DNA from: a virus
IMG/VR virus record: IMGVR_UViG_3300011116_000260
Coordinates: 1 to 64,000 of that record
Strand: one strand, 5' to 3'
DNA: 64,000 nucleotides
This document shows positions 1-64,000 of the stretch, piece after piece. A program made the translations under genes and the position numbers. How positions within the stretch are numbered: position 1 is the stretch's first letter; each line of letters opens with the position of its first letter. The notes below the pieces were generated by a model. The model had not been told where the DNA came from. It saw only the letters and a list, made by a program, of their open reading frames with translations, and ran no database searches.

Positions 1-115
1 AAAAACATAATTAAACTTTTCTCTTTCTGTAGTCATCTTACTTAGATCAGCGTTAACTTTATCTCTGTTCATAAGAATTTTTTCAATGACCTTTTGTACT
101 AGATCTTCTACAGAT
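1..115. repeat. Terminal overlap, left copy
   Basis: These 115 bases are identical to 63886-64000. Because an open reading frame crosses the joint in frame, I read this as the overlap of a circular assembly rather than a biological repeat at this spot. The true virion ends are more likely in the leader zone around 58 kb. Confidence 0.95.
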
Positions 116-3100
116 TCTGTTTTAATACCACTCCAATTATCTTTTAAATACTTTCTAATACTAGCACCAAGTTTTGTTTTTGGTGTTACCTTTAGACCAG
201 ATACTCCAGCTTCTCTTTCTTTTTTTGTAGATACTGTTTTAGCAACTACTTCGCCAAGTATAGTTACTAGACTATCTGCGTCTTTTACTTGTGCTATATC
301 TTCTGTTATATATGTATCAGATATCTTAACTTCTTCTTGTTTTGGTTGCTCTGGTACTTCAGTTTTAACTGGTTCTTCTACAACCTTTTCAACTAGTTTT
401 CTTTCTTTCTTAATCTTCTTTTTCTTTTCATCAACAAGAAGACCAGATAGTGCTTTAGCAAATCCATCAATATCTGGATTTTCTTTTGCTGCATTTAATA
501 GTTGTGCTTCAAATGCCTTATCTGTTTCAAGACGCTGGAATACTGGTTGTAAACTAAATACCTTACCTACTTCTGTATCTTTCATGTAAGTTTCTAGTAA
601 GTATTTAATAACACTATTTTCGGTAGTTGTATCTAATAGAGAGTTTATAAGAGTATCAAAATCAGTAATACCGTGTGGTTGATTTGGATTTCTAGATAAC
701 TTAGATATTACTATATCATCATTAAATATAAACTCTCTTGCAAATCTTTCTTCAATACCAGATAGAATTAGATTTTCTGTGCTTTGGTATAGCTTATGAT
801 CAATAGTAATTCCAGTATATTCTGCAATATTATTTAATACATCCTCAAAGAAAGTAAACTGGGTTAGGTATTGTCCAGCAATATTTTGTGTTGTTTCATA
901 AGCTTTATCTACAAAGAAACTACCGATATTGTTTTGTAAAACTTCAGTAGCTTCTTTATCGTTTTTAACTCGTTTTAAAAAGTCTACAATACTATTGACA
1001 TTTCTATACATTTCACCCATAGTAATGTTTTCTTCAAACAAAGATGGTAAAACAAATGCAATAGATTTTGCTTTATATCTATCTGCAATATCAGATAATT
1101 CTATAAAGTTTTGTACAAAATTTGGTTGTTTAGTAATATCTTCTAAGTCTAGTTTATAGTAACTAGCTTGTAAAAGTTCTTGTATTTTATCTGGCATTAA
1201 CCAACAAGCTACTGTTAATAAGTTTGTATAATAATCATCTGTATATTTAACAATATCTTTTGTTATTTCTTTTATCTCAGAATTTACAAAATTACTCAAA
1301 CTTTCTACTTGATCTCTTGTTAATGTACCATCATAAAGTTTTGTTAATAGTTTTCTTTGTACTTCTCTAACACTAGTTGCATTCAAAGTTGTTTCAGCAA
1401 TTATATCAGCTAGTAGTTTAGATGGTTGATCTACTGATGCTTTTTCCATTAAAGTATCAAAAATAGAGTCTATATAACTAGTATAAGAAATACCATCAAA
1501 AGTTTTTCCAAGGTTTTGTGCTAGTATTGTTTGAATCTTAAATGAGTGTAGTCCCAAAGAAGCCGCATCATTAGCAGTTCTATAACTAACCTCATCGGTT
1601 GTTTCAATTAAACCGTTAATAATATTATCTAAATCATTAAATTCTGATTTTCTTATAATATTAGATAGTTTACCCCATATATCTTTAATATACTTAAAGA
1701 ATGGACTCATTATTCTTGTAAGTAAACTTTGATTTTCTAGTTTAGAAACAGCTTCAACTGATTTAGAATAAACAAGACTTTCAAACATGTTAGCAAAGAA
1801 TTCTGCTACATTTCCAAAAGCATAAACAAAATTACCATTTAAATTTTTATTTTCAAATACTGCATTATCAAGATCGGTAAAGAATCTTACTAAATCAAAA
1901 TCTACATAATCTGAATATGTTTTGTATAATTCTACTTGTTGATCAACATCTAATACGAATGAGTAGATGTGACCTAATTCGTGTAAAGCAACTTTAGTTA
2001 TTAGATGTGATGTTTGATTTGGTGTTAAAGAACCAGCTTCAGCTCCTTTTAATATTTCATTAACAAATACAGAGAAACCAAATTTATTTTCTTTTACACC
2101 AGCATCTTGTAGTGCCTCACCGTATACACCGCTTTCACCAACTCTTTCTAAATAAGTCATTAGTTTAGTTGGATTTAGTTTTAGATTAGCAATACAAGAA
2201 GCAATTAGTTTTACAGTTTTTTCTTTAAGTTCTTTTGCAACTTTAATATCAGTATGTGGAAAACTATTTTCAAATTGTTTTTGTAAAATCTTTTCAAAAT
2301 AACTTATAAATTTATTGTGTTCTGGTGAAATACCTTTGGCAAAAGAAATATCTGTAAATGCTTTTTGTGCTCTTTTTGTTTGAGTAGCACTTAGTGATCT
2401 TGGTTTAGTCTTTCGATTAGCAAGAATAGCATTTTCTTTTTGTTTTAGTTTTCTAACTAGTGGAGAATCTGTTTCATTAATCTTTAATGATTCAGTTGGT
2501 TTTTCTTTACCAAAAATATATTCCTTTAGTGCTTTTCTAAACTTTCTATTAAGATTCTTTTCTTCGTTAATACGACGATCAAAATCTTCTTTTGAAACAT
2601 CTTTATATTTTTCAGCTAGTTCTAAGAATTGAGTTTTCTTTTCATTGCTTAAAGTAGAGAAACCTTTATTTTCTTTTCCAATTAGATCTCGTTCTAGTTT
2701 TTGTAAATCAGCAATGTGACGATTTAGGTTTATTTCTTGATCTGTAAACCAAGTAGAGTCTTTAGTAGTTCTTTCACTTTCTCTTAGTTGCTTAAGAACA
2801 TCTAAAGATCTTGTTGTAATTTCTTTTATTTTTCTAATTTTTAAATAAGGTTTTGTTTCAGCTTGAATAGCTTTAATGTCTTCTGCTGTTGCTACAATTC
2901 TTGTCCAATCCTTTTCATCTTTTACTTGATCAGCATCAATAGATCTTTTGCCATAATCTAAAGTACTTTCTCCAGCAACTTTATTAAATATTGGAGATTC
3001 TGGAGCATAGCCTAGCTTACCTTCTCTACCATCTTCTTTAATTGTAGCAGAGTCTGCCGCTTTTTCAGCATCGCTAGCAATTCGTTCTAGTCTAGTAGGA

Positions 3101-5145
3101 GATTCGCCAGTAACTGGTGGTAATCCTTCTACTTCAATAGCTCTAATTTTAGCTTCATCTAAACTTAGTTTTGGTATTTCATAGATACCATCTTCTCTTC
3201 TAATATATACATTTTCAATAGTATTTTGTTCAGCTGTTTCATCTACTCTTTTAAGTTCATCTTCTCTAAATGTATATTTAGTACCTTCAATTTCAAGATC
3301 TATTGTTCTAACACCTTCTATTGCTGGTACACTTGGAGTTGGATCTACTTTAATTTCTTCAGCAGCTAATGCAGCAGTTTCACTGATAGCATCTCTTGTA
3401 AGTGGTGTTGGGCCAGTAACAACAGCATCAGTTCCTTCTGGTGTTTCTAAACGAGCAACACCGGTTTCATCTGTTTTTTTAAATAATTTATTTTTTAGTT
3501 TACCAAGTCCATGAGTTGCGCCATATAAACTTGTTCCAAAGAGGAAACCTATAGTACCAGCAATAGCTAATTCTTTTTTAGAATAGTCAAATTGATGGTC
3601 TGTTTGAAGACCAGTCATTGACATTGCTATTCTTGTTGATTGATCTTTTGCACTTGCGATTGTATTTAGTACAGCACCAGAACCACCAATATAACTAAGT
3701 CTTTTTAAATGACCCATCTTTTGCATAAAACTTGGCAGTTCACCTGTTGCCAATGCGGTACTAATACTAAGTCCTTTTTGTACAGTCTGTAATGCTTTTT
3801 GTAGTTTGATTGCTTTATTAGTGTATCCAGCTACTTTTAGTGCTGCAAGTCCACCCTTTGCTGCTGTTCCAAAACCAACAGTAGCTACTGTGGCTGCAAT
3901 ACCAATTCCAATGTCTGGATCATTAACAGCAATTGTTGGAAGATCTGTAATAAAACCAATAATCTCTCCAGCAAAGTTATCAAACAGTAAACTATCTTTT
4001 TGGTATGCTTCTACTTTTTCTTGAAGGGTTGATTTAAATACTTTATCCTGTAATATAAATAAAGCATGATCTTTATTGTTTGTTCCAATAAAATCAATAT
4101 CTGCAATACCCTTTTTTGATAAAGTTTCTTTAACTTCTTTTGGTAGATTGAGCTGGTTAAACCACTTTGCTCCATCAAAGTTTGGGTCTTTTCTGTCAAT
4201 AAGAGTTTTAAGATCGTCTGCAATTGATCCAACACCTTGTTCAAAGATATCAAATCCACTATTATACTTTGCTAAAGATAATTGAATTGCTGATTGTTTA
4301 GCGTATTCATCATCTAAGTTATTCTTATATAGTGGGTTATCAAACGCAGTATCAACCAAAGCACCAACAAGAGCATTACCAGATAGATAACCACCTTCAG
4401 CTTGTGTAGATAACATCCATCTACTAATTGAACCAGCATCAATAAATGCTTTATTTCTTTCTTTAAACTGCTCTAGTGTCATTGGCTCTGGTACTACATG
4501 TGATGGAATTTCTTTACCATCATACTTAATATCTACACCACCAGTAGATGACCATGCTATTCTACCTTCTGCTGTTTTTGGAACACCTTCTTCATAGTAA
4601 GCAACTGGTTCATTATCATTACCAAGATTTACTTTAACAGCCTGCCTTGCTGCTTTAATTTGATTTAAATAATCATTATAGTCCCTTTCAACCTGATCCA
4701 TATTCTCAATTAATGGATTCTGAATCTTGAAATAAGGACCACTCCAATAGCCTCTCTTAGCTCTCTCTAAAGCAAATCTATCTACATCTCTACCCAAGAA
4801 ACCAGAACCAGCTCCTCCAGTTAATAGATAGTTTGCTTTTCTAAATTCCCAAAAATCATCATTGTTTGGTTTTTTAGTTGACCAATTTTCTTTTGAACTA
4901 ATAGCCTGTAGATTAGTATCAGGCATAATCCCATAACGCTCTTTTTCAGCTCCCTCTAGTGTATTAAATGTAAATGGAGCTGATAGAGTTTGCCAGTTAT
5001 TAAAGAAAGATCTACCAAACATTACTGGAGCTGTCGCTGTAAAGTAAAGTTCTGGTAGTTCTTGTTCTGGTTTATAGTTAACGCTTGGTCCTAATTGAAA
5101 ATTAAAATTATTTAAACCATCAATATTGATTTTTTCTGTGCTCAT
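1..5145 (-). CDS. Giant internal virion-type protein, N-terminal half (wraps across the window ends)
   Basis: The frame opens with ATG at 5145 behind a ribosome site (AAAGGT) and stays open to position 1. It continues without a break in the repeated end sequence to the stop at 58621, giving about 3,469 residues in all. Seen here: hydrophobic, glycine/alanine-rich segments near residues 410-430 and 520-540, then long charged helical stretches. HELGH at residues 1055-1059, followed by AEFFANMFE with E1115, has the spacing of a gluzincin-type zinc metallopeptidase. It is the last gene of the internal virion protein block, so I infer a protein carried in the virion, like T7 gp16 in position but far longer. 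A large polyvalent-type protein is the alternative. The overall function is unknown. Confidence 0.85.
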   Translation of the reverse strand, partial: MSTEKINIDGLNNFNFQLGPSVNYKPEQELPELYFTATAPVMFGRSFFNNWQTLSAPFTFNTLEGAEKERYGIMPDTNLQAISSKENWSTKKPNNDDFWEFRKANYLLTGGAGSGFLGRDVDRFALERAKRGYWSGPYFKIQNPLIENMDQVERDYNDYLNQIKAARQAVKVNLGNDNEPVAYYEEGVPKTAEGRIAWSSTGGVDIKYDGKEIPSHVVPEPMTLEQFKERNKAFIDAGSISRWMLSTQAEGGYLSGNALVGALVDTAFDNPLYKNNLDDEYAKQSAIQLSLAKYNSGFDIFEQGVGSIADDLKTLIDRKDPNFDGAKWFNQLNLPKEVKETLSKKGIADIDFIGTNNKDHALFILQDKVFKSTLQEKVEAYQKDSLLFDNFAGEIIGFITDLPTIAVNDPDIGIGIAATVATVGFGTAAKGGLAALKVAGYTNKAIKLQKALQTVQKGLSISTALATGELPSFMQKMGHLKRLSYIGGSGAVLNTIASAKDQSTRIAMSMTGLQTDHQFDYSKKELAIAGTIGFLFGTSLYGATHGLGKLKNKLFKKTDETGVARLETPEGTDAVVTGPTPLTRDAISETAALAAEEIKVDPTPSVPAIEGVRTIDLEIEGTKYTFREDELKRVDETAEQNTIENVYIRREDGIYEIPKLSLDEAKIRAIEVEGLPPVTGESPTRLERIASDAEKAADSATIKEDGREGKLGYAPESPIFNKVAGESTLDYGKRSIDADQVKDEKDWTRIVATAEDIKAIQAETKPYLKIRKIKEITTRSLDVLKQLRESERTTKDSTWFTDQEINLNRHIADLQKLERDLIGKENKGFSTLSNEKKTQFLELAEKYKDVSKEDFDRRINEEKNLNRKFRKALKEYIFGKEKPTESLKINETDSPLVRKLKQKENAILANRKTKPRSLSATQTKRAQKAFTDISFAKGISPEHNKFISYFEKILQKQFENSFPHTDIKVAKELKEKTVKLIASCIANLKLNPTKLMTYLERVGESGVYGEALQDAGVKENKFGFSVFVNEILKGAEAGSLTPNQTSHLITKVALHELGHIYSFVLDVDQQVELYKTYSDYVDFDLVRFFTDLDNAVFENKNLNGNFVYAFGNVAEFFANMFESLVYSKSVEAVSKLENQSLLTRIMSPFFKYIKDIWGKLSNIIRKSEFNDLDNIINGLIETTDEVSYRTANDAASLGLHSFKIQTILAQNLGKTFDGISYTSYIDSIFDTLMEKASVDQPSKLLADIIAETTLNATSVREVQRKLLTKLYDGTLTRDQVESLSNFVNSEIKEITKDIVKYTDDYYTNLLTVACWLMPDKIQELLQASYYKLDLEDITKQPNFVQNFIELSDIADRYKAKSIAFVLPSLFEENITMGEMYRNVNSIVDFLKRVKNDKEATEVLQNNIGSFFVDKAYETTQNIAGQYLTQFTFFEDVLNNIAEYTGITIDHKLYQSTENLILSGIEERFAREFIFNDDIVISKLSRNPNQPHGITDFDTLINSLLDTTTENSVIKYLLETYMKDTEVGKVFSLQPVFQRLETDKAFEAQLLNAAKENPDIDGFAKALSGLLVDEKKKKIKKERKLVEKVVEEPVKTEVPEQPKQEEVKISDTYITEDIAQVKDADSLVTILGEVVAKTVSTKKEREAGVSGLKVTPKTKLGASIRKYLKDNWSGIKTESVEDLVQKVIEKILMNRDKVNADLSKMTTEREKFNYVF

Positions 5146-5186
5146 ATGTTACCTTTCTGGGGACTGGTGTGCCATGAATAAGTAGA

Positions 5187-8100
5187 TTATTTTGGAACTG
5201 AGTAATATCTATTACCGTGTTTTACAACTTTAAATCCGCGTTCTTCTTCTGCTTTTTCCATTAAATTCCATGTATGGTGTTTTTTACCTTTTAAAATTAT
5301 ATAACTTTCATCTGGTAGTTTATACTTTTTTTTATCTTCAATACTAGCATCTGTTACAGATCCCCAATGACCTGTATCATCTGGTTTCATTCCAGAAACT
5401 TCTGCTGTTACATAATCATAATCAGATCCTTCTGGATTAAATTTTTTTTCTTTAGAAGAACTCCAAAGATTAGCTTCAGCTTTTCTTCTTATTGTTAAAC
5501 CATTTAATACTTTACCACCAGATTTATTATAAAGTTGTAATGCTGCTGGTACATCTTTAAAGTTATCTACTGAAGATACGGCTTTAGTTAGTGTTTCAAA
5601 GCCTTTACGACCATAGAAATTTTGACCGTTTTTCATATTGTAAGCAAATGAAATCAATGCTGCTTGTTGATTCTGATTCATTTCATTCCAAGTTGGAATA
5701 GTTTCTTGTAGTCTTGGAATAATTTTAGTGTCTACAAAATCTTGCATTAAAGCATCTGCTTCTTCCTTAGAAATCTTATCTCCTTTTTTAACTGGAGTTC
5801 CATCTCTATAAGTAGTTGTGCCTTTACCTATTGTCCATACTTTTCCATCATTATCCCAATAGGCTTCAGTTTTCATTCCCTCAAATTCAGAAATTAAACC
5901 CATATATGGTTTATCGCTAACAGATCCGGGAGATGTTTGTTTTTTGCCAGTAAAGAAATCTCTAATTAAACCAATTGCTCCACCATACTTGAAATTAGGA
6001 TCACTAGTAAATGTTTCTTCTTTAGTTACTGGGACTCTTTCCCAAGATAGTGTATCATAATTCCATTCCATTTTTGTCTGTGGAGTAGTTTCTTGTTCTT
6101 TTTTCTTTGCTTGTTCAATAACCTGTGCCATTAACTTGGTTGGTGTGATTGTAATTCTATCTTTAATACCTCTTAAGATATCGTTATTACTAGAATCTAT
6201 TGGTGGTAAGTTTGGAACACTTGTTTGTGCGTTATTTAAAAACTGTTTTGTAGATAGAGTTACATCGGCCAAGGTAACAATAAATTGTTTTCCTTTTGCT
6301 TTTTCAAATAACGCGGCAGATGTTTCATCTGTTAATAGGGCTGAGTATAGTTCAACAGCTTGTTGCTGACTTAACCCCATATTTTCTTGTGCGTTCTTGA
6401 CTAAGAATGGCATCTCAGATTGTAAAGCCATTCTAAATTCTGCAATTGTATCCATACTAGAATCTTGACCAACAAAAATAGAATCTTTACTAGTATTTCT
6501 ATTTGGTGTTTTTAATAAACTATTTGTAATTTCACCAACTAATTCATCTTTAGTTTTAGGTGAAACAAAGTAATCAATTTGATTCTGTACGGTTTTTGGA
6601 CTAGTTGTTAGTTTAATTTGGTTTGGGTTTACTCCGCTTTGTAGACTATTTGCCCATACATTGAAATCAGAAGCAGGACCATAAATATCTATTGATCCAT
6701 TTTCATCTTTAATATCAGAAAAGAATGACATAGACTGTCCATTTACTGGGTTAATAAATGAACGACCATCCTTCATTTCAATTGGTATTACTGTTGAGTC
6801 TGTTAATAACTCTCCTACTCCATCTTTATTATAGAGTGGAATGCTAGTTAAAACCATATCTACTCTGGCTTCACCCATAGTTTTATTTCTATAGGCTCCT
6901 TTTGATTCAGATAGGTTTGGAGTCCATCCCCATTGATCTGCTGTTGGAATTGCTTCCATAGCTGCATAAAAAGATCTTTGAATTTCTTCTTCGGTTTGTG
7001 GTCTTACTCCACCATTAAACTTAGTCAATACTTGATCGCTAGATGCAAAAGCAAGTTTATAAATAGTTGCTTTATTTGGACCAGCGTCATAAGTTTGGCC
7101 AGTACTTGGATTAGTTCTTTCAATGTGAATTGTAGATGCTAATCGCTGTAATCTTTCTATTGGGAATAAAGTTCTTTGTTGAGAAAATGATTCATCAATA
7201 CTAGAAGCAATAACTCCAGTATATCCACCAACATCTCCTTCTAAATTAGTCATTGCTAGTTGAGAAGCATAACCAAGTTTTAACTCACCAGTTGAACTAT
7301 CATTTAAAGATTCTTTTATTGATTTTGGTAATAGTTGATTTTGTTTTAATTGCTCTAAAGTTCTTTTTGTTGGTTCTGGCCTAAAAATAGAATTTGGAGA
7401 TACTAAACCAGTACGAGTAAATCTTGGATTATTGTTTGCATCTACACCTTTAATTGTATAAGTAGATGGTGTTAATAAAGAAGATACAATAATATTTTGA
7501 GATATTTTTTCTCGTTCATCTTTGCTTAACTCTTGATCTGGTGTAATATAAAAAGATAAACCAGACATATAAGCTTCTCTAATATCTCTATTTTCTCTTA
7601 AGGTTTGGTTTAGATTATCTTGTGTAATATTTAATCCAGATGTTTTTAATTGATCAATAAAGAAAGATGAATATGAGTTTTCTAATGAAGTGTATTTACT
7701 ACCAATACCACTAACACCAGCCTGTTGACTTAATGATGTTCGTGTTGACATTGCTTTTGTTAGTGCACCCATTGTTTCTAGGTTTGTTTTACTAACAAGT
7801 TGTAATACCTCACCGCTTGATTTATTTGTATTTCTTGAGAGATATCTAATAATTCTAAGTCTATTCATTCCTTCTTCGGAAATGTTGCTATCTTGAGTTT
7901 GCATATACTCAAAAGATTCGTCACTAATTTGTGGAGCAATATGATAAAACATATCAAATGTTTTTGGATTTTCTGTTCCCAAAGAAGGAGCTGAAGCTAG
8001 TGCAGTAGCAAGTCTTTTAAATTGATCTGGTACTTGAATACCCGCTTGTGGATAATATTCTTGAACATATTGTCCATATTGTTGTTTTCTAATTTCTTCT

Positions 8101-8942
8101 GGAAGTTCCATAAATCTACGCTGATCAATTAAAGAAATTCCTGTATCTGGATCTTGTTGAAGAATTAAACTTTTATCTTGAAGTAGATCTGCTTGTTCTT
8201 TTGGTAATAGTATTGGTTTTAATCCCGGTTCGTTTTGATCTACTACTTGATTATATTTCTTTTGTGCGTCTGTTGGTTGAATTTTACCTAGTTTGCCGTT
8301 ATTAAAAGCATTTGCTAGATTCATTTGTTCATTCATAGTTAGCAAAGCATCTCTTTGAACTCTTTCTCCAGCTTCTGCTAATGATTTATAACCTTTTCTA
8401 GCATTATCAATTACATCAAACCATCTACTACCAAAACCATCATATTTAAATGACTCATTTGATTTATAGTTACCATTTGCATCTTTAATAAATAAAGGAT
8501 TTTCAAATTCAAAAACACTGTTTATTTTTTCAGCGGCTTCGTTTTGTTGTTTATAAAAATCACCCTGTATATTATTTATACCGTTTACTGAACTATCTGA
8601 TGTAAAGTCTGAGGGTAATCCTTGTTGCTTTTTATTTGAGTATGAATCATATACTTTAGTTTCTGCGTCATATATAATATCAGAAATTTCAGCACCCTTT
8701 TTTTGGATGTTATATTCTAATACTCTTGGAAGAATATTTCCAGCTACTTCAAATGCTTTTGCTCCAACACCATACCAATCAAAAGCACTGGTATCAATAC
8801 CACCAATCATTTCTCTTGGAGCAGCCATAGATACTTCACCTTCTTTTACAAAGGTTGCTCCTGCTGGTTGTTCTGAAACTCTTGGTGCTTGTATATTTAC
8901 TTGATCTGGGTTTACTACATAATTATTTGGTGTTGGTGGCAT
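5187..8942 (-). CDS. Internal virion protein with C-terminal T4-type lysozyme domain
   Basis: 1,251 residues. The first thousand are a mostly helical, low-complexity virion-type sequence with no domain I recognise. From about residue 1010 to 1145 there is a glycoside hydrolase 24 (phage lysozyme) domain: EFEGMKTEAYWDNDG followed by WTIGKGTT carries the catalytic Glu and the usual downstream Asp/Thr pattern, and NQNQQAALISFAYNMKNG matches the helical lobe. Family knowledge: such domains cleave peptidoglycan and, in virion proteins, open the wall for DNA entry. It follows the 351-residue core protein (20-base overlap) and precedes the giant gene, so it is probably an ejected core protein playing the part of T7 gp16. 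It could also act in lysis, since I see no separate endolysin in the window. Confidence 0.8.
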   Translation of the reverse strand: MPPTPNNYVVNPDQVNIQAPRVSEQPAGATFVKEGEVSMAAPREMIGGIDTSAFDWYGVGAKAFEVAGNILPRVLEYNIQKKGAEISDIIYDAETKVYDSYSNKKQQGLPSDFTSDSSVNGINNIQGDFYKQQNEAAEKINSVFEFENPLFIKDANGNYKSNESFKYDGFGSRWFDVIDNARKGYKSLAEAGERVQRDALLTMNEQMNLANAFNNGKLGKIQPTDAQKKYNQVVDQNEPGLKPILLPKEQADLLQDKSLILQQDPDTGISLIDQRRFMELPEEIRKQQYGQYVQEYYPQAGIQVPDQFKRLATALASAPSLGTENPKTFDMFYHIAPQISDESFEYMQTQDSNISEEGMNRLRIIRYLSRNTNKSSGEVLQLVSKTNLETMGALTKAMSTRTSLSQQAGVSGIGSKYTSLENSYSSFFIDQLKTSGLNITQDNLNQTLRENRDIREAYMSGLSFYITPDQELSKDEREKISQNIIVSSLLTPSTYTIKGVDANNNPRFTRTGLVSPNSIFRPEPTKRTLEQLKQNQLLPKSIKESLNDSSTGELKLGYASQLAMTNLEGDVGGYTGVIASSIDESFSQQRTLFPIERLQRLASTIHIERTNPSTGQTYDAGPNKATIYKLAFASSDQVLTKFNGGVRPQTEEEIQRSFYAAMEAIPTADQWGWTPNLSESKGAYRNKTMGEARVDMVLTSIPLYNKDGVGELLTDSTVIPIEMKDGRSFINPVNGQSMSFFSDIKDENGSIDIYGPASDFNVWANSLQSGVNPNQIKLTTSPKTVQNQIDYFVSPKTKDELVGEITNSLLKTPNRNTSKDSIFVGQDSSMDTIAEFRMALQSEMPFLVKNAQENMGLSQQQAVELYSALLTDETSAALFEKAKGKQFIVTLADVTLSTKQFLNNAQTSVPNLPPIDSSNNDILRGIKDRITITPTKLMAQVIEQAKKKEQETTPQTKMEWNYDTLSWERVPVTKEETFTSDPNFKYGGAIGLIRDFFTGKKQTSPGSVSDKPYMGLISEFEGMKTEAYWDNDGKVWTIGKGTTTYRDGTPVKKGDKISKEEADALMQDFVDTKIIPRLQETIPTWNEMNQNQQAALISFAYNMKNGQNFYGRKGFETLTKAVSSVDNFKDVPAALQLYNKSGGKVLNGLTIRRKAEANLWSSSKEKKFNPEGSDYDYVTAEVSGMKPDDTGHWGSVTDASIEDKKKYKLPDESYIILKGKKHHTWNLMEKAEEERGFKVVKHGNRYYSVPK

Positions 8943-9978
8943 TTACATCTCCTTGAAATAAATCTTTATACTGATTTAAAGCCATATATAAAGTCTTCAT
9001 TATATCCTTTTCATTTTTTACACGACCACTATTAATTTCTCCCATCATACCCCTCTCAATTAGAGTTTGATATTCTGGTTTTGCAAACATAGAAAAAGCT
9101 TCATTCCATTTATCTGGAGTTAATGAACCAGTTTCAAGCATATTAGCAGCAACACCCTCAGATGCTTTATTATCTAAGTTAATTTTTGCTCGTTGTTTAG
9201 CAACATTACCTTTAACATAGTTTTTAATAAATTCTGGAGCTAGTTCATCAATCATAAGTTGTTCGTCTGTATTTGGAGTTCCATAAGGATCTTGTGGAAA
9301 TACTTGTGATCTATCTTCTAAATCAAAAGCTGGAGTAAACATTCCATCTTTATTAGCAACCCCAAATCGTCCATTTATTGTATTAGATACATCTAAAAGA
9401 TTCATTCTTTCTAGTTTTAATAAATCTTCAACATGAGCATCTTCTGGTACATCTGGGTCTAATTCTTTATTTGATATTTTACTAAGTCTTCTACTAAGAT
9501 CATCTTTATAAACTTGTTTGGCTTTATTGAGATTGATATCAGCATTTCTAGTAGAAAAGTTTTGAAGATCGTCTTTGAATTCTTCTACCATCCAGTTGGG
9601 CCATCTTGAAACCTTATCTCTAAGAAAATGTTCTTTTTCAGTTGGACTTTGAAACATTTCCATTTCCATTTCTGTTCTAGATATAAGTTCTTCTTTTGCT
9701 TTACTTTCACCATCTGGATGAAGTTCAAGATATTTTTTCCAATATTGTTCTTTTATCTTGTCTGTTGGTAATGGTAATTCTTTTGTAGCTTGAACCCAAG
9801 TATTAAATAATTCTTGTTTATTATTTGGATACATTTGTTTAATACTAGTTTCAATTTTTTCTAATTTATTTTTAGTTTGCTCTGCTCTTATATCTGAAAA
9901 TTTTTTATGGTTTGCTTTTCCAGTATGAACTGTGCCTTCAGCTATTTGTTGTAGTTTATTTAATTTATCAATATTCAT
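8923..9978 (-). CDS. Internal virion/core protein (gp15-like by position)
   Basis: 351 residues, highly charged and helical, with no signal peptide or membrane segment. It has no motif I can tie to an enzyme. It sits between the gp14-like protein and the lysozyme-domain protein, the place that T7 gp15 holds in its core block, but it is about half the length of T7 gp15. Its 3' end overlaps the next gene by 20 bases, so the two are probably translated together. The role as an ejected core protein is inferred from order alone. Confidence 0.55.
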   Translation of the reverse strand: MNIDKLNKLQQIAEGTVHTGKANHKKFSDIRAEQTKNKLEKIETSIKQMYPNNKQELFNTWVQATKELPLPTDKIKEQYWKKYLELHPDGESKAKEELISRTEMEMEMFQSPTEKEHFLRDKVSRWPNWMVEEFKDDLQNFSTRNADINLNKAKQVYKDDLSRRLSKISNKELDPDVPEDAHVEDLLKLERMNLLDVSNTINGRFGVANKDGMFTPAFDLEDRSQVFPQDPYGTPNTDEQLMIDELAPEFIKNYVKGNVAKQRAKINLDNKASEGVAANMLETGSLTPDKWNEAFSMFAKPEYQTLIERGMMGEINSGRVKNEKDIMKTLYMALNQYKDLFQGDVNATNTK

Positions 9979-9989
9979 TTTATTTCTCT

Positions 9990-10727
9990 TTAGGCTGCGC
10001 CCATAGCACTTCCGCCGATAGAAGAAGCATTACCCCAATCAGTTATACTTTCACCAAGACTACCACTTGGACCACCACCACTACCCTTACCGTATAGTAG
10101 ACCGGCTGTAATACCAGCTTGTAGACCGCTAAGAGCACCGCTAGCAATAATCTGTCCTGTATTATTTGAACTAACCATTCCATCATATCCGGGTAGATAT
10201 GTCTGTAATTCTTGGTAATTAAAATCTCTTTGTGCTAATTTATTTTGATAAGTAGTACCAATATCTCTCATTTGGTTCATTTTGTTTATACGAAGATTTG
10301 CCATATTAACAGTAGCGTTTTCAAGATTTTGTCTTAATAAAGCTCTTGCTGTTCCTGAAGATGCAGAGATATTTCTACCACTTACACTAGATAGTAAAGC
10401 AGAGTTTACTTGATTGGTTTGTTTACTAAATTGACCTTTAGCATTATCATAACCCATTTCTGTATAAACTTCTTGGATTGCTCTTTCACTAAGTGCCTGT
10501 CTTTCAATTGCTTTATTATTAATTGCTTTTGCAAGATTTGCTTTTTCAATATTTCTATTGTTAGCTTGTATCTGCCATTTTCTTTGGAAGTTTGCATTTT
10601 GTGCAATTAACTGTTGTTGCATTGCTTGGGCTTGTGCTTGATTAGAAGCACCAAAACCAGACATTAAACTTTGCCCTAAAGACAAAGCAGCCATTCCTCC
10701 ACCAACTGCTAATGTTGCATATGACAT
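9990..10727 (-). CDS. Internal virion protein, gp14-like
   Basis: 245 residues. It has an apolar, glycine/alanine-rich N terminus, a central helical region rich in Gln and Asn, and a glycine-rich hydrophobic C-terminal third (SGALSGLQAGITAGLLYG then a GSGGG run). This pattern of small apolar segments around a Q/N-rich coil is typical of T7 gp14-type proteins, which form the outermost part of the ejected core in the outer membrane. It is the first of the core block (gp14-like, core protein, lysozyme protein, giant protein). Its length is close to the usual 190-250 residues. Confidence 0.7.
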   Translation of the reverse strand: MSYATLAVGGGMAALSLGQSLMSGFGASNQAQAQAMQQQLIAQNANFQRKWQIQANNRNIEKANLAKAINNKAIERQALSERAIQEVYTEMGYDNAKGQFSKQTNQVNSALLSSVSGRNISASSGTARALLRQNLENATVNMANLRINKMNQMRDIGTTYQNKLAQRDFNYQELQTYLPGYDGMVSSNNTGQIIASGALSGLQAGITAGLLYGKGSGGGPSGSLGESITDWGNASSIGGSAMGAA

Positions 10728-10729
10728 TA

Positions 10730-11188
10730 TTAATCTCCTTTATCAAGAAGTATTGTATTATTTTTAATCTTTTCTGTTTGTAACTTTTCTATTTCACTGG
10801 TAAATTCTTTTTCTGCTTCTTCAACACTAGTTTTATTTGTGTGTATTAAAGTAGTCCAATATGTATCTGCATGAGCTATTCCAGCTCTCTTTGCACCCCG
10901 TATAGCAGGGATAACATGATAACCAGTAAAGCGTTGAGGACCATCATTTGTAGTGACTGTTATATCACCACTTATAATACAAATATTATCTATATTAGAA
11001 AAAGCACCAGTAATTAAAGTGCCTGCTGGTATAAAAATTGTTCTTGCATACATAGATCCAAATATAAGACCTTCTGTTTGTAAAAATACTTGTGGCATAT
11101 CTGAAGCAATTTTTTCCAACTCAGTTACTTTTTGATTATTAATTCTTTGTAACTCTTCTTTATCAACTATTGGGAGTATATCTGTCAC
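10730..11188 (-). CDS. Cupin-like small phage protein
   Basis: 152 residues. The central part reads as a run of short strands: YARTIFIPAGTLITGA, then IISGDITVTT, then GTKR-like RGAKRAGIAHADTYWTTLIHT. This is the pattern of a conserved phage protein family with a single-domain cupin-like beta fold. The C terminus is a charged helix (EEAEKEFTSEIEKLQTEKI). Its start overlaps the end of the large terminase by 4 bases, so it is coupled to packaging genes in translation. Function is unknown; members are found next to terminase and head genes in many podoviruses. Confidence 0.6.
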   Translation of the reverse strand: MTDILPIVDKEELQRINNQKVTELEKIASDMPQVFLQTEGLIFGSMYARTIFIPAGTLITGAFSNIDNICIISGDITVTTNDGPQRFTGYHVIPAIRGAKRAGIAHADTYWTTLIHTNKTSVEEAEKEFTSEIEKLQTEKIKNNTILLDKGD

Positions 11189-12873
11189 CTTTTAAATCTC
11201 CTTTTTAGGATACTTGGATATAGTTTTTGGTTAATATTTGGATTACCATTAACTATTAAAGCACCGCTTACTCTTTCTCCTAGTAAACCTAAAGATCTTT
11301 TATTACTCATCCAATCTTTAATTTGTTGTTTATATTCTTCTTGCTTATTCTTTTGTATTTGAGAATCAGCATCAATTGATAAAGAATCCTGCCAATAAGC
11401 AACAGCACTAGCTAAAATATCTACTCTATCGTCATGTTTAAGACTGCCACGACGCTCTGTAATTCGTGTTAGTTGTTTTTGGTTTTCAGAATCTTTAATG
11501 GCTTTAGTATTAAAAATTAATTTATGAACAGCCATTATTGGTTCAAGAACTCTAATAATTCTTTGTTCTTTAGCACCAGTAACTTTAAAATCTTCAATTG
11601 CTACTTGGCCACAAATTTCAGAAACGATTGGTCTTAATAGATTACAATACATAGCATCACCAAAGTTAGCTTCAACTCTAATTAAATTAATATCGTATTG
11701 ATATGCTAACTTAGCAATCTTCTTTAGTAAGACTTCTTCGTATCCTCCTTGCAAACCAAGCAATTCATGTATGACAACATAGCCATTGATAAATGATGCA
11801 ATGCAAATAGCTGTTTCATCTGATCCACGGCCACTAGGGTCAACAAACATTGCAGTCTGCATATACGGTATAAAATTAGGGCTAATCCATTGTGGTTCAT
11901 ATAGTAGATCTCCTGAAATACCAAACGATTCGATTTGTTTCTTTGGAGTACGCTTTTCCCAAGTAATCTTTTCAGGGAATACTTCAGGATTAACATCAAT
12001 AACTATTAAATCTTCTAACTTAAGGGGATACTTAGCTCTATCACTAAGTGTAGGATCTAATTTGTAGTGAAGTGCAAATAATCTTGGACCTATCTTAGCT
12101 TCTCTAGACTTAAGTACATCTATAGGGAATCTCTCTGGTTGTGTTGATTCTCCTACTTCTAGCTCCAACTTTAGGATATATTCTGCACAACAATCTATTT
12201 CACCCGGAACATCTGGGTTAGGCATGATTGCAGGAAACTTTATAATAGGATAAGAGTTAGATAACTTAATATAAACACTATCGGTTGATTGATATGTACC
12301 TAGAATACGAATACAACCATCTGGTGTGTTGTTTCTAATTTGTTCTAACTCAGCCAACTTATTTAAAAGTTTTTCTCTAGCAGAAGGTGTATCTGCATTT
12401 TCTTCAATTTCAACATCGTCTACAATAATATCATCGGCGTGGCTACCAGTTATTTGACCAGTAATACCTCTAGCATAGCAAGATAAATCCTGACCAAATA
12501 CTGTACGACAACCAATATTAAAACCGAATGCACTATCCTTATCAAACTCTTTTGGTTTAAGATGATTGCAATATGGAACAACTTCTAAGATTTGTCTTAC
12601 CTGAGCAATAAAGTTAATTGCTCTTAGGGTTGTTGCAGATATAACCATAATAGTTCTATCTGGATTTGTTAACAATCTCCAACTGGCAAAGCAAGCATTG
12701 ATTACAGACTTACCTGCGCCACGACCAGCTTGTAATTGAAAGTCTCTTGGGCCATTCTGCATTAGGTCTGCCATAGCATACTGTAATGGGGTTGGTTCTC
12801 CAAGACCTAAATACTTAAAACAGGCCCATAGGTGGTTTCTAAAGTCTTCAACCATTTCTTGTGGTGCTTGCAT
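11185..12873 (-). CDS. Terminase large subunit (T7 gp19-like)
   Basis: 562 residues, the normal length for the T7 family. The ATPase half has Walker A QAGRGAGKS at 48-56 and Walker B with catalytic acids in DDIIVDDVEIEE at 147-158. The nuclease half has VDPSGRGSDET with D345 and a closing DDRVDIL at 481-487, as in RNase H-like terminase nucleases. It drives DNA into the prohead and cuts concatemers. It lies just downstream of the small subunit. The GTTGGRGCTA element occurs inside its coding region (12150-12178). Confidence 0.95.
   Translation of the reverse strand: MQAPQEMVEDFRNHLWACFKYLGLGEPTPLQYAMADLMQNGPRDFQLQAGRGAGKSVINACFASWRLLTNPDRTIMVISATTLRAINFIAQVRQILEVVPYCNHLKPKEFDKDSAFGFNIGCRTVFGQDLSCYARGITGQITGSHADDIIVDDVEIEENADTPSAREKLLNKLAELEQIRNNTPDGCIRILGTYQSTDSVYIKLSNSYPIIKFPAIMPNPDVPGEIDCCAEYILKLELEVGESTQPERFPIDVLKSREAKIGPRLFALHYKLDPTLSDRAKYPLKLEDLIVIDVNPEVFPEKITWEKRTPKKQIESFGISGDLLYEPQWISPNFIPYMQTAMFVDPSGRGSDETAICIASFINGYVVIHELLGLQGGYEEVLLKKIAKLAYQYDINLIRVEANFGDAMYCNLLRPIVSEICGQVAIEDFKVTGAKEQRIIRVLEPIMAVHKLIFNTKAIKDSENQKQLTRITERRGSLKHDDRVDILASAVAYWQDSLSIDADSQIQKNKQEEYKQQIKDWMSNKRSLGLLGERVSGALIVNGNPNINQKLYPSILKRRFKR
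12150..12178 (-). promoter_or_regulatory. Dispersed GTTGGRGCTA element inside terminase
   Basis: Minus strand: TCCTA, a 16-base loop containing AGTTGGAGCTA, then TAGGA, so a short hairpin is possible. The core matches elements at 35700, 45924, 52830 and 58602, the other four of which sit at gene ends. It may be a phage promoter or a processing signal. Because it falls in a coding region it could also be chance. Confidence 0.4.
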
Positions 12874-12922
12874 ACATCCTCCATAATAGGAACTACAACA
12901 ATTATGTCATAGTTCCTTGTTA

Positions 12923-13153
12923 TCAGCCATTGGCTGCTTTAAATTTAAATGGAGCCTTGGAAGCCATCTTAGCTTCTAGCTCATCTAGCGTAGCGTGGGA
13001 GATACCATCCAGTACCTCCCTATTGTCGTTTATAAGCCCTCTAATGACCGTATAAAGCCCCGGAGTACATCTGGTGGGGTCATCTAGGTCTAAGAGCAGC
13101 TGGCTCAGTAAACGGTCGTTAAGGCGTTTAATGAGATCCTTGTTATCGGACAT
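12923..13153 (-). CDS. Terminase small subunit (T7 gp18-like)
   Basis: 76 residues from the ATG at 13153, chosen because AAAGG stands eight bases upstream. An in-frame start six codons earlier has no site. The sequence begins MSDNKDLIKRLNDRLLSQL and is mostly helical and acidic, as in T7-type small terminases of 75-90 residues, which recognise DNA and stimulate the large subunit. It precedes terL with a gap of about 50 bases. Confidence 0.7.
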   Translation of the reverse strand: MSDNKDLIKRLNDRLLSQLLLDLDDPTRCTPGLYTVIRGLINDNREVLDGISHATLDELEAKMASKAPFKFKAANG

Positions 13154-13155
13154 AT

Positions 13156-13266
13156 TTAGCCTTTGATCCAAGTCTTGATCTTATCAACACTTACGACATG
13201 GCCAGCTACATAACCAGCAAATAACATAAAGCAACCAAACCAAACGCTTCCTAAAAATGATGACAT
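13156..13266 (-). CDS. Small single-span membrane protein (holin candidate)
   Basis: 36 residues, starting at 13266 with GGAGAATAA upstream. One membrane span (roughly residues 5-28, FLGSVWFGCFMLFAGYVAG) is followed by a short basic tail (KIKTWIKG). It lies between a fibre gene and the small terminase, the same place where T7 keeps its holin gene 17.5. The position and the single span suggest a holin or other lysis helper, but the protein is short and nothing else supports it. Confidence 0.6.
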   Translation of the reverse strand: MSSFLGSVWFGCFMLFAGYVAGHVVSVDKIKTWIKG

Positions 13267-13277
13267 ATTTATTCTCC

Positions 13278-15269
13278 TTATAAAGAAAAGTCTCTAACAT
13301 ATACTTTAAAAACTGTAGATTGTGTAGATGTTGGGGTTACTCGTAATCTCATTTTGGTACTACTAGTACCTCCAATATCTACTGCATAGGTTGCATTAGC
13401 ACCACCTATATTTATATCACTAATGGTTGCTGTAGATACAGTTGTATTACCATTATGTATTGCATTTATTTCTGTTAATTGATATTTTCCACCTGTAGTA
13501 TTAACAGCTTGAATAATAAACTTAGCACCTCTAATACTAGCTTTATCTAGTTGTAATAAATTAAGTGTAGATGTAGTAGTTGTTGTAAGTGTTGCTGAAA
13601 AACTATAACTTATATCAATTCCAGAAACAGTTGATATAAAATTTGAAGATGAAATTTGAGGAGTAATAACACTAATACCATTAAAGTTTGCAGTATAACC
13701 ACTAGGATCAATAAATAGATATTCTCCACTAGTTACTCCAGAAACATCACCAATAGCAAGACCAGTAGAACTGTCTAAATTAATTCCACCACCGTAATCA
13801 AGAATACTAACTCCAGCAGTACCCAAAATTGATGCAACATTTCCTGCTGATACTAAAGTATCACCAGCATTTCCATCTACAGATATATAAGTTGATCCAG
13901 ATGAAATTTCACCAATAGAAACATATGCTCCCGTAGAATTATTAATTGCTAAATTAGTTCCTGATATTGAAGTTGCAGTAGCTGCTCCAATATTTGGAGT
14001 AACTAAAGTTTTATTAGTTAATGTTTCTGTACCAGTTATTGTTGCAATATTTAATGAATTAATAGTAGAATTAATCCACTGTGATGTACTAGAGTCATAC
14101 CTCAATAAGTTATTATTAGCAGGACTGGTAATTGTAACATCAGCAAAATCATCAATAACAGAATAAGCAACACCACCACCACCAATGTTTGATGTATTTC
14201 TAAATAGACCAGCAGCAATAAACTTAGCGTTTGCTGTATTATTTAAAGCAGTTGCGTTTCCTTTTACAATTAAATAACCAAGAAACACACCCTGTGTTGC
14301 TGTAGCGTCATTTTCTGAAAAGGACTCATATTGAATATTAGCTTGTGCTGTTTCAAAAGAAGTATATGTTTGTCTTCCATAGTAAACACCAAGTACTTCT
14401 GGTTGATTTGGAAGTGCAAATAATCTTTGTGTTGTATACTGACCACCAGATACAGATTGCAAAGTACCTGTTCCATCATCCCATTTAGTTGGATCAATAG
14501 TAGAGTTTACAACAGTAGTAAAACCACCAGATCCATTTCTATACCAACGATAGACTGCTGTTACTGGATTTGAATTAGTATCAGTAACTATATTTGGGGA
14601 GTTTGGGTCTGTCTTATAGTTTCTACCAATAGCATATGCTTTACCAGAACTTTTATTTACTTGTAGATTAGCACCATTAGCTGATATTTCATAACCAGAT
14701 AGTTTTAAGGGACCAAATGCTCTAACAAATGGATCTATTTGAGATGCTTGTCCATAAGAAACATGTGGATAAGATTTTGCAATATTAATAGTACTTCTAT
14801 TTGGATGTACTAAAGCTCCTAATGGGATTTGTGTTTCGTATTGAGTTTCTGTCCAAGTGCTTGTTTGTTGAACTACTGCTCCACTAGAGTTAATAGCAAT
14901 CCAAGTTTCATCTGCTGATGCTAAGTTTGTTAGTGTTACCGCTGTTTTAGCAGTCCAAGTAACTGTTGTAACTGTTGGATTTGGTAATGCAGTTAAACTA
15001 GCACCCTGTGTTACAATAATACCAGAACCAGCACTAATATCAAACTTACTAGAATTCCCAGCATTAATACTAACTACACCACCATATAGAATACCAGTTT
15101 GAAGATTCTCGATAAAGCGATCATTATTAATACCTTCCCAGTTACCATAAAAGTTAACAGCAGTTACATCGCCAGTAGTTGTTGTATAGTTACCTGCATT
15201 ATCAATAAGGTCTACTGGAGGATGATTAATAGAAAACCCAGCTCTTCCGTTTAATTTTTGAATTGCCAT
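13278..15269 (-). CDS. Tail fibre or receptor-binding-type structural protein
   Basis: 663 residues, rich in Thr, Ser, Gly and Asn with almost no charged stretches. The N-terminal 150 residues contain TAVNFYGNWEGINNDRFIENLQ and beta-rich repeats. From about 400, TGTETLTNKTLVTPNIGAA is a common linker phrase in phage tail fibres. It follows the 240-residue fibre-like protein and precedes the lysis/terminase cluster, so I read it as a second fibre component or host-range protein. There is no visible lyase or chaperone domain. Confidence 0.65.
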   Translation of the reverse strand: MAIQKLNGRAGFSINHPPVDLIDNAGNYTTTTGDVTAVNFYGNWEGINNDRFIENLQTGILYGGVVSINAGNSSKFDISAGSGIIVTQGASLTALPNPTVTTVTWTAKTAVTLTNLASADETWIAINSSGAVVQQTSTWTETQYETQIPLGALVHPNRSTINIAKSYPHVSYGQASQIDPFVRAFGPLKLSGYEISANGANLQVNKSSGKAYAIGRNYKTDPNSPNIVTDTNSNPVTAVYRWYRNGSGGFTTVVNSTIDPTKWDDGTGTLQSVSGGQYTTQRLFALPNQPEVLGVYYGRQTYTSFETAQANIQYESFSENDATATQGVFLGYLIVKGNATALNNTANAKFIAAGLFRNTSNIGGGGVAYSVIDDFADVTITSPANNNLLRYDSSTSQWINSTINSLNIATITGTETLTNKTLVTPNIGAATATSISGTNLAINNSTGAYVSIGEISSGSTYISVDGNAGDTLVSAGNVASILGTAGVSILDYGGGINLDSSTGLAIGDVSGVTSGEYLFIDPSGYTANFNGISVITPQISSSNFISTVSGIDISYSFSATLTTTTTSTLNLLQLDKASIRGAKFIIQAVNTTGGKYQLTEINAIHNGNTTVSTATISDINIGGANATYAVDIGGTSSTKMRLRVTPTSTQSTVFKVYVRDFSL

Positions 15270-15279
15270 ATATTATTCC

Positions 15280-16002
15280 TTATTGTACTATATAACCAAC
15301 ACTCCATTTTTTATCAATACCAAATGTACACAAAGCAGTTACTCTATGGTACATTGTATTTGTTAATAATGGGGCTACGCGAAGTTCAAATTGCTGATCT
15401 GTTGAATCATATACAACACTATAGACAGCAAAATCAGATGATACACTATAGGTATTACCGTATTCAACAAAGTTAACTGTTGGGCTTTGAGCAATACTTA
15501 TATTTTCATAGTCGTGATTTAAAGCTGCTAATATTTTTGTAATTTTTCTTTTAGTTAGTTTTGTTGGTAATGTTATTCCAGTAGTATTTCCTACTTCTGT
15601 TTGAATAGTAAATTCAATACTACCAATAACATCAGAATCTTTAGTTAATTGATTACCTTTATATAAAGGAAACTGCATAATAGGAACAATACTTGTACTG
15701 CCTGTTAATAGATTTCCTGTCACTATTTTAGATGTAGTATCTATATAAACAGTATTTATAACTGGTTCTGTTAATATTGGATTATTACCAAAAATTAAAG
15801 ATCCAGTACCAGATTCATCTGTAATAATGCCAGCTAGTTCTGCTGATGTAGTAGCACCAAACTGACCCAAGGAATTTTCTTTACTAGCGAATCCAGAAAG
15901 ATTTTCTTCTTTAAGATTATGCATTACTCCTGTTGTGTTTCTTTTAAGAACACCACGATCAGCAGAGTGCTGTCCAATATCAATTGGCCTTCTTCCGGGC
16001 AT
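15280..16002 (-). CDS. Fibre-associated structural protein
   Basis: 240 residues from the ATG at 16002 (GGAAAG upstream). A longer in-frame start exists but would sit inside the upstream gene. The middle has GTGSLIFGNNPILTEPVI, a repeat phrase of phage fibre shafts, and the C-terminal half is beta-rich with aromatic residues. Its start overlaps the u-spanin-like gene by 23 bases. It probably forms a short fibre or adaptor with the 663-residue protein next to it. Exact role unknown. Confidence 0.55.
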   Translation of the reverse strand: MPGRRPIDIGQHSADRGVLKRNTTGVMHNLKEENLSGFASKENSLGQFGATTSAELAGIITDESGTGSLIFGNNPILTEPVINTVYIDTTSKIVTGNLLTGSTSIVPIMQFPLYKGNQLTKDSDVIGSIEFTIQTEVGNTTGITLPTKLTKRKITKILAALNHDYENISIAQSPTVNFVEYGNTYSVSSDFAVYSVVYDSTDQQFELRVAPLLTNTMYHRVTALCTFGIDKKWSVGYIVQ

Positions 16003-16459
16003 CTTCGCTTTCCTTTCTCCACGCTGCATCAAAGACTGGATCAGACATTCTTTTTGCTGCTATCCATTCTCTAATTGTGGTTGGGTCGTTTTCATTCATA
16101 GCGTCTTTAGCTAGTTTAGCTTCATTAATTTTAGGTTTTGGTATCCATCCTATAGCAAGCCGGATAGCTTGGCCTATCCCTGTTTGCCATAGAATAATTA
16201 CAATACCAATAAAGATAATAGAAATAAAACCATACTGAATTAAACTGGCCCACCAAGGGGTAATATCTTTAACTCCGCTGATTGCATCTGCTATATCTTT
16301 TGTTTCACCTAAAATAATTTCTGCGTGTTTATGAGCAATAGTTATATCTTGAGTATCAAGAATTTTAATTGCGTTTTCTTGAACTATGTGGTTACTAGTA
16401 GAGATCTGATTAACAGAAGAACAACCACATAGTAACAACATAATTAAGAATTTTTTCAT
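15980..16459 (-). CDS. Lipoprotein with internal membrane span, u-spanin candidate
   Basis: 159 residues. The N terminus MKKFLIMLLLCGCSS is a lipoprotein signal with a lipobox ending at Cys12 or Cys14. Residues of about 72-95 form a strong membrane helix (YGFISIIFIGIVIILW), and the last 60 residues are basic and hydrophilic. Known: unimolecular spanins join an outer-membrane lipid anchor to an inner-membrane helix and fuse the two membranes at lysis. Here the periplasmic part is only about 55 residues and the cytoplasmic tail is long, which is atypical. The start overlaps the preceding coiled-coil gene by 4 bases. If right, it implies a Gram-negative host. Confidence 0.55.
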   Translation of the reverse strand: MKKFLIMLLLCGCSSVNQISTSNHIVQENAIKILDTQDITIAHKHAEIILGETKDIADAISGVKDITPWWASLIQYGFISIIFIGIVIILWQTGIGQAIRLAIGWIPKPKINEAKLAKDAMNENDPTTIREWIAAKRMSDPVFDAAWRKESEDARKKAN

Positions 16460-16716
16460 AGACTTCTTTCTAATACTTCAATACGGTGTCTTAGTTCTTT
16501 AAGATCACCCATCATAACAATTATACTTTTACCTTGTTCAATATCTGTTTTAACAAGATCCTTTGCAATATCTCGTAATACAATTAACTCTTCTACATTA
16601 CGATCTATCATTGCATCTCGTTTACCTAATTTAAGAATAACAGTAACTACACCAACAGTCAGAATAGCCAACTGCATCATAGCTACATAAATACCAATAT
16701 TATTTTGATCTGACAT
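16456..16716 (-). CDS. Membrane protein with coiled coil (holin/spanin-type candidate)
   Basis: 86 residues: a membrane helix at about 8-27 (YVAMMQLAILTVGVVTVIL) followed by a heptad-rich coiled coil to the end (VEELIVLRDIAKDLVK, LKELRHRIEVLERSL). One span plus a coiled coil is the layout of inner-membrane spanins and some holins. It is coupled to the lipoprotein gene by an ATGA overlap, so the two probably act as a lysis pair. Which of them is the holin cannot be told from sequence. Confidence 0.55.
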   Translation of the reverse strand: MSDQNNIGIYVAMMQLAILTVGVVTVILKLGKRDAMIDRNVEELIVLRDIAKDLVKTDIEQGKSIIVMMGDLKELRHRIEVLERSL

Positions 16717-16728
16717 GACATAGTTCCT

Positions 16729-19700
16729 TTATGCGGCTAGATAAACAAAAGAAAGAGCTAACCAATTGGTTGCATTTGTGTTTAAAAGAGGTACAGCCTG
16801 AGTTGTTTGACCATCTCCGTTAAAACCAAATACCCTTAAAGTACCATCTGTTAAAACTCTTGTTTCAAAAGTACCATTATAATTAGAACCAGAAAAGTTT
16901 AGTCTTCCTGTTGTTGTAAATATTTGATTATAAGATGGTGCAGGTAATCCTTGTAGTATTGGAACACCAGATCCAAGAGTAATATTTGCAGTAGCTGCTG
17001 AAATTAATCCTTCAACAAAAACCATTCTGCCTGTTTTTGTATATCTTACTGGAAAAGTTGTAGAATTGTATGATGTAAAGTTAGATGTAGCATTAGTAGC
17101 AAATCTAAATCCACTAGTTTCACTTGCAACATCTGCTAAAACTGTATTTTCTGTATATAATAAGGGACTATCAATATATTTTGGTGGTTGTGAAAATGTA
17201 GTTACACCATCATTACCAATAACAACATCAGATAAAGTTGGAGTTATTGCTCCAAATCTATCAGAATTACCAATAATTCTTATAGGACCATCACTAATAA
17301 TAAGATCAGTTTTAACTGTAGGGGCTACTACTTTTCCAGCGGCATATAGATCTCCACCAATACCAACACCACCAGCAACTTGCAACGCACCAGTATTTGA
17401 TGCTGTAGCTGATTGTGTAGAAGATAGTGTAGTAACGCCACTAATACTTGTTGTTCCGTTTACAGCTAGTTTTGTGGTTGGGCTTGTAGTTCCAATACCA
17501 ACATTGCCATCAGGATCAATTCTCATTCGTTCTGTTGTTGTATTTACAGAACTAGCATTATTTGTTGATAAAGCAATACCTGTTAAATAAGCGTCATTTC
17601 TATAAAAACTCATTGCGGCTCCACCACCGCCTCCAGATGAGTATAAAATAGACGATGTGGATGATGCAGAAATACCACCATCAAGATGTATTCCAGACAT
17701 GTTTGTAATAGTTGATTGAACACCACCAGCAGTGCCGCTTGTTACTTTTGTATTACCAACTACATGTAGTTTTCCTGTTGGGCTTCCAATTCCAATGCCA
17801 ACATTGCCAGACGAATCAATACGCATTCGCTCCGTGTTATTTGTGCCGAATCTAGTAACCCCAGCAGTATCGTTCCATATGTCTAGGGTATTGGAGGAGC
17901 CACCAAATCCAAGGTATGCGCCTCTTCCAGCACTGTCATACAAATCCAAATAACACGCGCCACCAGAAACAATTGCATTCGTTGTTTCTAGACGCAAAAC
18001 ATTGGTTGTGCCTTTGACATGCAGTTTGGTTGCTGGGTTTGCAATACCAATACCAAGATTTCCTAGATGATCAAGTGTCATTCTATTCTTCATACCAACA
18101 CTAAAATCATCTGTAGTTAAAAAATGCATTTTAATTCCATAGCCACCAGAGCTTTGGAATAAAAGACCTCCTTGTGTGCCGCTACTTATTCCTGATGTAG
18201 TAATACCAGCAAACTCATCATTAACAGAATTAGTCTGATTTAGTTGAATTCCACTATATTTATTTAATCCTGTAAGAGTTGTACCAGTTGATGGCACTGC
18301 GATTTGAAGTCTTGTTGTTGGATTTCCTATTCCAATACCAACATTACCATTTGTGGTTATATTTAACGCTGCTGTATTATTAGTAATTAATGAATACGGA
18401 TGATTTGAAGTTGTTCCTGAATAAGCAATATCATTTCCAGCTCCAATATAACCCATTACTTGACTTACAGAAGGTGAATTACTACTTTGTAGTGCACATA
18501 TTGTTCCGGGAACACCAACTACATGCAGTTTTGTTGTTGGACTTGTTGTTCCAATACCAACATCACCAGTATTTAAAATCCGCATTCGTTCTGTGTTATT
18601 TGTCATTAAAACATAAGCATGATCTGAAAGTGTTCCAGACCAAGCAGCAGTACTTGACGGATATGCAAATGCTTGTTGAACTGTTCCATCAGTTGCAAAA
18701 CCAGACAGACCAGCGGCTGATGAAATTGATAGTTTGTAACCCGGACTTGCAGTACCAATACCAACATTACCGGAAGAATTAATAGTTAATGCTGCTGTGC
18801 TACTCCCCTTGAATTGAAAACCACCACCAGTAGTTCCAGAATTTGTTAATGTTAGTAAGCTATTTGCTTCATGGCTAACTAGTAAATTTGATCCGTTACC
18901 AGCTAAGATAAGAGATTGTAAACCAACAGAACCAGCATTATCAATACGCATTAATCCATTAAGTACTTGAATACCATTAGTAGTCGCTGCTGAAGTAATT
19001 AAAAGTTTATGGCCAGTACCATTAGCACCACCAATACCAATATTATCACTAAATGTTTTATTACCAGTTACAGTTTCGTTACCAGAAAGACCTACATAAT
19101 TAGCTAGAGTTGTTGTGCTAATTTGGGTCCAAGCTGATCCATTATATATCTTAAAGGCTGTATTAGCAGAGTCATACCAGATAGTACCAGCCAATGGATT
19201 GGTTGGTGAACTTGATCCATAAGTTGCTGTAGCTCGTCCGGTAAGGTTTCCATACTGGTCAATAGCATTTACTTCAACATTGCTTGAGTTTTTAAATGCA
19301 ACAATCTTTTGTGTAGAAGCACCCTTGAAGGTTGGTACTGTTGCAGAATCTGCGTTTATTGTAAATGTACCAGTTAGGTTTAATACTGATGTTGTGTTAC
19401 CAGTTAGATTAAGAACACCAGCTTGAGTTAGATTACCAGTAATATTTTGATTACCAGTTTGTGATAGATTTCCAGCTAAAGTTAGTGCAGTTGGGCTAGT
19501 ACTACTTGGGGTAATGGTAAAATTTGCTGTACTATCTTTTGTTCCGTTAGCACCAGCATAAACAATTCTACCCTGAGCATGGCCATTAAAGATGGTGTTT
19601 GAAGATGTTGTAACTGCATTAGTTACATAATCGTCAATTGCATTTACTGCTGTAATAATATCAGAACCGTTTGCAACAATAGTACCAGTTACAGTACCAG

Positions 19701-20556
19701 CACCAACTTTTGTCTGTAGTGCTGTAATTGCAGAACCCTGAGATGTGTTGGTTGACTCTGTTGCAGTAACTCTAGTATCTAATCCATTAACTGCGGCTGA
19801 TAAGTTAGATGCTGAATAAGTTCCAGTTAAACTTGTAGATGGACTAACTCTTGGTGTTAGTGCGTTAATGCTAGATGTTTGTGATGTATTTAAAGTTTCA
19901 ATAGCATCCAATCTACCATTTTGGGTTGTGTTTATTGCTACAGCAGAATCAACTTGTGATTGAATATTTGTATTAGCAGCATCAATATAAGTCTTTGCAG
20001 ACTGTCCACTTGGTAGTGCTCCCAATCTTCCTTCTACCCAAGTTCTTGTAGCTATAGAGTATGTGCTATTATATTCAAGATCAGTTGCTGTTACAAACTC
20101 ATAATTTAATCTATCTAAAATTTCTTGTGCTAAATTTACAAGTTGACTTGTTTGTAAATTAAGTTGACTGGCCGTTAATCTAGTTCCATCAAGCCAAGTT
20201 ACTAATGATTCACTACTAATGCTTTTTCGTCTAATAGTAATAGAATCTCCATTTGATACTGCTGGAACTATAATACTTACTCCAGCTTTGGTTACATAAT
20301 TAGGAAAACTAGTGGAAAAGGCTGTAATCTTTTTATTAGCTTCGTCTACAGTATAGTTATTTGACGCAATAACAAAGATTTTTCTAAAGTCTTCTTGTGC
20401 AAGTACAGTTCCACTTGGCACTGTAAACTTTCTTTCTACTTCTATTTGATCTTTATGAGCAATTCCAGATATGGTTGGTATAGTGGAGTATGAAAATCCT
20501 GTTGAAGAATTCCAAGTACCACTTGTATTTGTTTTTAGTAAAGTATTAGTAGGCAT
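16729..20556 (-). CDS. Tail fibre protein (T7 gp17-type N terminus)
   Basis: 1,275 residues. The first 150 match the T7 gp17 tail-attachment domain in pattern: IRRKSISSESLVTWLDG then LTASQLNLQTSQLVNLAQE. After a coiled region, the shaft carries many copies of a phrase such as GNVGIGTTSPTTKLHV and NTTERMRID, a repeat typical of long fibres. The last 150 residues are a distinct beta-rich tip. There is no self-cleaving S74 chaperone motif at the end. It attaches to the tail via the N terminus and should bind the receptor with the tip. Confidence 0.85.
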   Translation of the reverse strand: MPTNTLLKTNTSGTWNSSTGFSYSTIPTISGIAHKDQIEVERKFTVPSGTVLAQEDFRKIFVIASNNYTVDEANKKITAFSTSFPNYVTKAGVSIIVPAVSNGDSITIRRKSISSESLVTWLDGTRLTASQLNLQTSQLVNLAQEILDRLNYEFVTATDLEYNSTYSIATRTWVEGRLGALPSGQSAKTYIDAANTNIQSQVDSAVAINTTQNGRLDAIETLNTSQTSSINALTPRVSPSTSLTGTYSASNLSAAVNGLDTRVTATESTNTSQGSAITALQTKVGAGTVTGTIVANGSDIITAVNAIDDYVTNAVTTSSNTIFNGHAQGRIVYAGANGTKDSTANFTITPSSTSPTALTLAGNLSQTGNQNITGNLTQAGVLNLTGNTTSVLNLTGTFTINADSATVPTFKGASTQKIVAFKNSSNVEVNAIDQYGNLTGRATATYGSSSPTNPLAGTIWYDSANTAFKIYNGSAWTQISTTTLANYVGLSGNETVTGNKTFSDNIGIGGANGTGHKLLITSAATTNGIQVLNGLMRIDNAGSVGLQSLILAGNGSNLLVSHEANSLLTLTNSGTTGGGFQFKGSSTAALTINSSGNVGIGTASPGYKLSISSAAGLSGFATDGTVQQAFAYPSSTAAWSGTLSDHAYVLMTNNTERMRILNTGDVGIGTTSPTTKLHVVGVPGTICALQSSNSPSVSQVMGYIGAGNDIAYSGTTSNHPYSLITNNTAALNITTNGNVGIGIGNPTTRLQIAVPSTGTTLTGLNKYSGIQLNQTNSVNDEFAGITTSGISSGTQGGLLFQSSGGYGIKMHFLTTDDFSVGMKNRMTLDHLGNLGIGIANPATKLHVKGTTNVLRLETTNAIVSGGACYLDLYDSAGRGAYLGFGGSSNTLDIWNDTAGVTRFGTNNTERMRIDSSGNVGIGIGSPTGKLHVVGNTKVTSGTAGGVQSTITNMSGIHLDGGISASSTSSILYSSGGGGGAAMSFYRNDAYLTGIALSTNNASSVNTTTERMRIDPDGNVGIGTTSPTTKLAVNGTTSISGVTTLSSTQSATASNTGALQVAGGVGIGGDLYAAGKVVAPTVKTDLIISDGPIRIIGNSDRFGAITPTLSDVVIGNDGVTTFSQPPKYIDSPLLYTENTVLADVASETSGFRFATNATSNFTSYNSTTFPVRYTKTGRMVFVEGLISAATANITLGSGVPILQGLPAPSYNQIFTTTGRLNFSGSNYNGTFETRVLTDGTLRVFGFNGDGQTTQAVPLLNTNATNWLALSFVYLAA

Positions 20557-20571
20557 TTCTTATAACTCCTA

Positions 20572-23500
20572 TTAGGTATTTAGAGAAGTGTATGTTTGAT
20601 TAAACTTACCTTTAATTTCCATGTTAACAATATTTACGGGTGTTGGGTAATCAGAAACAATTTGAATAGTTGTTGTATCTGAGAATCCAAAAACTTTAGC
20701 AACAAATTCACCACTAGCTTCTGTATTTTCAATGCTTAGAGTATCTAAAACATTGTTTGTAACTAAAGCTGAGAATGAGGATTTAATTACAGACTTTCCT
20801 CTTCTTGTTGCAATAATATCATAGTTACCAGTATCAACATGTCTTAGTGTAATAGTTTTTAGATTTAAGACACCATCAATAACATTATTATTTTGATCTC
20901 TTACAAACTGAGTACTTAATTGGACTGTCATTGTAAATTTAGTTCCAACATATAATCTTGCTTGGTTTACAGAGTAATTACCGTTTACACTAAAGATATA
21001 ACCAGTACCGTTTGCATTAGCAACATAGTTTGGCTTTAGTACTGTAAACTTTCTTTCTCCCCACTTAGAATCTGTTGGATCTGTAATTAATAATACCTTA
21101 CTAGGATCAAATGAATATGGGAAATTTATAGTAAATTTTGTTTCGTTTATTGAAGCATTATAAGAAACATTAGAACCTTCGTATAGATTCATTAAACAAT
21201 AATTATCTAACTTTGGTATATTTTTACTTTGCTTTTGTAAGTATGTTCTTTGAATAAAGTATTCATATTTAGTACCATCTTGTGATTTCTTTTTTACTAC
21301 AACATGTAGATAATTATCATATACTTGGCTGGATTCAATTTCTGAACCAGACTCTAGTGTATACTTATAAAAAGCATTTTGTAATACTTTATCACCAGAG
21401 AATCTATTTGTATAAAGATACATATTATTTGGGGCATCGTTATCTACAGTTACAATTGTATTTTGAGCTGGACAACCACATGTTGCTCTAAAGTTTGTTG
21501 GTAAATAATCACCACAATGAGTTGAGATTTCTTGAGCAGTACTTAGTGATGATCCTTGCTGAGTCATATACATATACAATCTTCGTTTATCAAAAAAGTA
21601 TATTAAAGAACCCATTAAAATTGGTTCTGTTAGTTTTGCTGTAGCGTAGAAAGATGTTGGTGCAATCTGAGCTGTTAGTGGAGTAATCTGATTTTCAGAA
21701 CCTCTTAGTTCAAACTGAATATCACCTTTTGTATTAACAAACAAGAAATCACTGAATGGAGTAATAGAGGATATTTCAGCATATGTTTTAGAAGATGCTC
21801 TAATATCAATTGGATCTGATGATACAATATTACTTGGATCGGATAAGAATAAATCTTCATAGTTACCTAATTGAGATGAGAATATAACATCCTCAGCAGC
21901 AAAATAAAGTCTATCTCTAAATGTAGCAATTGCATTTATTCTTACTTGTCTAGCTGTTTTTTTATCTCCAGATAAGAATACACTAGGACCGGGATTTGAA
22001 TATCTAGTACCAGTTGTTTTGGCTTCCCAAACTATAGGGTTAAAAACCCAGTCATTATTAATACCAGCAGGTGCTTCTGTAAATGTAAGTTTTTGAGGCA
22101 TTCTTCGTTCATCAATAACAGAGTATAAGTCTGGAGAACGAATCTTTTGTGTATATGGTCTGCCTTTTCCAGTAACCTTTGTAGAACCGTCTTTATATGA
22201 AATAGACTCTGGGAAACTAATAATTCTATAATAACCAGAAGTTTGACTTAGATATGGTCCTGCGGTATAATAAATTTTACCACGACCAGCAATAGCACTT
22301 AAACTATCTAATGGATGGTCTGCATCATATAAAGCATCTAACATTTGTTTTGCTGTATCATCAACAGTATAAAGACCAACATAGTTTCCATTATTAGCAT
22401 ATACTTCTGTTGCTTCTGGTGGGAATCTAATTTCACTAAAATCAGCAAATGATTGACCAAGCCAAGGTTGTGTTGAATCCTTGTAAACAAAGTCTTCTAC
22501 TGGAACAAATACACCCCATAAAATTGTCCATGTTGAGTTTGATGAAGTATCTGCTGCTAGTATTGGACTAATATAATTAACATCAACAGTCATACACTCA
22601 TAAGCAACACTTTTTGAAGTTGCGTCTGCTGATGTTATTGCTTTTAATGATGGACTAACAAAATTAACCTTAACACTTAGTACTAAAGAATTAATTGCAG
22701 TAATAGTCCCAGTAAAATATTTATCAGTATCAATCCAAACTAAAATATTTTGATTTACCGCTACTCCTGTTGCAACACCAGCTACTGTAACATTAATTGT
22801 TGTATTTAAAATAGTACTACCAGTAATAGAAGACGATGTTGTTGTTTTAAATGCAGATGGTGTATCAACAAATTTTAATGTATTTGCATCACTATTATAA
22901 ATTGCTGTTACAGTACCAGTTAAATACTTAGAATTAGCTAATGAGGTTGCTGCTGATGAATTATAAAATAGTACAGTTTGATTTAAAATAGATGTGTCTG
23001 GAATTATAGTAGCGCAGTTAAATGGATCTGGTACTGCATTTCCAGTAATAGCAACAGTAGTAGTACTTGAGTTAGCATTTGTTTCAAGACTACCAGTCGT
23101 TCCTGATACACGACTTGATGTATAATAAGTTACTTTTTTACCTTTAGTATCTGCTGTTTGATTACTTGTTGGTATAGTTCCATCTAAATCAAATAATAAA
23201 CCATCATCACTAGAAGTAAAACCAGCTTTTACAAGAGTGTTTACTACTATGATACTAGAACCAACAGTAGTTGCTTTTAAAACATCTTTTGCTTTATTTA
23301 AAGTACTACCAAAAGTAATATAATTTCTTGTTGTTTGAGATACAATTGAAGTACCTTGTTGGTTTGCTGCACTTGTTGGTGTAATATCTTCCCAACTATT
23401 TTCGTTTATTTTAAACACATAAAACAAAATTGAATTAGCAGTACTGGCCTTATAATCAATACCAATTAAGAATCTATTAAATTCATTAATAGTAAACCAA

Positions 23501-23796
23501 TACCACCAAAAGTCTTTATTAGCATCTTGTGCTAGATTTTCTACACAACGATAAAGATCTAGTCTATTATTATCTGAAATTGAAGCATGTCCAGTAAAAG
23601 ATACCTGTGGAAGAATTTCAAATCCGGGTCTTTTTTCAAAAGATCTTTCTAATGAAATAAGAGCATTATCCATTACTTCTGCTTCTAGTGGTAATCTTTT
23701 GCTTGGTGCTTGTGTTGATACACCACTAGATAAACTTAAGATAGGAATTCTAGTACTTGCTTTAGATCCGGGCGGTCTTCTTCTGATTGGTGGCAT
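20572..23796 (-). CDS. Tail tubular protein B (T7 gp12-like)
   Basis: 1,074 residues, longer than T7 gp12 (794). It opens with a proline/arginine stretch (PPIRRRPPGS), then LSSGVSTQAPSKRLPLEAEVMDN and KRPGFEIL, the typical start of podovirus nozzle proteins, which list themselves as contributing to a multi-gene read-out of the tail tip. The extra length is a Thr/Ser/Val-rich insertion at about residues 150-420. Its start codon touches the end of tail tubular A (1-base overlap). It forms the nozzle of the tail and carries the fibres. Confidence 0.85.
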   Translation of the reverse strand: MPPIRRRPPGSKASTRIPILSLSSGVSTQAPSKRLPLEAEVMDNALISLERSFEKRPGFEILPQVSFTGHASISDNNRLDLYRCVENLAQDANKDFWWYWFTINEFNRFLIGIDYKASTANSILFYVFKINENSWEDITPTSAANQQGTSIVSQTTRNYITFGSTLNKAKDVLKATTVGSSIIVVNTLVKAGFTSSDDGLLFDLDGTIPTSNQTADTKGKKVTYYTSSRVSGTTGSLETNANSSTTTVAITGNAVPDPFNCATIIPDTSILNQTVLFYNSSAATSLANSKYLTGTVTAIYNSDANTLKFVDTPSAFKTTTSSSITGSTILNTTINVTVAGVATGVAVNQNILVWIDTDKYFTGTITAINSLVLSVKVNFVSPSLKAITSADATSKSVAYECMTVDVNYISPILAADTSSNSTWTILWGVFVPVEDFVYKDSTQPWLGQSFADFSEIRFPPEATEVYANNGNYVGLYTVDDTAKQMLDALYDADHPLDSLSAIAGRGKIYYTAGPYLSQTSGYYRIISFPESISYKDGSTKVTGKGRPYTQKIRSPDLYSVIDERRMPQKLTFTEAPAGINNDWVFNPIVWEAKTTGTRYSNPGPSVFLSGDKKTARQVRINAIATFRDRLYFAAEDVIFSSQLGNYEDLFLSDPSNIVSSDPIDIRASSKTYAEISSITPFSDFLFVNTKGDIQFELRGSENQITPLTAQIAPTSFYATAKLTEPILMGSLIYFFDKRRLYMYMTQQGSSLSTAQEISTHCGDYLPTNFRATCGCPAQNTIVTVDNDAPNNMYLYTNRFSGDKVLQNAFYKYTLESGSEIESSQVYDNYLHVVVKKKSQDGTKYEYFIQRTYLQKQSKNIPKLDNYCLMNLYEGSNVSYNASINETKFTINFPYSFDPSKVLLITDPTDSKWGERKFTVLKPNYVANANGTGYIFSVNGNYSVNQARLYVGTKFTMTVQLSTQFVRDQNNNVIDGVLNLKTITLRHVDTGNYDIIATRRGKSVIKSSFSALVTNNVLDTLSIENTEASGEFVAKVFGFSDTTTIQIVSDYPTPVNIVNMEIKGKFNQTYTSLNT

Positions 23797-24464
23797 TATC
23801 TAGCTCCTCTCCAATATCGGTATCTAGATGGGTCATAAATATAGGGATTACGGAATACAGCACCACGAACATTGGCATCACCTGTTTCAAAGATATTTCG
23901 TTTCTTATCGTTAATATCTGCGGCTTTGCCTTTTAGATGATAGATTTGTTCATTATATTCTAAATACTTATCTGCTTCACCGTCACCCTGAGTAATAATC
24001 TGATAGTTTCTCATAGCAGTTGCCATAATTGCTCTTTGAATTGGGGTATCTAAATGTTCCCATTTTAGTTTTTTAATTACCTCAACATAGTAATCACCAT
24101 CTTCCCAAAGATCAGTATCATCAGTGTAATTATATAATCTTGGTGGGGTATCACTAAATAGCTTTGCTGTAATTCTAACACCATCAGTATTAAGATGCCA
24201 AGAAACTAACTCAGCAGAAATAACACCTTCTTCGTCCGAATCACCAGCATCAAGAATAATTTTTTTATCTGAGTCTGGATTAAACTTTCTAGTTATTTTA
24301 TTATTAGCAAGACCACGCATTTGAACATCTAAACTAGCTTGTTCAAGAAGAGTCTCAGCAATCCCCGTATCAATACCAGATTCCCCAGAAAGGTCGGCTA
24401 CTAAAGATTCGCCAGCCGTTAGCAACATTTGATTAATAGCTTGTAGCTTGGTTATAAAGCCCAT
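23796..24464 (-). CDS. Tail tubular protein A (T7 gp11-like)
   Basis: 222 residues from the ATG at 24464, chosen because AAAGGAGG stands just before it. A longer frame would run back through the terminator hairpin. MGFITKLQAINQMLLTAGESLV is the usual start of this family, which makes the adaptor ring between portal and nozzle. It ends RYRYWRGAR, another family mark. It follows the capsid gene and its terminator, as in T7. Confidence 0.85.
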   Translation of the reverse strand: MGFITKLQAINQMLLTAGESLVADLSGESGIDTGIAETLLEQASLDVQMRGLANNKITRKFNPDSDKKIILDAGDSDEEGVISAELVSWHLNTDGVRITAKLFSDTPPRLYNYTDDTDLWEDGDYYVEVIKKLKWEHLDTPIQRAIMATAMRNYQIITQGDGEADKYLEYNEQIYHLKGKAADINDKKRNIFETGDANVRGAVFRNPYIYDPSRYRYWRGAR

Positions 24465-24478
24465 AGAGCCTCCTTTTA

Positions 24479-24525
24479 AAAAAGAAAAAATAAACCACCC
24501 GACTCCCATTTAAGGGAGCCGGGGG
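24479..24525 (-). terminator. Intrinsic terminator after the capsid gene
   Basis: Minus strand: stem CCCGGCTCCC, loop TTAAAT, stem GGGAGTCGGG (24498-24523, one G-U pair), then TGGTTTATTTTTTC. It lies between major capsid and tail tubular A, the same place as T7's main phage terminator after gene 10. Such a site would let capsid mRNA be made in excess. Confidence 0.85.
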
Positions 24526-24596
24526 TAGATATGAGATCACCTCCTGTCAATCTTGTTTAAACAAATAAACTATATTAACAGTAAGATTATTCATAA

Positions 24597-25889
24597 TTAG
24601 CTAGTTACTGCGTATTCTGCGCTGAAGCCAGTAGCTAGGTTGTTTGACTTGGCAGTGCCAGTTACGCCCCAACCGTTAAGATGGTTGCGTAGACCTTCAC
24701 GACCAGTTGCAACTACTGGAGTACCGCCAGTTGGGGTAGTACCAGAGATTAGAGCCTTGCATAGTTCTGGACGAATTATACCAGTACCCTTCATCATGCT
24801 AGCAACAGTAAACTGAGTATTTCGACGGACATCCTGTACGGTGTCAACCTTCATACCCTGTAGTGATAAACCAGCTACTGCTTCTGTCTGGAATAGGAAT
24901 CCATAAACGCTGAATGCACTGAAACCAGTACCGTTAGCATTATCAAAGGCAGTAGTATTAAAGTTAAGATTATACTTGCTTGAACCAATTTGAGTGGTTG
25001 CTGAAGCGTTTAGATTGGTTTTTGGAATATGATTGCTCTTAACAATCTTTACACCCATGTAATCTAAACTATCAGTCATCATGTTCATACCAACACCAAT
25101 ACCAACACCAGCATTAAAATCATCGCTTCCTGAGAATAGTGGGGTTGTAGCATAAGTACCACCAGCATATGCAGAAATTGCGCTGGTGCTTTTTGGAATA
25201 CCTAGTGAACGGATTAACTGGAATACCTTTGGAGTTACTACGCAATAAACATTACCAGTTGTTAAATCGTTTTCTTGGCAAGCAACAAGGTAGCTTTCAA
25301 TTTCTTTTAGAATAGCTAGACATTCAGTTTCACTTACTGAATTACCAGTTGCTAGAACTGAAGTTGAAATTACACCGGGAGCTTGGAAAGCATTGCTAGT
25401 AAAGTCACTACCGCGTGGATCGCTAGCTAGAGAATCTACTGCACATGCTGCAAGTAAAGATACTGCTAGTTGCTTATCACGGGTATTGGCAAGTTGTAGA
25501 CCAGCTTGACGAGCTAGTTCGCTTCGGTAATCCCATTGGGTTACTAGAAGATCGACATTATCGCATTCAAAGTGAGCGGCCATTGGACGCTTATCAAGAT
25601 TTACCTTGAAAGTAGTGCTAGTAGCATCACCACCAATTAGTTCTTCGCCTGCATCCCAAGATGGATTTAGGGCAATAGTGCCAGTAACTGGGAATTCGTA
25701 AGAATAACCACCAGTTAGGGTTTTGGTAGTAATCATGTTTTCAAACATATTGAATTGATCGTAAGCATGAATTACTTCGCCGCTCCATAGTGGTAGCCAT
25801 AGTTTGTTTGCGCCAGCTGCGCCACCCAATGGGCCTTCTGTAAGGCTATCTCTCATTACCAAGTTACCAGCTGTTAAATTATCAGCCAT
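24597..25889 (-). CDS. Major capsid protein (T7 gp10-like)
   Basis: 430 residues. The N terminus (NLTAGNLVMRDSL) and the KLWLPLWSGEVIHAYDQFNMFE region fit T7-type HK97-fold capsid proteins, as do the LDKRPMAAHFECDNVDLL strand and the conserved LARQAGLQLANTRDK helix. It is a little longer than T7 gp10A (345). It has a clear ribosome site (AAGGAG) at 25895 and a terminator behind it. The upstream 168 bases (25890-26057) hold no gene I trust. Confidence 0.9.
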   Translation of the reverse strand: MADNLTAGNLVMRDSLTEGPLGGAAGANKLWLPLWSGEVIHAYDQFNMFENMITTKTLTGGYSYEFPVTGTIALNPSWDAGEELIGGDATSTTFKVNLDKRPMAAHFECDNVDLLVTQWDYRSELARQAGLQLANTRDKQLAVSLLAACAVDSLASDPRGSDFTSNAFQAPGVISTSVLATGNSVSETECLAILKEIESYLVACQENDLTTGNVYCVVTPKVFQLIRSLGIPKSTSAISAYAGGTYATTPLFSGSDDFNAGVGIGVGMNMMTDSLDYMGVKIVKSNHIPKTNLNASATTQIGSSKYNLNFNTTAFDNANGTGFSAFSVYGFLFQTEAVAGLSLQGMKVDTVQDVRRNTQFTVASMMKGTGIIRPELCKALISGTTPTGGTPVVATGREGLRNHLNGWGVTGTAKSNNLATGFSAEYAVTS

Positions 25890-26057
25890 TGTATATACTC
25901 CTTATTAGTTTAAGTTAATTAGTAATTAATAAAATAGAACAAGTGACAAATCTTAAACTAACATTAAAACTGATTTTTCCAAAAGGAGTCTCTTTAATGT
26001 TTGTTTTGTTATATTGACATCCATTACCATAAAGGGGGATTTTCGCCATAACTAAAC

Positions 26058-27035
26058 TTAGTTTGGAAGACGGGTAATATCCGTCATCATTATGCGTTGT
26101 TCTACTGCCTGACGGAACTTGGCATCATTTCCATATCTTGGATTGCCTCTGTCAGCGTAGAATTCACGCTTTGTCTTATAGGGTTGAAGTGCCTGCTTTG
26201 TTGAGGCCACATTGACCTGCTTTTTATTAGCTGGCATTTCCTTACCCTTAGCTGTGTTTACGGTAGCTTTTTCATACTTAGCTTGCAGACCAAGTAATGC
26301 AATTTCCCAACTTGGGCTAGCTAGGTTTGCGTTAATTTCTGCTTGCTGTTGAGCACTCATTGTTTTTGCAGCCCATACAAAAAGAGATGAAAGCTTTTCT
26401 TTTCCACCGACAACATCAGCAGCCTTACCAAAGGCTTCTCGGGATCTTGCTCTTTGTCCCTCTACATAATCTCCAATCATTCTATCAGTAAATCCAGTTT
26501 TAGTTTTAATTTCTGAAACTGTTTCATCAGATAGTTTACTACTAACAGCAACTTCCATAGACCACTTAGACCAATCTTCTTCAGAAATAACAGATGATGT
26601 TGGCTTTACTGTTTCTTCTGGTTTCTTGATTTCTGGAATTCTAAGTTCTTCTGGAATCTTTTCAACCTGTGGCTCTGGGTCTACTTGTGAATTTGAACCT
26701 TCTGAGACTGGCTCTGCGTAATTTGGATTTACAGCACCAGTTTTTTCATAGGTTTTTTTAAGATCAGCAATTTCTTGTCTTGCCTTAGTATATTCTTTTT
26801 GAGCACTCTTTAATGAATCAAACCAAGAATTTGAATCTTTAAAATTCTTTGGAATTTCAAGACCTTGGTTTTTAACATATGCTTCAAATGCAACACGCTC
26901 TCTTGCAACTTGAACATCTTCTGGACTAGAGACTAGAGATTTTTCAACTTTATTTACTTGAATATCAGCCTCAGCTATTGCTGGTGGTTGTTGATATTCA
27001 AATATTTGTTGAGTCTCGTTTGTTTCTTCTGTCAT
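26058..27035 (-). CDS. Scaffolding protein (T7 gp9-like)
   Basis: 325 residues, acidic, proline/glutamate-rich in the middle and helical at both ends. The C-terminal part KTKREFYADRGNPRYGNDAKF followed by RQAVEQRIMMTD is a recurring motif of podovirus scaffolds just before the capsid gene. It should direct prohead assembly and then leave. Positional support is strong (portal upstream, capsid downstream). Confidence 0.8.
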   Translation of the reverse strand: MTEETNETQQIFEYQQPPAIAEADIQVNKVEKSLVSSPEDVQVARERVAFEAYVKNQGLEIPKNFKDSNSWFDSLKSAQKEYTKARQEIADLKKTYEKTGAVNPNYAEPVSEGSNSQVDPEPQVEKIPEELRIPEIKKPEETVKPTSSVISEEDWSKWSMEVAVSSKLSDETVSEIKTKTGFTDRMIGDYVEGQRARSREAFGKAADVVGGKEKLSSLFVWAAKTMSAQQQAEINANLASPSWEIALLGLQAKYEKATVNTAKGKEMPANKKQVNVASTKQALQPYKTKREFYADRGNPRYGNDAKFRQAVEQRIMMTDITRLPN

Positions 27036-27044
27036 CTTTTCTCC

Positions 27045-27284
27045 TTAGTTATTGTCTTTACCACGATTAGTGCGTCGGGATACTACTCTAAGATTTCTTA
27101 GACTATTAGTACCACCTTTAGATAACGCTTTTTTGTGATCTACATCTTTGCCGTCATTCTTACGAACTTTTCCAGTTTTTTCTAGTTTTCTTCTAGCTAA
27201 AACTCTTAATGATCTTCGTTTACGATATGCGGCAGTTCCATGATATTTTGCGTATTCTTTTTTATAATTTCTTTTAGTTTTCAT
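27045..27284 (-). CDS. Small basic HNH-like protein
   Basis: 79 residues from the ATG at 27284. An earlier in-frame ATG lies inside the upstream gene. Very basic, with GKDVDHKKALSKGGTNSLRN followed by LRVVSRRTNR, which is the half-site of an HNH nuclease fold (DH then N) without the cysteine knuckles. Similar small proteins are common beside head genes in phages and may nick DNA or bind it. No catalytic proof. Confidence 0.55.
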   Translation of the reverse strand: MKTKRNYKKEYAKYHGTAAYRKRRSLRVLARRKLEKTGKVRKNDGKDVDHKKALSKGGTNSLRNLRVVSRRTNRGKDNN

Positions 27285-27288
27285 ATTA

Positions 27289-27843
27289 TTATATTGGATT
27301 TCCACCAGCTGGTAGTATATTATCTTTCATATATAAATCTTTATTTGTAGCATCTGATTTAATAAATCTTTTCCATAATGTTATATTAGTTGGATAAGCT
27401 AGTCTATTTGTATCAGAAGATGTAGTACTTACTTGAATTCTTTTAATAGATTTTATATCAATTGGAAGTAATTCTCCATTTCTTACTCTTATTTCAACAT
27501 CATATTCTGTTGTATCAACTAAAGATACTGAATTTCCAGAAGCATTAATTACATAGAATGGTGAAGATATAGGAACTCCAGTATCATAAACAATTTGACA
27601 TACTACTAATTGAGATGGTAATACAGTAGTTCCTGCTGGATTAGCACCAAATGATATATAATCTGGATTTAGGTTTTTAATATAATCTGGAATAACAATT
27701 CCACCTACAGGAAAATTATTTACTCCAGCTACATTTCCAACAACACCGCCAACACTCGTACCACTATTTTGTGGCATAAGATTACATATAGGAAGAACAT
27801 AAAAGAATTGATTATTAACAACAGCATTTAAATAATTTGACAT
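27289..27843 (-). CDS. Unknown structural protein, paralog B
   Basis: 184 residues. It shares with its upstream neighbour the N terminus (VNNQFFYVLPICNL), the phrase IPDYIKNLNPDYISFG and the closing ITLWKRFI...NKD pattern, so the two are tandem duplicates. It is beta-rich with few charges. The pair sits between the small basic proteins and the scaffold, so a head decoration or head-fibre role is possible. I do not recognise the family. Confidence 0.6.
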   Translation of the reverse strand: MSNYLNAVVNNQFFYVLPICNLMPQNSGTSVGGVVGNVAGVNNFPVGGIVIPDYIKNLNPDYISFGANPAGTTVLPSQLVVCQIVYDTGVPISSPFYVINASGNSVSLVDTTEYDVEIRVRNGELLPIDIKSIKRIQVSTTSSDTNRLAYPTNITLWKRFIKSDATNKDLYMKDNILPAGGNPI

Positions 27844-27852
27844 ATAATATCC

Positions 27853-28503
27853 TTATGTAAAATAATAATTAAAAGAAGATGGAAGTGAGTTTTGCTTAAC
27901 AAAAGAATCTTTATTTAAGCTTGATGATGTAATAAATTTTTTCCATAAAGTAATATTATATGGTCTTGCTTTATTATTTTTATCAGCAGAAGAAGTTGGT
28001 GCTGGTATTGACGGTGTGTTTGTTATTTCAATATCTCTAAAAGATTTTACATTTTTTAAATCAATTGGATATAGTTTTCCATTTGTAAATTTACAGTTTA
28101 CTCTATATTCATTTTCAATACTAAAATTATATTGAGTACCTTTTCCATCTATAAATGGATTTAAATTTAATAAATCATATATAATATTTAAACTTATACT
28201 ATAAGATTGATGAGCAAGATTTGTAACTACAGAACCATCAGTTGTTACTGAAAAAGAAATATAATCTGGATTTAGGTTTTTAATATAATCTGGAATTGTA
28301 AAAATACCAGAATCATTAAACCCAAAATTATCATTATATTGATCAAAAACTTGAAAACTATTTGTTGAACTTCTAGCACCTCTTGGTTCTGAGTCAACAA
28401 ATCTATTGTCTAATGCTACACCTAAATTATCACAAATTAAATTACATATAGGTAAGATATAAAAAAATTGATTATTAACTGTAGCATTTAAAAAATCACT
28501 CAT
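27853..28503 (-). CDS. Unknown structural protein, paralog A
   Basis: 216 residues, with GGATGAT ahead of the start. It shares VNNQFFYILPICNL, IPDYIKNLNPDYISFS and ITLWKKFIT with the 184-residue protein downstream, but the central part has diverged and is longer. Both are rich in Asn, Ile and Phe and look beta-structured. Product unknown; it is probably a virion component from its place in the head block. Confidence 0.6.
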   Translation of the reverse strand: MSDFLNATVNNQFFYILPICNLICDNLGVALDNRFVDSEPRGARSSTNSFQVFDQYNDNFGFNDSGIFTIPDYIKNLNPDYISFSVTTDGSVVTNLAHQSYSISLNIIYDLLNLNPFIDGKGTQYNFSIENEYRVNCKFTNGKLYPIDLKNVKSFRDIEITNTPSIPAPTSSADKNNKARPYNITLWKKFITSSSLNKDSFVKQNSLPSSFNYYFT

Positions 28504-28660
28504 TTATATTATCATCCTTTAATTTTTTTAATACCTTACTATATTTCATTCTTATTTTATTTAACGCTTTGATGACTTCTTCATCTTTGAGGAAGCTGTC
28601 ATACTCTTCTTTGATTCTGCTTGTTTCCCAGTCACTCTTGTTGTTGTTCCACAATTGCAT
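28496..28660 (-). CDS. Small helical protein overlapping the CNCG-type gene
   Basis: 54 residues from ATG at 28660, entirely inside and beyond another small gene in a different frame. The sequence (WETSRIKEEYDSFLKDEE, then KALNKIRMKYSKVLKKLK) is a well-formed charged helix, unlikely to be chance. Its stop overlaps the next start by 8 bases. The overlap with 28561-28677 means one of the two, or both, is real. Confidence 0.5.
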   Translation of the reverse strand: MQLWNNNKSDWETSRIKEEYDSFLKDEEVIKALNKIRMKYSKVLKKLKDDNINE

Positions 28661-28677
28661 TTAAATTTAGTCTTCAT
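28561..28677 (-). CDS. Tiny basic protein with CxC motif
   Basis: 38 residues starting with MKTKFKCNCGTTTRVTGKQA and ending in a Lys/Ser-rich tail. Its ATG overlaps the stop of the 73-residue gene (ATGA), which supports translation. The CNCG pair hints at a metal or disulfide site, as in its Cys/Lys-rich neighbours. Function unknown. Confidence 0.5.
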   Translation of the reverse strand: MKTKFKCNCGTTTRVTGKQAESKKSMTASSKMKKSSKR

Positions 28678-28895
28678 TTCCAAGACACCCTTTTGCTAGA
28701 TCTTTTTCTACTAGTACCTTTTTTATTACACATTGATTTAGTTGGTCTACAAGCAGGATATCCTTTACGCTTGTCTTTTGAACCAGATCTACCACAAGGC
28801 TTACCAGTCTTGCAGTCTACCCATCCTTTACCTTCATTACGACTAAACCAACCATGTAATCCTTTTTTCTTTTCTAATGAAAACTTACTTGCCAC
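28674..28895 (-). CDS. Small Cys/Lys-rich phage protein
   Basis: 73 residues from a GTG at 28895. It contains GLHGWFSRNEGKGWVDCKTG then KPCGRSG and YPACRPTKSMCNKKG. This is a recurring small protein of marine and environmental phages, very basic with four cysteines. It overlaps the 49-residue gene upstream by 11 bases. It may bind DNA or sit in the head; no function is known. Confidence 0.65.
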   Translation of the reverse strand: MASKFSLEKKKGLHGWFSRNEGKGWVDCKTGKPCGRSGSKDKRKGYPACRPTKSMCNKKGTSRKRSSKRVSWK

Positions 28896-29034
28896 GGCGT
28901 ACTCGCTTGGCTAAAAACCCTTTACCATTACGGCATTGAACGGCAGCACCGCTAGCATAAGCACTTGGCCATACTTTATAAGCGGCTTTAGCAGCTTTAG
29001 CACAAGCATCTAATGGTTTCTTTTTCTTTTTCAT
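28885..29034 (-). CDS. Small basic protein (AAYKVWPSAYASG type)
   Basis: 49 residues. AAYKVWPSAYASGAAVQCRN is the signature of a small conserved phage protein usually found beside other Lys-rich mini-proteins in the head block. ATGA overlap with the upstream gene at 29031-29034. Function unknown. Confidence 0.65.
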   Translation of the reverse strand: MKKKKKPLDACAKAAKAAYKVWPSAYASGAAVQCRNGKGFLAKRVRRGK

Positions 29035-29162
29035 TTCTTTTTCTTTTTCTTTGCATACTTAGGTAGACTTTTGATGGAACTTGTTTTTTTAGACCATTTT
29101 TTAGCAAGTCTTGGATTAGTAGCAAACATAAACTTTGCTTGTTGTTTTGATTTAAAAGGCAT
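29031..29162 (-). CDS. Small basic protein (MPFKSKQQ type)
   Basis: 43 residues beginning MPFKSKQQAKFMFATNPRLA with a lysine tail. Proteins opening MPFKSKAQ with a following helix are common short neighbours of portal genes in environmental phages. Its start overlaps the previous stop (TAATG). Function unknown. Confidence 0.65.
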   Translation of the reverse strand: MPFKSKQQAKFMFATNPRLAKKWSKKTSSIKSLPKYAKKKKKK

Positions 29163-29461
29163 TATTTTTTACACTTTCTACCCTTTGGACAACTAGTCTT
29201 AGATCCTTTGGGACCAGCCCATAGATCTTTACAAGCCCAATAACGAGCAGTTAATTTGTTACCAGCTGATGAACATTTGTGTCTAGCTTTAAAAGACTTT
29301 CTAGCTGCTGCTGAGTAGTTATTACCATATCCAGTAGCACCATAGTGAATAATCTTTTCTTGTCCATTAGCACAAGCTTTTACAACACGCTTCTTTGCTG
29401 GATTTGGTGACTTGCGTGGTTTATTACATGGCATACTAGCTTTATTTAGTTTTCTTTTCAT
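29162..29461 (-). CDS. Cys/Lys-rich small phage protein next to portal
   Basis: 99 residues, about a quarter Lys/Arg, with seven cysteines (MPCNKPRKSPNP, HYGATGYGNNYSAAARKSFK, then CPKGRKCKK). ARYWACKDLW is a phrase I know from small conserved phage proteins. Its start overlaps the portal stop by 4 bases. It might bind DNA inside the head, but no role has been shown. Confidence 0.65.
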   Translation of the reverse strand: MKRKLNKASMPCNKPRKSPNPAKKRVVKACANGQEKIIHYGATGYGNNYSAAARKSFKARHKCSSAGNKLTARYWACKDLWAGPKGSKTSCPKGRKCKK

Positions 29462-31044
29462 GGTTGAATTCCTAATTGTTGTGCCATTGCAGCAATACCT
29501 TGTCCACCATTTTGTTGTAGATCTTGTTGTGCTGCTTGTGCTGCTGTATTAATAACACCATTAGAAACAGCTTGCCCTGCTTGTTGTTGAATAGCTTGCT
29601 GTTGCATAGCTGCTTTTTCTTGAGCAATTTGTTCTTCGTTCTTAACCCACATTCTTGGATCAAAACCAAGAGAGGAAATTAAAGCCTTTGAATAAGCATC
29701 CCATCTAAATGTTTGTAGAGCTTCTGGTGGTAGGTTTCTAACCATATCACCCATTTGCATTAATTTTTGTAAATCAGAATCTCTTGATAAAGCTTGTAAA
29801 CCAGTTACAATTTCTACATTAAGAGTTCCATCTTTTTCAAAGAACTGTTCATTCATTCTTTCATCCATGTCGCCATTTGAAAGCATTACAAAGACTGTTC
29901 TTTTTACAATTGGTTCCATAAGATCTCTGGCAATAGCAGAGAAGGCTCCACCAAGGACTGTTTCTAGTTCAGATCCAATCATTCGTACTGCTGTTGCAGT
30001 TACACGATCACCAGTAGGAATGGCTCCACGGGTCATTAGGAAGGCTTCAGCAACCTCTGTACGCATCTCTTGAACCGCTGCTTGTGTAGATGCAATCTGT
30101 GGATTTAGTGTATTGGAGGGGCTAATACAGAATACATCTGCTTGTCTTGCTGGAACAAATGAACCATTGCTGGATGAAGAAATATCATCAATTTCAGTTA
30201 GACCACTAGGATCTACTCCAATCCAGAATGTAGAACCAGCAGCCATACCTTCAATGTGTGCTTGTGTATAGTTTTCTAAACTAATAAGATCACCTAGAAT
30301 ATCTTCGCAATGGGATCTACCATAGTTTTCACCAACAATACCATACCACCTTAATGGAATAATTGGTATAATTATATAATCACCAGTAGAAAATACTTCT
30401 CCGTTTTCATCTTCTTTTCTACCAACCCATGTTTTTTCGTCTTCATCTAAAGTATATTGACAATATAATGTCTTATAACCTTTTCTAGTTTCAAGATTTC
30501 CACCATTAGATTGTTCAATATATTCTTCAACTGGATCAATAGGAACATACTCAAGATAAATAACTTCAATTACTTTACCATGAACATTTCGTTGTACTAC
30601 ATATTGATCAATTCTTAAGTTTCTAAATGAAAAATCATCATCCATTACAACCATTACATCTCCTACAATTATAAGATGCTGTAATGCTTGGAATATAGTA
30701 TCTCTTAAATTATTAGATACAATTTTATTATAGACTTGAAAACTAAGAGTTTCAAGATATGATTTAATTTCGGTTGTTGGTTCTGCTCCATTTTTTAAAC
30801 CAAACTTAAAGAATGGAGAATCGTTTAATGGCATAAGGGCAGATAACATTCTGCTTGCCATTGCTGTTACACCACGACTTGCTATAGATGAGTATGGTTG
30901 TGGAAGATTTGCATCTTCAGCCCATCCTCTTGGTGGCAGAACAGAAGGAATAGTTAAGCTAGCACACTTTCTAGCAATGTCGATTCGATACTGTCTTCTG
31001 CCATCTAGTGTTCTAAAGCGTTCAGCTAATGTTTGTTCTGCCAT
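29458..31044 (-). CDS. Portal / head-tail connector (T7 gp8-like)
   Basis: 528 residues from the ATG at 31044 (AGGTGAT ahead). A GTG nine bases upstream lies inside that site. AERFRTLDGRRQYRIDIARK, LPPRGWAEDANLPQPYSS and GVTAMASRMLSALMPLN are the usual opening of T7-type portals. NYTQAHIEGMAAGSTFW and the Gln-rich C terminus also fit. Twelve copies form the packaging and ejection channel. Confidence 0.9.
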   Translation of the reverse strand: MAEQTLAERFRTLDGRRQYRIDIARKCASLTIPSVLPPRGWAEDANLPQPYSSIASRGVTAMASRMLSALMPLNDSPFFKFGLKNGAEPTTEIKSYLETLSFQVYNKIVSNNLRDTIFQALQHLIIVGDVMVVMDDDFSFRNLRIDQYVVQRNVHGKVIEVIYLEYVPIDPVEEYIEQSNGGNLETRKGYKTLYCQYTLDEDEKTWVGRKEDENGEVFSTGDYIIIPIIPLRWYGIVGENYGRSHCEDILGDLISLENYTQAHIEGMAAGSTFWIGVDPSGLTEIDDISSSSNGSFVPARQADVFCISPSNTLNPQIASTQAAVQEMRTEVAEAFLMTRGAIPTGDRVTATAVRMIGSELETVLGGAFSAIARDLMEPIVKRTVFVMLSNGDMDERMNEQFFEKDGTLNVEIVTGLQALSRDSDLQKLMQMGDMVRNLPPEALQTFRWDAYSKALISSLGFDPRMWVKNEEQIAQEKAAMQQQAIQQQAGQAVSNGVINTAAQAAQQDLQQNGGQGIAAMAQQLGIQP

Positions 31045-31056
31045 GTTTATCACCTA

Positions 31057-31398
31057 TTAACCTTGTGGTTTTTGTAAATAAGCTTCAAGACCTTGGTATA
31101 ATGAACCATATGTATCTTGAAGTTTCTTAACTTCATCACCGCTTAAGCCCATATCTTTTGCTTTAACTTCGCTAGCTACTTCGCTTTCTGCTGCCTGTTG
31201 TTGTTCAACAGAAAGTCTTTCAGCATCTTTCATAGCTTGAAGTTGCGCTTGTTCGTTTTCTTTTCGAAGTTTTTCATATTCTAAAAGATTCTTTTGTCTT
31301 GTTGCTTCTGCTTCTTTAGCAATATCAGCTTGCTTTGTAAGCATAGCGTCGTATTCTGAAGCAGACATACCGCCCTGAATTGAAGGTGCTCCACCCAT
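31057..31398 (-). CDS. Small coiled-coil virion/assembly protein
   Basis: 113 residues: a glycine-rich start, then a long Gln/Glu/Lys coiled coil (residues about 18-80) and a short acidic tail (DTYGSLYQGLEAYLQK). It lies immediately ahead of the portal. It may be an assembly helper, but I do not recognise a family. Confidence 0.55.
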   Translation of the reverse strand: MGGAPSIQGGMSASEYDAMLTKQADIAKEAEATRQKNLLEYEKLRKENEQAQLQAMKDAERLSVEQQQAAESEVASEVKAKDMGLSGDEVKKLQDTYGSLYQGLEAYLQKPQG

Positions 31399-31408
31399 TT
31401 GTATCTCC

Positions 31409-32821
31409 TTATGCTGGTCTTGAAATAAATGTTGCTCTTGGTGTTGAAGTACCAGAGAACGATGTTGTTCTATTTAATTGTTTATTTAATAAATCTCTTC
31501 TAATTTGTTGTGCATCTAAATCACTAAGTGAGTGTTGAGCACCTGAAACAGTTGTTTTACTTTTAATAGTATTAAGAATTGCATCAAGACCACTGAGAGT
31601 AGAAGCCTTAGTTTTATTCATTGTATCCCAATTAATCTTGGCTGATTGAATTGCTTTTTCAAGTTCATTATAAGCAGAAGAATAAGAGTTATAAACAAGC
31701 TGTCCCATTTTTTTAGCTGTGTCTACATAACCAGATTTAACATTATTAAAACCAACAGTTTGCTGCGCACCATAATAAGCTTGATTTAATTTTGCTGTAT
31801 TGGTGTATTCATCAAGATTACTAAACATTGATTGTTCTTGAGCTTTTGCATCAGCAACTAATGCTTTATAACCAGATAAATCTACTATAGATAAATATGG
31901 ATTTTTTAAATTTGATTGTAAAAGAATATCTTCTTTTGTTTTTAAATCATTTAATTTTGTCAAAAAAGAATCTTCTACATCACCTTCTTTTACTTTTAAA
32001 CCAGATAAAAAATTTGATTTATATCGTGCCTGTTCTATACGAACAGGATCTAGTGTATAAGATACAGCATTCTTTTTTTGAGTAGTATTTATAAAATTTG
32101 AATCAGTTAAACCATTATTATATTTAGTGTTTAAATAACTTAATGTAGCAGGAATTCCAGCTTTATTTATTTGTTCTTGATTAATTCCAATATATTTTGA
32201 TTGTCCTATTCTATTAGGATTAATCTCAGTAAAGAAAGCACTTTTTAACTCACCACTGTTTATTTGTTTTACTAACTCAAGTTCTTGGCTTGTAAAGACA
32301 TTTTCTTTTTTTCTTGTGGTTTGATTATAATATGTTGGGTTTTTTATTAACTTATTAAATTGATCTTCAGTTATTGATACTGGTTTTTGAGTTAAATTAT
32401 TTTGCCATTCTATTTGTGCTAAACCAGCTAACCCTGCTTTTTCAAGTAAGCCGCCTTTATATAATAAAGTATCAAGATTAGATGCTTGTTGAATATTAAA
32501 GTTTGCTTTGTCTACAAGATCTTCTTTAAACATTTTATTACCAGAAGATATATCTTGCATTGATGCAACTAATTTATCAGTTATAGTTGGATTTATAGCA
32601 GTAGCTTGTTGTTGTAGTACTCTTAATTGAGCAACTTCTTTACCAGTAAACTTTTGTTTTGGTTGAGTGCTCGTTTGTTTATAACCACCAGAATATTCTG
32701 ATTCAGAAATAGCACTAGATCTTTTTGTTGCTGCAAATTTTTCAAGGTTAGATGCCCTGTTCTGTGATATATCAGAAGCTCTTTTCATAATATCGGTTAA
32801 ATAGGATGAGAAATTAGACAT
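31409..32821 (-). CDS. Unknown head-region protein
   Basis: 470 residues, helical, rich in Asn, Gln, Lys and Ser, with no membrane span or enzyme motif. It stands first in the structural block, before the coiled-coil protein and portal. It overlaps the 64-residue gene by 8 bases. Likely a virion or assembly protein from its context. Confidence 0.5.
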   Translation of the reverse strand: MSNFSSYLTDIMKRASDISQNRASNLEKFAATKRSSAISESEYSGGYKQTSTQPKQKFTGKEVAQLRVLQQQATAINPTITDKLVASMQDISSGNKMFKEDLVDKANFNIQQASNLDTLLYKGGLLEKAGLAGLAQIEWQNNLTQKPVSITEDQFNKLIKNPTYYNQTTRKKENVFTSQELELVKQINSGELKSAFFTEINPNRIGQSKYIGINQEQINKAGIPATLSYLNTKYNNGLTDSNFINTTQKKNAVSYTLDPVRIEQARYKSNFLSGLKVKEGDVEDSFLTKLNDLKTKEDILLQSNLKNPYLSIVDLSGYKALVADAKAQEQSMFSNLDEYTNTAKLNQAYYGAQQTVGFNNVKSGYVDTAKKMGQLVYNSYSSAYNELEKAIQSAKINWDTMNKTKASTLSGLDAILNTIKSKTTVSGAQHSLSDLDAQQIRRDLLNKQLNRTTSFSGTSTPRATFISRPA

Positions 32822-33008
32822 TTAATCTTTCCTTTTTTTGTTGTTCAAACATACTTTTTATTTTAGCAACAACATCTAATTGTCCAGCAACAAATGCAGA
32901 CTCTCTTGTAAAATCTTCACTGCTTAAAGATTGATCGTAAGCTAAAGGACGATACATCTTTTCCAGAATTTTTATCAGTTCCTCGTCTATCCTCGGGTAC
33001 TTGTTCAT
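32814..33008 (-). CDS. Small helical protein
   Basis: 64 residues: MNKYPRIDEELIKILEKMYR then an acidic middle and a basic end. The helical pattern and the 8-base overlap with the next gene support it, although it overlaps the 83-residue gene by 92 bases in another frame. Function unknown. Confidence 0.5.
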   Translation of the reverse strand: MNKYPRIDEELIKILEKMYRPLAYDQSLSSEDFTRESAFVAGQLDVVAKIKSMFEQQKKERLNV

Positions 33009-33168
33009 TTATTTTATCCATTTTTTCTGGTGTTACTTTAATAGCGTTAATTTTATTTTCAAGTTCTTCAGTTTTTTCTAATAGAGATTTAATAACTAGA
33101 ACTAATTCTGATGTTGAAATTGTTGCACCTAGTTTTAATCTTGTTGACATTTGTTCTTTTGAATACAT
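32917..33168 (-). CDS. Small coiled-coil protein
   Basis: 83 residues starting at 33168 with AAGGAA upstream. The middle (LVLVIKSLLEKTEELENKI) is a coiled coil. The last 30 residues overlap the 64-residue gene and look less constrained. It follows the ribonucleotide reductase. Function unknown. Confidence 0.5.
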   Translation of the reverse strand: MYSKEQMSTRLKLGATISTSELVLVIKSLLEKTEELENKINAIKVTPEKMDKINEQVPEDRRGTDKNSGKDVSSFSLRSIFKQ

Positions 33169-33177
33169 ATTATTTCC

Positions 33178-35061
33178 TTATGATAGATCTATAATTTCGC
33201 AAGCTCCAGCTGTACAAGCCATAGCATGTGATGCTTTTGTTGAGTCTTCTTTTTCATAGTTCTGTAGTAATGACCAATCAACCTCAATCTTTGGAGTCAT
33301 GTTATAAGTTCTTGCATCAATTTCTTCAAATGGTGCTTGGGCATAAACATGATCTGATTTTGGTAAGAAGGAAATACCAGAAATTTCATTAAAGTTTTCG
33401 TATACCCATTGTCCGATTGATAAGAACTCATCATCACCATATGATACGGTAATAGATGGTTTATGATGGCAATAGGATTGTTGGTATGTGTTCCATAATT
33501 CTAAGTGATCTAAAGCCTTTAGATTCTTTTGGGTAATAGAATCTGCTGGTGCTTTCTGAGCAAAGGTAAAGATTGTTGTTGAATCAGGATTTATAACACA
33601 ATCTTCTGATTTAACACCAGAGTCCTTTAGAAAGGCACATATTGGGTCTTTCTTATCCATACGAACTCTTCTATAATAAAACTGTGCATATCTTGGATGA
33701 AGACCACTTGCTGAATCAGCTAGGCAACTTGTAGTTCCCTCTGGCTTAATACAAGTAATTGACTTACTTGGGTTAATACCAAGTTTTTCAGACCACTCTA
33801 GATTAATTTTTGTTGAGTGTTCTCTAAATGACTCAAGAGCATGGGCTAGTTTACCCATTCCTTTAGAACCATTCATAAGAGCATTATCAAAAATACCAGT
33901 CATTGAAACTCCAAGTAGTCTTTCTTCTTCACAATTTTTTTGCCAATCGCTGGAAAGATATGGGAAGTTTGTAAACATACTTTGAACTGTACCAATAATA
34001 GTAGCAATTTCAATTTTCTTCTTAATAGAAAGAACATTATCTTCTGGCTTAAGTACAATAGTACTAAGATTGCAGAATTGATTTGGCCGTAGAATAATTT
34101 CTGAGCATGGATTAGTACCGTACTCAACATTCTCATTTCGACCAGCTTTAACTGCAATGGCTCTCATAGCTTGTCTATTGCAAATACCACGCTCACCTGA
34201 ATGGCTATTGTACAACTCAGTCCACTCTTCTAGGAATTGACCTAGTGATGGACGGCTGTAATAGATGGCTGAATTATTTGCTAGTGCTCTGTGGCCACTA
34301 GATGCCCACCAAGATCCACTCTTACACTTAGCCATCTCTCTATCAGATAAGTCTGACAATGAGATCATGGCTGATCTACGAACACCACCTACAATTACTG
34401 ACTGCGCAATCTTGCAGCAAATGTCGTGGCATTCTAGTGCTGTAAGAGATCTGCCTTGAGCAGTATAGAATGTCTGTGTGATGAATCTAAAGACTTCTTC
34501 AAGAGGACCGGGGCCACTAGCGCGACCACCAAAGGTCTTTAACTTAGCACCAGATGGTCTTACCTTACTGGTGTCCCACTTTGGGTGGATACCTTCATAA
34601 AGATTAGACATAAGATTAAATAGTGCATTGCACCAACCTTCTCTTGAGTCGCCTACTTCAACAATCTTATTAAAATTCTTTTCAATTTTTGCTGGTACTT
34701 GTCCTAGTTTGCTAGTACATCGTTGTTCTACAGAGTAGCCAACGCCAGTACCACACATAAGAATGTACATAAGATTACTGAATGATCTAATTGAATCTAT
34801 TTCTAAATACGAGCAATTATATAGTGCTGTATGATCTTTATCAAGAGCTGGACCTGCGGTCATTAGACCACGCATACTGGGAAGTACTTCTAGATTTAGG
34901 ATAGCTTCCTTAATATCTGGCCGTTCTAGAAGGACAGATGCCTTGCTAGAAAAGTAGTTCCACCAACGGTCTACTGTTTCTTCCCAAGTTTCTCTACGAC
35001 CTTCCGATTCAATCCAACGACTATAACGACTTAGTGCAATAAAATTTTGAAATGTATTCAT
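33178..35061 (-). CDS. nrdJ: Class II (B12-dependent) ribonucleotide reductase
   Basis: 627 residues of the monomeric adenosylcobalamin type. Motifs: GRRETWEETVDRW near the start, CGTGVGYSVEQR, VIVGGVRRSAMISLSDLS, NPCSEIILRPNQFCNLS (active-site loop Cys), CIKPEGTTSCLADSASG, and the C-terminal CTAGACEI that carries the reducing cysteines. It lacks the N-terminal region of the Lactobacillus enzyme (739 residues). It reduces ribonucleotides to deoxyribonucleotides, needs host cobalamin, and works without oxygen. It starts on the dUTPase stop (TAATG). It supplies dNTPs together with the kinase and ThyX. Confidence 0.9.
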   Translation of the reverse strand: MNTFQNFIALSRYSRWIESEGRRETWEETVDRWWNYFSSKASVLLERPDIKEAILNLEVLPSMRGLMTAGPALDKDHTALYNCSYLEIDSIRSFSNLMYILMCGTGVGYSVEQRCTSKLGQVPAKIEKNFNKIVEVGDSREGWCNALFNLMSNLYEGIHPKWDTSKVRPSGAKLKTFGGRASGPGPLEEVFRFITQTFYTAQGRSLTALECHDICCKIAQSVIVGGVRRSAMISLSDLSDREMAKCKSGSWWASSGHRALANNSAIYYSRPSLGQFLEEWTELYNSHSGERGICNRQAMRAIAVKAGRNENVEYGTNPCSEIILRPNQFCNLSTIVLKPEDNVLSIKKKIEIATIIGTVQSMFTNFPYLSSDWQKNCEEERLLGVSMTGIFDNALMNGSKGMGKLAHALESFREHSTKINLEWSEKLGINPSKSITCIKPEGTTSCLADSASGLHPRYAQFYYRRVRMDKKDPICAFLKDSGVKSEDCVINPDSTTIFTFAQKAPADSITQKNLKALDHLELWNTYQQSYCHHKPSITVSYGDDEFLSIGQWVYENFNEISGISFLPKSDHVYAQAPFEEIDARTYNMTPKIEVDWSLLQNYEKEDSTKASHAMACTAGACEIIDLS

Positions 35062-35675
35062 TATTTAACTCCAGTTGATCCAAAACCACTAGTATTTCGT
35101 TTTGTATTTGATAGGTTTTTTGAAAAAGTTAATTCAGGTGTAAAACAATCAATAATTAATAATTGAGCAATTCTATCACCATTGCCTATTGATGCTCGTT
35201 TTGTTAACGATACATTTCTAAGTGGAACTAAAATTTCACCTCTATAGTCTGAATCAATTAAACCAACACCATTTGCTAGTGTTAATGTTGTGGTTGATGA
35301 TAAACCAGAACGAATAAATAATAAACCACATTTACCTTTTGGTATTTCAATATGTAAACTAGTTGGAACTAAATGTACTTCTCCAGCTCTAAAAATTAGA
35401 CGAGTTTCTTGTAATACTGCTTTTAGATCATAAGCAGCAGCCTCATCTGATTTTTTTTCAGGAAGATATTTACATTGTATTTTAATTTTATTAGGATCAT
35501 CAATTTCGTCAATTGGTAATTGATTTTCTGTTTTAATTATCTTTAATTCAGCAGAAATCATTGATCTATTATTTAGTATTGTTTGTTCTACTTCTGTTTT
35601 TTTATTCTTTTTTGTAAGAATAATCCATAAATTATGTGGTAGATAAATAGTCCACTTTAGTATAGAATTTAGCAT
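35061..35675 (-). CDS. dut: dUTPase with hydrophobic N-terminal extension
   Basis: 204 residues. The five trimeric dUTPase motifs are all there: AAAYDLKA, RSGLSS, GVGLIDSDYRGEI, GDRIAQLLI and RNTSGFGSTG. It splits dUTP to dUMP, the substrate of ThyX, and keeps uracil out of DNA. The first 45 residues are extra, with a hydrophobic stretch (ILKWTIYLPHNLWIILT) that could touch membrane. AGAGG precedes the start at 35675. A GTTGGRGCTA element lies just before the gene. Confidence 0.9.
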   Translation of the reverse strand: MLNSILKWTIYLPHNLWIILTKKNKKTEVEQTILNNRSMISAELKIIKTENQLPIDEIDDPNKIKIQCKYLPEKKSDEAAAYDLKAVLQETRLIFRAGEVHLVPTSLHIEIPKGKCGLLFIRSGLSSTTTLTLANGVGLIDSDYRGEILVPLRNVSLTKRASIGNGDRIAQLLIIDCFTPELTFSKNLSNTKRNTSGFGSTGVK

Positions 35676-35699
35676 TTATAACCTCTTTCTGAAAATATC

Positions 35700-35720
35700 T
35701 ATTAGCTCCAACAATTGGGA
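35700..35720 (-). promoter_or_regulatory. GTTGGRGCTA element before dUTPase
   Basis: Minus strand CCCAATTGTTGGAGCTAATA at the stop codon of the exonuclease gene. It closely matches the element at 58602 (both CCAAT, GTTGGAGCTA, TAGATATTT). A candidate phage promoter or processing site that would serve dut and nrdJ. Confidence 0.45.
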
Positions 35721-36457
35721 GTCCATAGATTAACTTGTTTATCAATCTGTTTTGATGTTATTTTCTTTATAGAAACATCATTATATCTTAATATTCTTAC
35801 ACATCTTGCCATAGCAATACAATAATCATAAGTATATCTATTTTTGTTTCTATCTAAAGATTGCTCGTAAGTTGCTAAAACAGCCTGAGTTCTGTTAGAA
35901 ATAGAAACATTATCTATTATCTTAGTTGCTTTGGCTGGACCCATTTTCCATATACCCGGAATGTTATCGGTCGTATCTCCAGTTAGCCATTGTAGGTGGA
36001 AGTTTCTATCAGCATCTTCCTCAGACACTAGGACAGGCTCTGCTTCCTTGTCTGGGTTCCAATGCCATCCCGGTACACTACGGAGATCCTTGTCGATTGT
36101 AACGGCTATACAGCTTCTAGACGGGCTAGATGCCGCAATGCCCATAAAGTCATCTGCTTCAATCTGGCTTCCAACTACAAACTTATTACATATACTCTTA
36201 ACAATTTGCTCTACTTCTAGTCTACAATCTGGAGCGTGGCTTCCAGTATCTCTATGTGCTTTGTATAGTTCCCATACCTTTCGTCTAAAGTTTTTAGATC
36301 GTGGGCATGAAAAGGCTAGTAGAACTTCTGTTACATTTGGTGGAGTCCAAGAAGATATTGCGTGTTCGGCCCACAATTCAATGTCTTCTAATCCTTCTGC
36401 TTCTGCTCTAAAAGCCAATCTATAGGCTATAATATCGCCATCTAAAATTGCTTTCAT
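35702..36457 (-). CDS. 5'-3' exonuclease (T7 gp6-like)
   Basis: 251 residues. LDGDIIAYRLAF at the start, EADDFMGIAA, TIDKDLRSVPGW and WLTGDTTDNIPGIWKMGPAKA are the acidic metal sites and helix-hairpin-helix of the FEN/T7 exonuclease family. It removes RNA primers and degrades DNA ends, feeding nucleotides back. ATGA overlap with the kinase gene. Confidence 0.85.
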   Translation of the reverse strand: MKAILDGDIIAYRLAFRAEAEGLEDIELWAEHAISSWTPPNVTEVLLAFSCPRSKNFRRKVWELYKAHRDTGSHAPDCRLEVEQIVKSICNKFVVGSQIEADDFMGIAASSPSRSCIAVTIDKDLRSVPGWHWNPDKEAEPVLVSEEDADRNFHLQWLTGDTTDNIPGIWKMGPAKATKIIDNVSISNRTQAVLATYEQSLDRNKNRYTYDYCIAMARCVRILRYNDVSIKKITSKQIDKQVNLWTPNCWS

Positions 36458-37185
36458 TGTTTACCTTCTTCTTCTTCTAAAGCTTTATCCAATAAATCCA
36501 TTAATTCTTGGATTACTTTTTCTTGATCTGGCTCTCTACCTTCTCTATTTGCCTTACATAGTTCACAATCACAAGCAGAACGACTAATATCAGCAATTAG
36601 ATTTAACCACATTGGAATATTCTTTACACAGTGCTTTTTAAATACATCAAGTGTACTATCATTTGTGATCTTGTATTGAAACACATCGTTATAGTTCTTA
36701 TCGTTATTTTCAATATTATTAGCCATCTCTTCGCTTGGGTGACTACGCCACTCAGCCTGATCATCTATAAGCTTTCTTTTACCCTGCTTAATAAAGATTG
36801 TTGTAGCACCATATTCTCTAGCCTTGGCTACTTCATTCATATAACGACAATCATCTACAATAACTACACGCTCTTTCCATAGTTCATCTGTTTCAAGAAG
36901 TGTTTTTTCTTCTCGCTTAATAGCTTCTACGGCAGCAGTCCATTCATTTACCCAATGGTCTGGGTTTTTAATTCTCATAGATTCGCCAAGAGTTTGGCAA
37001 AACTTTCTATATTCTTCTGAGTTCTTATCCTTAGATAGTCCTTTACTTTCAGCGGCTTTCTTAAGACCATAAGCAAATGGAACCATCTTAGGTGTAAGGT
37101 TATTATTTAGACAATACTCAGCTACAATATTAGCTAGTGTGGTCTTTCCAACTCTTGCCTTACCGCCAATCATTACTATGATCAT
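36454..37185 (-). CDS. Deoxynucleoside monophosphate kinase
   Basis: 243 residues. A P-loop GGKARVGKTTLA at residues 7-18 is followed by a substrate-binding helical region (FAYGLKKAAE) and VVIVDDCRYMNEV, which match the T4 gp1/dNMP kinase group. Close to the end a cysteine cluster (CDCELCKAN) is unusual. It would phosphorylate dNMPs released from host DNA or made by ThyX. It overlaps the upstream gene by 26 bases. Confidence 0.75.
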   Translation of the reverse strand: MIIVMIGGKARVGKTTLANIVAEYCLNNNLTPKMVPFAYGLKKAAESKGLSKDKNSEEYRKFCQTLGESMRIKNPDHWVNEWTAAVEAIKREEKTLLETDELWKERVVIVDDCRYMNEVAKAREYGATTIFIKQGKRKLIDDQAEWRSHPSEEMANNIENNDKNYNDVFQYKITNDSTLDVFKKHCVKNIPMWLNLIADISRSACDCELCKANREGREPDQEKVIQELMDLLDKALEEEEGKQ

Positions 37186-37633
37186 GTTGTACCTCCTCTA
37201 GTAAAAGACTAGGAATGTTTCTATTTTTTAGTTTATAACCAAGATTACTATTTAACCAATCAACTGCCAGTGTACCACAATGATGTGGTCTATATTTAAT
37301 AAATCTACCAAAGAAAAACCAAAAGATTAGTTTATACCAAGTACTAACTTTATGCGTTTCAGTTATTTTTTTAACTTCTTCTAAACAAGTATCATAACTT
37401 CCCATATACTTTTTATATATAAGAACTGCTCCTTTTTTCTCAAGAATATAGGTTGTTAGTAATCTACACCTATCTCCATCCATAACCATAGGAGTTAAAC
37501 TTGCAAATGGTAAATCAAAAATTAAAGCAACATGTGTTACTTTAGACCTTGTTAATAGTTTTATTAAAGTACTTCTAATCCAACCCAAACCAGAAGTGTT
37601 ATCATAAAATGCTAAATATATATCTGCTTTCAT
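37160..37633 (-). CDS. Possible permuted NlpC/P60-like protein
   Basis: 157 residues. KVTHVALIFDL early (His) and HHCGTLAVDWLN late (Cys) give the order His then Cys seen in permuted papain-like peptidases/amidases such as the YiiX group. There is no signal peptide, and a hydrophobic stretch (TWYKLIFWFFFGRF) could be a buried helix. It lies between DNA polymerase and kinase, so it is probably made early or mid. The assignment rests on two short motifs. Confidence 0.4.
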   Translation of the reverse strand: MKADIYLAFYDNTSGLGWIRSTLIKLLTRSKVTHVALIFDLPFASLTPMVMDGDRCRLLTTYILEKKGAVLIYKKYMGSYDTCLEEVKKITETHKVSTWYKLIFWFFFGRFIKYRPHHCGTLAVDWLNSNLGYKLKNRNIPSLLLEEVQHDHSNDWR

Positions 37634-39330
37634 TAATGTGTTTCACTCCAGTTAGAGCCAATAGAATAGTTTGCATCAATCCGTATCTTAAGACCCAACT
37701 TTTCGCCAGCCTCTGTAGCAGCTAGAGTTACAATCTTTCCTACTTCATCAGCAATACTCTTATTACATGAGTATTGTAGTTCATCGTGGACATAAGCAAC
37801 TTGGTAAACTTGATTACCAAACTTTTTCTTTAAATTAACATAAGCAATACACATCCACAGTTTACTTACAATTGCTCCGCTACCCTGAAGTAATGTATTA
37901 AGTGCAGCATGTTCTGATCTTACTGGAACAGTACGACCATCTGGTAATTGAACACCCTTAGTCTTTGCTACAGAAAACTTTACTTCTTGCTGTACTTTGT
38001 CTAGAGCAGGAATTTCTTTTTGAAACTTAGATCTAATCTGACTACCAGCATTTCTATTACCACCAATAATCTTGCCTAGTTTCTCATCTCCAGCACCATA
38101 GCAATAAGCATAGATAAAAGTTTTGGCAGCATCTCTGTTAGGAAGACCTGCTGCTTTCTGATTATAGGTGTGAATATCATCATTTAAGATCTTATCACCA
38201 TACTTACCATTGTCATACTTTGCCATAAAATGAGATAGCATTCTTAATTCAAGACCTTGCAAATCAGCACCAACTAATACATGATCAGACTTAACCGGGC
38301 AAAATAAAGCCCTAGCGCGGGGATCTTTGCTAACCTGTGCCATGTTAGGCTGGCTGTGGGTGCAACGCCCTGTAGCGGCTCCCTGTGCGTTTACAAGCCC
38401 GTGAATTCGTCCGTCCCTAGAGTGGTGTGATCGTGTATTCCAATCCTCTACTTGACCCATTAATTTAATACAATCAAAGTATTGAACTAGTTTCTTAGCT
38501 TCAGGAAAGTCAAGCTTTGACAAAACTGCTTCATCAACCTTTGGATTTCCTTTGTCTGTGAGGGGTGCTTCCCATCCATACTTTTCAAATAGCCTACTTG
38601 CAATTTGCTGACGAGAACCGGGATTAAAAATTTCAATTTTATCCTTGAGGCGTTTATTTGTTTTTTCTGAATAACGAACAATAATCTTGTCTGGAAAGAT
38701 TTGACGCATCTCGTCTTCAATCTTAGCCCTTTCAATTAAGAGTTCACCAATTAACTTATCACTAGCATTTGAATTAAAGCCAATACCAGAAGTAGTTTGC
38801 TCTGCAAGAATCTTTGATACAAGGTGCTCAAACTTAACTACACGCTCTGGAACCTTGCAGTGGATTTGTTGATAGCGAAAGATGTCTGCGGTAAGCATAA
38901 CATCTTGTACACAGTAAGTTAACATCTCTTCTGAGAATGTTTCCCATCCACCCTGATAATCAATCTTATCATTCTTGAGGAACTTACCCCAAGACTGAAG
39001 AGAGTTATCACCAAGTGGGTGGTCGTTAATATCTGGATACATTAACTTTGATATAATAAGAGTATCGTGATACTTAGTACACTTGAAGTCACCAACAATC
39101 TTACGAACAGCTGATATATCAAAGAAAATATTATGGCCGATTATAATTGTTGCTTTATCTAAAAGACTTAGTAGGGCCGTAATATTATCTTTAGTAAACT
39201 TATAAGTAGTACCTGAATCAAGGTCATGTGCTACGGCACAATGAATAGTGTCAGCTTCTTTGATGATCTTATTACCATCAAGAGAAATCTCATTCAAACC
39301 ATTTGCCTCAACATCAAGCACTAGTCTCAT
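37633..39330 (-). CDS. T7-type DNA polymerase (family A)
   Basis: 565 residues from ATG at 39330 (AAGGAG). The exonuclease domain has LDVEANGLN, IIGHNIFFDIS and YCVQDVMLTADIF. The polymerase has motif A DLQGLELRMLSHF (about residue 357), motif B RDAAKTFIYAYCYGAGDEK (about 400) and motif C VHDELQY (about 515). The O-helix position equivalent to E. coli F762 is Tyr, as in T7 and many lytic phages. It is shorter than T7 gp5 (704). It replicates the genome with the primase-helicase and SSB. Confidence 0.92.
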   Translation of the reverse strand: MRLVLDVEANGLNEISLDGNKIIKEADTIHCAVAHDLDSGTTYKFTKDNITALLSLLDKATIIIGHNIFFDISAVRKIVGDFKCTKYHDTLIISKLMYPDINDHPLGDNSLQSWGKFLKNDKIDYQGGWETFSEEMLTYCVQDVMLTADIFRYQQIHCKVPERVVKFEHLVSKILAEQTTSGIGFNSNASDKLIGELLIERAKIEDEMRQIFPDKIIVRYSEKTNKRLKDKIEIFNPGSRQQIASRLFEKYGWEAPLTDKGNPKVDEAVLSKLDFPEAKKLVQYFDCIKLMGQVEDWNTRSHHSRDGRIHGLVNAQGAATGRCTHSQPNMAQVSKDPRARALFCPVKSDHVLVGADLQGLELRMLSHFMAKYDNGKYGDKILNDDIHTYNQKAAGLPNRDAAKTFIYAYCYGAGDEKLGKIIGGNRNAGSQIRSKFQKEIPALDKVQQEVKFSVAKTKGVQLPDGRTVPVRSEHAALNTLLQGSGAIVSKLWMCIAYVNLKKKFGNQVYQVAYVHDELQYSCNKSIADEVGKIVTLAATEAGEKLGLKIRIDANYSIGSNWSETH

Positions 39331-39340
39331 AGTATACTCC

Positions 39341-40405
39341 TTATTCAAAGAAATCGTTAAGTTGTCTATTTACTCTTACGAATGTAGTTCTCTTTGGTAG
39401 ATCCTTTAATTTATCTGCTCCAACATAAGTACAGGCAGAACGAACACCACCAAGAATTGATTGCATAGTTTCTGAAACTGGACCAGTATATGGAACATTA
39501 ACAGTCTTACCTTCAGATGCTCTGTAAGTTGCTACACCACCAGAATATTTACCCATAGCAGTATCTGATGACATACCATAGAACTGCTTAGAAACTGGAT
39601 ATTCTGCACCATGCACATTTGCAGTTATGGTTTCTCCACCAGCTTCAGCACAACCAGCAAACATACCACCAACCATAACAAAATCTGCACCTGCTCCAAA
39701 TGCCTTGGCAACATCTCCCGGACAAGTGCAACCACCATCCGATAGAACATAGCCATTGAGTCCGTGTGCGGCATCAGCACATTCCATGATACATGACAGT
39801 TGCGGATAGCCAACACCAGCAACCTTGCGAGTAGTACATACAGAACCGGGACCAATACCAATCTTAATGATATTAGCCCCAGCTAGTAGTAAAGCCTCAG
39901 TCATTTCACGGGATACAACATTACCAGCAATAATTGCTTGATTAGGAAATAGACCTCTTACTGTTGAGACATACTTAACAAACTTTTCTGTATATCCATT
40001 AGCAACATCAATACAGATAAATCTAATACTTGGATAAAGATTAATAATTTGTTGTGCTTTGTCAATCTCAGCAAAGTTATCCTTCCCCATGCCCATAGTA
40101 TAGATAATATTATTAGATAGATTACCAGCAAGAACATTAGCTTCCTTCCATTCATTTACAGTATAATATTTATGTAGTGCCGTTAGTGCATTAAAACTAG
40201 CTAGTTCTTGAGCAACATCCCAATTACCAACAGTATCCATATTACTGGCTACAATTGGAGTACCAGACCACTGCATAAGACCATTAGGTAAACTAAACTT
40301 AAAAGTTCTAGTCATTGATACTTCGCTTCGACTATTGAGAGTTGATCTCTTTGGTCGAATAAGTACATCTCTAAAATCAAGCTTGATATCTTCTTCTACT
40401 TTCAT
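39341..40405 (-). CDS. guaC: GMP reductase
   Basis: 354 residues. It matches GuaC almost end to end: [41 protein letters not shown], the catalytic loop [11 protein letters not shown] with its Cys, [30 protein letters not shown] and [12 protein letters not shown]. GuaC reduces GMP to IMP with NADPH and releases ammonia. It differs from IMP dehydrogenase in lacking CBS domains. Its start overlaps the purA stop (ATGA), so the two enzymes are made together: GMP to IMP, then IMP to adenylosuccinate. A phage-borne guaC is rare. Confidence 0.92.
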
Positions 40406-41445
40406 ACAAACTCCTTTGGAATTGATTCAGGATCGTTAGAAAAACTAATAAGAGATTCGTCAATCCAGCAAACATTTACAAGATAGCCAACAATATGTTG
40501 CTTCATTTCTGCATATGAGTTAAATGAAACAATTTCTCTATTGTGCTTAATCTTAAAAATACCGCATTGTTCTAATACATCACCCTTATTAATAATTACT
40601 CTTGTTGTTCCACTTAGATCAATAGCCTTCATTAAGGCATCTAAATCTAAGAAGTCAACCTTTCTCTTACGGCCAGTCGTTGTGCCGTATTCCTTACCAG
40701 TAGCCCCAATTATTCCTCTCTCTGGGCATTCCAATAATGAGTTGGGGAATCGTGGATCTTCACCACTACGGGTATCATATGCTTTAGCAACTCCAATGAC
40801 TTCACCAATTTCTCTGTGAGAGAATCCTAGAGAGCAAGCAGCATATGGAAGAGTTTCTGAACTTGTAGTATATGGTGGAGTACCTTGATTTATATCTAAC
40901 CACATACCCTGAGCACCTTCACATAAGATGTGTGATCTATCTTTAAAGTGCATATTCCATAGTAGATCTGTTGTGTTAGATGAAGCATAAGAATAGTACT
41001 CCTTAGCTAGCAAACCCTTTCGTAAAGCGCGATCTGCATAGCATGGAGCAATACCACAACCAGTTGTTCCCAACTTAGCTGCTAAGAATTCCTGATCATA
41101 TCTAATATGTTCTTGAGTAATGATATTAGCATGAGGATGAATCTTAAGATACTTTCGTGGATTAAATCCATTTTCTTCCATGTATTTAATTTCAGCATTA
41201 AGTTTGATTGGATCAATAACACAGTTTGGTCCAATAATAGAAGTAACATCATGGAATACACCACTAGGAATCTGGTGGGTCTTATACTTTTTACCATTTA
41301 GATAAACAGTATGTCCAGCATTTGGACCACCGTTCCATCTACATACATAGTTGTATCTCTTCTTACGACTAAGAATACCAGATACAACCTTACCCTTACC
41401 TTCATCACCCCACGCCAATCCAAATACAATATCAGCTGTTAACAT
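40402..41445 (-). CDS. purA: Adenylosuccinate synthetase (PurA family)
   Basis: 347 residues from ATG at 41445 (AAGGAAC). Motifs: WGDEGKGK (catalytic Asp kept), GGPNAGHTVY (catalytic His), IGPNCVIDP, GTTGCGIAPCYADRALRKG, FKDRSHILCEGAQGMWLDI, and YGTTTGRKRKVDFLD for nucleotide and aspartate binding. It is shorter than bacterial PurA (about 430), close to archaeal forms. The reaction joins aspartate to IMP using GTP on the way to AMP. The phage relative PurZ acts on dGMP in aminoadenine genomes. As I recall, PurZ has lost this Asp, so PurA activity is likelier here. Overlaps the primase-helicase gene by 14 bases. Confidence 0.88.
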   Translation of the reverse strand: MLTADIVFGLAWGDEGKGKVVSGILSRKKRYNYVCRWNGGPNAGHTVYLNGKKYKTHQIPSGVFHDVTSIIGPNCVIDPIKLNAEIKYMEENGFNPRKYLKIHPHANIITQEHIRYDQEFLAAKLGTTGCGIAPCYADRALRKGLLAKEYYSYASSNTTDLLWNMHFKDRSHILCEGAQGMWLDINQGTPPYTTSSETLPYAACSLGFSHREIGEVIGVAKAYDTRSGEDPRFPNSLLECPERGIIGATGKEYGTTTGRKRKVDFLDLDALMKAIDLSGTTRVIINKGDVLEQCGIFKIKHNREIVSFNSYAEMKQHIVGYLVNVCWIDESLISFSNDPESIPKEFV

Positions 41446-43192
41446 TATTAGTTCCTTCTGCTGGATTATATACAACCTGACCACCATCGTCAATTGCAAA
41501 GCCAACTTCTTTCATTCTACCAGTCTTACGATCATAAAATAGTGCAGTAGCAATACCAGCGCGACCAGTTAGACGATTCTTAAGTACACGAATTAGAGTT
41601 GTATTCGCAATAGTTTCATCTGCATTCTGACGATCACGCTCAAGAGCTACTACAGTATTTGGTACGGATGACAATGCACCTGAACCACGAAGATCCTGTA
41701 GAGTAATACGATCACCTTCTTCATAAGCTTTGTCGGTCTTCTTAAGTTGTGATACAATATCAACATGAACACCAGTACGAACAGCAAGAGATCGTAGTTC
41801 CTTCATAAGTGTATCAATAATAATACGCTCTGAGTTACCACCATCAGTATCTTTATCGTGCATACCCATAAGACCTGCGGCGGCAGCAGTAATATGATCT
41901 AGAACAATTACATCAACCTTAAGACTAACGGCCATGTATTCCATACGAGCAAGTAGATTCTGCATCGCATTGTTACCAAGATGGTCATAGATAAAGAAGT
42001 TAGTACCACTAAGCTTTTTCTTAGCACTAGCATATTCTTCATCAGACAGATCATCAACATAGTCCATATTGATTGGTGACTTGCCAAGCTTAACACGAAG
42101 ATCATTCATCATACGACAAGCACGAATAGCACGAACAGGCTTGTTAAGCAACAAGCTAATCATGTCATCCATAGTTTCCTGTGGGGATTCTTCAAGCATG
42201 ATTGCACCAACTGATCGACCTTCTTCAAGATGGTGAATGATAAGCTCACGAAGAATAGTAGACTTACCACTACCAGTTCCACTAGCCCATAAAGTAATTT
42301 CACCACTACGCTGGCCAATAAGATACTCACTAAGTGAATCGAAGGGAAACGGGTATACTCTAACATTTGCAATATCCTCTCCGTCATTTACGATTGACGA
42401 AATATGTAAAATCTCATCTGGAGAATACTGCTGTGCTTCCCAGATAGCAGAAACAACAGCCTTGCCATTGGCATTCATTAAACATTCATTAGCATCCTTG
42501 TAAGGTAGCTTGGCAATCTTACACTTACCGGGTGGCAGTAACTCCGCAACTTGCTTGGTAGCAGCACGACCGGGTTCATCATTATCAAAGCAAAGAACAA
42601 TCTCATTGTAACTACAAACAAACTCATAGTTATCCTTGATTGCCTTGACAGCAGACTGTGCTCCATTAGGAATGGAAACAACTGGCCAAGTACCACCAAG
42701 AAGCTGATTGACAGTCATACAATCAATCTCACCCTCAGTAATAACAAGACGCTTGCCGCTATTCTTCCAAAGATGCTGGCCGAATAACTCTACGCTTCGG
42801 CTATTACCTTTCCAGAAGAATTGCTTGTTTGGACCACGAAGATGTTGAGCAACAAGATTACCAGACTTATAGTAATTTGAAATCTCAACTTCCTTACCAT
42901 TGACCTTGGCACACTCGTAACCATAAAGCCTACAAGTCTTATCGTCAATATTACGATGAGAAAGGCCAGTTACAGTACCCTTGGTTGGTTTAAACTCAGT
43001 ACTAGTAAATGTTGTATCTGTTTCCATAGTTCTAGTTACTCCATCCTTTCCTTCATAATGTTGACAAGCAAAGCAATACCAATGATCTGTATACTCTGCA
43101 AAATTATTACCTTTGTTATCAAGCCCAGAAGCAGCACACTTTGGACATTGAGTACGCTTACCAGTAAATGTACTATTAGTCTTCAAGATCAT
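41432..43192 (-). CDS. Primase-helicase (T7 gp4-like)
   Basis: 586 residues. The zinc ribbon has CPKC and CFAC pairs (residues about 18-45). TOPRIM follows with ITEGEIDCMT and LCFDNDEPGR. The RecA-like helicase has Walker A ASGTGSGKST (about 308), VIVLDHITAAAAG and LQDLRGSGALSSVPNTVVALERD. It makes primers and unwinds DNA ahead of the polymerase. Length equals T7 gp4A (566). Confidence 0.93.
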   Translation of the reverse strand: MILKTNSTFTGKRTQCPKCAASGLDNKGNNFAEYTDHWYCFACQHYEGKDGVTRTMETDTTFTSTEFKPTKGTVTGLSHRNIDDKTCRLYGYECAKVNGKEVEISNYYKSGNLVAQHLRGPNKQFFWKGNSRSVELFGQHLWKNSGKRLVITEGEIDCMTVNQLLGGTWPVVSIPNGAQSAVKAIKDNYEFVCSYNEIVLCFDNDEPGRAATKQVAELLPPGKCKIAKLPYKDANECLMNANGKAVVSAIWEAQQYSPDEILHISSIVNDGEDIANVRVYPFPFDSLSEYLIGQRSGEITLWASGTGSGKSTILRELIIHHLEEGRSVGAIMLEESPQETMDDMISLLLNKPVRAIRACRMMNDLRVKLGKSPINMDYVDDLSDEEYASAKKKLSGTNFFIYDHLGNNAMQNLLARMEYMAVSLKVDVIVLDHITAAAAGLMGMHDKDTDGGNSERIIIDTLMKELRSLAVRTGVHVDIVSQLKKTDKAYEEGDRITLQDLRGSGALSSVPNTVVALERDRQNADETIANTTLIRVLKNRLTGRAGIATALFYDRKTGRMKEVGFAIDDGGQVVYNPAEGTNNVNS

Positions 43193-43532
43193 TTAACCCC
43201 ATTTCATAGTCTAACTTTACAATACAATCTAAAGCATATTCTTCTTTAGATTTAGTAAGAATTTCTATAGTTAGAAATCCTTCCTGAGATGACTCAACAA
43301 TCTCAAGCGACGCAATTCTTTCCTTTTCCGTTCCTCCATAGAACGACATTGAATCGCCCGCGCATACAAAAGGGCCACCAGCGTAATCAATAAAAGGATA
43401 TCCATCATTAGTAGTACCTCCTCTATAATAAACAGAAGGTCCATCAATAATATACTTATTTTTAGCAACCTTCGTAACTACTCTAGGCTGTCCATACCTT
43501 GAATAAAATTCAAATGTTTCATTAATTTTCAT
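43176..43532 (-). CDS. Unknown small protein
   Basis: 118 residues with a beta-rich N-terminal half (RVVTKVAKNKYIIDGPSVYY, then GYPFIDYAGGPFVCAGDS) and an acidic C terminus. It is linked by ATGA to the deaminase upstream and overlaps primase-helicase downstream. I do not recognise it. Its place suggests a role in nucleotide or replication work. Confidence 0.55.
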   Translation of the reverse strand: MKINETFEFYSRYGQPRVVTKVAKNKYIIDGPSVYYRGGTTNDGYPFIDYAGGPFVCAGDSMSFYGGTEKERIASLEIVESSQEGFLTIEILTKSKEEYALDCIVKLDYEMGLNDLED

Positions 43533-43882
43533 AGTTCAACAAGAACTCCTTCTTCATTAGTATAGTAAATCTTATCAAACATATTAACACACCAAGGCAT
43601 ACAATATTTGCATGGTCGTGACATTCCAATATGACCAGTCTTGCTAAATCTAGTATTAATAAGAATTAGTTTATCCATATTACATTGAATTTTTCTTACT
43701 GCATCTAACTCAGAGTGAAGATATGGTAACATATAACCAAGTTCAACAGTCTTAGGATGTGTCTTCCAGTTATTAGTACCAACAGCAATAACTTTGTTTT
43801 TTCTAATTATTAAAGAAATATGTGCCCGATCTCTTTGAACAGTTTCAGATATCTTACGAGAGAGTTCTATCCAGTGATTCAT
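43529..43882 (-). CDS. Cytidine/deoxycytidylate deaminase-like protein
   Basis: 117 residues. HSELDAVRKI (zinc His and catalytic Glu) and RPCKYCMPWC (zinc cysteines) are the two halves of the deaminase zinc site. It is shorter than T4 dCMP deaminase (193). It overlaps ThyX by 29 bases, which suggests that it supplies dUMP for thymidylate synthesis. Another substrate (free cytidine or RNA) is possible. Confidence 0.7.
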   Translation of the reverse strand: MNHWIELSRKISETVQRDRAHISLIIRKNKVIAVGTNNWKTHPKTVELGYMLPYLHSELDAVRKIQCNMDKLILINTRFSKTGHIGMSRPCKYCMPWCVNMFDKIYYTNEEGVLVEL

Positions 43883-44513
43883 TTATTAATGCGCTCCAGC
43901 TTATTGGGAATAAATTACTACAAATTGAACCAACAGCTTTAGCATATACTCTCACTTCTGCTTGTGCCGTATCATGCGAACGCAGCATAGCCATCCTGAG
44001 CCACGCATACAGAGAACCTGTCCAGATCCACTCTGTGTACATAGCCTGCGGCAGAACGGCCCGTGCTTGCTCAGGACACACGCCACGCTCAAGTAGCCTA
44101 TCGTACATGATCAAGGCGGCTGAACACATATTCTTATAATCAAGCATTATTGATTGATCGTTAAGAACTTCATCAGATGATCCTTGCTTTTTGTTTTCAG
44201 CACGCATTCTAAATGTATCTGGAATCCAGCAGTCTGGAGTAAAGTCAACATATCTACGACTGATTTCATTCCAAGCAAAACCAACCTGATGCTTTGCTAA
44301 TTGTCGTGCGATAAAAACAGGAGCCTTAAATCTCATGGAAATACTAGTATGAGAGAAAGGACTCCAGTGCTTATGCTTTGCCAAGAACTTAATAAGTTTA
44401 TCGTTTTGTTCTGAAGAATAGTTTTCAGCAAGTTTATCAAAAGAAACTCTAGCTGCATTAACAACAGAAGCATCAGTACCCATATGATCAATATATTCTA
44501 CTAATTTATCCAT
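43854..44513 (-). CDS. thyX: Flavin-dependent thymidylate synthase
   Basis: 219 residues from ATG at 44513 (GAGG upstream). HKHWSPFSHTSISMRF and the signature region ARQLAKHQVGFAWNEISRRY fit ThyX, although the usual RHR triplet reads KHQ. It methylates dUMP to dTMP with FAD, NADPH and methylene-tetrahydrofolate. Neighbours are the deaminase and dUTPase further on, the two sources of dUMP. Confidence 0.88.
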   Translation of the reverse strand: MDKLVEYIDHMGTDASVVNAARVSFDKLAENYSSEQNDKLIKFLAKHKHWSPFSHTSISMRFKAPVFIARQLAKHQVGFAWNEISRRYVDFTPDCWIPDTFRMRAENKKQGSSDEVLNDQSIMLDYKNMCSAALIMYDRLLERGVCPEQARAVLPQAMYTEWIWTGSLYAWLRMAMLRSHDTAQAEVRVYAKAVGSICSNLFPISWSALINESLDRTLS

Positions 44514-44718
44514 TTTGTTTTTCCTCAATATCAAGTGTATCATTACAGTGAATAGTAAATTGATTACTATTCATAAACTTTAATTCACCAGACGAACATA
44601 ATACAATAGCAAATAAATCGTTTTCATATGGGCCACAATCTCTAACATAAAGAATATAGCCTTCTCCTAATGGAGTATGAACAGACACAAGTTGTTCAAA
44701 TTCATGTATATATTTCAT
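44506..44718 (-). CDS. Unknown small protein
   Basis: 70 residues from ATG at 44718, which follows AAGGATTT. An in-frame ATG at 44757 lies within a tRNA-like element and is unlikely. Beta-rich (GYILYVRDCGPYENDLFAIV) with an acidic tail. It overlaps ThyX by 8 bases. Function unknown. Confidence 0.55.
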   Translation of the reverse strand: MKYIHEFEQLVSVHTPLGEGYILYVRDCGPYENDLFAIVLCSSGELKFMNSNQFTIHCNDTLDIEEKQNG

Positions 44719-44730
44719 ATAAATCCTTAA

Positions 44731-44813
44731 ATCGTTGGGGTGGATTTGCACCACCATCTTTATACACGCTTGGGGTAAATGTATAACATTCTACTAACTT
44801 AAACTACCAAAGA
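44731..44813 (-). pseudogene. tRNA-like element with oversized anticodon loop
   Basis: On the minus strand this region folds as a cloverleaf: a seven-base acceptor TCTTTGG/CCAACGA with one mismatch, D arm with GTTTAAGTTAGTAGAAT, a T arm GGTGG, loop TGCAAAT, CCACC, and a four-base variable loop. The anticodon arm is abnormal: a seven-pair stem TTATACA/TGTATAA around 13 bases (17 counting a five-pair stem), about ten bases too many. Either a decayed tRNA, one with an insertion, or a tRNA-like regulatory RNA ahead of the next gene. Confidence 0.45.
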
Positions 44814-44816
44814 CAC

Positions 44817-45194
44817 TTACTTGGGTTTATTAACTCCAAGTATAAAGTAACCATTAGAGCTTTTGTCAGCCCATTCTTTGGTTACATACATGGAAACGAT
44901 CTGCGAATCGTCTTCCCATAATTTTCCATTCATAACATCAAACACAGCCTTAGTGTAATTATCCAAGTCTGCTCTTGGATGACTACGCTCTGTTTTCTTT
45001 GGCCTCTTTATATAGAGTTCTAGAGTAATAGCTAATGGCCCAGAAAGCAATTTTCTTTCTGTTCCAATTACTTCATATACTTTTGAAGCAGCTTGTTCTC
45101 TAAAATCTTTATAAGGACCAGAGTAGTAAGCTCCCCACTTACCTACTCTTGGCCTAGATGCAGCAACTGGTGATATCTCAAACTTCCATTCCAT
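44817..45194 (-). CDS. RusA-type Holliday junction resolvase
   Basis: 125 residues. SPVAASRPRVGKW at the start and PRADLDNYTKAVFDVMNG then WEDDSQI are the acidic cluster of RusA nucleases. It would cut branched DNA before packaging, the task of T7 gp3. It starts on the SSB stop (TAATG). Confidence 0.8.
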   Translation of the reverse strand: MEWKFEISPVAASRPRVGKWGAYYSGPYKDFREQAASKVYEVIGTERKLLSGPLAITLELYIKRPKKTERSHPRADLDNYTKAVFDVMNGKLWEDDSQIVSMYVTKEWADKSSNGYFILGVNKPK

Positions 45195-45724
45195 TAAAAC
45201 GGAATGTCATCGTCTGTAACTTCTTCTGTCTCTGTAGTTGATGCAGACTTAGTGTTGGTATTAGCACCAACAAAACCACCTTCTACTGGCGCAAAACCAC
45301 TACCAGAACCACCACCAAGGTTATTCTTTTCAATGATTTGAACACCGTTCAGATATAGACTGATAGAGTTATCACGACTAAGAACCATAGGCTGAAGCTT
45401 AAGGCGAACCTTATCGCCACCAAAAGCAACAACTTCTGTTTCCTTAGCAAGAGCATCTACACAAGGAAACTTAATCTTGTCGATGTGATTCTTGCTCTTA
45501 AACTTTACATACTTAACGCCATCCTTGTCAACCATACCATTAATCTTCTTTGCTCCACTCTTCTTAAGAATGTCTGCAAGAGTCTTCTGCAAATCCTTAT
45601 CAGCAATAACCGTGATATTGTGATTAGCAGAGTTTTCTCCGAAGTTAGTATCCGGCTTAAGTAGATTACTCCACTTAACTTCAAGAGTATCAGTGACTAG
45701 CGGTGGCAACTTCGCGGTCTTCAT
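45194..45724 (-). CDS. Single-stranded DNA-binding protein with SSB-type tail
   Basis: 176 residues. A beta-rich core is followed by a glycine-rich linker and the acidic tail VTDDDIPF. DDDIPF is identical to the C-terminal tip of E. coli SSB, which binds many repair and replication partners. T7 gp2.5 also ends in an acidic tail with a final Phe. It coats single strands and may recruit host proteins. It is placed with RusA and the replication genes. Confidence 0.75.
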   Translation of the reverse strand: MKTAKLPPLVTDTLEVKWSNLLKPDTNFGENSANHNITVIADKDLQKTLADILKKSGAKKINGMVDKDGVKYVKFKSKNHIDKIKFPCVDALAKETEVVAFGGDKVRLKLQPMVLSRDNSISLYLNGVQIIEKNNLGGGSGSGFAPVEGGFVGANTNTKSASTTETEEVTDDDIPF

Positions 45725-45899
45725 TTTGAATCTCCTTATTTAGATTTGCATTAACAGTAGTCTGAGCGGCAATTAGACGAGTAACCTGTTCATTAATATT
45801 AGTTGTAATACCAGTTAGAACTGTGCTAATATTTGAAAGATACTCAACTACGCTTACTCCAGTTACAGCAGGACCATTATTTGTATTTTCTGTTTCCAT
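45690..45899 (-). CDS. Small unknown protein ahead of SSB
   Basis: 69 residues with a strong ribosome site (AAAGGAGG) at 45910. It is Asn/Thr-rich with a helical middle (LIAAQTTVNANLNKEI). It overlaps SSB by 35 bases. Function unknown. Confidence 0.55.
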   Translation of the reverse strand: METENTNNGPAVTGVSVVEYLSNISTVLTGITTNINEQVTRLIAAQTTVNANLNKEIQNEDREVATASH

Positions 45900-45923
45900 T
45901 TTAATTCCTCCTTTCTGATAGTA

Positions 45924-45949
45924 CCTATCATTAGCCCCAACTATCAGGG
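45924..45949 (-). promoter_or_regulatory. GTTGGGGCTA element before the SSB operon
   Basis: Minus strand CCCTGATAGTTGGGGCTAAT, then GATAGG, at the stop codon of the 102-residue gene. A wider inverted repeat CTGATAG/CTATCAG (45915-45921 and 45941-45947) surrounds it. Same core as at 52830. Candidate phage promoter or RNA hairpin. Confidence 0.5.
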
Positions 45950-46252
45950 CCAGTCATTATAGAAAACCTTACCATTTCCGTCCTTATCAAGAACTTCAAC
46001 GGCATTAGCTTCATATGCAGATAATAGACGAAGACCAAGGTCAGTCATATCAAGGTCTTTCCATTTACTTTCAATACACTTTTCAATATTATACTTCATC
46101 CAACTTTCATCAGCAGCAAAACCATCAGTAGTTGGATAAAGATCGTTTTCACTAAATGGCTGAGTTAATGGAAGCCACATTCTAACAGTAAACTTAGGAG
46201 TAACAACCTTAAACATTTCTTCAGTAAGTACAGCAAATTTCTTTTGTTCCAT
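45944..46252 (-). CDS. Unknown small protein
   Basis: 102 residues. RMWLPLTQPFSENDLYPTTDG and LDKDGNGKVFYNDW look like a small acidic globular protein. GAGG precedes its ATG. No family recognised. Confidence 0.55.
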   Translation of the reverse strand: MEQKKFAVLTEEMFKVVTPKFTVRMWLPLTQPFSENDLYPTTDGFAADESWMKYNIEKCIESKWKDLDMTDLGLRLLSAYEANAVEVLDKDGNGKVFYNDWP

Positions 46253-46259
46253 ATTAACC

Positions 46260-46919
46260 TCACATATTCATAAGTTCAAGATAAGGATGACCGTCAATTA
46301 CAACGCCACAAGAAATGACTGGCTTCTTAATTAGGTTCTTACCATAAGCCATTTCATATCTATTCTTGTCTACACCGCACCCAACATCCATTCCAAAAAT
46401 CCTACGATCAGGGCCACAAAGCCAATTGATGCCAGCAATAGAATGATGATGTCCCATGACAATGGGGAATGCCGACATTTTAGCCGTATTAAAAGCTGGA
46501 TATTGAGAAGAAGACCCAGTACCGTGTTGATAGCGAACGCCGTCAATAATATGAGCATACATCCACTCCCATTTAGTTGTGCTATAAACTTCATTATATG
46601 TCTTCAGATAAAAATCTGGAATGCCCATATTTGAAGCAAGTCTATAAACTCGTTCATCGTGATTACCAATACAAACCTTTAGCTCTGGAAATTCCTTTTC
46701 CCATTGCTTAATACAAATCATAGCCTTCTTGTATTCAGTAACAGCACCCTCGTTTTCAGGATGCTTTGCATGAAACGAAATACAATGGTGATCAACAACA
46801 TCACCCATATGAACTACTTCATTACACTTGTATTTATCACGAATCTTTTTAACAAATGTAAAGTAATTCTTGTGAACAGCAGGAAAATGCGTATCACCTA
46901 TAACTAAAACTCTAGACAT
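46260..46919 (-). CDS. Calcineurin-like phosphoesterase
   Basis: 219 residues. The full set of metallophosphoesterase motifs is present: GDTHFP, GDVVDHH, GNHDE, GHHHS and the closing GxDxGCGVD. The substrate is unknown: such phage enzymes may act on nucleotides, cyclic nucleotides or phosphorylated proteins. It lies just after the RNA polymerase. Confidence 0.85.
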   Translation of the reverse strand: MSRVLVIGDTHFPAVHKNYFTFVKKIRDKYKCNEVVHMGDVVDHHCISFHAKHPENEGAVTEYKKAMICIKQWEKEFPELKVCIGNHDERVYRLASNMGIPDFYLKTYNEVYSTTKWEWMYAHIIDGVRYQHGTGSSSQYPAFNTAKMSAFPIVMGHHHSIAGINWLCGPDRRIFGMDVGCGVDKNRYEMAYGKNLIKKPVISCGVVIDGHPYLELMNM

Positions 46920-46921
46920 TA

Positions 46922-47164
46922 TTAATCCTCTTGTACATAGATGTTAATGTTCATATTAGTTTGTTCAGGAACATTCTTTAACATCATTTCATTGTGACAG
47001 TTATCTAAAAATATAGCTGAAAACCTACCAGTTGGAAACCATAGGTTTATTGTTTTTTTGAGTTGGTCAGATAAAGCCAAATCAACCACACGCTTAACAG
47101 CCATTTCCATATCACCTTCATTTTCCACCTTTATAATATTTTTCTTCTTTTTCTTCTTTGGCAT
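46922..47164 (-). CDS. Small basic-start protein
   Basis: 80 residues. Opens with MPKKKKKKNIIKVENEGD and continues with AVKRVVDLALSD. AGGAG precedes the ATG. It might bind nucleic acid through the Lys run. No family recognised. Confidence 0.55.
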   Translation of the reverse strand: MPKKKKKKNIIKVENEGDMEMAVKRVVDLALSDQLKKTINLWFPTGRFSAIFLDNCHNEMMLKNVPEQTNMNINIYVQED

Positions 47165-47172
47165 ATTTACTC

Positions 47173-49668
47173 CTAGTGAAAGAAATACTCAGCATCAAGA
47201 ACAGAAGATATATTAAAGTTACTGATATCTGGTGGTGTTGGTAATTCTACACCTAAATTAATTTCAAGTTCATTTTTTAATTTGTGTAGTAATGGTTCTT
47301 TATGCATCTCATAGAACTCCTCTTTTGTGTATTGTCTCATTAAAGGAACAAGCGGAGCAGAACAGCCATATGAATCATGTACAAAACTAAAATTATAAAC
47401 GCCAGCATTAAGCATTTTATTAATTGTCATCCACATATGACTAGCGTCAAGACTGTGGATATAGTTAGGACTTACAGCCAAGTTAACTTGAGTATCATCA
47501 ATCTGACTAGAATCAGTAGATCCAAAATGAAGTTCTTTCATGTTGAACAACTTTGCAATTGATCTTCGTGTTAGAATTTCATAATATTGATGGACAACTT
47601 TAAAACCACATGGAGTAGTCCACTCAAGATTCTTTCCCATATTGCTAGCTATATCAGCAACTTGTTTAAGCCATACTTTACCATGATTAGCATTAGTCAA
47701 AGTATTCTTTAAACACTTATCAATATAAGTAGCAAGTTCCATAACTGCACCAGCAATACGATCCTTGTTAACCCAATCTAAATGACCTTCTGTTTTACAG
47801 TATCTGCGAATACCGTAGAAAGTAACACCATAAGGATCTGTCATAACAGCACGCTTACATACTGATCTTGGTATTTTATTATCCCAATGAGCTAAGAATA
47901 ACTGCGCCCAATCTTTAGTATTAGGATCTGCATTATCATCTTTAGAATCATTAGACATTGATGCTGTCATAGAGTCAGCAACAAAACCATATAAATCCTG
48001 TGGATCTTTATTTCCAGTAAGATTTACTTTGTAAGCAAGATCAACATCACGCATAATAGCAGCCCAATGTTGAACGCCATTACAAGAACCGTCAATTTGA
48101 ATCGGTAATTGAGTTAGTCCATCAGTTCGACAAAGTTCAAAGATTGCAGCTAAACGCTGAAAACTAGGATTCTTTTTCTTCTTATCACTAACCCAGAACC
48201 AACGCATTTCAAATGGATCTTTAGCAGTATCTTGAATGTTATCAAGATTCTCATCTACCCACTTAATACGGTCTTCAAATGGTAGTTTATCTTGATCAAA
48301 CAAATTAGCAAGATGAACCTTAAGCCAGTATCTTCCATTTTCAGTTTGCTTAATTGGTTTAGCAAAGTGAATTAAACTACGATCAAAGTCAGAACTTTGT
48401 GGAGATAATAGATCACATGCAGTATAAGCACGACCTCTAAAGTCACAAGTATAAATATGATAGAAGAAACCCCACTTCATCAAATCATGTGCAACCTTTA
48501 ATCGTACTAACATACGGCCACGCGATCTTTCTTCTTTATACCAAGAAGACCAAGATTCTTCTTTACGCTGACACCACTTAGCTTTTTCTTCTTTTGTTCC
48601 AGTCTCAGGATAAGCCTCACCAAAATCAAAAGCATCAAAGTTATACGCAGGAAGATTAGCTTCTCTAGTATTATTGTGAAACATTGCATTCATTACTGCA
48701 TAGACTTTATAATTAATAGCCCATTCAGTATGCATCAAAGCATTCAAACCACGAATAACCATTTCACTTGGAGTTGAGTTTTTCTGAACAACAGTCTCAT
48801 CCCAATGAACATCTCTAAACTTTTGAACAACTGGTTTGCGAATCCAAGGCATTAAGTTACCACCTGAAGAAGTAACAGTATGTTCAGCAGGAGGAACAAT
48901 CATAGGACGATACAGTAGACTTGCTCTTGAGATCAAGTCCTTATGTCTATTATGAAGTTCCTGAAGAAGTTCATCAGTAAAACTTACAACAACTCTTTCA
49001 TACCAACGATTACCAATACGCTTTCTAAAGTTCTTAATAAGAATAATGTTACTCATTTCAGCAATGCGAAGCATATGATGACCGAAGTCTTCGCGTTGCT
49101 TTCTAGTAAATTGTTTCTTATTAATGCAATTCATTTTACCAGCAAATGCACGACATCTTTTTGTAGTCCAGTTCTTTTGGTAATGAGATTGCTTTAACCA
49201 ATCATCTCTAAAATCTTTCTTAGCTGCTTGATATGCAACAATATCAATAGCCATGTTAGAAATTTGATGAGCCATATGCTGTGCAGATGGCAGAGGTAGG
49301 CTGTGAATATCTCCATCCTTACCATCCATCTTACGATCCCAAGTGTTTGAGTTAAACCATTCAAGCATAAGACAACGAATAGTAATATCAGCCATCTTAC
49401 CAGCACCAACAGCAAACAAAGGATAAGCCCAATCAGGAGTCTTACGATTCTTTGAAACCATATCAATCCACTCTTGATAGAATGGAGTTAGATGAATAAC
49501 ACAACTATCTAATAGACCCTGCTCAGGATATCCCTCATCAGGAGATCTGTTATACTCTTCCCAATATCTATTATTGGAAAGGTTTAACATTTCTTCTTCA
49601 AGCATTGCCTGATAATTTTTTCTACTCTCCTGAACTTCTGGCTTTAGTAAATTCCATAACTCAGGCAT
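47173..49668 (-). CDS. T7-type single-subunit RNA polymerase
   Basis: 831 residues (T7: 883). Catalytic marks: IQIDGSCNGVQHWAAI (motif A, Asp near 525), SVCKRAVMTDPYGVTFYG (motif B, Lys near 605 and Tyr near 613), FVHDSYGCSAP (motif C, Asp near 762) and an aromatic C terminus (EYFFH) like the FAFA end of T7. GGAGG stands before the start. It should transcribe middle and late genes from its own promoters, for which the GTTGGRGCTA elements are my best candidates. Confidence 0.95.
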   Translation of the reverse strand: MPELWNLLKPEVQESRKNYQAMLEEEMLNLSNNRYWEEYNRSPDEGYPEQGLLDSCVIHLTPFYQEWIDMVSKNRKTPDWAYPLFAVGAGKMADITIRCLMLEWFNSNTWDRKMDGKDGDIHSLPLPSAQHMAHQISNMAIDIVAYQAAKKDFRDDWLKQSHYQKNWTTKRCRAFAGKMNCINKKQFTRKQREDFGHHMLRIAEMSNIILIKNFRKRIGNRWYERVVVSFTDELLQELHNRHKDLISRASLLYRPMIVPPAEHTVTSSGGNLMPWIRKPVVQKFRDVHWDETVVQKNSTPSEMVIRGLNALMHTEWAINYKVYAVMNAMFHNNTREANLPAYNFDAFDFGEAYPETGTKEEKAKWCQRKEESWSSWYKEERSRGRMLVRLKVAHDLMKWGFFYHIYTCDFRGRAYTACDLLSPQSSDFDRSLIHFAKPIKQTENGRYWLKVHLANLFDQDKLPFEDRIKWVDENLDNIQDTAKDPFEMRWFWVSDKKKKNPSFQRLAAIFELCRTDGLTQLPIQIDGSCNGVQHWAAIMRDVDLAYKVNLTGNKDPQDLYGFVADSMTASMSNDSKDDNADPNTKDWAQLFLAHWDNKIPRSVCKRAVMTDPYGVTFYGIRRYCKTEGHLDWVNKDRIAGAVMELATYIDKCLKNTLTNANHGKVWLKQVADIASNMGKNLEWTTPCGFKVVHQYYEILTRRSIAKLFNMKELHFGSTDSSQIDDTQVNLAVSPNYIHSLDASHMWMTINKMLNAGVYNFSFVHDSYGCSAPLVPLMRQYTKEEFYEMHKEPLLHKLKNELEINLGVELPTPPDISNFNISSVLDAEYFFH

Positions 49669-49680
49669 AGTAACCTCCTA

Positions 49681-50070
49681 TTAAAGATTTTTAGAGTGTT
49701 CTTCAATAAACTTAGCAATTTCCTTAAAGTTATAAGGCTTAGTAAGAGTACCGTCATTTAGATCAGACAGATTAACTCCATCAACCCAACCCTTATTGCT
49801 AGACATTCCAGCCCATTTTCTAACGGCAGGTGGAAGAAAATCTGTTTCATTACCATACTTGAATACTACAAAGTTTTTATTTCCATCGTATTCTGGACCA
49901 CGAATTTTAATTGATTTCTTTTTCTTTTCCTTACGATCATTATTATAAAGATCACAAAGAACTCCAAGACAACAAAAACAATCCTTACCATCACGAAGAG
50001 CAAATCTACCCTGCTTATAGTCACCAGACTTAAGAGCCTTAGTCCAAATCTTTGCAATTTCTTTCTTCAT
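49681..50070 (-). CDS. Conserved phage protein of unknown function
   Basis: 129 residues. WTKALKSGDYKQGRFALRDG then FCCLGVLCDLY and FLPPAVRKWAG are the pattern of a small family found in many phages, with Cys-Cys in the CCLGVLC motif. Function unknown. It lies between the DUF932 gene and the RNA polymerase. Confidence 0.7.
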   Translation of the reverse strand: MKKEIAKIWTKALKSGDYKQGRFALRDGKDCFCCLGVLCDLYNNDRKEKKKKSIKIRGPEYDGNKNFVVFKYGNETDFLPPAVRKWAGMSSNKGWVDGVNLSDLNDGTLTKPYNFKEIAKFIEEHSKNL

Positions 50071-50124
50071 ATTTCACCTTCATAATGCGTGATAGGTATG
50101 CGCATCCCACCATTAACTTAATGA

Positions 50125-51132
50125 TTAGACAAGAGTAAGAGCGTGACGGAAAACCTTCATAGTATCATCCTGAGTAAGCCCTGCAAGGTTATCCCATGCA
50201 CGATTCTCAGGCTTTGCCACACGACCTCTAGCAGCAGTACGGTGCTGGATAAACTTGCTAACAGCATTAGCAGCCATCCAGATACTAGCCTTACTCTTAG
50301 TCTCCTCCCTTTCACGGTCAAAGGTTTCAGACCAATTAGAAACTGCCTTGAGAGCATTATCATAGTTAGTCTGTTCAGCTCCAGTACTTGGATTAGAAAC
50401 AATAGGAGCCTCAATCATACCCCACACATCCATCCAGAACTTCTGAATATCACTCTTAGTAAGTTCAGCACACGCAAGACTATTGACAGTTTCACGGAAG
50501 AACTTACCACTAGACTTGAATTCACGCAGTGCTTCACGCATTGCATCCTTCTTATCTTCCATAGTAGAACCCTTGTGGGTAATTCTAAACATATTCTTAC
50601 CACGACGAGCCTTAGCAATTGCCATGCTAAGAGTATTCTGACAAACAATACGAACACTTGTTGGCAAGGCAGAGAAAGCAATACTACCATCATGGCTGTT
50701 AATCAGGCCCATGTATTCCGTAACAGTATCGCCACTAGAGCCAGCAACATCAAAGGTATCACCACGAAGAAGAAGAACAACCTTGCGACCATTCTTGAGA
50801 CTAAGCGCAGACTCAACCTTAACATCATTACTAAGTTCATAAGCCATCTCAAAGTGTTCCTTATTCTGAATCACCTGATAATCAGCTGACTGAACACTAA
50901 GAATTTCCTTCGTATCTTCACGAATTAGAGCAGCATAATCAGTACTAAACACATCATCACTGTTGGGAAAACTAGCCTTGATGAAGGAAGACTTGTAGAC
51001 ATTCCAATCAAGACCAGCAGCCATCAAAGCATCAGTAGGCGACATATCCGAATCAACAACAGTACCAAGACGATGCCATGCAGCAACTCGATTAAACACA
51101 GCACTATCCTTTTCCATAATCTCGTGAGCCAT
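50125..51132 (-). CDS. DUF932-family protein
   Basis: 335 residues. It begins MAHEIMEKDSAVFNRVAAWH (the AWH...G motif) and has GLDWNVYKSSF, QVIQNKEHFE and PTSVRIVCQNTLSMA, the features of the DUF932 phage/plasmid family. Members are found on mobile elements and their role is not known. Translated early, before the RNA polymerase. Confidence 0.8.
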   Translation of the reverse strand: MAHEIMEKDSAVFNRVAAWHRLGTVVDSDMSPTDALMAAGLDWNVYKSSFIKASFPNSDDVFSTDYAALIREDTKEILSVQSADYQVIQNKEHFEMAYELSNDVKVESALSLKNGRKVVLLLRGDTFDVAGSSGDTVTEYMGLINSHDGSIAFSALPTSVRIVCQNTLSMAIAKARRGKNMFRITHKGSTMEDKKDAMREALREFKSSGKFFRETVNSLACAELTKSDIQKFWMDVWGMIEAPIVSNPSTGAEQTNYDNALKAVSNWSETFDREREETKSKASIWMAANAVSKFIQHRTAARGRVAKPENRAWDNLAGLTQDDTMKVFRHALTLV

Positions 51133-51161
51133 TATAGCACACCTTTCTGCATCAACAGATG

Positions 51162-51293
51162 CTAATTAAAATCCGAACGATCACGAACTTTGAAATCTTC
51201 TTTAATACGATCTCTCTTCTGCTTACCCCAACCTTTATTCTGTTCTTTTTTCTTGTATTTATACCTGTCTTTATCTTTGCTTTTATGCTTCAT
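51162..51293 (-). CDS. Small basic protein
   Basis: 43 residues, Lys/Arg/Asp-rich (KDRYKYKKKEQNKGWGKQKR). TGGAG lies before the ATG at 51293. It stands between DUF932 and tRNA-Glu. Function unknown. Confidence 0.5.
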   Translation of the reverse strand: MKHKSKDKDRYKYKKKEQNKGWGKQKRDRIKEDFKVRDRSDFN

Positions 51294-51307
51294 ATAAACT
51301 CCAATAG

Positions 51308-51380
51308 TGAGGCTACGGAGATTCGAACTCCGGTCAAGAGGATGAAAGCCTCCTATCCTAGACCACTAGACGATAGCCCC
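51308..51380 (-). tRNA. tRNA-Glu (TTC)
   Basis: Acceptor GGGGCTA with TAGCCTC, D arm TCGTCTAGTGG, anticodon loop CTTTCAT (anticodon TTC), T arm CCGGAGTTCGAATCTCCG-like stem. 73 bases. Reads GAA/GAG, frequent in this AT-rich genome. Confidence 0.93.
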
Positions 51381-51384
51381 AACA

Positions 51385-51457
51385 TGACCAAGGTGGGATT
51401 CGAACCCACACTACAAACATTTTAAGTGTTTTGACTCTGCCGTTGGTCTACTTGGCC
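51385..51457 (-). tRNA. tRNA with anticodon TAA (Leu) but short variable arm
   Basis: Acceptor GGCCAAG pairs with CTTGGTC, T arm GTGGG, loop TTCGAAT, CCCAC, anticodon arm AAACA, loop CTTAAAA, TGTTT. The anticodon TAA reads UUA (Leu). The variable loop is only about five bases, whereas bacterial Leu tRNAs carry a long arm. It may be read by a different synthetase or be an unusual Leu tRNA. Confidence 0.85.
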
Positions 51458-51463
51458 GCATAT

Positions 51464-51646
51464 TTAAATCTTACCGTCAAACAAATCATTAAGCTGCTTA
51501 ACAATTTTATCTATGTTTTTATTTTTAGTAACTTTCTTTTTACTCTTTTTCTTTCCAAAGATTTCGTCGTAGTTCTTATCGTATTGCTGTTTATCAATAG
51601 GACGATATCGACTACCCTTACCACCATGCCATTGTCCACTACCCAT
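51464..51646 (-). CDS. Small conserved protein (WHGGKGS type)
   Basis: 60 residues from the ATG at 51646 (AAGGAG upstream). GSGQWHGGKGSRYRPIDKQQ then YDKNYDEIFGKK matches a short phage family with GGKGS and a closing IFG. Basic tail. Function unknown. Confidence 0.6.
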   Translation of the reverse strand: MGSGQWHGGKGSRYRPIDKQQYDKNYDEIFGKKKSKKKVTKNKNIDKIVKQLNDLFDGKI

Positions 51647-51650
51647 TATA

Positions 51651-51818
51651 TCATATCTCCTTATGCTTGTCAAGTTTCTTTACTTCGTAACTATCAGGAT
51701 GAACGGTATGATTTCTTCGCCACTTATCGGCCTCTTTATCAGAGTCCCAATAAGCAATATCATTTTTGTTTTCCATCATCCAATCTTTTAGATTTTTACA
51801 CCATAGTCCATATTTCAT
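51651..51818 (-). CDS. Small unknown protein
   Basis: 55 residues. MKYGLWCKNLKDWMMENKND then AYWDSDKEADKWRRNH. Aromatic-rich, starting right after tRNA-Arg. Its stop falls in the ribosome site of the next gene. Function unknown. Confidence 0.55.
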   Translation of the reverse strand: MKYGLWCKNLKDWMMENKNDIAYWDSDKEADKWRRNHTVHPDSYEVKKLDKHKEI

Positions 51819-51822
51819 AAAG

Positions 51823-51896
51823 CGTTCCTGAATGGAATCGAACCATTAGCCTTAGCATTAGAAGTGCCACGCTCTATCCAATTGAGCTACAGGAAC
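51823..51896 (-). tRNA. tRNA-Arg (TCT)
   Basis: Acceptor GTTCCTG/CAGGAAC, D arm TAGCTCAATTGGATAGAGC, anticodon loop CTTCTAA (TCT), T arm ATGG...TTCGATT. Reads AGA, a common codon of AT-rich phages. Confidence 0.93.
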
Positions 51897-51903
51897 ACAT
51901 ATA

Positions 51904-52290
51904 TCAATTACCCTTATATGGGGGAGTTGACTGAACATATCCATTCAACTCCTTCATAATAGTCTGATAAATAGTAGACACAGTCTTAGAAAGACGCTCA
52001 TCAATAAGAGCCTTAATCAAGTCATTAATATAACGCATATCATCAGAATTAATATTCTTCTTAGATTCCTCAAGATTAGCCTGAATAGCATCTGTAATCA
52101 TAGTATCAACTTCAGAAAGAATATCATCCTTCATATCAGAAATACTAGAATCACACACCTGTTCAACTTCATAACGAATATTATCAATCTCGTCCTTATA
52201 CTCACAATAGTGATCAGAAATCTTCTCGTCAATAATATCGTTAACACTATCCTTAATCAATTCATCAAGCTGCTCTGCAAAAGTACTCAT
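51904..52290 (-). CDS. Acidic helical early protein
   Basis: 128 residues, strongly acidic with repeated Asp/Glu/Ile helices (SVNDIIDEKISDHYCEYKDE). Starts at 52290 after GAAAGGAAAG. No family recognised. An acidic early protein could mimic DNA, but that is only a guess. Confidence 0.6.
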   Translation of the reverse strand: MSTFAEQLDELIKDSVNDIIDEKISDHYCEYKDEIDNIRYEVEQVCDSSISDMKDDILSEVDTMITDAIQANLEESKKNINSDDMRYINDLIKALIDERLSKTVSTIYQTIMKELNGYVQSTPPYKGN

Positions 52291-52331
52291 TACACTTTCC
52301 TTTCAAATAGAAGTTAAATACCAAACAATAG

Positions 52332-52405
52332 TAGGGGTGGTGGGACTCGAACCCACATGTACGCGATTATAAGTCACGGCCTTCCTCCAGTTCAGGCACA
52401 CCCCA
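52332..52405 (-). tRNA. tRNA-Ile (TAT)
   Basis: Anticodon loop CTTATAA (TAT, reads AUA), T arm GTGGG, loop TTCGAGT, CCCAC. The acceptor is TGGGGTG/CACCCCT with a mismatched first pair. 74 bases. AUA is rare in most GC-rich hosts. Confidence 0.85.
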
Positions 52406-52410
52406 GTAAA

Positions 52411-52731
52411 TCATGGTTCTCTAGCGTTATCTTTAACATACTCATGGCACGCATCGGAAATGTTGATAGCGAACGCAGGATCAAATGATTCGATTGACTT
52501 AACAATTGAATTTTCATCGGCATCATATTCAATAATAGACACATCCGACACATCAACATAACCAAGTTCCCATTCCCAATCTTCATGGACACCAGTAGCA
52601 CCATAGTAATCATACCAACCAATACCATTATCTACATAATGCCAAGTCTCAAGAGATCTAAAGTTAACTAAATAATCAATACAATTAATATTAATTTTAA
52701 TTTCTTCATAGTCCCTAAATAACTCTTTCAT
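52411..52731 (-). CDS. Acidic early protein
   Basis: 106 residues with AAGGAG before the ATG. Acidic and aromatic (WHYVDNGIGWYDYYG, DWEWELGYVD). It lies between tRNA-Ile and tRNA-Lys. No family recognised. Confidence 0.6.
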   Translation of the reverse strand: MKELFRDYEEIKININCIDYLVNFRSLETWHYVDNGIGWYDYYGATGVHEDWEWELGYVDVSDVSIIEYDADENSIVKSIESFDPAFAINISDACHEYVKDNAREP

Positions 52732-52746
52732 AGTATTCTCCTTAAG

Positions 52747-52819
52747 TGCCCCCTGTAGGGATCGAACCTACGACCTATTGATTAAAAGTCAACTGCTCTA
52801 CCAACTGAGCTAAGAGGGC
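52747..52819 (-). tRNA. tRNA-Lys (TTT)
   Basis: Acceptor GCCCTCT/AGGGGGC, D arm TAGCTCAGTTGGTAGAGC, anticodon loop CTTTTAA (TTT), T arm with GGTTCGATCC. 73 bases, ends with A. Confidence 0.95.
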
Positions 52820-52829
52820 GAGTGTGGTG

Positions 52830-52859
52830 ATCCCTATCAGTAGCCCCAACTTTAGGGAT
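52830..52859 (-). promoter_or_regulatory. GTTGGGGCTA hairpin before tRNA-Lys
   Basis: Minus strand ATCCCTA, a 16-base loop AAGTTGGGGCTACTGA, then TAGGGAT: a seven-pair hairpin overlapping the stop of the 58-residue gene. Its core is the same as at 45924. A candidate promoter, or a processing hairpin at the tRNA 5' side. Confidence 0.5.
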
Positions 52860-53028
52860 AGAAACCCAATAGATTAGCGTCCTTGTTCTCAAGCCACGCC
52901 ATGAAATTGAAAGCATCAGCCTCATCTTCAAATGCGTCGATAACTTCAGGATTATTCAAACCGTTACCAACGGCACGACGAACTTCAAACCATCCAGTAT
53001 TAACTTGCATAACATAGTAATTAATCAT
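52852..53028 (-). CDS. Small early protein
   Basis: 58 residues: MINYYVMQVNTGWFEVRRAV then DAFEDEADAFNFMAWL. Starts inside the stop region of the previous gene (8-base overlap). A small globular protein of unknown role. Confidence 0.6.
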   Translation of the reverse strand: MINYYVMQVNTGWFEVRRAVGNGLNNPEVIDAFEDEADAFNFMAWLENKDANLLGFYP

Positions 53029-53188
53029 TGATCATTTCCTTCATATCAAACATGAAATCTTCGGGTTGCTTACCAAGTAGATAGTAGTGATGCGGCATAA
53101 ACTGAGCAATATCTTCCCACACAAGAGCATCATCAAGAAGCATCATATCAAGACGATGGACCCAATCAACATACTTGATATCCATCAT
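53021..53188 (-). CDS. Small early protein
   Basis: 55 residues from ATG at 53188 (AAGGAGG upstream): MMDIKYVDWVHRLDMMLLDD, acidic and aromatic. Part of a chain of overlapping mini-genes. Function unknown. Confidence 0.6.
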   Translation of the reverse strand: MMDIKYVDWVHRLDMMLLDDALVWEDIAQFMPHHYYLLGKQPEDFMFDMKEMIND

Positions 53189-53342
53189 CTGTATCCTCCT
53201 TGAATGTACTAAGGATATTGAAATATTCTTCACCCTTTGCAGTTACTCCATAATAGTCAACACCATTCTCATCCCAACTAACATAAACAAGATCATTAAT
53301 AACAAGCCAATCAAGAGCCTCATTAAGTTCAGCTTCAGACAT
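53166..53342 (-). CDS. Small early protein
   Basis: 58 residues: MSEAELNEALDWLVINDLVY then YYGVTAKGEEYF, a pattern like a small winged-helix fragment. GAGGATGG precedes the ATG. Overlaps the next gene by 23 bases. Confidence 0.6.
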   Translation of the reverse strand: MSEAELNEALDWLVINDLVYVSWDENGVDYYGVTAKGEEYFNILSTFKEDTDDGYQVC

Positions 53343-53343
53343 A

Positions 53344-53730
53344 TTACCACCATCCTCTCAGATGAAGATTATTATCAAGACAGATGTTAAAAAACTTTGA
53401 CAGGTTACGAACCTCATCAACAGTATGGGCATAGTCAATCTGCTTTGTATTGTAAAACAAATCATTCAATAGTTCTTGAGCCTTTGTATCATCAGGATTT
53501 TCTTCAAAAAACAAAGCAAACTGATAAGCAAGTTTACGGAGATCATCAAATGGAACAACTTCCTGATAAAGAGTAACCTCATCACCAGTCATCCATTGAA
53601 CAAGAGACTCATAAACCTTACCACGAAAACTAGTAGTATCAGTATGCAACTCACCACCACAAAGCCGAATGCCATCAAACAACTTAGGATCAGCATTCTT
53701 AGTTTCCATTGCATAGATATCAAGACCCAC
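53344..53730 (-). CDS. Early protein opening MGLDIYA
   Basis: 128 residues from a GTG at 53730, chosen because GGAGA stands in front and the product then starts VGLDIYAME, a common opening of small phage proteins. SFRGKVYESLVQWMTG and DDLRKLAYQFALFFEENPDD follow. 11-base overlap with the upstream gene. The function of the group is unknown. Confidence 0.6.
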   Translation of the reverse strand: MGLDIYAMETKNADPKLFDGIRLCGGELHTDTTSFRGKVYESLVQWMTGDEVTLYQEVVPFDDLRKLAYQFALFFEENPDDTKAQELLNDLFYNTKQIDYAHTVDEVRNLSKFFNICLDNNLHLRGWW

Positions 53731-53923
53731 TATAGTTCTCCCAAAAGTATTGATACAACTCATTACCAAACTCATCATCTTCAGTAGGCTCAATATGAGA
53801 GCCATAGATATCCTCAATATGATCAATCTCAACATGAGGCGCACCATCAGGATCTTCAATATGACTCAGGTAAGCAACATACTCATCACCCATATACTCA
53901 AACTTGTATTGACTGTTATCCAT
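53720..53923 (-). CDS. Small acidic early protein
   Basis: 67 residues from ATG at 53923 (AGGAAG). Acidic, rich in His, Asp and Glu (EDPDGAPHVEIDHIEDIYG). Overlaps both neighbours. Function unknown. Confidence 0.55.
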   Translation of the reverse strand: MDNSQYKFEYMGDEYVAYLSHIEDPDGAPHVEIDHIEDIYGSHIEPTEDDEFGNELYQYFWENYSGS

Positions 53924-54125
53924 TCTTGATCTTCCTTGCAAAGTCTGCCTTCCATTGATCGGCAACACTAGGGTATTGGATATTGTTACGCATAATAGAA
54001 GCATACACATCAAACTTACCATCAAAGTGATCCTTCTGTGTCTGATTCCACGAATCATACAGATCACCCCAACGATAATGCTTACCGTTCAACTTCTTAT
54101 TAGGCTTCAGGTTGATTAGTCCCAT
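53916..54125 (-). CDS. Small early protein
   Basis: 69 residues from ATG at 54125 (AAGGAGA). MGLINLKPNKKLNGKHYRWG then SWNQTQKDHFDGKFD. Basic N terminus. Overlaps its neighbours. Function unknown. Confidence 0.55.
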   Translation of the reverse strand: MGLINLKPNKKLNGKHYRWGDLYDSWNQTQKDHFDGKFDVYASIMRNNIQYPSVADQWKADFARKIKNG

Positions 54126-54357
54126 CGGTATTCTCCTTATAGGTTTTGAGATCACACTCCAACTTACGAATCTTGTCAAGCGCAACTTCAAGATTACGCT
54201 TATAGAAATCAACAGAGTCTAAAATATTTGACAAGCACCCAATATACTCCGCTCCAGCATCATTGATACCATAAACCCTACGGAATACAGCAGGATTAGT
54301 GTTTCGTGGGTTGTCAACAGAAAGACTATTGAACACAAAGTATTCAAACAAGAGCAT
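54100..54357 (-). CDS. Small early protein with coiled coil
   Basis: 85 residues from ATG at 54357 (GAAAGGA). The C-terminal half is a coiled coil (FYKRNLEVALDKIRKLECDL). 26-base overlap with the next gene. Function unknown. Confidence 0.55.
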   Translation of the reverse strand: MLLFEYFVFNSLSVDNPRNTNPAVFRRVYGINDAGAEYIGCLSNILDSVDFYKRNLEVALDKIRKLECDLKTYKENTDGTNQPEA

Positions 54358-54706
54358 AGATATCCTTTCCATTAACCTTAGACTCTACGGCAAACATTAC
54401 ACCAACTTCGGTATAAGTAACCATAACAGACTGCTGAGACAGCTGCTTACAAAGTGTATTGATTAGAGCCTGAACACAAGCATCAACTTCTTCCTGCTTA
54501 TCATAGGTAATACTAACCTTCCACCACTCATCACATTGAACACTGGTGTCACTCATCTTATAGAATCCCTTGCCTTCAATCACAGAACACCCACCAAAGT
54601 GAGTGGACACATAGAACACAAAGGTTTCAAAGATAGACTGAGCAACATCAGTCCGAGCATAATCATTATCATGCTTTGGAATAATCACACTAGTTTCAGT
54701 CGGCAT
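54344..54706 (-). CDS. Early protein
   Basis: 120 residues from ATG at 54706 (AGGAGA). An alternating strand/helix pattern (SIFETFVFYVSTHFGGCSV, then WWKVSITYDKQEEVDACVQA) suggests an alpha-beta sandwich. The longer frame upstream overlaps the previous gene and is discarded. Function unknown. Confidence 0.6.
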   Translation of the reverse strand: MPTETSVIIPKHDNDYARTDVAQSIFETFVFYVSTHFGGCSVIEGKGFYKMSDTSVQCDEWWKVSITYDKQEEVDACVQALINTLCKQLSQQSVMVTYTEVGVMFAVESKVNGKDIYALV

Positions 54707-55205
54707 TATCAATCTCCTGTACTTGGTAAAATCCATCACCATTGTCAACAAGTTCATACTCAGTATCATCAAACATATCCTGAATATTGAACATCTCAAC
54801 CAACTCAACAGGAATAGGTTCCTCATTGATCTGATATGATTCCTCATAAAGACCATCAAGATCAGTACCATACTTACCAACAAAACCCATACCCGGCTCA
54901 TAGAAGTATGCTTCAACCTTCCAACCATTCTCTACCATCTTAGCATACACATTCTCTGGAGCACACCAAGCAGACTCAAAAGAAATGTCAAGATGATTTC
55001 GACCATCATCAGTAAGGTGCATCCAAGAAATACTAGATGCTTCCCACTTGGTACTCCAAGTTTTGCAAGCCTTCTCATACTCCCACTCGCCAATCGGAAG
55101 GATATGCTCAAAGAAAATCTCCTTCTTGAGTGATTTCTTTAATGCTTCCATCTTTGCATTATCAGGATGCTTTGCAATCACAGTATTCATACACCAGTTA
55201 GGCAT
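54696..55205 (-). CDS. MPNWC-type (Api92-like) early protein
   Basis: 169 residues from ATG at 55205 (GGAGAT). The opening MPNWCMNTVIA, WSTKWEASSISW and FESAWCAPENVYAKM fit a phage/plasmid family with a ferredoxin-like fold and the MPNWC start. Function not known. Confidence 0.75.
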   Translation of the reverse strand: MPNWCMNTVIAKHPDNAKMEALKKSLKKEIFFEHILPIGEWEYEKACKTWSTKWEASSISWMHLTDDGRNHLDISFESAWCAPENVYAKMVENGWKVEAYFYEPGMGFVGKYGTDLDGLYEESYQINEEPIPVELVEMFNIQDMFDDTEYELVDNGDGFYQVQEIDNAD

Positions 55206-55410
55206 TTGCGTTATCTCCAAGATAGAATTCAAGATCGTCACGATGAACAGCAGCAACATCGCAACCAACAACACCACCAAAGTTATTCATTGCAGCACGA
55301 TTAGCATCATACTTAGTTTCGTGATAACTAAGTGTACGCCACTTGCGATTATCAGCAGTACGATACACAACCCACCAATCATGTGCAGTATCTCTTGCAT
55401 TAGTTTCCAT
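55198..55410 (-). CDS. Small early protein
   Basis: 70 residues from ATG at 55410 (AAAGGAAG). METNARDTAHDWWVVYRTAD then AAMNNFGGVVGCDVAAVHRD. 8-base overlap with the MPNWC gene. Function unknown. Confidence 0.55.
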   Translation of the reverse strand: METNARDTAHDWWVVYRTADNRKWRTLSYHETKYDANRAAMNNFGGVVGCDVAAVHRDDLEFYLGDNANA

Positions 55411-55735
55411 TATGCTTCCTTTCGATGGTATATCCATCATAGAAAGTATCAATCACATCATTGATACGAATGTACCATTGATATTGTGACTGATAAATGT
55501 AACCATTGATTCCAAGACCCCAAAGAATGGCATTCAACCTAGACTTAGTTGTAACTGTACGCCATCCTGCGGAATACAGAGTAACAGAATCAACAGTTAC
55601 CTTGGCAATAAGATTGCCATGAAGATGAACAAGAACAGCATCAGTATCATTGCAGGAATAAATCTCAGTATTCCCAAACTTACGACACTTGCGATTCTTG
55701 ATTGTGTCAACCATATTTCGCTCAACAGTTCGCAT
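55400..55735 (-). CDS. Conserved early phage protein
   Basis: 111 residues with TAGGAGA before the ATG at 55735. VLVHLHGNLIAKVTVDSVTL then GWRTVTTKSRLNAIL and YQSQYQWYI match a recurring early phage protein of unknown role. First gene after the structured stretch at 55741-56220. Confidence 0.7.
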   Translation of the reverse strand: MRTVERNMVDTIKNRKCRKFGNTEIYSCNDTDAVLVHLHGNLIAKVTVDSVTLYSAGWRTVTTKSRLNAILWGLGINGYIYQSQYQWYIRINDVIDTFYDGYTIERKHNGN

Positions 55736-55740
55736 TTGAT

Positions 55741-56220
55741 TCTCCTAGATAGAAAAGAACAGAGTGAGTTGCAACTATGGGTGGACATTCCCACAGTTAT
55801 TATTCATTGTGTATAGAACCAACTATGCAACATTACCCATTCTCTATACCGTTTGGGTAAGCATCACAAATAACCCTTTCGCCATAGTTGCAAGATACTC
55901 TGTAAGTGTATCGTAGGGTACTCTTCCGAAGAAGAATACCGTGGCGAACCACTTACCTACCTTGATTCAGGACATATCTCGATACCCATCTAACTCTCCT
56001 TTGTATAGATGATGAATCCATACAACATATGTGGTGATTATCTACGGTATACTATGATACCACGCGAATATCCCTAGTATACTACGGTTGCCCTAATGTG
56101 GTTTCTACTCGTTAGAGTAAGTATAGTTCCTATGGAACACCACCAACTTACATAAGGCTATGAAACATTCCCATGATATTTCTACCATGAGAACGCGGGA
56201 GAGTACCGCCCTCCGAAGGA
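55741..56220 (-). ncRNA. Candidate large structured noncoding RNA B
   Basis: About 480 bases with no convincing gene and many stems. On the minus strand: GTGG-TTCG-CCAC (55941-55952) directly beside a ten-pair stem capped by C(TTCG)G (55917-55940, one G-U pair), a 12-pair closing stem TTGCAACTATGG with CCATAGTTGCAA (55882-55893 with 55769-55780) that encloses smaller stems, eight pairs GTATACTA with TAGTATAC (56047-56082), and GTTCC-ATA-GGAAC (56126-56138). TTCG loops and G-U pairs fit minus-strand RNA. It lies next to tRNA genes, as do GOLLD and ROOL RNAs in other phages, but I see no proof of membership. A 39-codon frame inside is probably accidental. Confidence 0.6.
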
Positions 56221-56224
56221 TCAG

Positions 56225-56386
56225 TTACTTCTTACGAAGTGTTTCGATTTCCACACCGTATGTGTCAAACGCAGACACGATTGTGAACGCATCGCTTGGT
56301 TCTCTTTGCTCATTTTCAGGCACAAGATATCCCATCTTGTGGAGAATTCTTGCCTGAGTAAGTAACCACTTCTCAAGTTCTGTCAT
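56225..56386 (-). CDS. Small early protein
   Basis: 53 residues with AAAAAGGAA before the ATG. MTELEKWLLTQARILHKMGY then FDTYGVEIETLRKK: a small helical acidic protein. Codons and ribosome site support it. Function unknown. Confidence 0.6.
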   Translation of the reverse strand: MTELEKWLLTQARILHKMGYLVPENEQREPSDAFTIVSAFDTYGVEIETLRKK

Positions 56387-56399
56387 TTGATTTCCTTTT

Positions 56400-56471
56400 T
56401 CAATCCATAACCGTAATCAATACGGCCAATGGAATACCAACAAAGACCAGCAGGATTGCGAGGAGAAACAT
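56400..56471 (-). CDS. Tiny membrane peptide
   Basis: 23 residues, almost all one membrane span (FLLAILLVFVGIPLAVLIT). GAAAGG lies nine bases before the ATG. So short that it could be chance, but the spacing to the next gene is tight. Confidence 0.4.
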   Translation of the reverse strand: MFLLAILLVFVGIPLAVLITVMD

Positions 56472-56492
56472 GTCCAAACCTTTCTCCGGTAT

Positions 56493-56615
56493 TTACCGGA
56501 AGTTGTGTTGAAAGATATCCATAGGATATTTCACCAATGGACACCCAATAGATTGATTCTGTGGTTTATCGTATAAGCGGATAGTAAAATCGCGGTCTTT
56601 GAAGATCAGATCCAT
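56493..56615 (-). CDS. Possible small protein
   Basis: 40 residues (MDLIFKDRDFTIRLYDKPQN). The composition looks protein-like but I see no ribosome site, and the frame runs through one copy of the 36-base hairpin repeat. Confidence 0.3.
   Translation of the reverse strand: MDLIFKDRDFTIRLYDKPQNQSIGCPLVKYPMDIFQHNFR
56510..56545 (-). repeat. Hairpin repeat, copy 1
   Basis: Minus strand begins GGTGTCCATTGGTGAA and ends TATGGATATCTTTC. It matches copy 2 at 56768-56802 in all but a few bases. TCCAT pairs with ATGGA, giving a hairpin. Confidence 0.65.
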
Positions 56616-56807
56616 TTATTTATTTGCGAGGATGTGATCGACAATACATAGCGGTACTACCCATAACGAGGGGTGTTCCACAATCTATCCCGTAAGGTGG
56701 GATATTCATCTATCCTGCCCGTGCTTTCTCCACTACTGCAATGGAGGGCATGACCTACAGTAAATGGGAAAGATATCCAATGGTTATTCACCAATGGATA
56801 CCAAAGA
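56616..56807 (-). other. Hairpin-rich gap in the leader zone
   Basis: About 190 bases with no gene. Short perfect stems occur on the minus strand, for example CTCCA/TGGAG near 56725-56745 and ATCCC/GGGAT near 56685-56705, plus repeat copy 2. It may belong to a structured leader RNA. Confidence 0.4.
56768..56802 (-). repeat. Hairpin repeat, copy 2
   Basis: Minus strand begins GGTATCCATTGGTGAA and ends CATTGGATATCTTTC. TATCCA pairs with TGGATA around a shorter loop. It follows the stop of the 82-residue gene directly. Confidence 0.65.
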
Positions 56808-57056
56808 TCACTCGGCAAGTTTCTCGGCATCCATCATGGCAACTTGTGACCGAAGATAGATGTTATCAATCCTAGGGATAATCCTGTTGGCATAATCCCG
56901 AACAATATCGGAATATCCATTACGATTAGCCTGTCGGATTGTTTCGATCATTTCCTGAATCTCTGCGATTCTCTTGGAAATATCCCCGCAGTTTGCCAGT
57001 AAACTAACAGCAGCAATATCAACCGAAGTTTCCGCGATTGTTGGTTCAGTCTTCAT
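56808..57056 (-). CDS. Small helical early protein
   Basis: 82 residues with AAAGGAAT ahead of the ATG. Helical (ISKRIAEIQEMIETIRQANR), acidic, codons richer in G/C than in later genes. Function unknown. Confidence 0.6.
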   Translation of the reverse strand: MKTEPTIAETSVDIAAVSLLANCGDISKRIAEIQEMIETIRQANRNGYSDIVRDYANRIIPRIDNIYLRSQVAMMDAEKLAE

Positions 57057-57069
57057 TTGCAGATTCCTT

Positions 57070-57294
57070 TCAGCGAATCACGATCATCTTGTCCTTCGCA
57101 TTCCACGAAACAGGAGCGGCCTTGTCGATCAGACGAATAGCCAACACAACACGCTTGCCGCTCACCTCATTAGGCTTCACGCCATACTTGACGGACAGGA
57201 ACGAACGCAGATTGCCGATGAACTCCGCAATACCCTTGCGGCTACCGGACAGACTCACCCATTCCTTGCGCCAGTCGATTCGATGATGATCCAT
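57070..57294 (-). CDS. Small early protein
   Basis: 74 residues, basic and beta-rich at the end (GKRVVLAIRLIDKAAPVSWN). The ribosome site is weak (GGAAA). Codons are GC-rich. Function unknown. Confidence 0.55.
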   Translation of the reverse strand: MDHHRIDWRKEWVSLSGSRKGIAEFIGNLRSFLSVKYGVKPNEVSGKRVVLAIRLIDKAAPVSWNAKDKMIVIR

Positions 57295-57328
57295 GTGGTG
57301 TTTCCATTTCTCCCATGAAAGGGATAAA

Positions 57329-57348
57329 CCCCGGTATTGCTACCGGGG
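57329..57348 (-). promoter_or_regulatory. GNRA-capped hairpin between early genes
   Basis: Minus strand CCCCGGTA-GCAA-TACCGGGG, eight perfect pairs with a GCAA loop, followed by TTTATCCCTTTC. It may be a weak terminator or an RNA-processing/stability hairpin. Confidence 0.6.
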
Positions 57349-57366
57349 AGAATCCATGCCATTGGA

Positions 57367-57651
57367 TTAGAGGCCAAGGTCGATAGAGACAGACAGAGAC
57401 TCGGCCAACTTGCGGGCATTGCGAGTATCCGCATTCTCCACGCTAACCGGAATCGACTCCTCCACGAAAGCCTGCCAAGCCTCACGATTCGTGCTGATCG
57501 TGCAGCCGAACATATGCTCAATCTTTCCACGAATCACGGTAGCGTTACGCTTACCCTTGTTCGACAGAACCCCAGCATTCACCAGAGCGTTGAACACCTT
57601 CACGACACACATGCGCTGATCGGCGAACGACAGACTGTTCCACTTGTTCAT
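57367..57651 (-). CDS. Small early protein
   Basis: 94 residues from ATG at 57651 (AAGGATTC). MNKWNSLSFADQRMCVVKVF then EAWQAFVEESIPVSVENADT: a small helical protein with GC-rich codons. It is the first protein gene in the early direction. Function unknown; position suggests very early expression. Confidence 0.6.
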   Translation of the reverse strand: MNKWNSLSFADQRMCVVKVFNALVNAGVLSNKGKRNATVIRGKIEHMFGCTISTNREAWQAFVEESIPVSVENADTRNARKLAESLSVSIDLGL

Positions 57652-57659
57652 TTCAGAAT

Positions 57660-58230
57660 CCTTGCCCATTCGGGCGGCTATAGTAACCCTATGCACTAGA
57701 CCATCTAATGCATGGGATTCGATACCCTACCATAGCAGGATACCGAATCCCCCCCGAACGGGTTGCCAAGGATTCCTCTAGAAATAAGCAGGAACCCACC
57801 CATTCGGGGAGGATCGGAAATACAATTTCGGCGGACTAACCGTCCACATAGCCGGGAACCTTACAGTTACCCATCCGGCTACTCGATCCCTTCATCGGAT
57901 CGAACCTAGACCGCTTGAATGCTGCACCGTAGACCGATGCATTCCTCCCCGCTTCCTCCCTTTCGGGATTAGCAGGACATTCAAGGCTTACGCCTAGCCG
58001 CACTTTGCTGGTCGCGGCTACCGTTGAACCGTTCTCATGGCATCGGATGATTCCATCCAATCGTTCCGCCGTGCGTCTTTCGGGCAGCGTGCGGACATGA
58101 GAACGGGATGTCAAAGAACCTGCGGACAATTCATCATAGCGGATATCCGATTCCCCACTAACCCATTCCACGCATTCTAGGATTATCGGACTGCCTGTAG
58201 TTATCGGCGCAGGGGATGCCCGTCCGATAA
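57660..58230 (-). ncRNA. Candidate large structured noncoding RNA A
   Basis: About 570 bases dense in perfect minus-strand stems: TTATCGG/CCGATAA (58201-58230), eleven pairs CCGTTCTCATG/CATGAGAACGG (58029-58039 with 58096-58106) enclosing TTGGATG-GAAT-CATCCGA, TAGCCGC/GCGGCTA (57995-58020), AGGC-GTAA-GCCT (57984-57995), TCCC-GAAA-GGGA (57957-57968), GAATGC/GCATTC, CGATCC/GGATCG, TAGCCGG/CCGGCTA (57849-57881) and GCCC-GAAT-GGGC (57664-57675). GNRA loops appear only when read on the minus strand. It lies between tRNA-Asn and the first early gene. Size and setting recall GOLLD/ROOL-type phage RNAs; membership is not shown. Confidence 0.65.
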
Positions 58231-58290
58231 CGCAGGGGGGCCACGGGGGGGCGCGGCGCGGGGGATTTAGGGGGATACCCCTTTATAAAT
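58231..58290. other. GC-rich tract with G runs
   Basis: Runs of six and seven G with CGCGGCGCG between them, then GGGGATTTAG and a GGGGTATCCCC hairpin on the minus strand. It contrasts sharply with the AT-rich genome. It could mark the packaging or terminal-repeat region, or be an assembly artefact. Confidence 0.4.
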
Positions 58291-58317
58291 TTTCCACCCC
58301 TAAGTCGATTTTTCAAA

Positions 58318-58390
58318 CTCTCCCAGATGGACTTGAACCAACGACCCGAGAGTTAACAGCTCTCTGCTCTACCGACTGAGCTATAGGAGA
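58318..58390 (-). tRNA. tRNA-Asn (GTT)
   Basis: Acceptor TCTCCTA/TGGGAGA with a G-U pair, D arm TAGCTCAGTCGGTAGAGC, anticodon loop CTGTTAA (GTT), T loop TTCAAGT. Ends with G. Stands alone upstream of RNA A. Confidence 0.93.
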
Positions 58391-58558
58391 ATATACCACC
58401 AAAGGTATCTGGGGCTACCGAGGTGGATTGTATTATTCAATTTATATCGAAATCGACCGGGATCATAGTGTAGTGTTATTTTGTATTGATACCAAGGAAT
58501 CCCCTACGATCCCGACAGGGAACTAAGATAATAAATACAATATTATTTAATCTATAGG
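58391..58558. other. Intergenic stretch without a gene
   Basis: AT-rich with a nested hairpin CCACC..GGTA..TACC..GGTGG (minus) directly before tRNA-Asn. A weak sigma70-like pair TTGGTA and TACACT, 17 bases apart, lies on the minus strand near 58460-58490. Not strong enough to call a promoter. Confidence 0.3.
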
Positions 58559-58598
58559 TTTCCCATAGGAGTATTCCTAAGAATACCCCTATGGGAAA
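58559..58598 (-). terminator. Long hairpin after the giant gene
   Basis: Minus strand TTTCCCATAGGGGTATTC, loop TTAG, GAATACTCCTATGGGAAA: 18 pairs with one G-U. No T run follows, so it may stop the phage polymerase, be an RNase III-type site or protect 3' ends rather than act as a classical terminator. Confidence 0.6.
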
Positions 58599-58601
58599 TA
58601 T

Positions 58602-58620
58602 CTATAGCTCCAACTATTGG
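58602..58620 (-). promoter_or_regulatory. GTTGGRGCTA element after the giant gene
   Basis: Minus strand CCAATAGTTGGAGCTATAG, immediately behind the stop of the giant gene and ahead of the long hairpin. Nearly the same as the copy at 35700. If it is a promoter it would drive tRNA-Asn, RNA A and the early genes. Confidence 0.5.
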
Positions 58621-61600
58621 TTATTGATTATTAGACATGTCTTTCAATAGGTTGGCCAAGTCTGTAGATACACCTTTGTTATTGGTATATGTTATTGGTC
58701 TTTGTATTGAATTCTTTCTATCTTGTAAGAACTTGTTGGTTTCTTCTAAGTATCTAGTTCTATTTTCCCTTAGTTTGTTTTCGATTTCTCTAGACTGAAC
58801 TGGGACAATATTGTGATTACTAGAGATATTCTCAGGCTTATTAATATACTTATTCTTTCCTTTTTGGATAAGTTTAAGATACTTAGCAAATGAATTATTT
58901 TCATCAATTGCTTCTAACTCTTGTAATAACCTAGCTGGTACTGCAACTGGACTCTTATTAAAGACAATGTTATAAGGAATAATATCTCCAAACTTAGCAA
59001 TCATTTCTTCCTTAGACATTTCACCACCTTTGGTTAGTAATTCCTTACCAGAACCAAGAGCCTTGCTTGTATAAGCATTGAGTACGCTAAATGCTGGAGG
59101 ACTTATTGGATTTGAGAATCCCTTGTAAGTACCACCAGTAAGTTCTGAGATACCAGCTAAAGTTCCAGAGAATAGGCCAGATAAAGAACCAAATACTGGA
59201 AGTGTACTAGCCATTCTAAATACAGATGTACTTGGATCTTTTAACTCTTGCTTGATGTCTGAAATATCTCGTCCACTTAACCAATCTATTAGTAATTCTG
59301 ACATATAAGTAAGAGCTGAATATAATATAACTACTTCAGCCATAACAACTGTTGGCTTCTTTAATTGTAAATTTTCAAGAACATTACTCTTGAAGGATTG
59401 TGACCATTGTAATAAAGATCTAACAAATCTACCAAAGCCAGTTTTAGAAGTAATTGAAATATCTCTATTTAGTCCTCTTGAGTCTGAAATTAAACCATCA
59501 GTTGAGATTTGTGTTTCAATAGCATATACAAAATCGCTAAAAGCTTCATCCAATACTTCTTTTGGAATAGGACCATTGGGACCAGTCATATAAGCATCTA
59601 CCTTTGCCTGTAGTGCTGTTAGATTAAAGACTCCGTTCTTATTGGTTCCTGTTTGTTCCATGATATATTTTAATGCCTTTAACTTATCAGCATCTAGTAA
59701 TCTAAATCTCATAAAGGTTAAAGCATGATCCCAGTTACCACCAAATCCAGCTTCTCTAGCCAACTTCTTTTGAAGGGCTGATAATTGCTTATCTGCTTTT
59801 TCTGAAGTAGCTGATAATCCCTGTAATCTTTCTAGTTCTGCCTTATTAGCTGGATTTTCCATTAATGCTAACAGTCTTAAAGCAGCTCCACTTACAATAT
59901 ACTTAGCATTTCTTTGTGTAAATCTTCCTAGTGCAAAGTGTTTTGAAATACCAGTAATATACTTTACTGAACCAACTTCTACGCCAAGATTACCTATTGT
60001 TTCAATAGCGGCTGTTAGTTTAGTACTATCTTCTCTTGTCTTAGTCAATCTCTTCCACCAACCATCATTTAAAGATGGAATACCTGAAACAGAATTTGTT
60101 TGTAAATATCTATCTTCAATTTCGGAAAGATAACTACGAATTCCGTGTACAGTTAAAAATACTTGTTGTTTTAATGCTTCAGATGGTCTTCTATCTAAGA
60201 ACATCTTAAATACACCAAACGCATTATCTATAGTTTCTCTAATACCAACTTCTGGTAATGCAGTAATAACATTGATAAAGGATTCAGCGGTGCTACGAAG
60301 ACCCCAACCCTGACCTGATGTTGCTCTTAGAACACCACCAGCAGCTCTGCTAAATTGTTCTCCTGTTTCACCATATGCAGACATAATGCGTGGGTTTCTA
60401 CCAGCATATTCAGCATAATCTTCAGCTAGTCTTCTCATACCACCCTGAAGATCTTTCTGTAGTTCTTCATTTGATCCAGCCATTCTCATTAGTAGTTTAC
60501 TGGCCGCATCAAATACTTCGTAGATACGAATACCTTTATGACCTATCATTCTATCTAGTTCTGCTTGTACTAATAGTTCAAAACCTCTATGATTAATTAG
60601 ATTATCATAAGCAGCTAGTGGATTGGTTCTGATAATATCTTTTATTAGAGGACTATTGAATACTTCCTTCCAATCAAGATTCTTAACAGCAAATCCTTGA
60701 TTATCTCCACCCTTACCAAATAGTTGTAAGAATGCGTTATCACCCATTTCTGGCTTTTGAATATATCTATGATAATTACCTTCTCTTAACTTAAAGGCTA
60801 ATAGTTCTTCCATCATAACTTGAAGAACTGGTTTTGTATTACCAAAGTTAGTCTTCCATTGATCTGCAATGTGAGTTGTAACTCCATCTACTGTTTCCAT
60901 ATATCTAGCCAAGTCTCTTGGACTTAGATCGTCTACCTTTTCTGGAATAGCACAGATTACAATCTGACCAGTTGCTGGATCTTCATAAGAGAAGAACTTA
61001 GTATCAGCTTCTCTTCTAATTTCAGGAATCTTCTTAAGATCAGTACCGGGAGCATATCGTCTATTGCCAGCCTTAGCCTCTAGTCTTGAAAGAGTATCAG
61101 CATCAAAACCAGTCTCACCTATATGTAGTTGATCTCTACCTTCTTTACCACGACTTGTTAATGGGTTTCCTTCTGTATCCCATAACCAACCCATAGCAAG
61201 CATAATACTACGATCTAATGTTTCATCGTTTCTAATAGTATCTTTTCTTACTCTAACCATTTCATCAACGATTTGAGTACGATCATTCTTAGTTACTTTA
61301 TCACGATCAAATGTTAGTGCAAAGTAGTTTTCAGCTGGAACTGGATTACCAGCGTCATCCTTAATACTAATCCATTCAGTAGAGTTTTCTAGATCTAGAA
61401 TGAATTTATTTCTACGAATTGTTTCATCTCTTAGATTCTTTGCTGAAGTAAAGATAGCATCAATGTATGCTGGTTGAGCTGCTGAGTTAATAGCAATAAC
61501 AGCTGCTTGAATATCTGCTCGTTGTAGTGGTCGCTTGGTTGATACTAAAGACTTAACAATTTCTAGTTCAACTGCTTGCATTACTCGTAGATCTCCTGTT

Positions 61601-64000
61601 TGAATAGCAAGATCTCTATTTAAGGTAATCAAAGCTCTCTTTGATCTTTGAACCTGATGAGCAGCGCCTTCCCAAGTTTTAAACGCATGAGTACCAGACT
61701 TTACTAATTGATGGGTCATTACCTTTCCGTTTTCAGCCATTGAAGAAAGCCATCGTAGTAAGTTATTCATACTACGAAGAGTTTTACCTTCGCCAGTTGC
61801 AAATGAAGTAAGACCTGACATCCAACTTAGTGTTTTTCTAAATGCGTTTCTATTTGTTTTTTCTGATCCTCTAAACAATCTAGCAATAAAGTTTGTAGCT
61901 CTAAATACTTCTGTATGTTCTGTTGCTAGATTATTTAAGAAGTTAAGTAGTATACTTTGTGTTGGTGGTAGTTTTTCTGCTTCTATATCAACAACTACAC
62001 CTAAACCTAAATCTTTTTTAGCAGATTCAATATCTACTTTTACCTTTGCTCCAGCATAAGTTTGTGCTGCATAGCTACCCTTTTTCATTCTAACTTTATC
62101 AGGATAATTTAGTGTAATATTATCTGCACTAAATACAAAGTCATGTGGAGATGGTGGTCTAGTAAACTCTGGTAATTCTGTACCATATCTTGCGTTATAG
62201 GATGCAATAGCTTGATCAGTCTTTGCCTTTGCAAAGTCTAGAATTTGATCTAAAGTCTTTACTGAGATTTGTTCAGTTGGAGTACTTCTTGCATCTAGTT
62301 CTTTTGCAATTTCAATATCATAGTATGACCAGAAAATATTATTAATTGTTTCAAATCTAGTACCAAATTTTTCTTGATTAATATTAGAAATAGTTGAATA
62401 GATGTTATATACTTTATCTAGGAAATGTAAGAATTGATCTGGAATTGTTTCGATCTTCTTACCAAGATTTTCTCTTAGTCCAGAAGTAATTCTATGGAAG
62501 TTAAGTAGTAGAATCTTAACAAACTTAGGATCTGTTCCAGAGTTTCTAAGTAAAGATTCTCCAGCCATCATTTGAGCATCGAACTTATCTACATTATTAA
62601 GAATAACTGTTTCAGCTTTTCCTGCTTTAATCTTTGGATCAGTAGCTGGTGTTCTACCAGTCTTTGGGTCCATATCAACAGGAAGTTTTTCTGGATTAAC
62701 TGTTGGCTTATCTACAATAACCTTTGGATCATCAACAATTGGTGGATCTATTGGTTTTCTAATCTTAGGTAATCTACTACCTAAATCAATAGTTACTTCT
62801 TTTTTAACTACAGTATCGCTAGTTGGAATAGCAGCAACTGTTTTATTTTCCTCTCCTGTAAGAATAAGAAGATCAACTCCATTTTCTTTTAGTGCTTCAA
62901 TTAATTTAACTTCTACACCAGCATGTCCAGCTGTTGGTTCCATTGATCTCCAATCAGCAACACTTTGCATTGTATTAATTAAGATATCTTTATGTAATCC
63001 AAGTTTTTCAAAAACACTTTCTGGAGTTTTTTTTAAAGAGTATAATATTAGATAATCTGATGATTTAGCACTTGGATCTTTTTTTAATCTTTCTTTATCA
63101 TATTTACTAAGTTTTAATTTTAACTCAAGTGTTTTTTTCTTTTTATCTACTTTAACTTTACTAATAGACTTATTTTCATCTGTTGCAATAATAGCTGCTT
63201 TTTCTTCTGGTACTAATACAGAACCAGCTTTAACTGATTCATCTTTAGTTTCTCCAGAAACAAACATTACTTCTTCGTTGTTTTTTACTGGTACTTCTGG
63301 CATTGCTACTGGAAGTTCAGTTGTTTCTTTTGAAACAGCAACTTCAAGGCTGGTTCTAATTTTTCTAGATGCTTCTAGTTTTGCTCTAGCTTCTTCTAGT
63401 GAAACGATCTTTGGTTTTTCTTTACCATTAAGAATAGCATCCGACTTCTTAGCAATAATTGCCTTTGTTGTTTCTGTAATATTTTCTGTTACAGATGTTG
63501 GTCTTACTTCATCGTTTACTAATTTAATTTCTCCATCAAGTTGTTGTACTTGTTTTCTTAAAGCAGCTTTAGCATTTTGTAGTTGTTTATCAGTAATACC
63601 AAGTAATAACGCAACACCCTTATCTGTTAGTTCAGGATTATTTTGTTTTGCAATTGTATATTTAACAACAAGATCTTTAACTTTTTCTGATAGGTTTGTT
63701 TGTGGAATTAGTTCTTGTAGGTTTTTAGCTTGTTCTTGTTTTATTGGCTTAATAGATTCAAGAGCAGCTTTAGCGTCTACTATATCAATATCTGTTCCTT
63801 CTTTTGTAACAAGACCATAAGAAACCTTTTGTGCTTTTCTCTTTTGCTTTGTAGCTGCTTCTTTTGCTACATTACTTGCAAATTTAAAAACATAATTAAA
63901 CTTTTCTCTTTCTGTAGTCATCTTACTTAGATCAGCGTTAACTTTATCTCTGTTCATAAGAATTTTTTCAATGACCTTTTGTACTAGATCTTCTACAGAT
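58621..64000 (-). CDS. Giant internal virion-type protein, C-terminal half (same gene as 1-5145)
   Basis: This is the downstream half of the frame that starts at 5145. Positions 63886-64000 equal 1-115, and the frame is the same in both copies, so this is one gene and not two. An internal ATG at 63957 is residue 1692 of the full protein and has no good ribosome site. The half is mostly predicted helix with many charged residues. A hydrophobic segment lies near residues 3225-3245 and a glycine/serine-rich apolar stretch (LPVFGSLSGLFSG) near 3280. Such C-terminal patches suit a protein that is ejected and meets membrane, but that is inference. The stop at 58621 is followed at once by a conserved element and a strong hairpin, marking the end of the late transcript. 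Confidence 0.85.
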   Translation of the reverse strand, partial: SVEDLVQKVIEKILMNRDKVNADLSKMTTEREKFNYVFKFASNVAKEAATKQKRKAQKVSYGLVTKEGTDIDIVDAKAALESIKPIKQEQAKNLQELIPQTNLSEKVKDLVVKYTIAKQNNPELTDKGVALLLGITDKQLQNAKAALRKQVQQLDGEIKLVNDEVRPTSVTENITETTKAIIAKKSDAILNGKEKPKIVSLEEARAKLEASRKIRTSLEVAVSKETTELPVAMPEVPVKNNEEVMFVSGETKDESVKAGSVLVPEEKAAIIATDENKSISKVKVDKKKKTLELKLKLSKYDKERLKKDPSAKSSDYLILYSLKKTPESVFEKLGLHKDILINTMQSVADWRSMEPTAGHAGVEVKLIEALKENGVDLLILTGEENKTVAAIPTSDTVVKKEVTIDLGSRLPKIRKPIDPPIVDDPKVIVDKPTVNPEKLPVDMDPKTGRTPATDPKIKAGKAETVILNNVDKFDAQMMAGESLLRNSGTDPKFVKILLLNFHRITSGLRENLGKKIETIPDQFLHFLDKVYNIYSTISNINQEKFGTRFETINNIFWSYYDIEIAKELDARSTPTEQISVKTLDQILDFAKAKTDQAIASYNARYGTELPEFTRPPSPHDFVFSADNITLNYPDKVRMKKGSYAAQTYAGAKVKVDIESAKKDLGLGVVVDIEAEKLPPTQSILLNFLNNLATEHTEVFRATNFIARLFRGSEKTNRNAFRKTLSWMSGLTSFATGEGKTLRSMNNLLRWLSSMAENGKVMTHQLVKSGTHAFKTWEGAAHQVQRSKRALITLNRDLAIQTGDLRVMQAVELEIVKSLVSTKRPLQRADIQAAVIAINSAAQPAYIDAIFTSAKNLRDETIRRNKFILDLENSTEWISIKDDAGNPVPAENYFALTFDRDKVTKNDRTQIVDEMVRVRKDTIRNDETLDRSIMLAMGWLWDTEGNPLTSRGKEGRDQLHIGETGFDADTLSRLEAKAGNRRYAPGTDLKKIPEIRREADTKFFSYEDPATGQIVICAIPEKVDDLSPRDLARYMETVDGVTTHIADQWKTNFGNTKPVLQVMMEELLAFKLREGNYHRYIQKPEMGDNAFLQLFGKGGDNQGFAVKNLDWKEVFNSPLIKDIIRTNPLAAYDNLINHRGFELLVQAELDRMIGHKGIRIYEVFDAASKLLMRMAGSNEELQKDLQGGMRRLAEDYAEYAGRNPRIMSAYGETGEQFSRAAGGVLRATSGQGWGLRSTAESFINVITALPEVGIRETIDNAFGVFKMFLDRRPSEALKQQVFLTVHGIRSYLSEIEDRYLQTNSVSGIPSLNDGWWKRLTKTREDSTKLTAAIETIGNLGVEVGSVKYITGISKHFALGRFTQRNAKYIVSGAALRLLALMENPANKAELERLQGLSATSEKADKQLSALQKKLAREAGFGGNWDHALTFMRFRLLDADKLKALKYIMEQTGTNKNGVFNLTALQAKVDAYMTGPNGPIPKEVLDEAFSDFVYAIETQISTDGLISDSRGLNRDISITSKTGFGRFVRSLLQWSQSFKSNVLENLQLKKPTVVMAEVVILYSALTYMSELLIDWLSGRDISDIKQELKDPSTSVFRMASTLPVFGSLSGLFSGTLAGISELTGGTYKGFSNPISPPAFSVLNAYTSKALGSGKELLTKGGEMSKEEMIAKFGDIIPYNIVFNKSPVAVPARLLQELEAIDENNSFAKYLKLIQKGKNKYINKPENISSNHNIVPVQSREIENKLRENRTRYLEETNKFLQDRKNSIQRPITYTNNKGVSTDLANLLKDMSNNQ
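63886..64000. repeat. Terminal overlap, right copy
   Basis: Identical to 1-115. It implies a unit length of 63,885 bp. The overlap could extend beyond 115 bases if the contig is longer than this window. Confidence 0.95.

What the first reader, a model, noticed from the sequence alone, without database searches (positions are those of the whole stretch)
57660..58230. Candidate large ornate RNA beside tRNA-Asn
The stretch contains many perfect stems of 5-11 pairs with GNRA loops (GTAA, GAAA) and three or more GAAT-capped stems, and no gene with a ribosome site. The GNRA pattern holds only for the minus strand, the direction of transcription. Large structured RNAs (GOLLD, ROOL) are known in phages next to tRNAs, but I cannot place this one.
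Basis: partly seen in the sequence, partly recalled or inferred. Interest (0 to 1): 0.85.

Follow-up and report, generated by a model that had tools for sequence, protein, structure and literature searches.

The report
Large phage RNA with exchangeable core
Between the last late gene and the first early gene of this uncultivated bacterial virus lies a real, elaborately folded, non-coding RNA of about 650 bases that matches no known RNA family, and related viruses carry unrelated folded RNAs in the same slot.

Summary
Minus strand 58234-57649 (somewhat wider than reported) has no conserved gene and folds far better than shuffles. No Rfam family matches it, even weakly.

The decisive evidence is a homologous virus (L123), 74% identical over about 400 nt of the core. 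The window's own predicted fold, transferred to L123, keeps 27 pairs in which both bases changed; shifting the fold by 1-3 bases leaves 2-5. The consensus has 162 pairs in 23 helices, 34 of them doubly changed (shifted: at most 3). The rival reading frame fails: substitutions are equal at the three codon positions (43/40/40), with a 2-nt indel and stops.

The locus is wider than one RNA. A single-copy leader motif marks this late/early boundary in 43 viral contigs. About 14 of them have 530-790 nt of noncoding sequence after it, with shared 5' repeats and hairpins just before the first ORF. The cores fall into at least six groups that do not align, three of them with their own covariation. The closest relative by RNA polymerase (95%) lacks the core.

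Best reading: the leader of an early transcript, with an exchangeable structured RNA and a 3' hairpin domain for processing or translation control. Function is inferred, not shown. The RNA resembles GOLLD/ROOL in kind but is not a member.

The parts
58317..58391 (-). tRNA-Asn (GUU), directly upstream; present in the close relatives L002/L117, L003/L115, L012/L128, L111, L116, L123, L138 and not found in more distant ones
58234..58311 (-). conserved leader box AAATCGACTTAGGGGTS..AAATT..GGGG-(about 25 variable nt)-CCCCCC.TA.CCCC; one copy per phage contig at the late/early boundary; DNA site or RNA stem not resolved
58180..58233 (-). TTATCGGAC / GTCCGATAA repeat cluster (direct and inverted copies), shared in kind with relatives
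   Evidence: read directly in the sequence
58133..58169 (-). block GGAATGGGTTAGTGGGGAATCGGATATCCGCTATGATG, nearly identical in L117/L115 although the core after it differs
57827..58124 (-). structured core (A-type), homologous only in L123; many compensatory changes; not alignable in L117/L115
58029..58106 (-). core stem-loop: 11-bp helix 58106-58096 / 58039-58029 (7 of 11 pairs changed on both sides in L123) enclosing two hairpins with invariant stems
   Evidence: helices 8-10
57649..57823 (-). 3' domain: three strong hairpins closed by UAUUUC.GAUCCU / AGGAUU..GAAAUG, which covers the SD and start codon of the first ORF
   Evidence: helices 18-23
57767..57775 (-). GAAUCCUUG, perfect complement of the SD region (CAAGGAUUC, 57664-57656); can also pair inside its own hairpin, so two exclusive pairings are possible
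   Evidence: I3; sequence
57367..57651 (-). first early ORF, 94 aa from ATG with SD AAGGA, no family match

Best explanation
The stretch encodes a large structured noncoding RNA that forms the leader of the phage's early operon. Shown by sequence comparison: it is noncoding, its secondary structure is conserved by selection, it lies in the same slot in related phages, its ends (leader box, TTATCGGAC repeats, hairpins before the first ORF) are shared in kind, and its core is replaced by unrelated structured cores or absent in relatives. Inferred: it is transcribed from the minus strand together with tRNA-Asn at the start of infection; the hairpin domain just before the first ORF is a processing and/or translation-control element (as with the RNase III hairpins in front of T7 early genes), so that the core RNA is released as a separate stable RNA and the early mRNA starts downstream. 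The exchangeable core would then act as an accessory early RNA, for instance in host take-over or counter-defence, or as a scaffold like GOLLD/ROOL.
For: Covariation: 34 of 162 consensus pairs changed on both sides, 100% canonical, against at most 3 when slid and a mean of 17.1 in shuffles, 0/500. With structures predicted from one sequence alone and tested on the other: 27 and 28 double changes against 2-5 slid. The same test is positive in other groups: L126/L102 20 vs 2-4, L133/L135 16 vs 0-5 (consensus folds). Not coding. Leader box in 43 records, always once; in several it directly follows a TAA stop codon. 530-790 nt of noncoding sequence after it in the window clade, only about 90-200 nt in many distant phages. 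3' domain: a model from other groups scores 83-147 bits on their close members, and weak second copies recur before the next early ORF in several loci (E 0.005-0.24), some of them 22-bp hairpins. SD occluded in window, L123 and L117 (unpaired 0.15-0.22). Core absent in L012 although its RNA polymerase is 95% identical.
Against: No transcript data: expression, ends and processing are unproven. The window's own core type is known from only two genomes. No recognisable promoter was found. SD occlusion is not seen in all groups (L109 0.76, L133 0.54 unpaired), so translation control cannot be the shared function. The R1 model does not hit the window's own 3' domain: common architecture there rests on layout, not on a score. 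RNase III processing rests on analogy.
Confidence: 0.55

Rival explanations
1. Purely cis-acting 5' UTR: the whole folded region is one regulatory leader controlling the first early ORF, with no separate RNA.
For: It ends exactly at the SD/start codon; SD occluded in window, L117 and L123; complementary GAAUCCUUG / CAAGGAUUC allows a switch. Similar hairpins stand before the next ORFs.
Against: The core (about 300-450 nt) is far larger than SD control needs, is replaced wholesale, and the L117 3' domain stays about 95% identical to the window's although its core does not align. SD occlusion is not general.
Confidence: 0.25
2. DNA element of the genome end or replication origin: leader box and TTATCGGAC repeats are sites for packaging or initiation, and the RNA structure is secondary.
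For: Position between last late and first early gene; leader box single-copy with nearly fixed spacing; 4 of 43 contigs end within 100 nt of it; inverted repeats.
Against: This can account for the first about 130 nt only. Compensatory changes throughout the core and hairpins are as expected for RNA; consensus energy favours the minus strand (-209 against -155 kcal/mol).
Confidence: 0.12
3. A divergent member of a known large RNA class (GOLLD, ROOL, OLE, HEARO) or a catalytic intron.
For: Size, phage origin, tRNA neighbour; GOLLD too has a conserved 3' part and a variable 5' part (PMC12286853).
Against: No Rfam hit to these families, nor to group I/II introns, up to E = 5 in the window and E = 2 in seven relatives.
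Confidence: 0.05
4. Protein-coding gene (frame 57836-58171).
For: Open frame of 111 codons.
Against: Substitutions 43/40/40 by codon position, frame-shifting indel, stops in the homolog; no family match.
Confidence: 0.01

Closest known systems
GOLLD RNA (phage/prophage, near tRNAs)
   Same: Large, ornate, phage-borne, beside tRNA, one part conserved and one part variable.
   Different: No sequence/structure match in Rfam scans; here the RNA directly precedes an early ORF and its core is exchanged for unrelated cores.
ROOL RNA
   Same: About 600-700 nt, phage-borne, near tRNAs, function unknown.
   Different: No Rfam match; oligomer formation unknown.
RNase III hairpins in front of phage T7 early genes (from general knowledge)
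   Same: Long hairpins immediately upstream of successive early ORFs in phages with a T7-type RNA polymerase.
   Different: Here a hairpin array with a large extra RNA upstream of the first; cleavage not tested.
SD-occluding 5' leaders / riboswitch-like leaders
   Same: Closing helix covers SD and AUG in window, L123 and L117.
   Different: Much larger; occlusion not conserved in all groups; no ligand known.

Membership tests
GOLLD | match to the Rfam covariance model | tested here: not met
   no hit at gathering or E<=5; relatives E<=2
GOLLD | phage location near tRNA genes | tested here: met
   tRNA-Asn 58317-58391
GOLLD | forms an RNA-only nanocage | not testable with these tools
   needs cryo-EM
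ROOL | match to the Rfam covariance model | tested here: not met
group I / group II intron | match to intron core models | tested here: not met
Pistol or other known self-cleaving ribozyme | Rfam match within the element | tested here: not met
   Pistol occurs a few kb downstream in L002, L003, L114 but not in the window
structured noncoding RNA (general) | compensatory base-pair changes beyond controls | tested here: met
structured noncoding RNA (general) | transcribed as a discrete RNA | not testable with these tools
   no RNA-seq
T7-type RNase III early processing sites | long hairpin just 5' of successive early ORFs | tested here: met
T7-type RNase III early processing sites | cleavage by RNase III | not testable with these tools
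   needs in vitro or in vivo assay
SD-occluding translational leader | SD paired in the predicted ensemble across homologs | tested here: inconclusive
   paired in window, L123, L117, L134; largely open in L109, L133

The most novel reading that the evidence does not exclude
The early end of these phages holds a cassette slot for RNA: unrelated, elaborately folded RNAs of about 300-450 nt are swapped in and out between constant ends, as anti-defence proteins are elsewhere, so each core would be a different RNA effector (decoy, inhibitor or scaffold) made at the start of infection.
Probability: 0.3. Interest if true: 0.85.

Novelty: new variant of a known kind. Interest (0 to 1): 0.62.

Why it matters
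Large ornate phage RNAs are few and their functions unknown. This adds a group with covariation support, in a defined place (leader of the early region of phages with T7-type RNA polymerase), with close relatives that have, lack or replace the core. That natural variation makes the question of what such RNAs do testable. It also suggests that hypervariable early phage loci may carry RNA as well as protein effectors.

Tried and rejected
Rfam at gathering and permissive thresholds: only tRNAs in the element. First alignment with L123 and one with wrong L123 coordinates (A8) are invalid and unused. One search used a structure string shifted by one column in part; repeated correctly. Leader box as a repeated T7-type phage promoter: rejected, one copy per genome and no other hit within 3 mismatches; no sigma-70 site better than chance; motif search of intergenic DNA gave only A-rich words. 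Hit of the leader box in a Bacillaceae draft genome (L139) lies in a TnpB-like gene (codons for IDLGVKNF, read by eye): judged a chance match, since the phage box has internal indels and invariant third positions. Further core homologs: L136, L137 and L140 are chance matches. Isolated phages: none found to carry the box and the closest RNA polymerase is 28% identical. A paper listing structured RNA candidates in phages (Fremin et al., from memory) is not held, so overlap with it is unchecked.

Full report
Setting. The window is a 64 kb uncultivated virus record with a single-subunit, T7-type RNA polymerase (47173-49668), a fused primase-helicase, DNA polymerase, ribonucleotide reductase, nozzle and tail-fibre proteins. 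All main genes run on the minus strand. The finding lies between a 1778-aa gene (58621-63957), which is followed by tRNA-Asn, and a run of small early ORFs, RNA polymerase and replication genes. In map order this is the boundary between the last late and the first early gene (inferred from gene order).

The observation. The minus strand folds better than shuffles (z -4.7); the plus strand also does (z -3.7), as expected for a helix-rich region, but less stably. The region is GC-rich (55% against 35% for the genome). Rfam finds nothing but tRNAs.

Homologs. Two contigs (L002=L117, L003=L115) share the flanks, tRNA-Asn, leader and 3' part at 87-90% but not the core, and carry a 61-nt insertion in a hairpin loop. 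A conserved leader box found in the comparison was used to scan viral contigs: 44 stretches, one of them an apparent chance match (L132), the other 43 with one copy each. Among them L123 carries a homologous core, 74% identical over about 400 nt.

Covariation. On the window/L123 alignment (A4) the consensus has 162 pairs in 23 helices. 34 are changed on both sides with pairing kept; sliding the partner by 1-3 columns leaves at most 3, and 500 shuffles average 17.1 with none reaching 34. Because that structure was derived from both sequences, the test was repeated with the structure predicted from one sequence alone: 27 (window to L123) and 28 (L123 to window) double changes against 2-5 when slid. 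The clearest helix is CCGUUCUCAUG/CAUGAGAACGG, which is CCACGAUUCUC/GAGAAUCGUGG in L123.

Not coding. In the 57836-58171 frame, substitutions are 43, 40 and 40 at the three codon positions; the homolog has stops and an indel of 2 nt. The first plausible gene is the 94-aa ORF starting at 57651.

The wider family. About 14 of the box-bearing records have 530-790 nt without a gene after the box; many distant ones have only 90-200 nt. The long ones mostly share TTATCGGAC/GTCCGATAA repeats near the 5' end and strong hairpins before the first ORF, but their cores fall into groups with little or no detectable similarity: window+L123; L117+L115; L102+L118+L126 (with weaker similarity to L133+L135); L104+L109; L093+L107; L134; L114. 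Within groups the independent-structure test is again positive (L126/L102 13-20 vs 0-4; L133/L135 10-16 vs 0-6; L118/L102 11-15 vs 0-6; weak for L118/L126, 4-9 vs 0-5). L012, whose RNA polymerase is 95% identical, has the same tRNA and box but a short leader and another ORF instead; so do L116 and L138. The core is thus an accessory, exchangeable module.

The 3' domain. A covariance model of the domain from six sequences of other groups (R1) finds it in their close members and gives weak second hits, in several loci, just before the next ORF; several of these are hairpins of about 22 bp. This resembles the RNase III hairpins in front of T7 early genes (general knowledge). In the window, L123 and L117 the closing helix covers SD and AUG (SD unpaired 0.15-0.22), but not in all groups. 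R1 does not score the window's own 3' domain; the claim of common layout there rests on the folds.

How it may work. Shown: a noncoding, structured, selected RNA sequence at a fixed place. Inferred: transcription with tRNA-Asn as the leader of the early operon, separation of the core by processing at the 3' hairpins, and an accessory role of the core. Not known: promoter, ends, partner, effect.

Known or new. In kind it is like GOLLD and ROOL, which are also large, phage-borne and near tRNAs, with unknown function (PMC12286853), but it fails the tested membership criterion (Rfam models). No isolate phage was found to carry the box. Overlap with published lists of computational candidates could not be checked.

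Noticed in passing
L002:5869-5943, L003:5295-5371, L114:2350-2421: Pistol ribozymes a few kb downstream of the element in relatives; none found in the window itself.
   Followed up: partly
window 56768-56803 and 56510-56545 (minus): A 35-nt hairpin repeat (GGTRTCCATTGGTGAA.A.CC.ATGGATATCTTTC) between small early ORFs; more copies in L002, L003 and L012.
   Followed up: no
window 55401-55600 and 55736-56807 (minus): Second strongly structured, gene-poor early region (z -6.2 at 55401-55600; z -2 to -3.6 up to 56800).
   Followed up: no
L117 1674-1734, L135 (3' domain), L123 3' domain: Insertions of about 50-60 nt sit exactly in loops of the 3' hairpins in three different lineages.
   Followed up: no
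L125 from about 1660: After the leader box a distant phage has a tandem series of hairpins AAATCGGATA..CTTGTCCGATTTG, a possible relative of the TTATCGGAC repeats.
   Followed up: no
L094, L110, L111, L131: Four of 43 contigs end within 100 nt of the leader box; two contigs of one sample overlap by about 100 nt there, which fits variable flanks or a genome end.
   Followed up: partly
L139:37-59: The leader box matches the RuvC-I codons of a TnpB-like gene in a Bacillaceae draft genome; judged coincidence.
   Followed up: yes
window 51307-52819: Array of five tRNAs (Glu, Leu, Arg, Ile, Lys) between early ORFs and RNA polymerase, conserved in close relatives.
   Followed up: no
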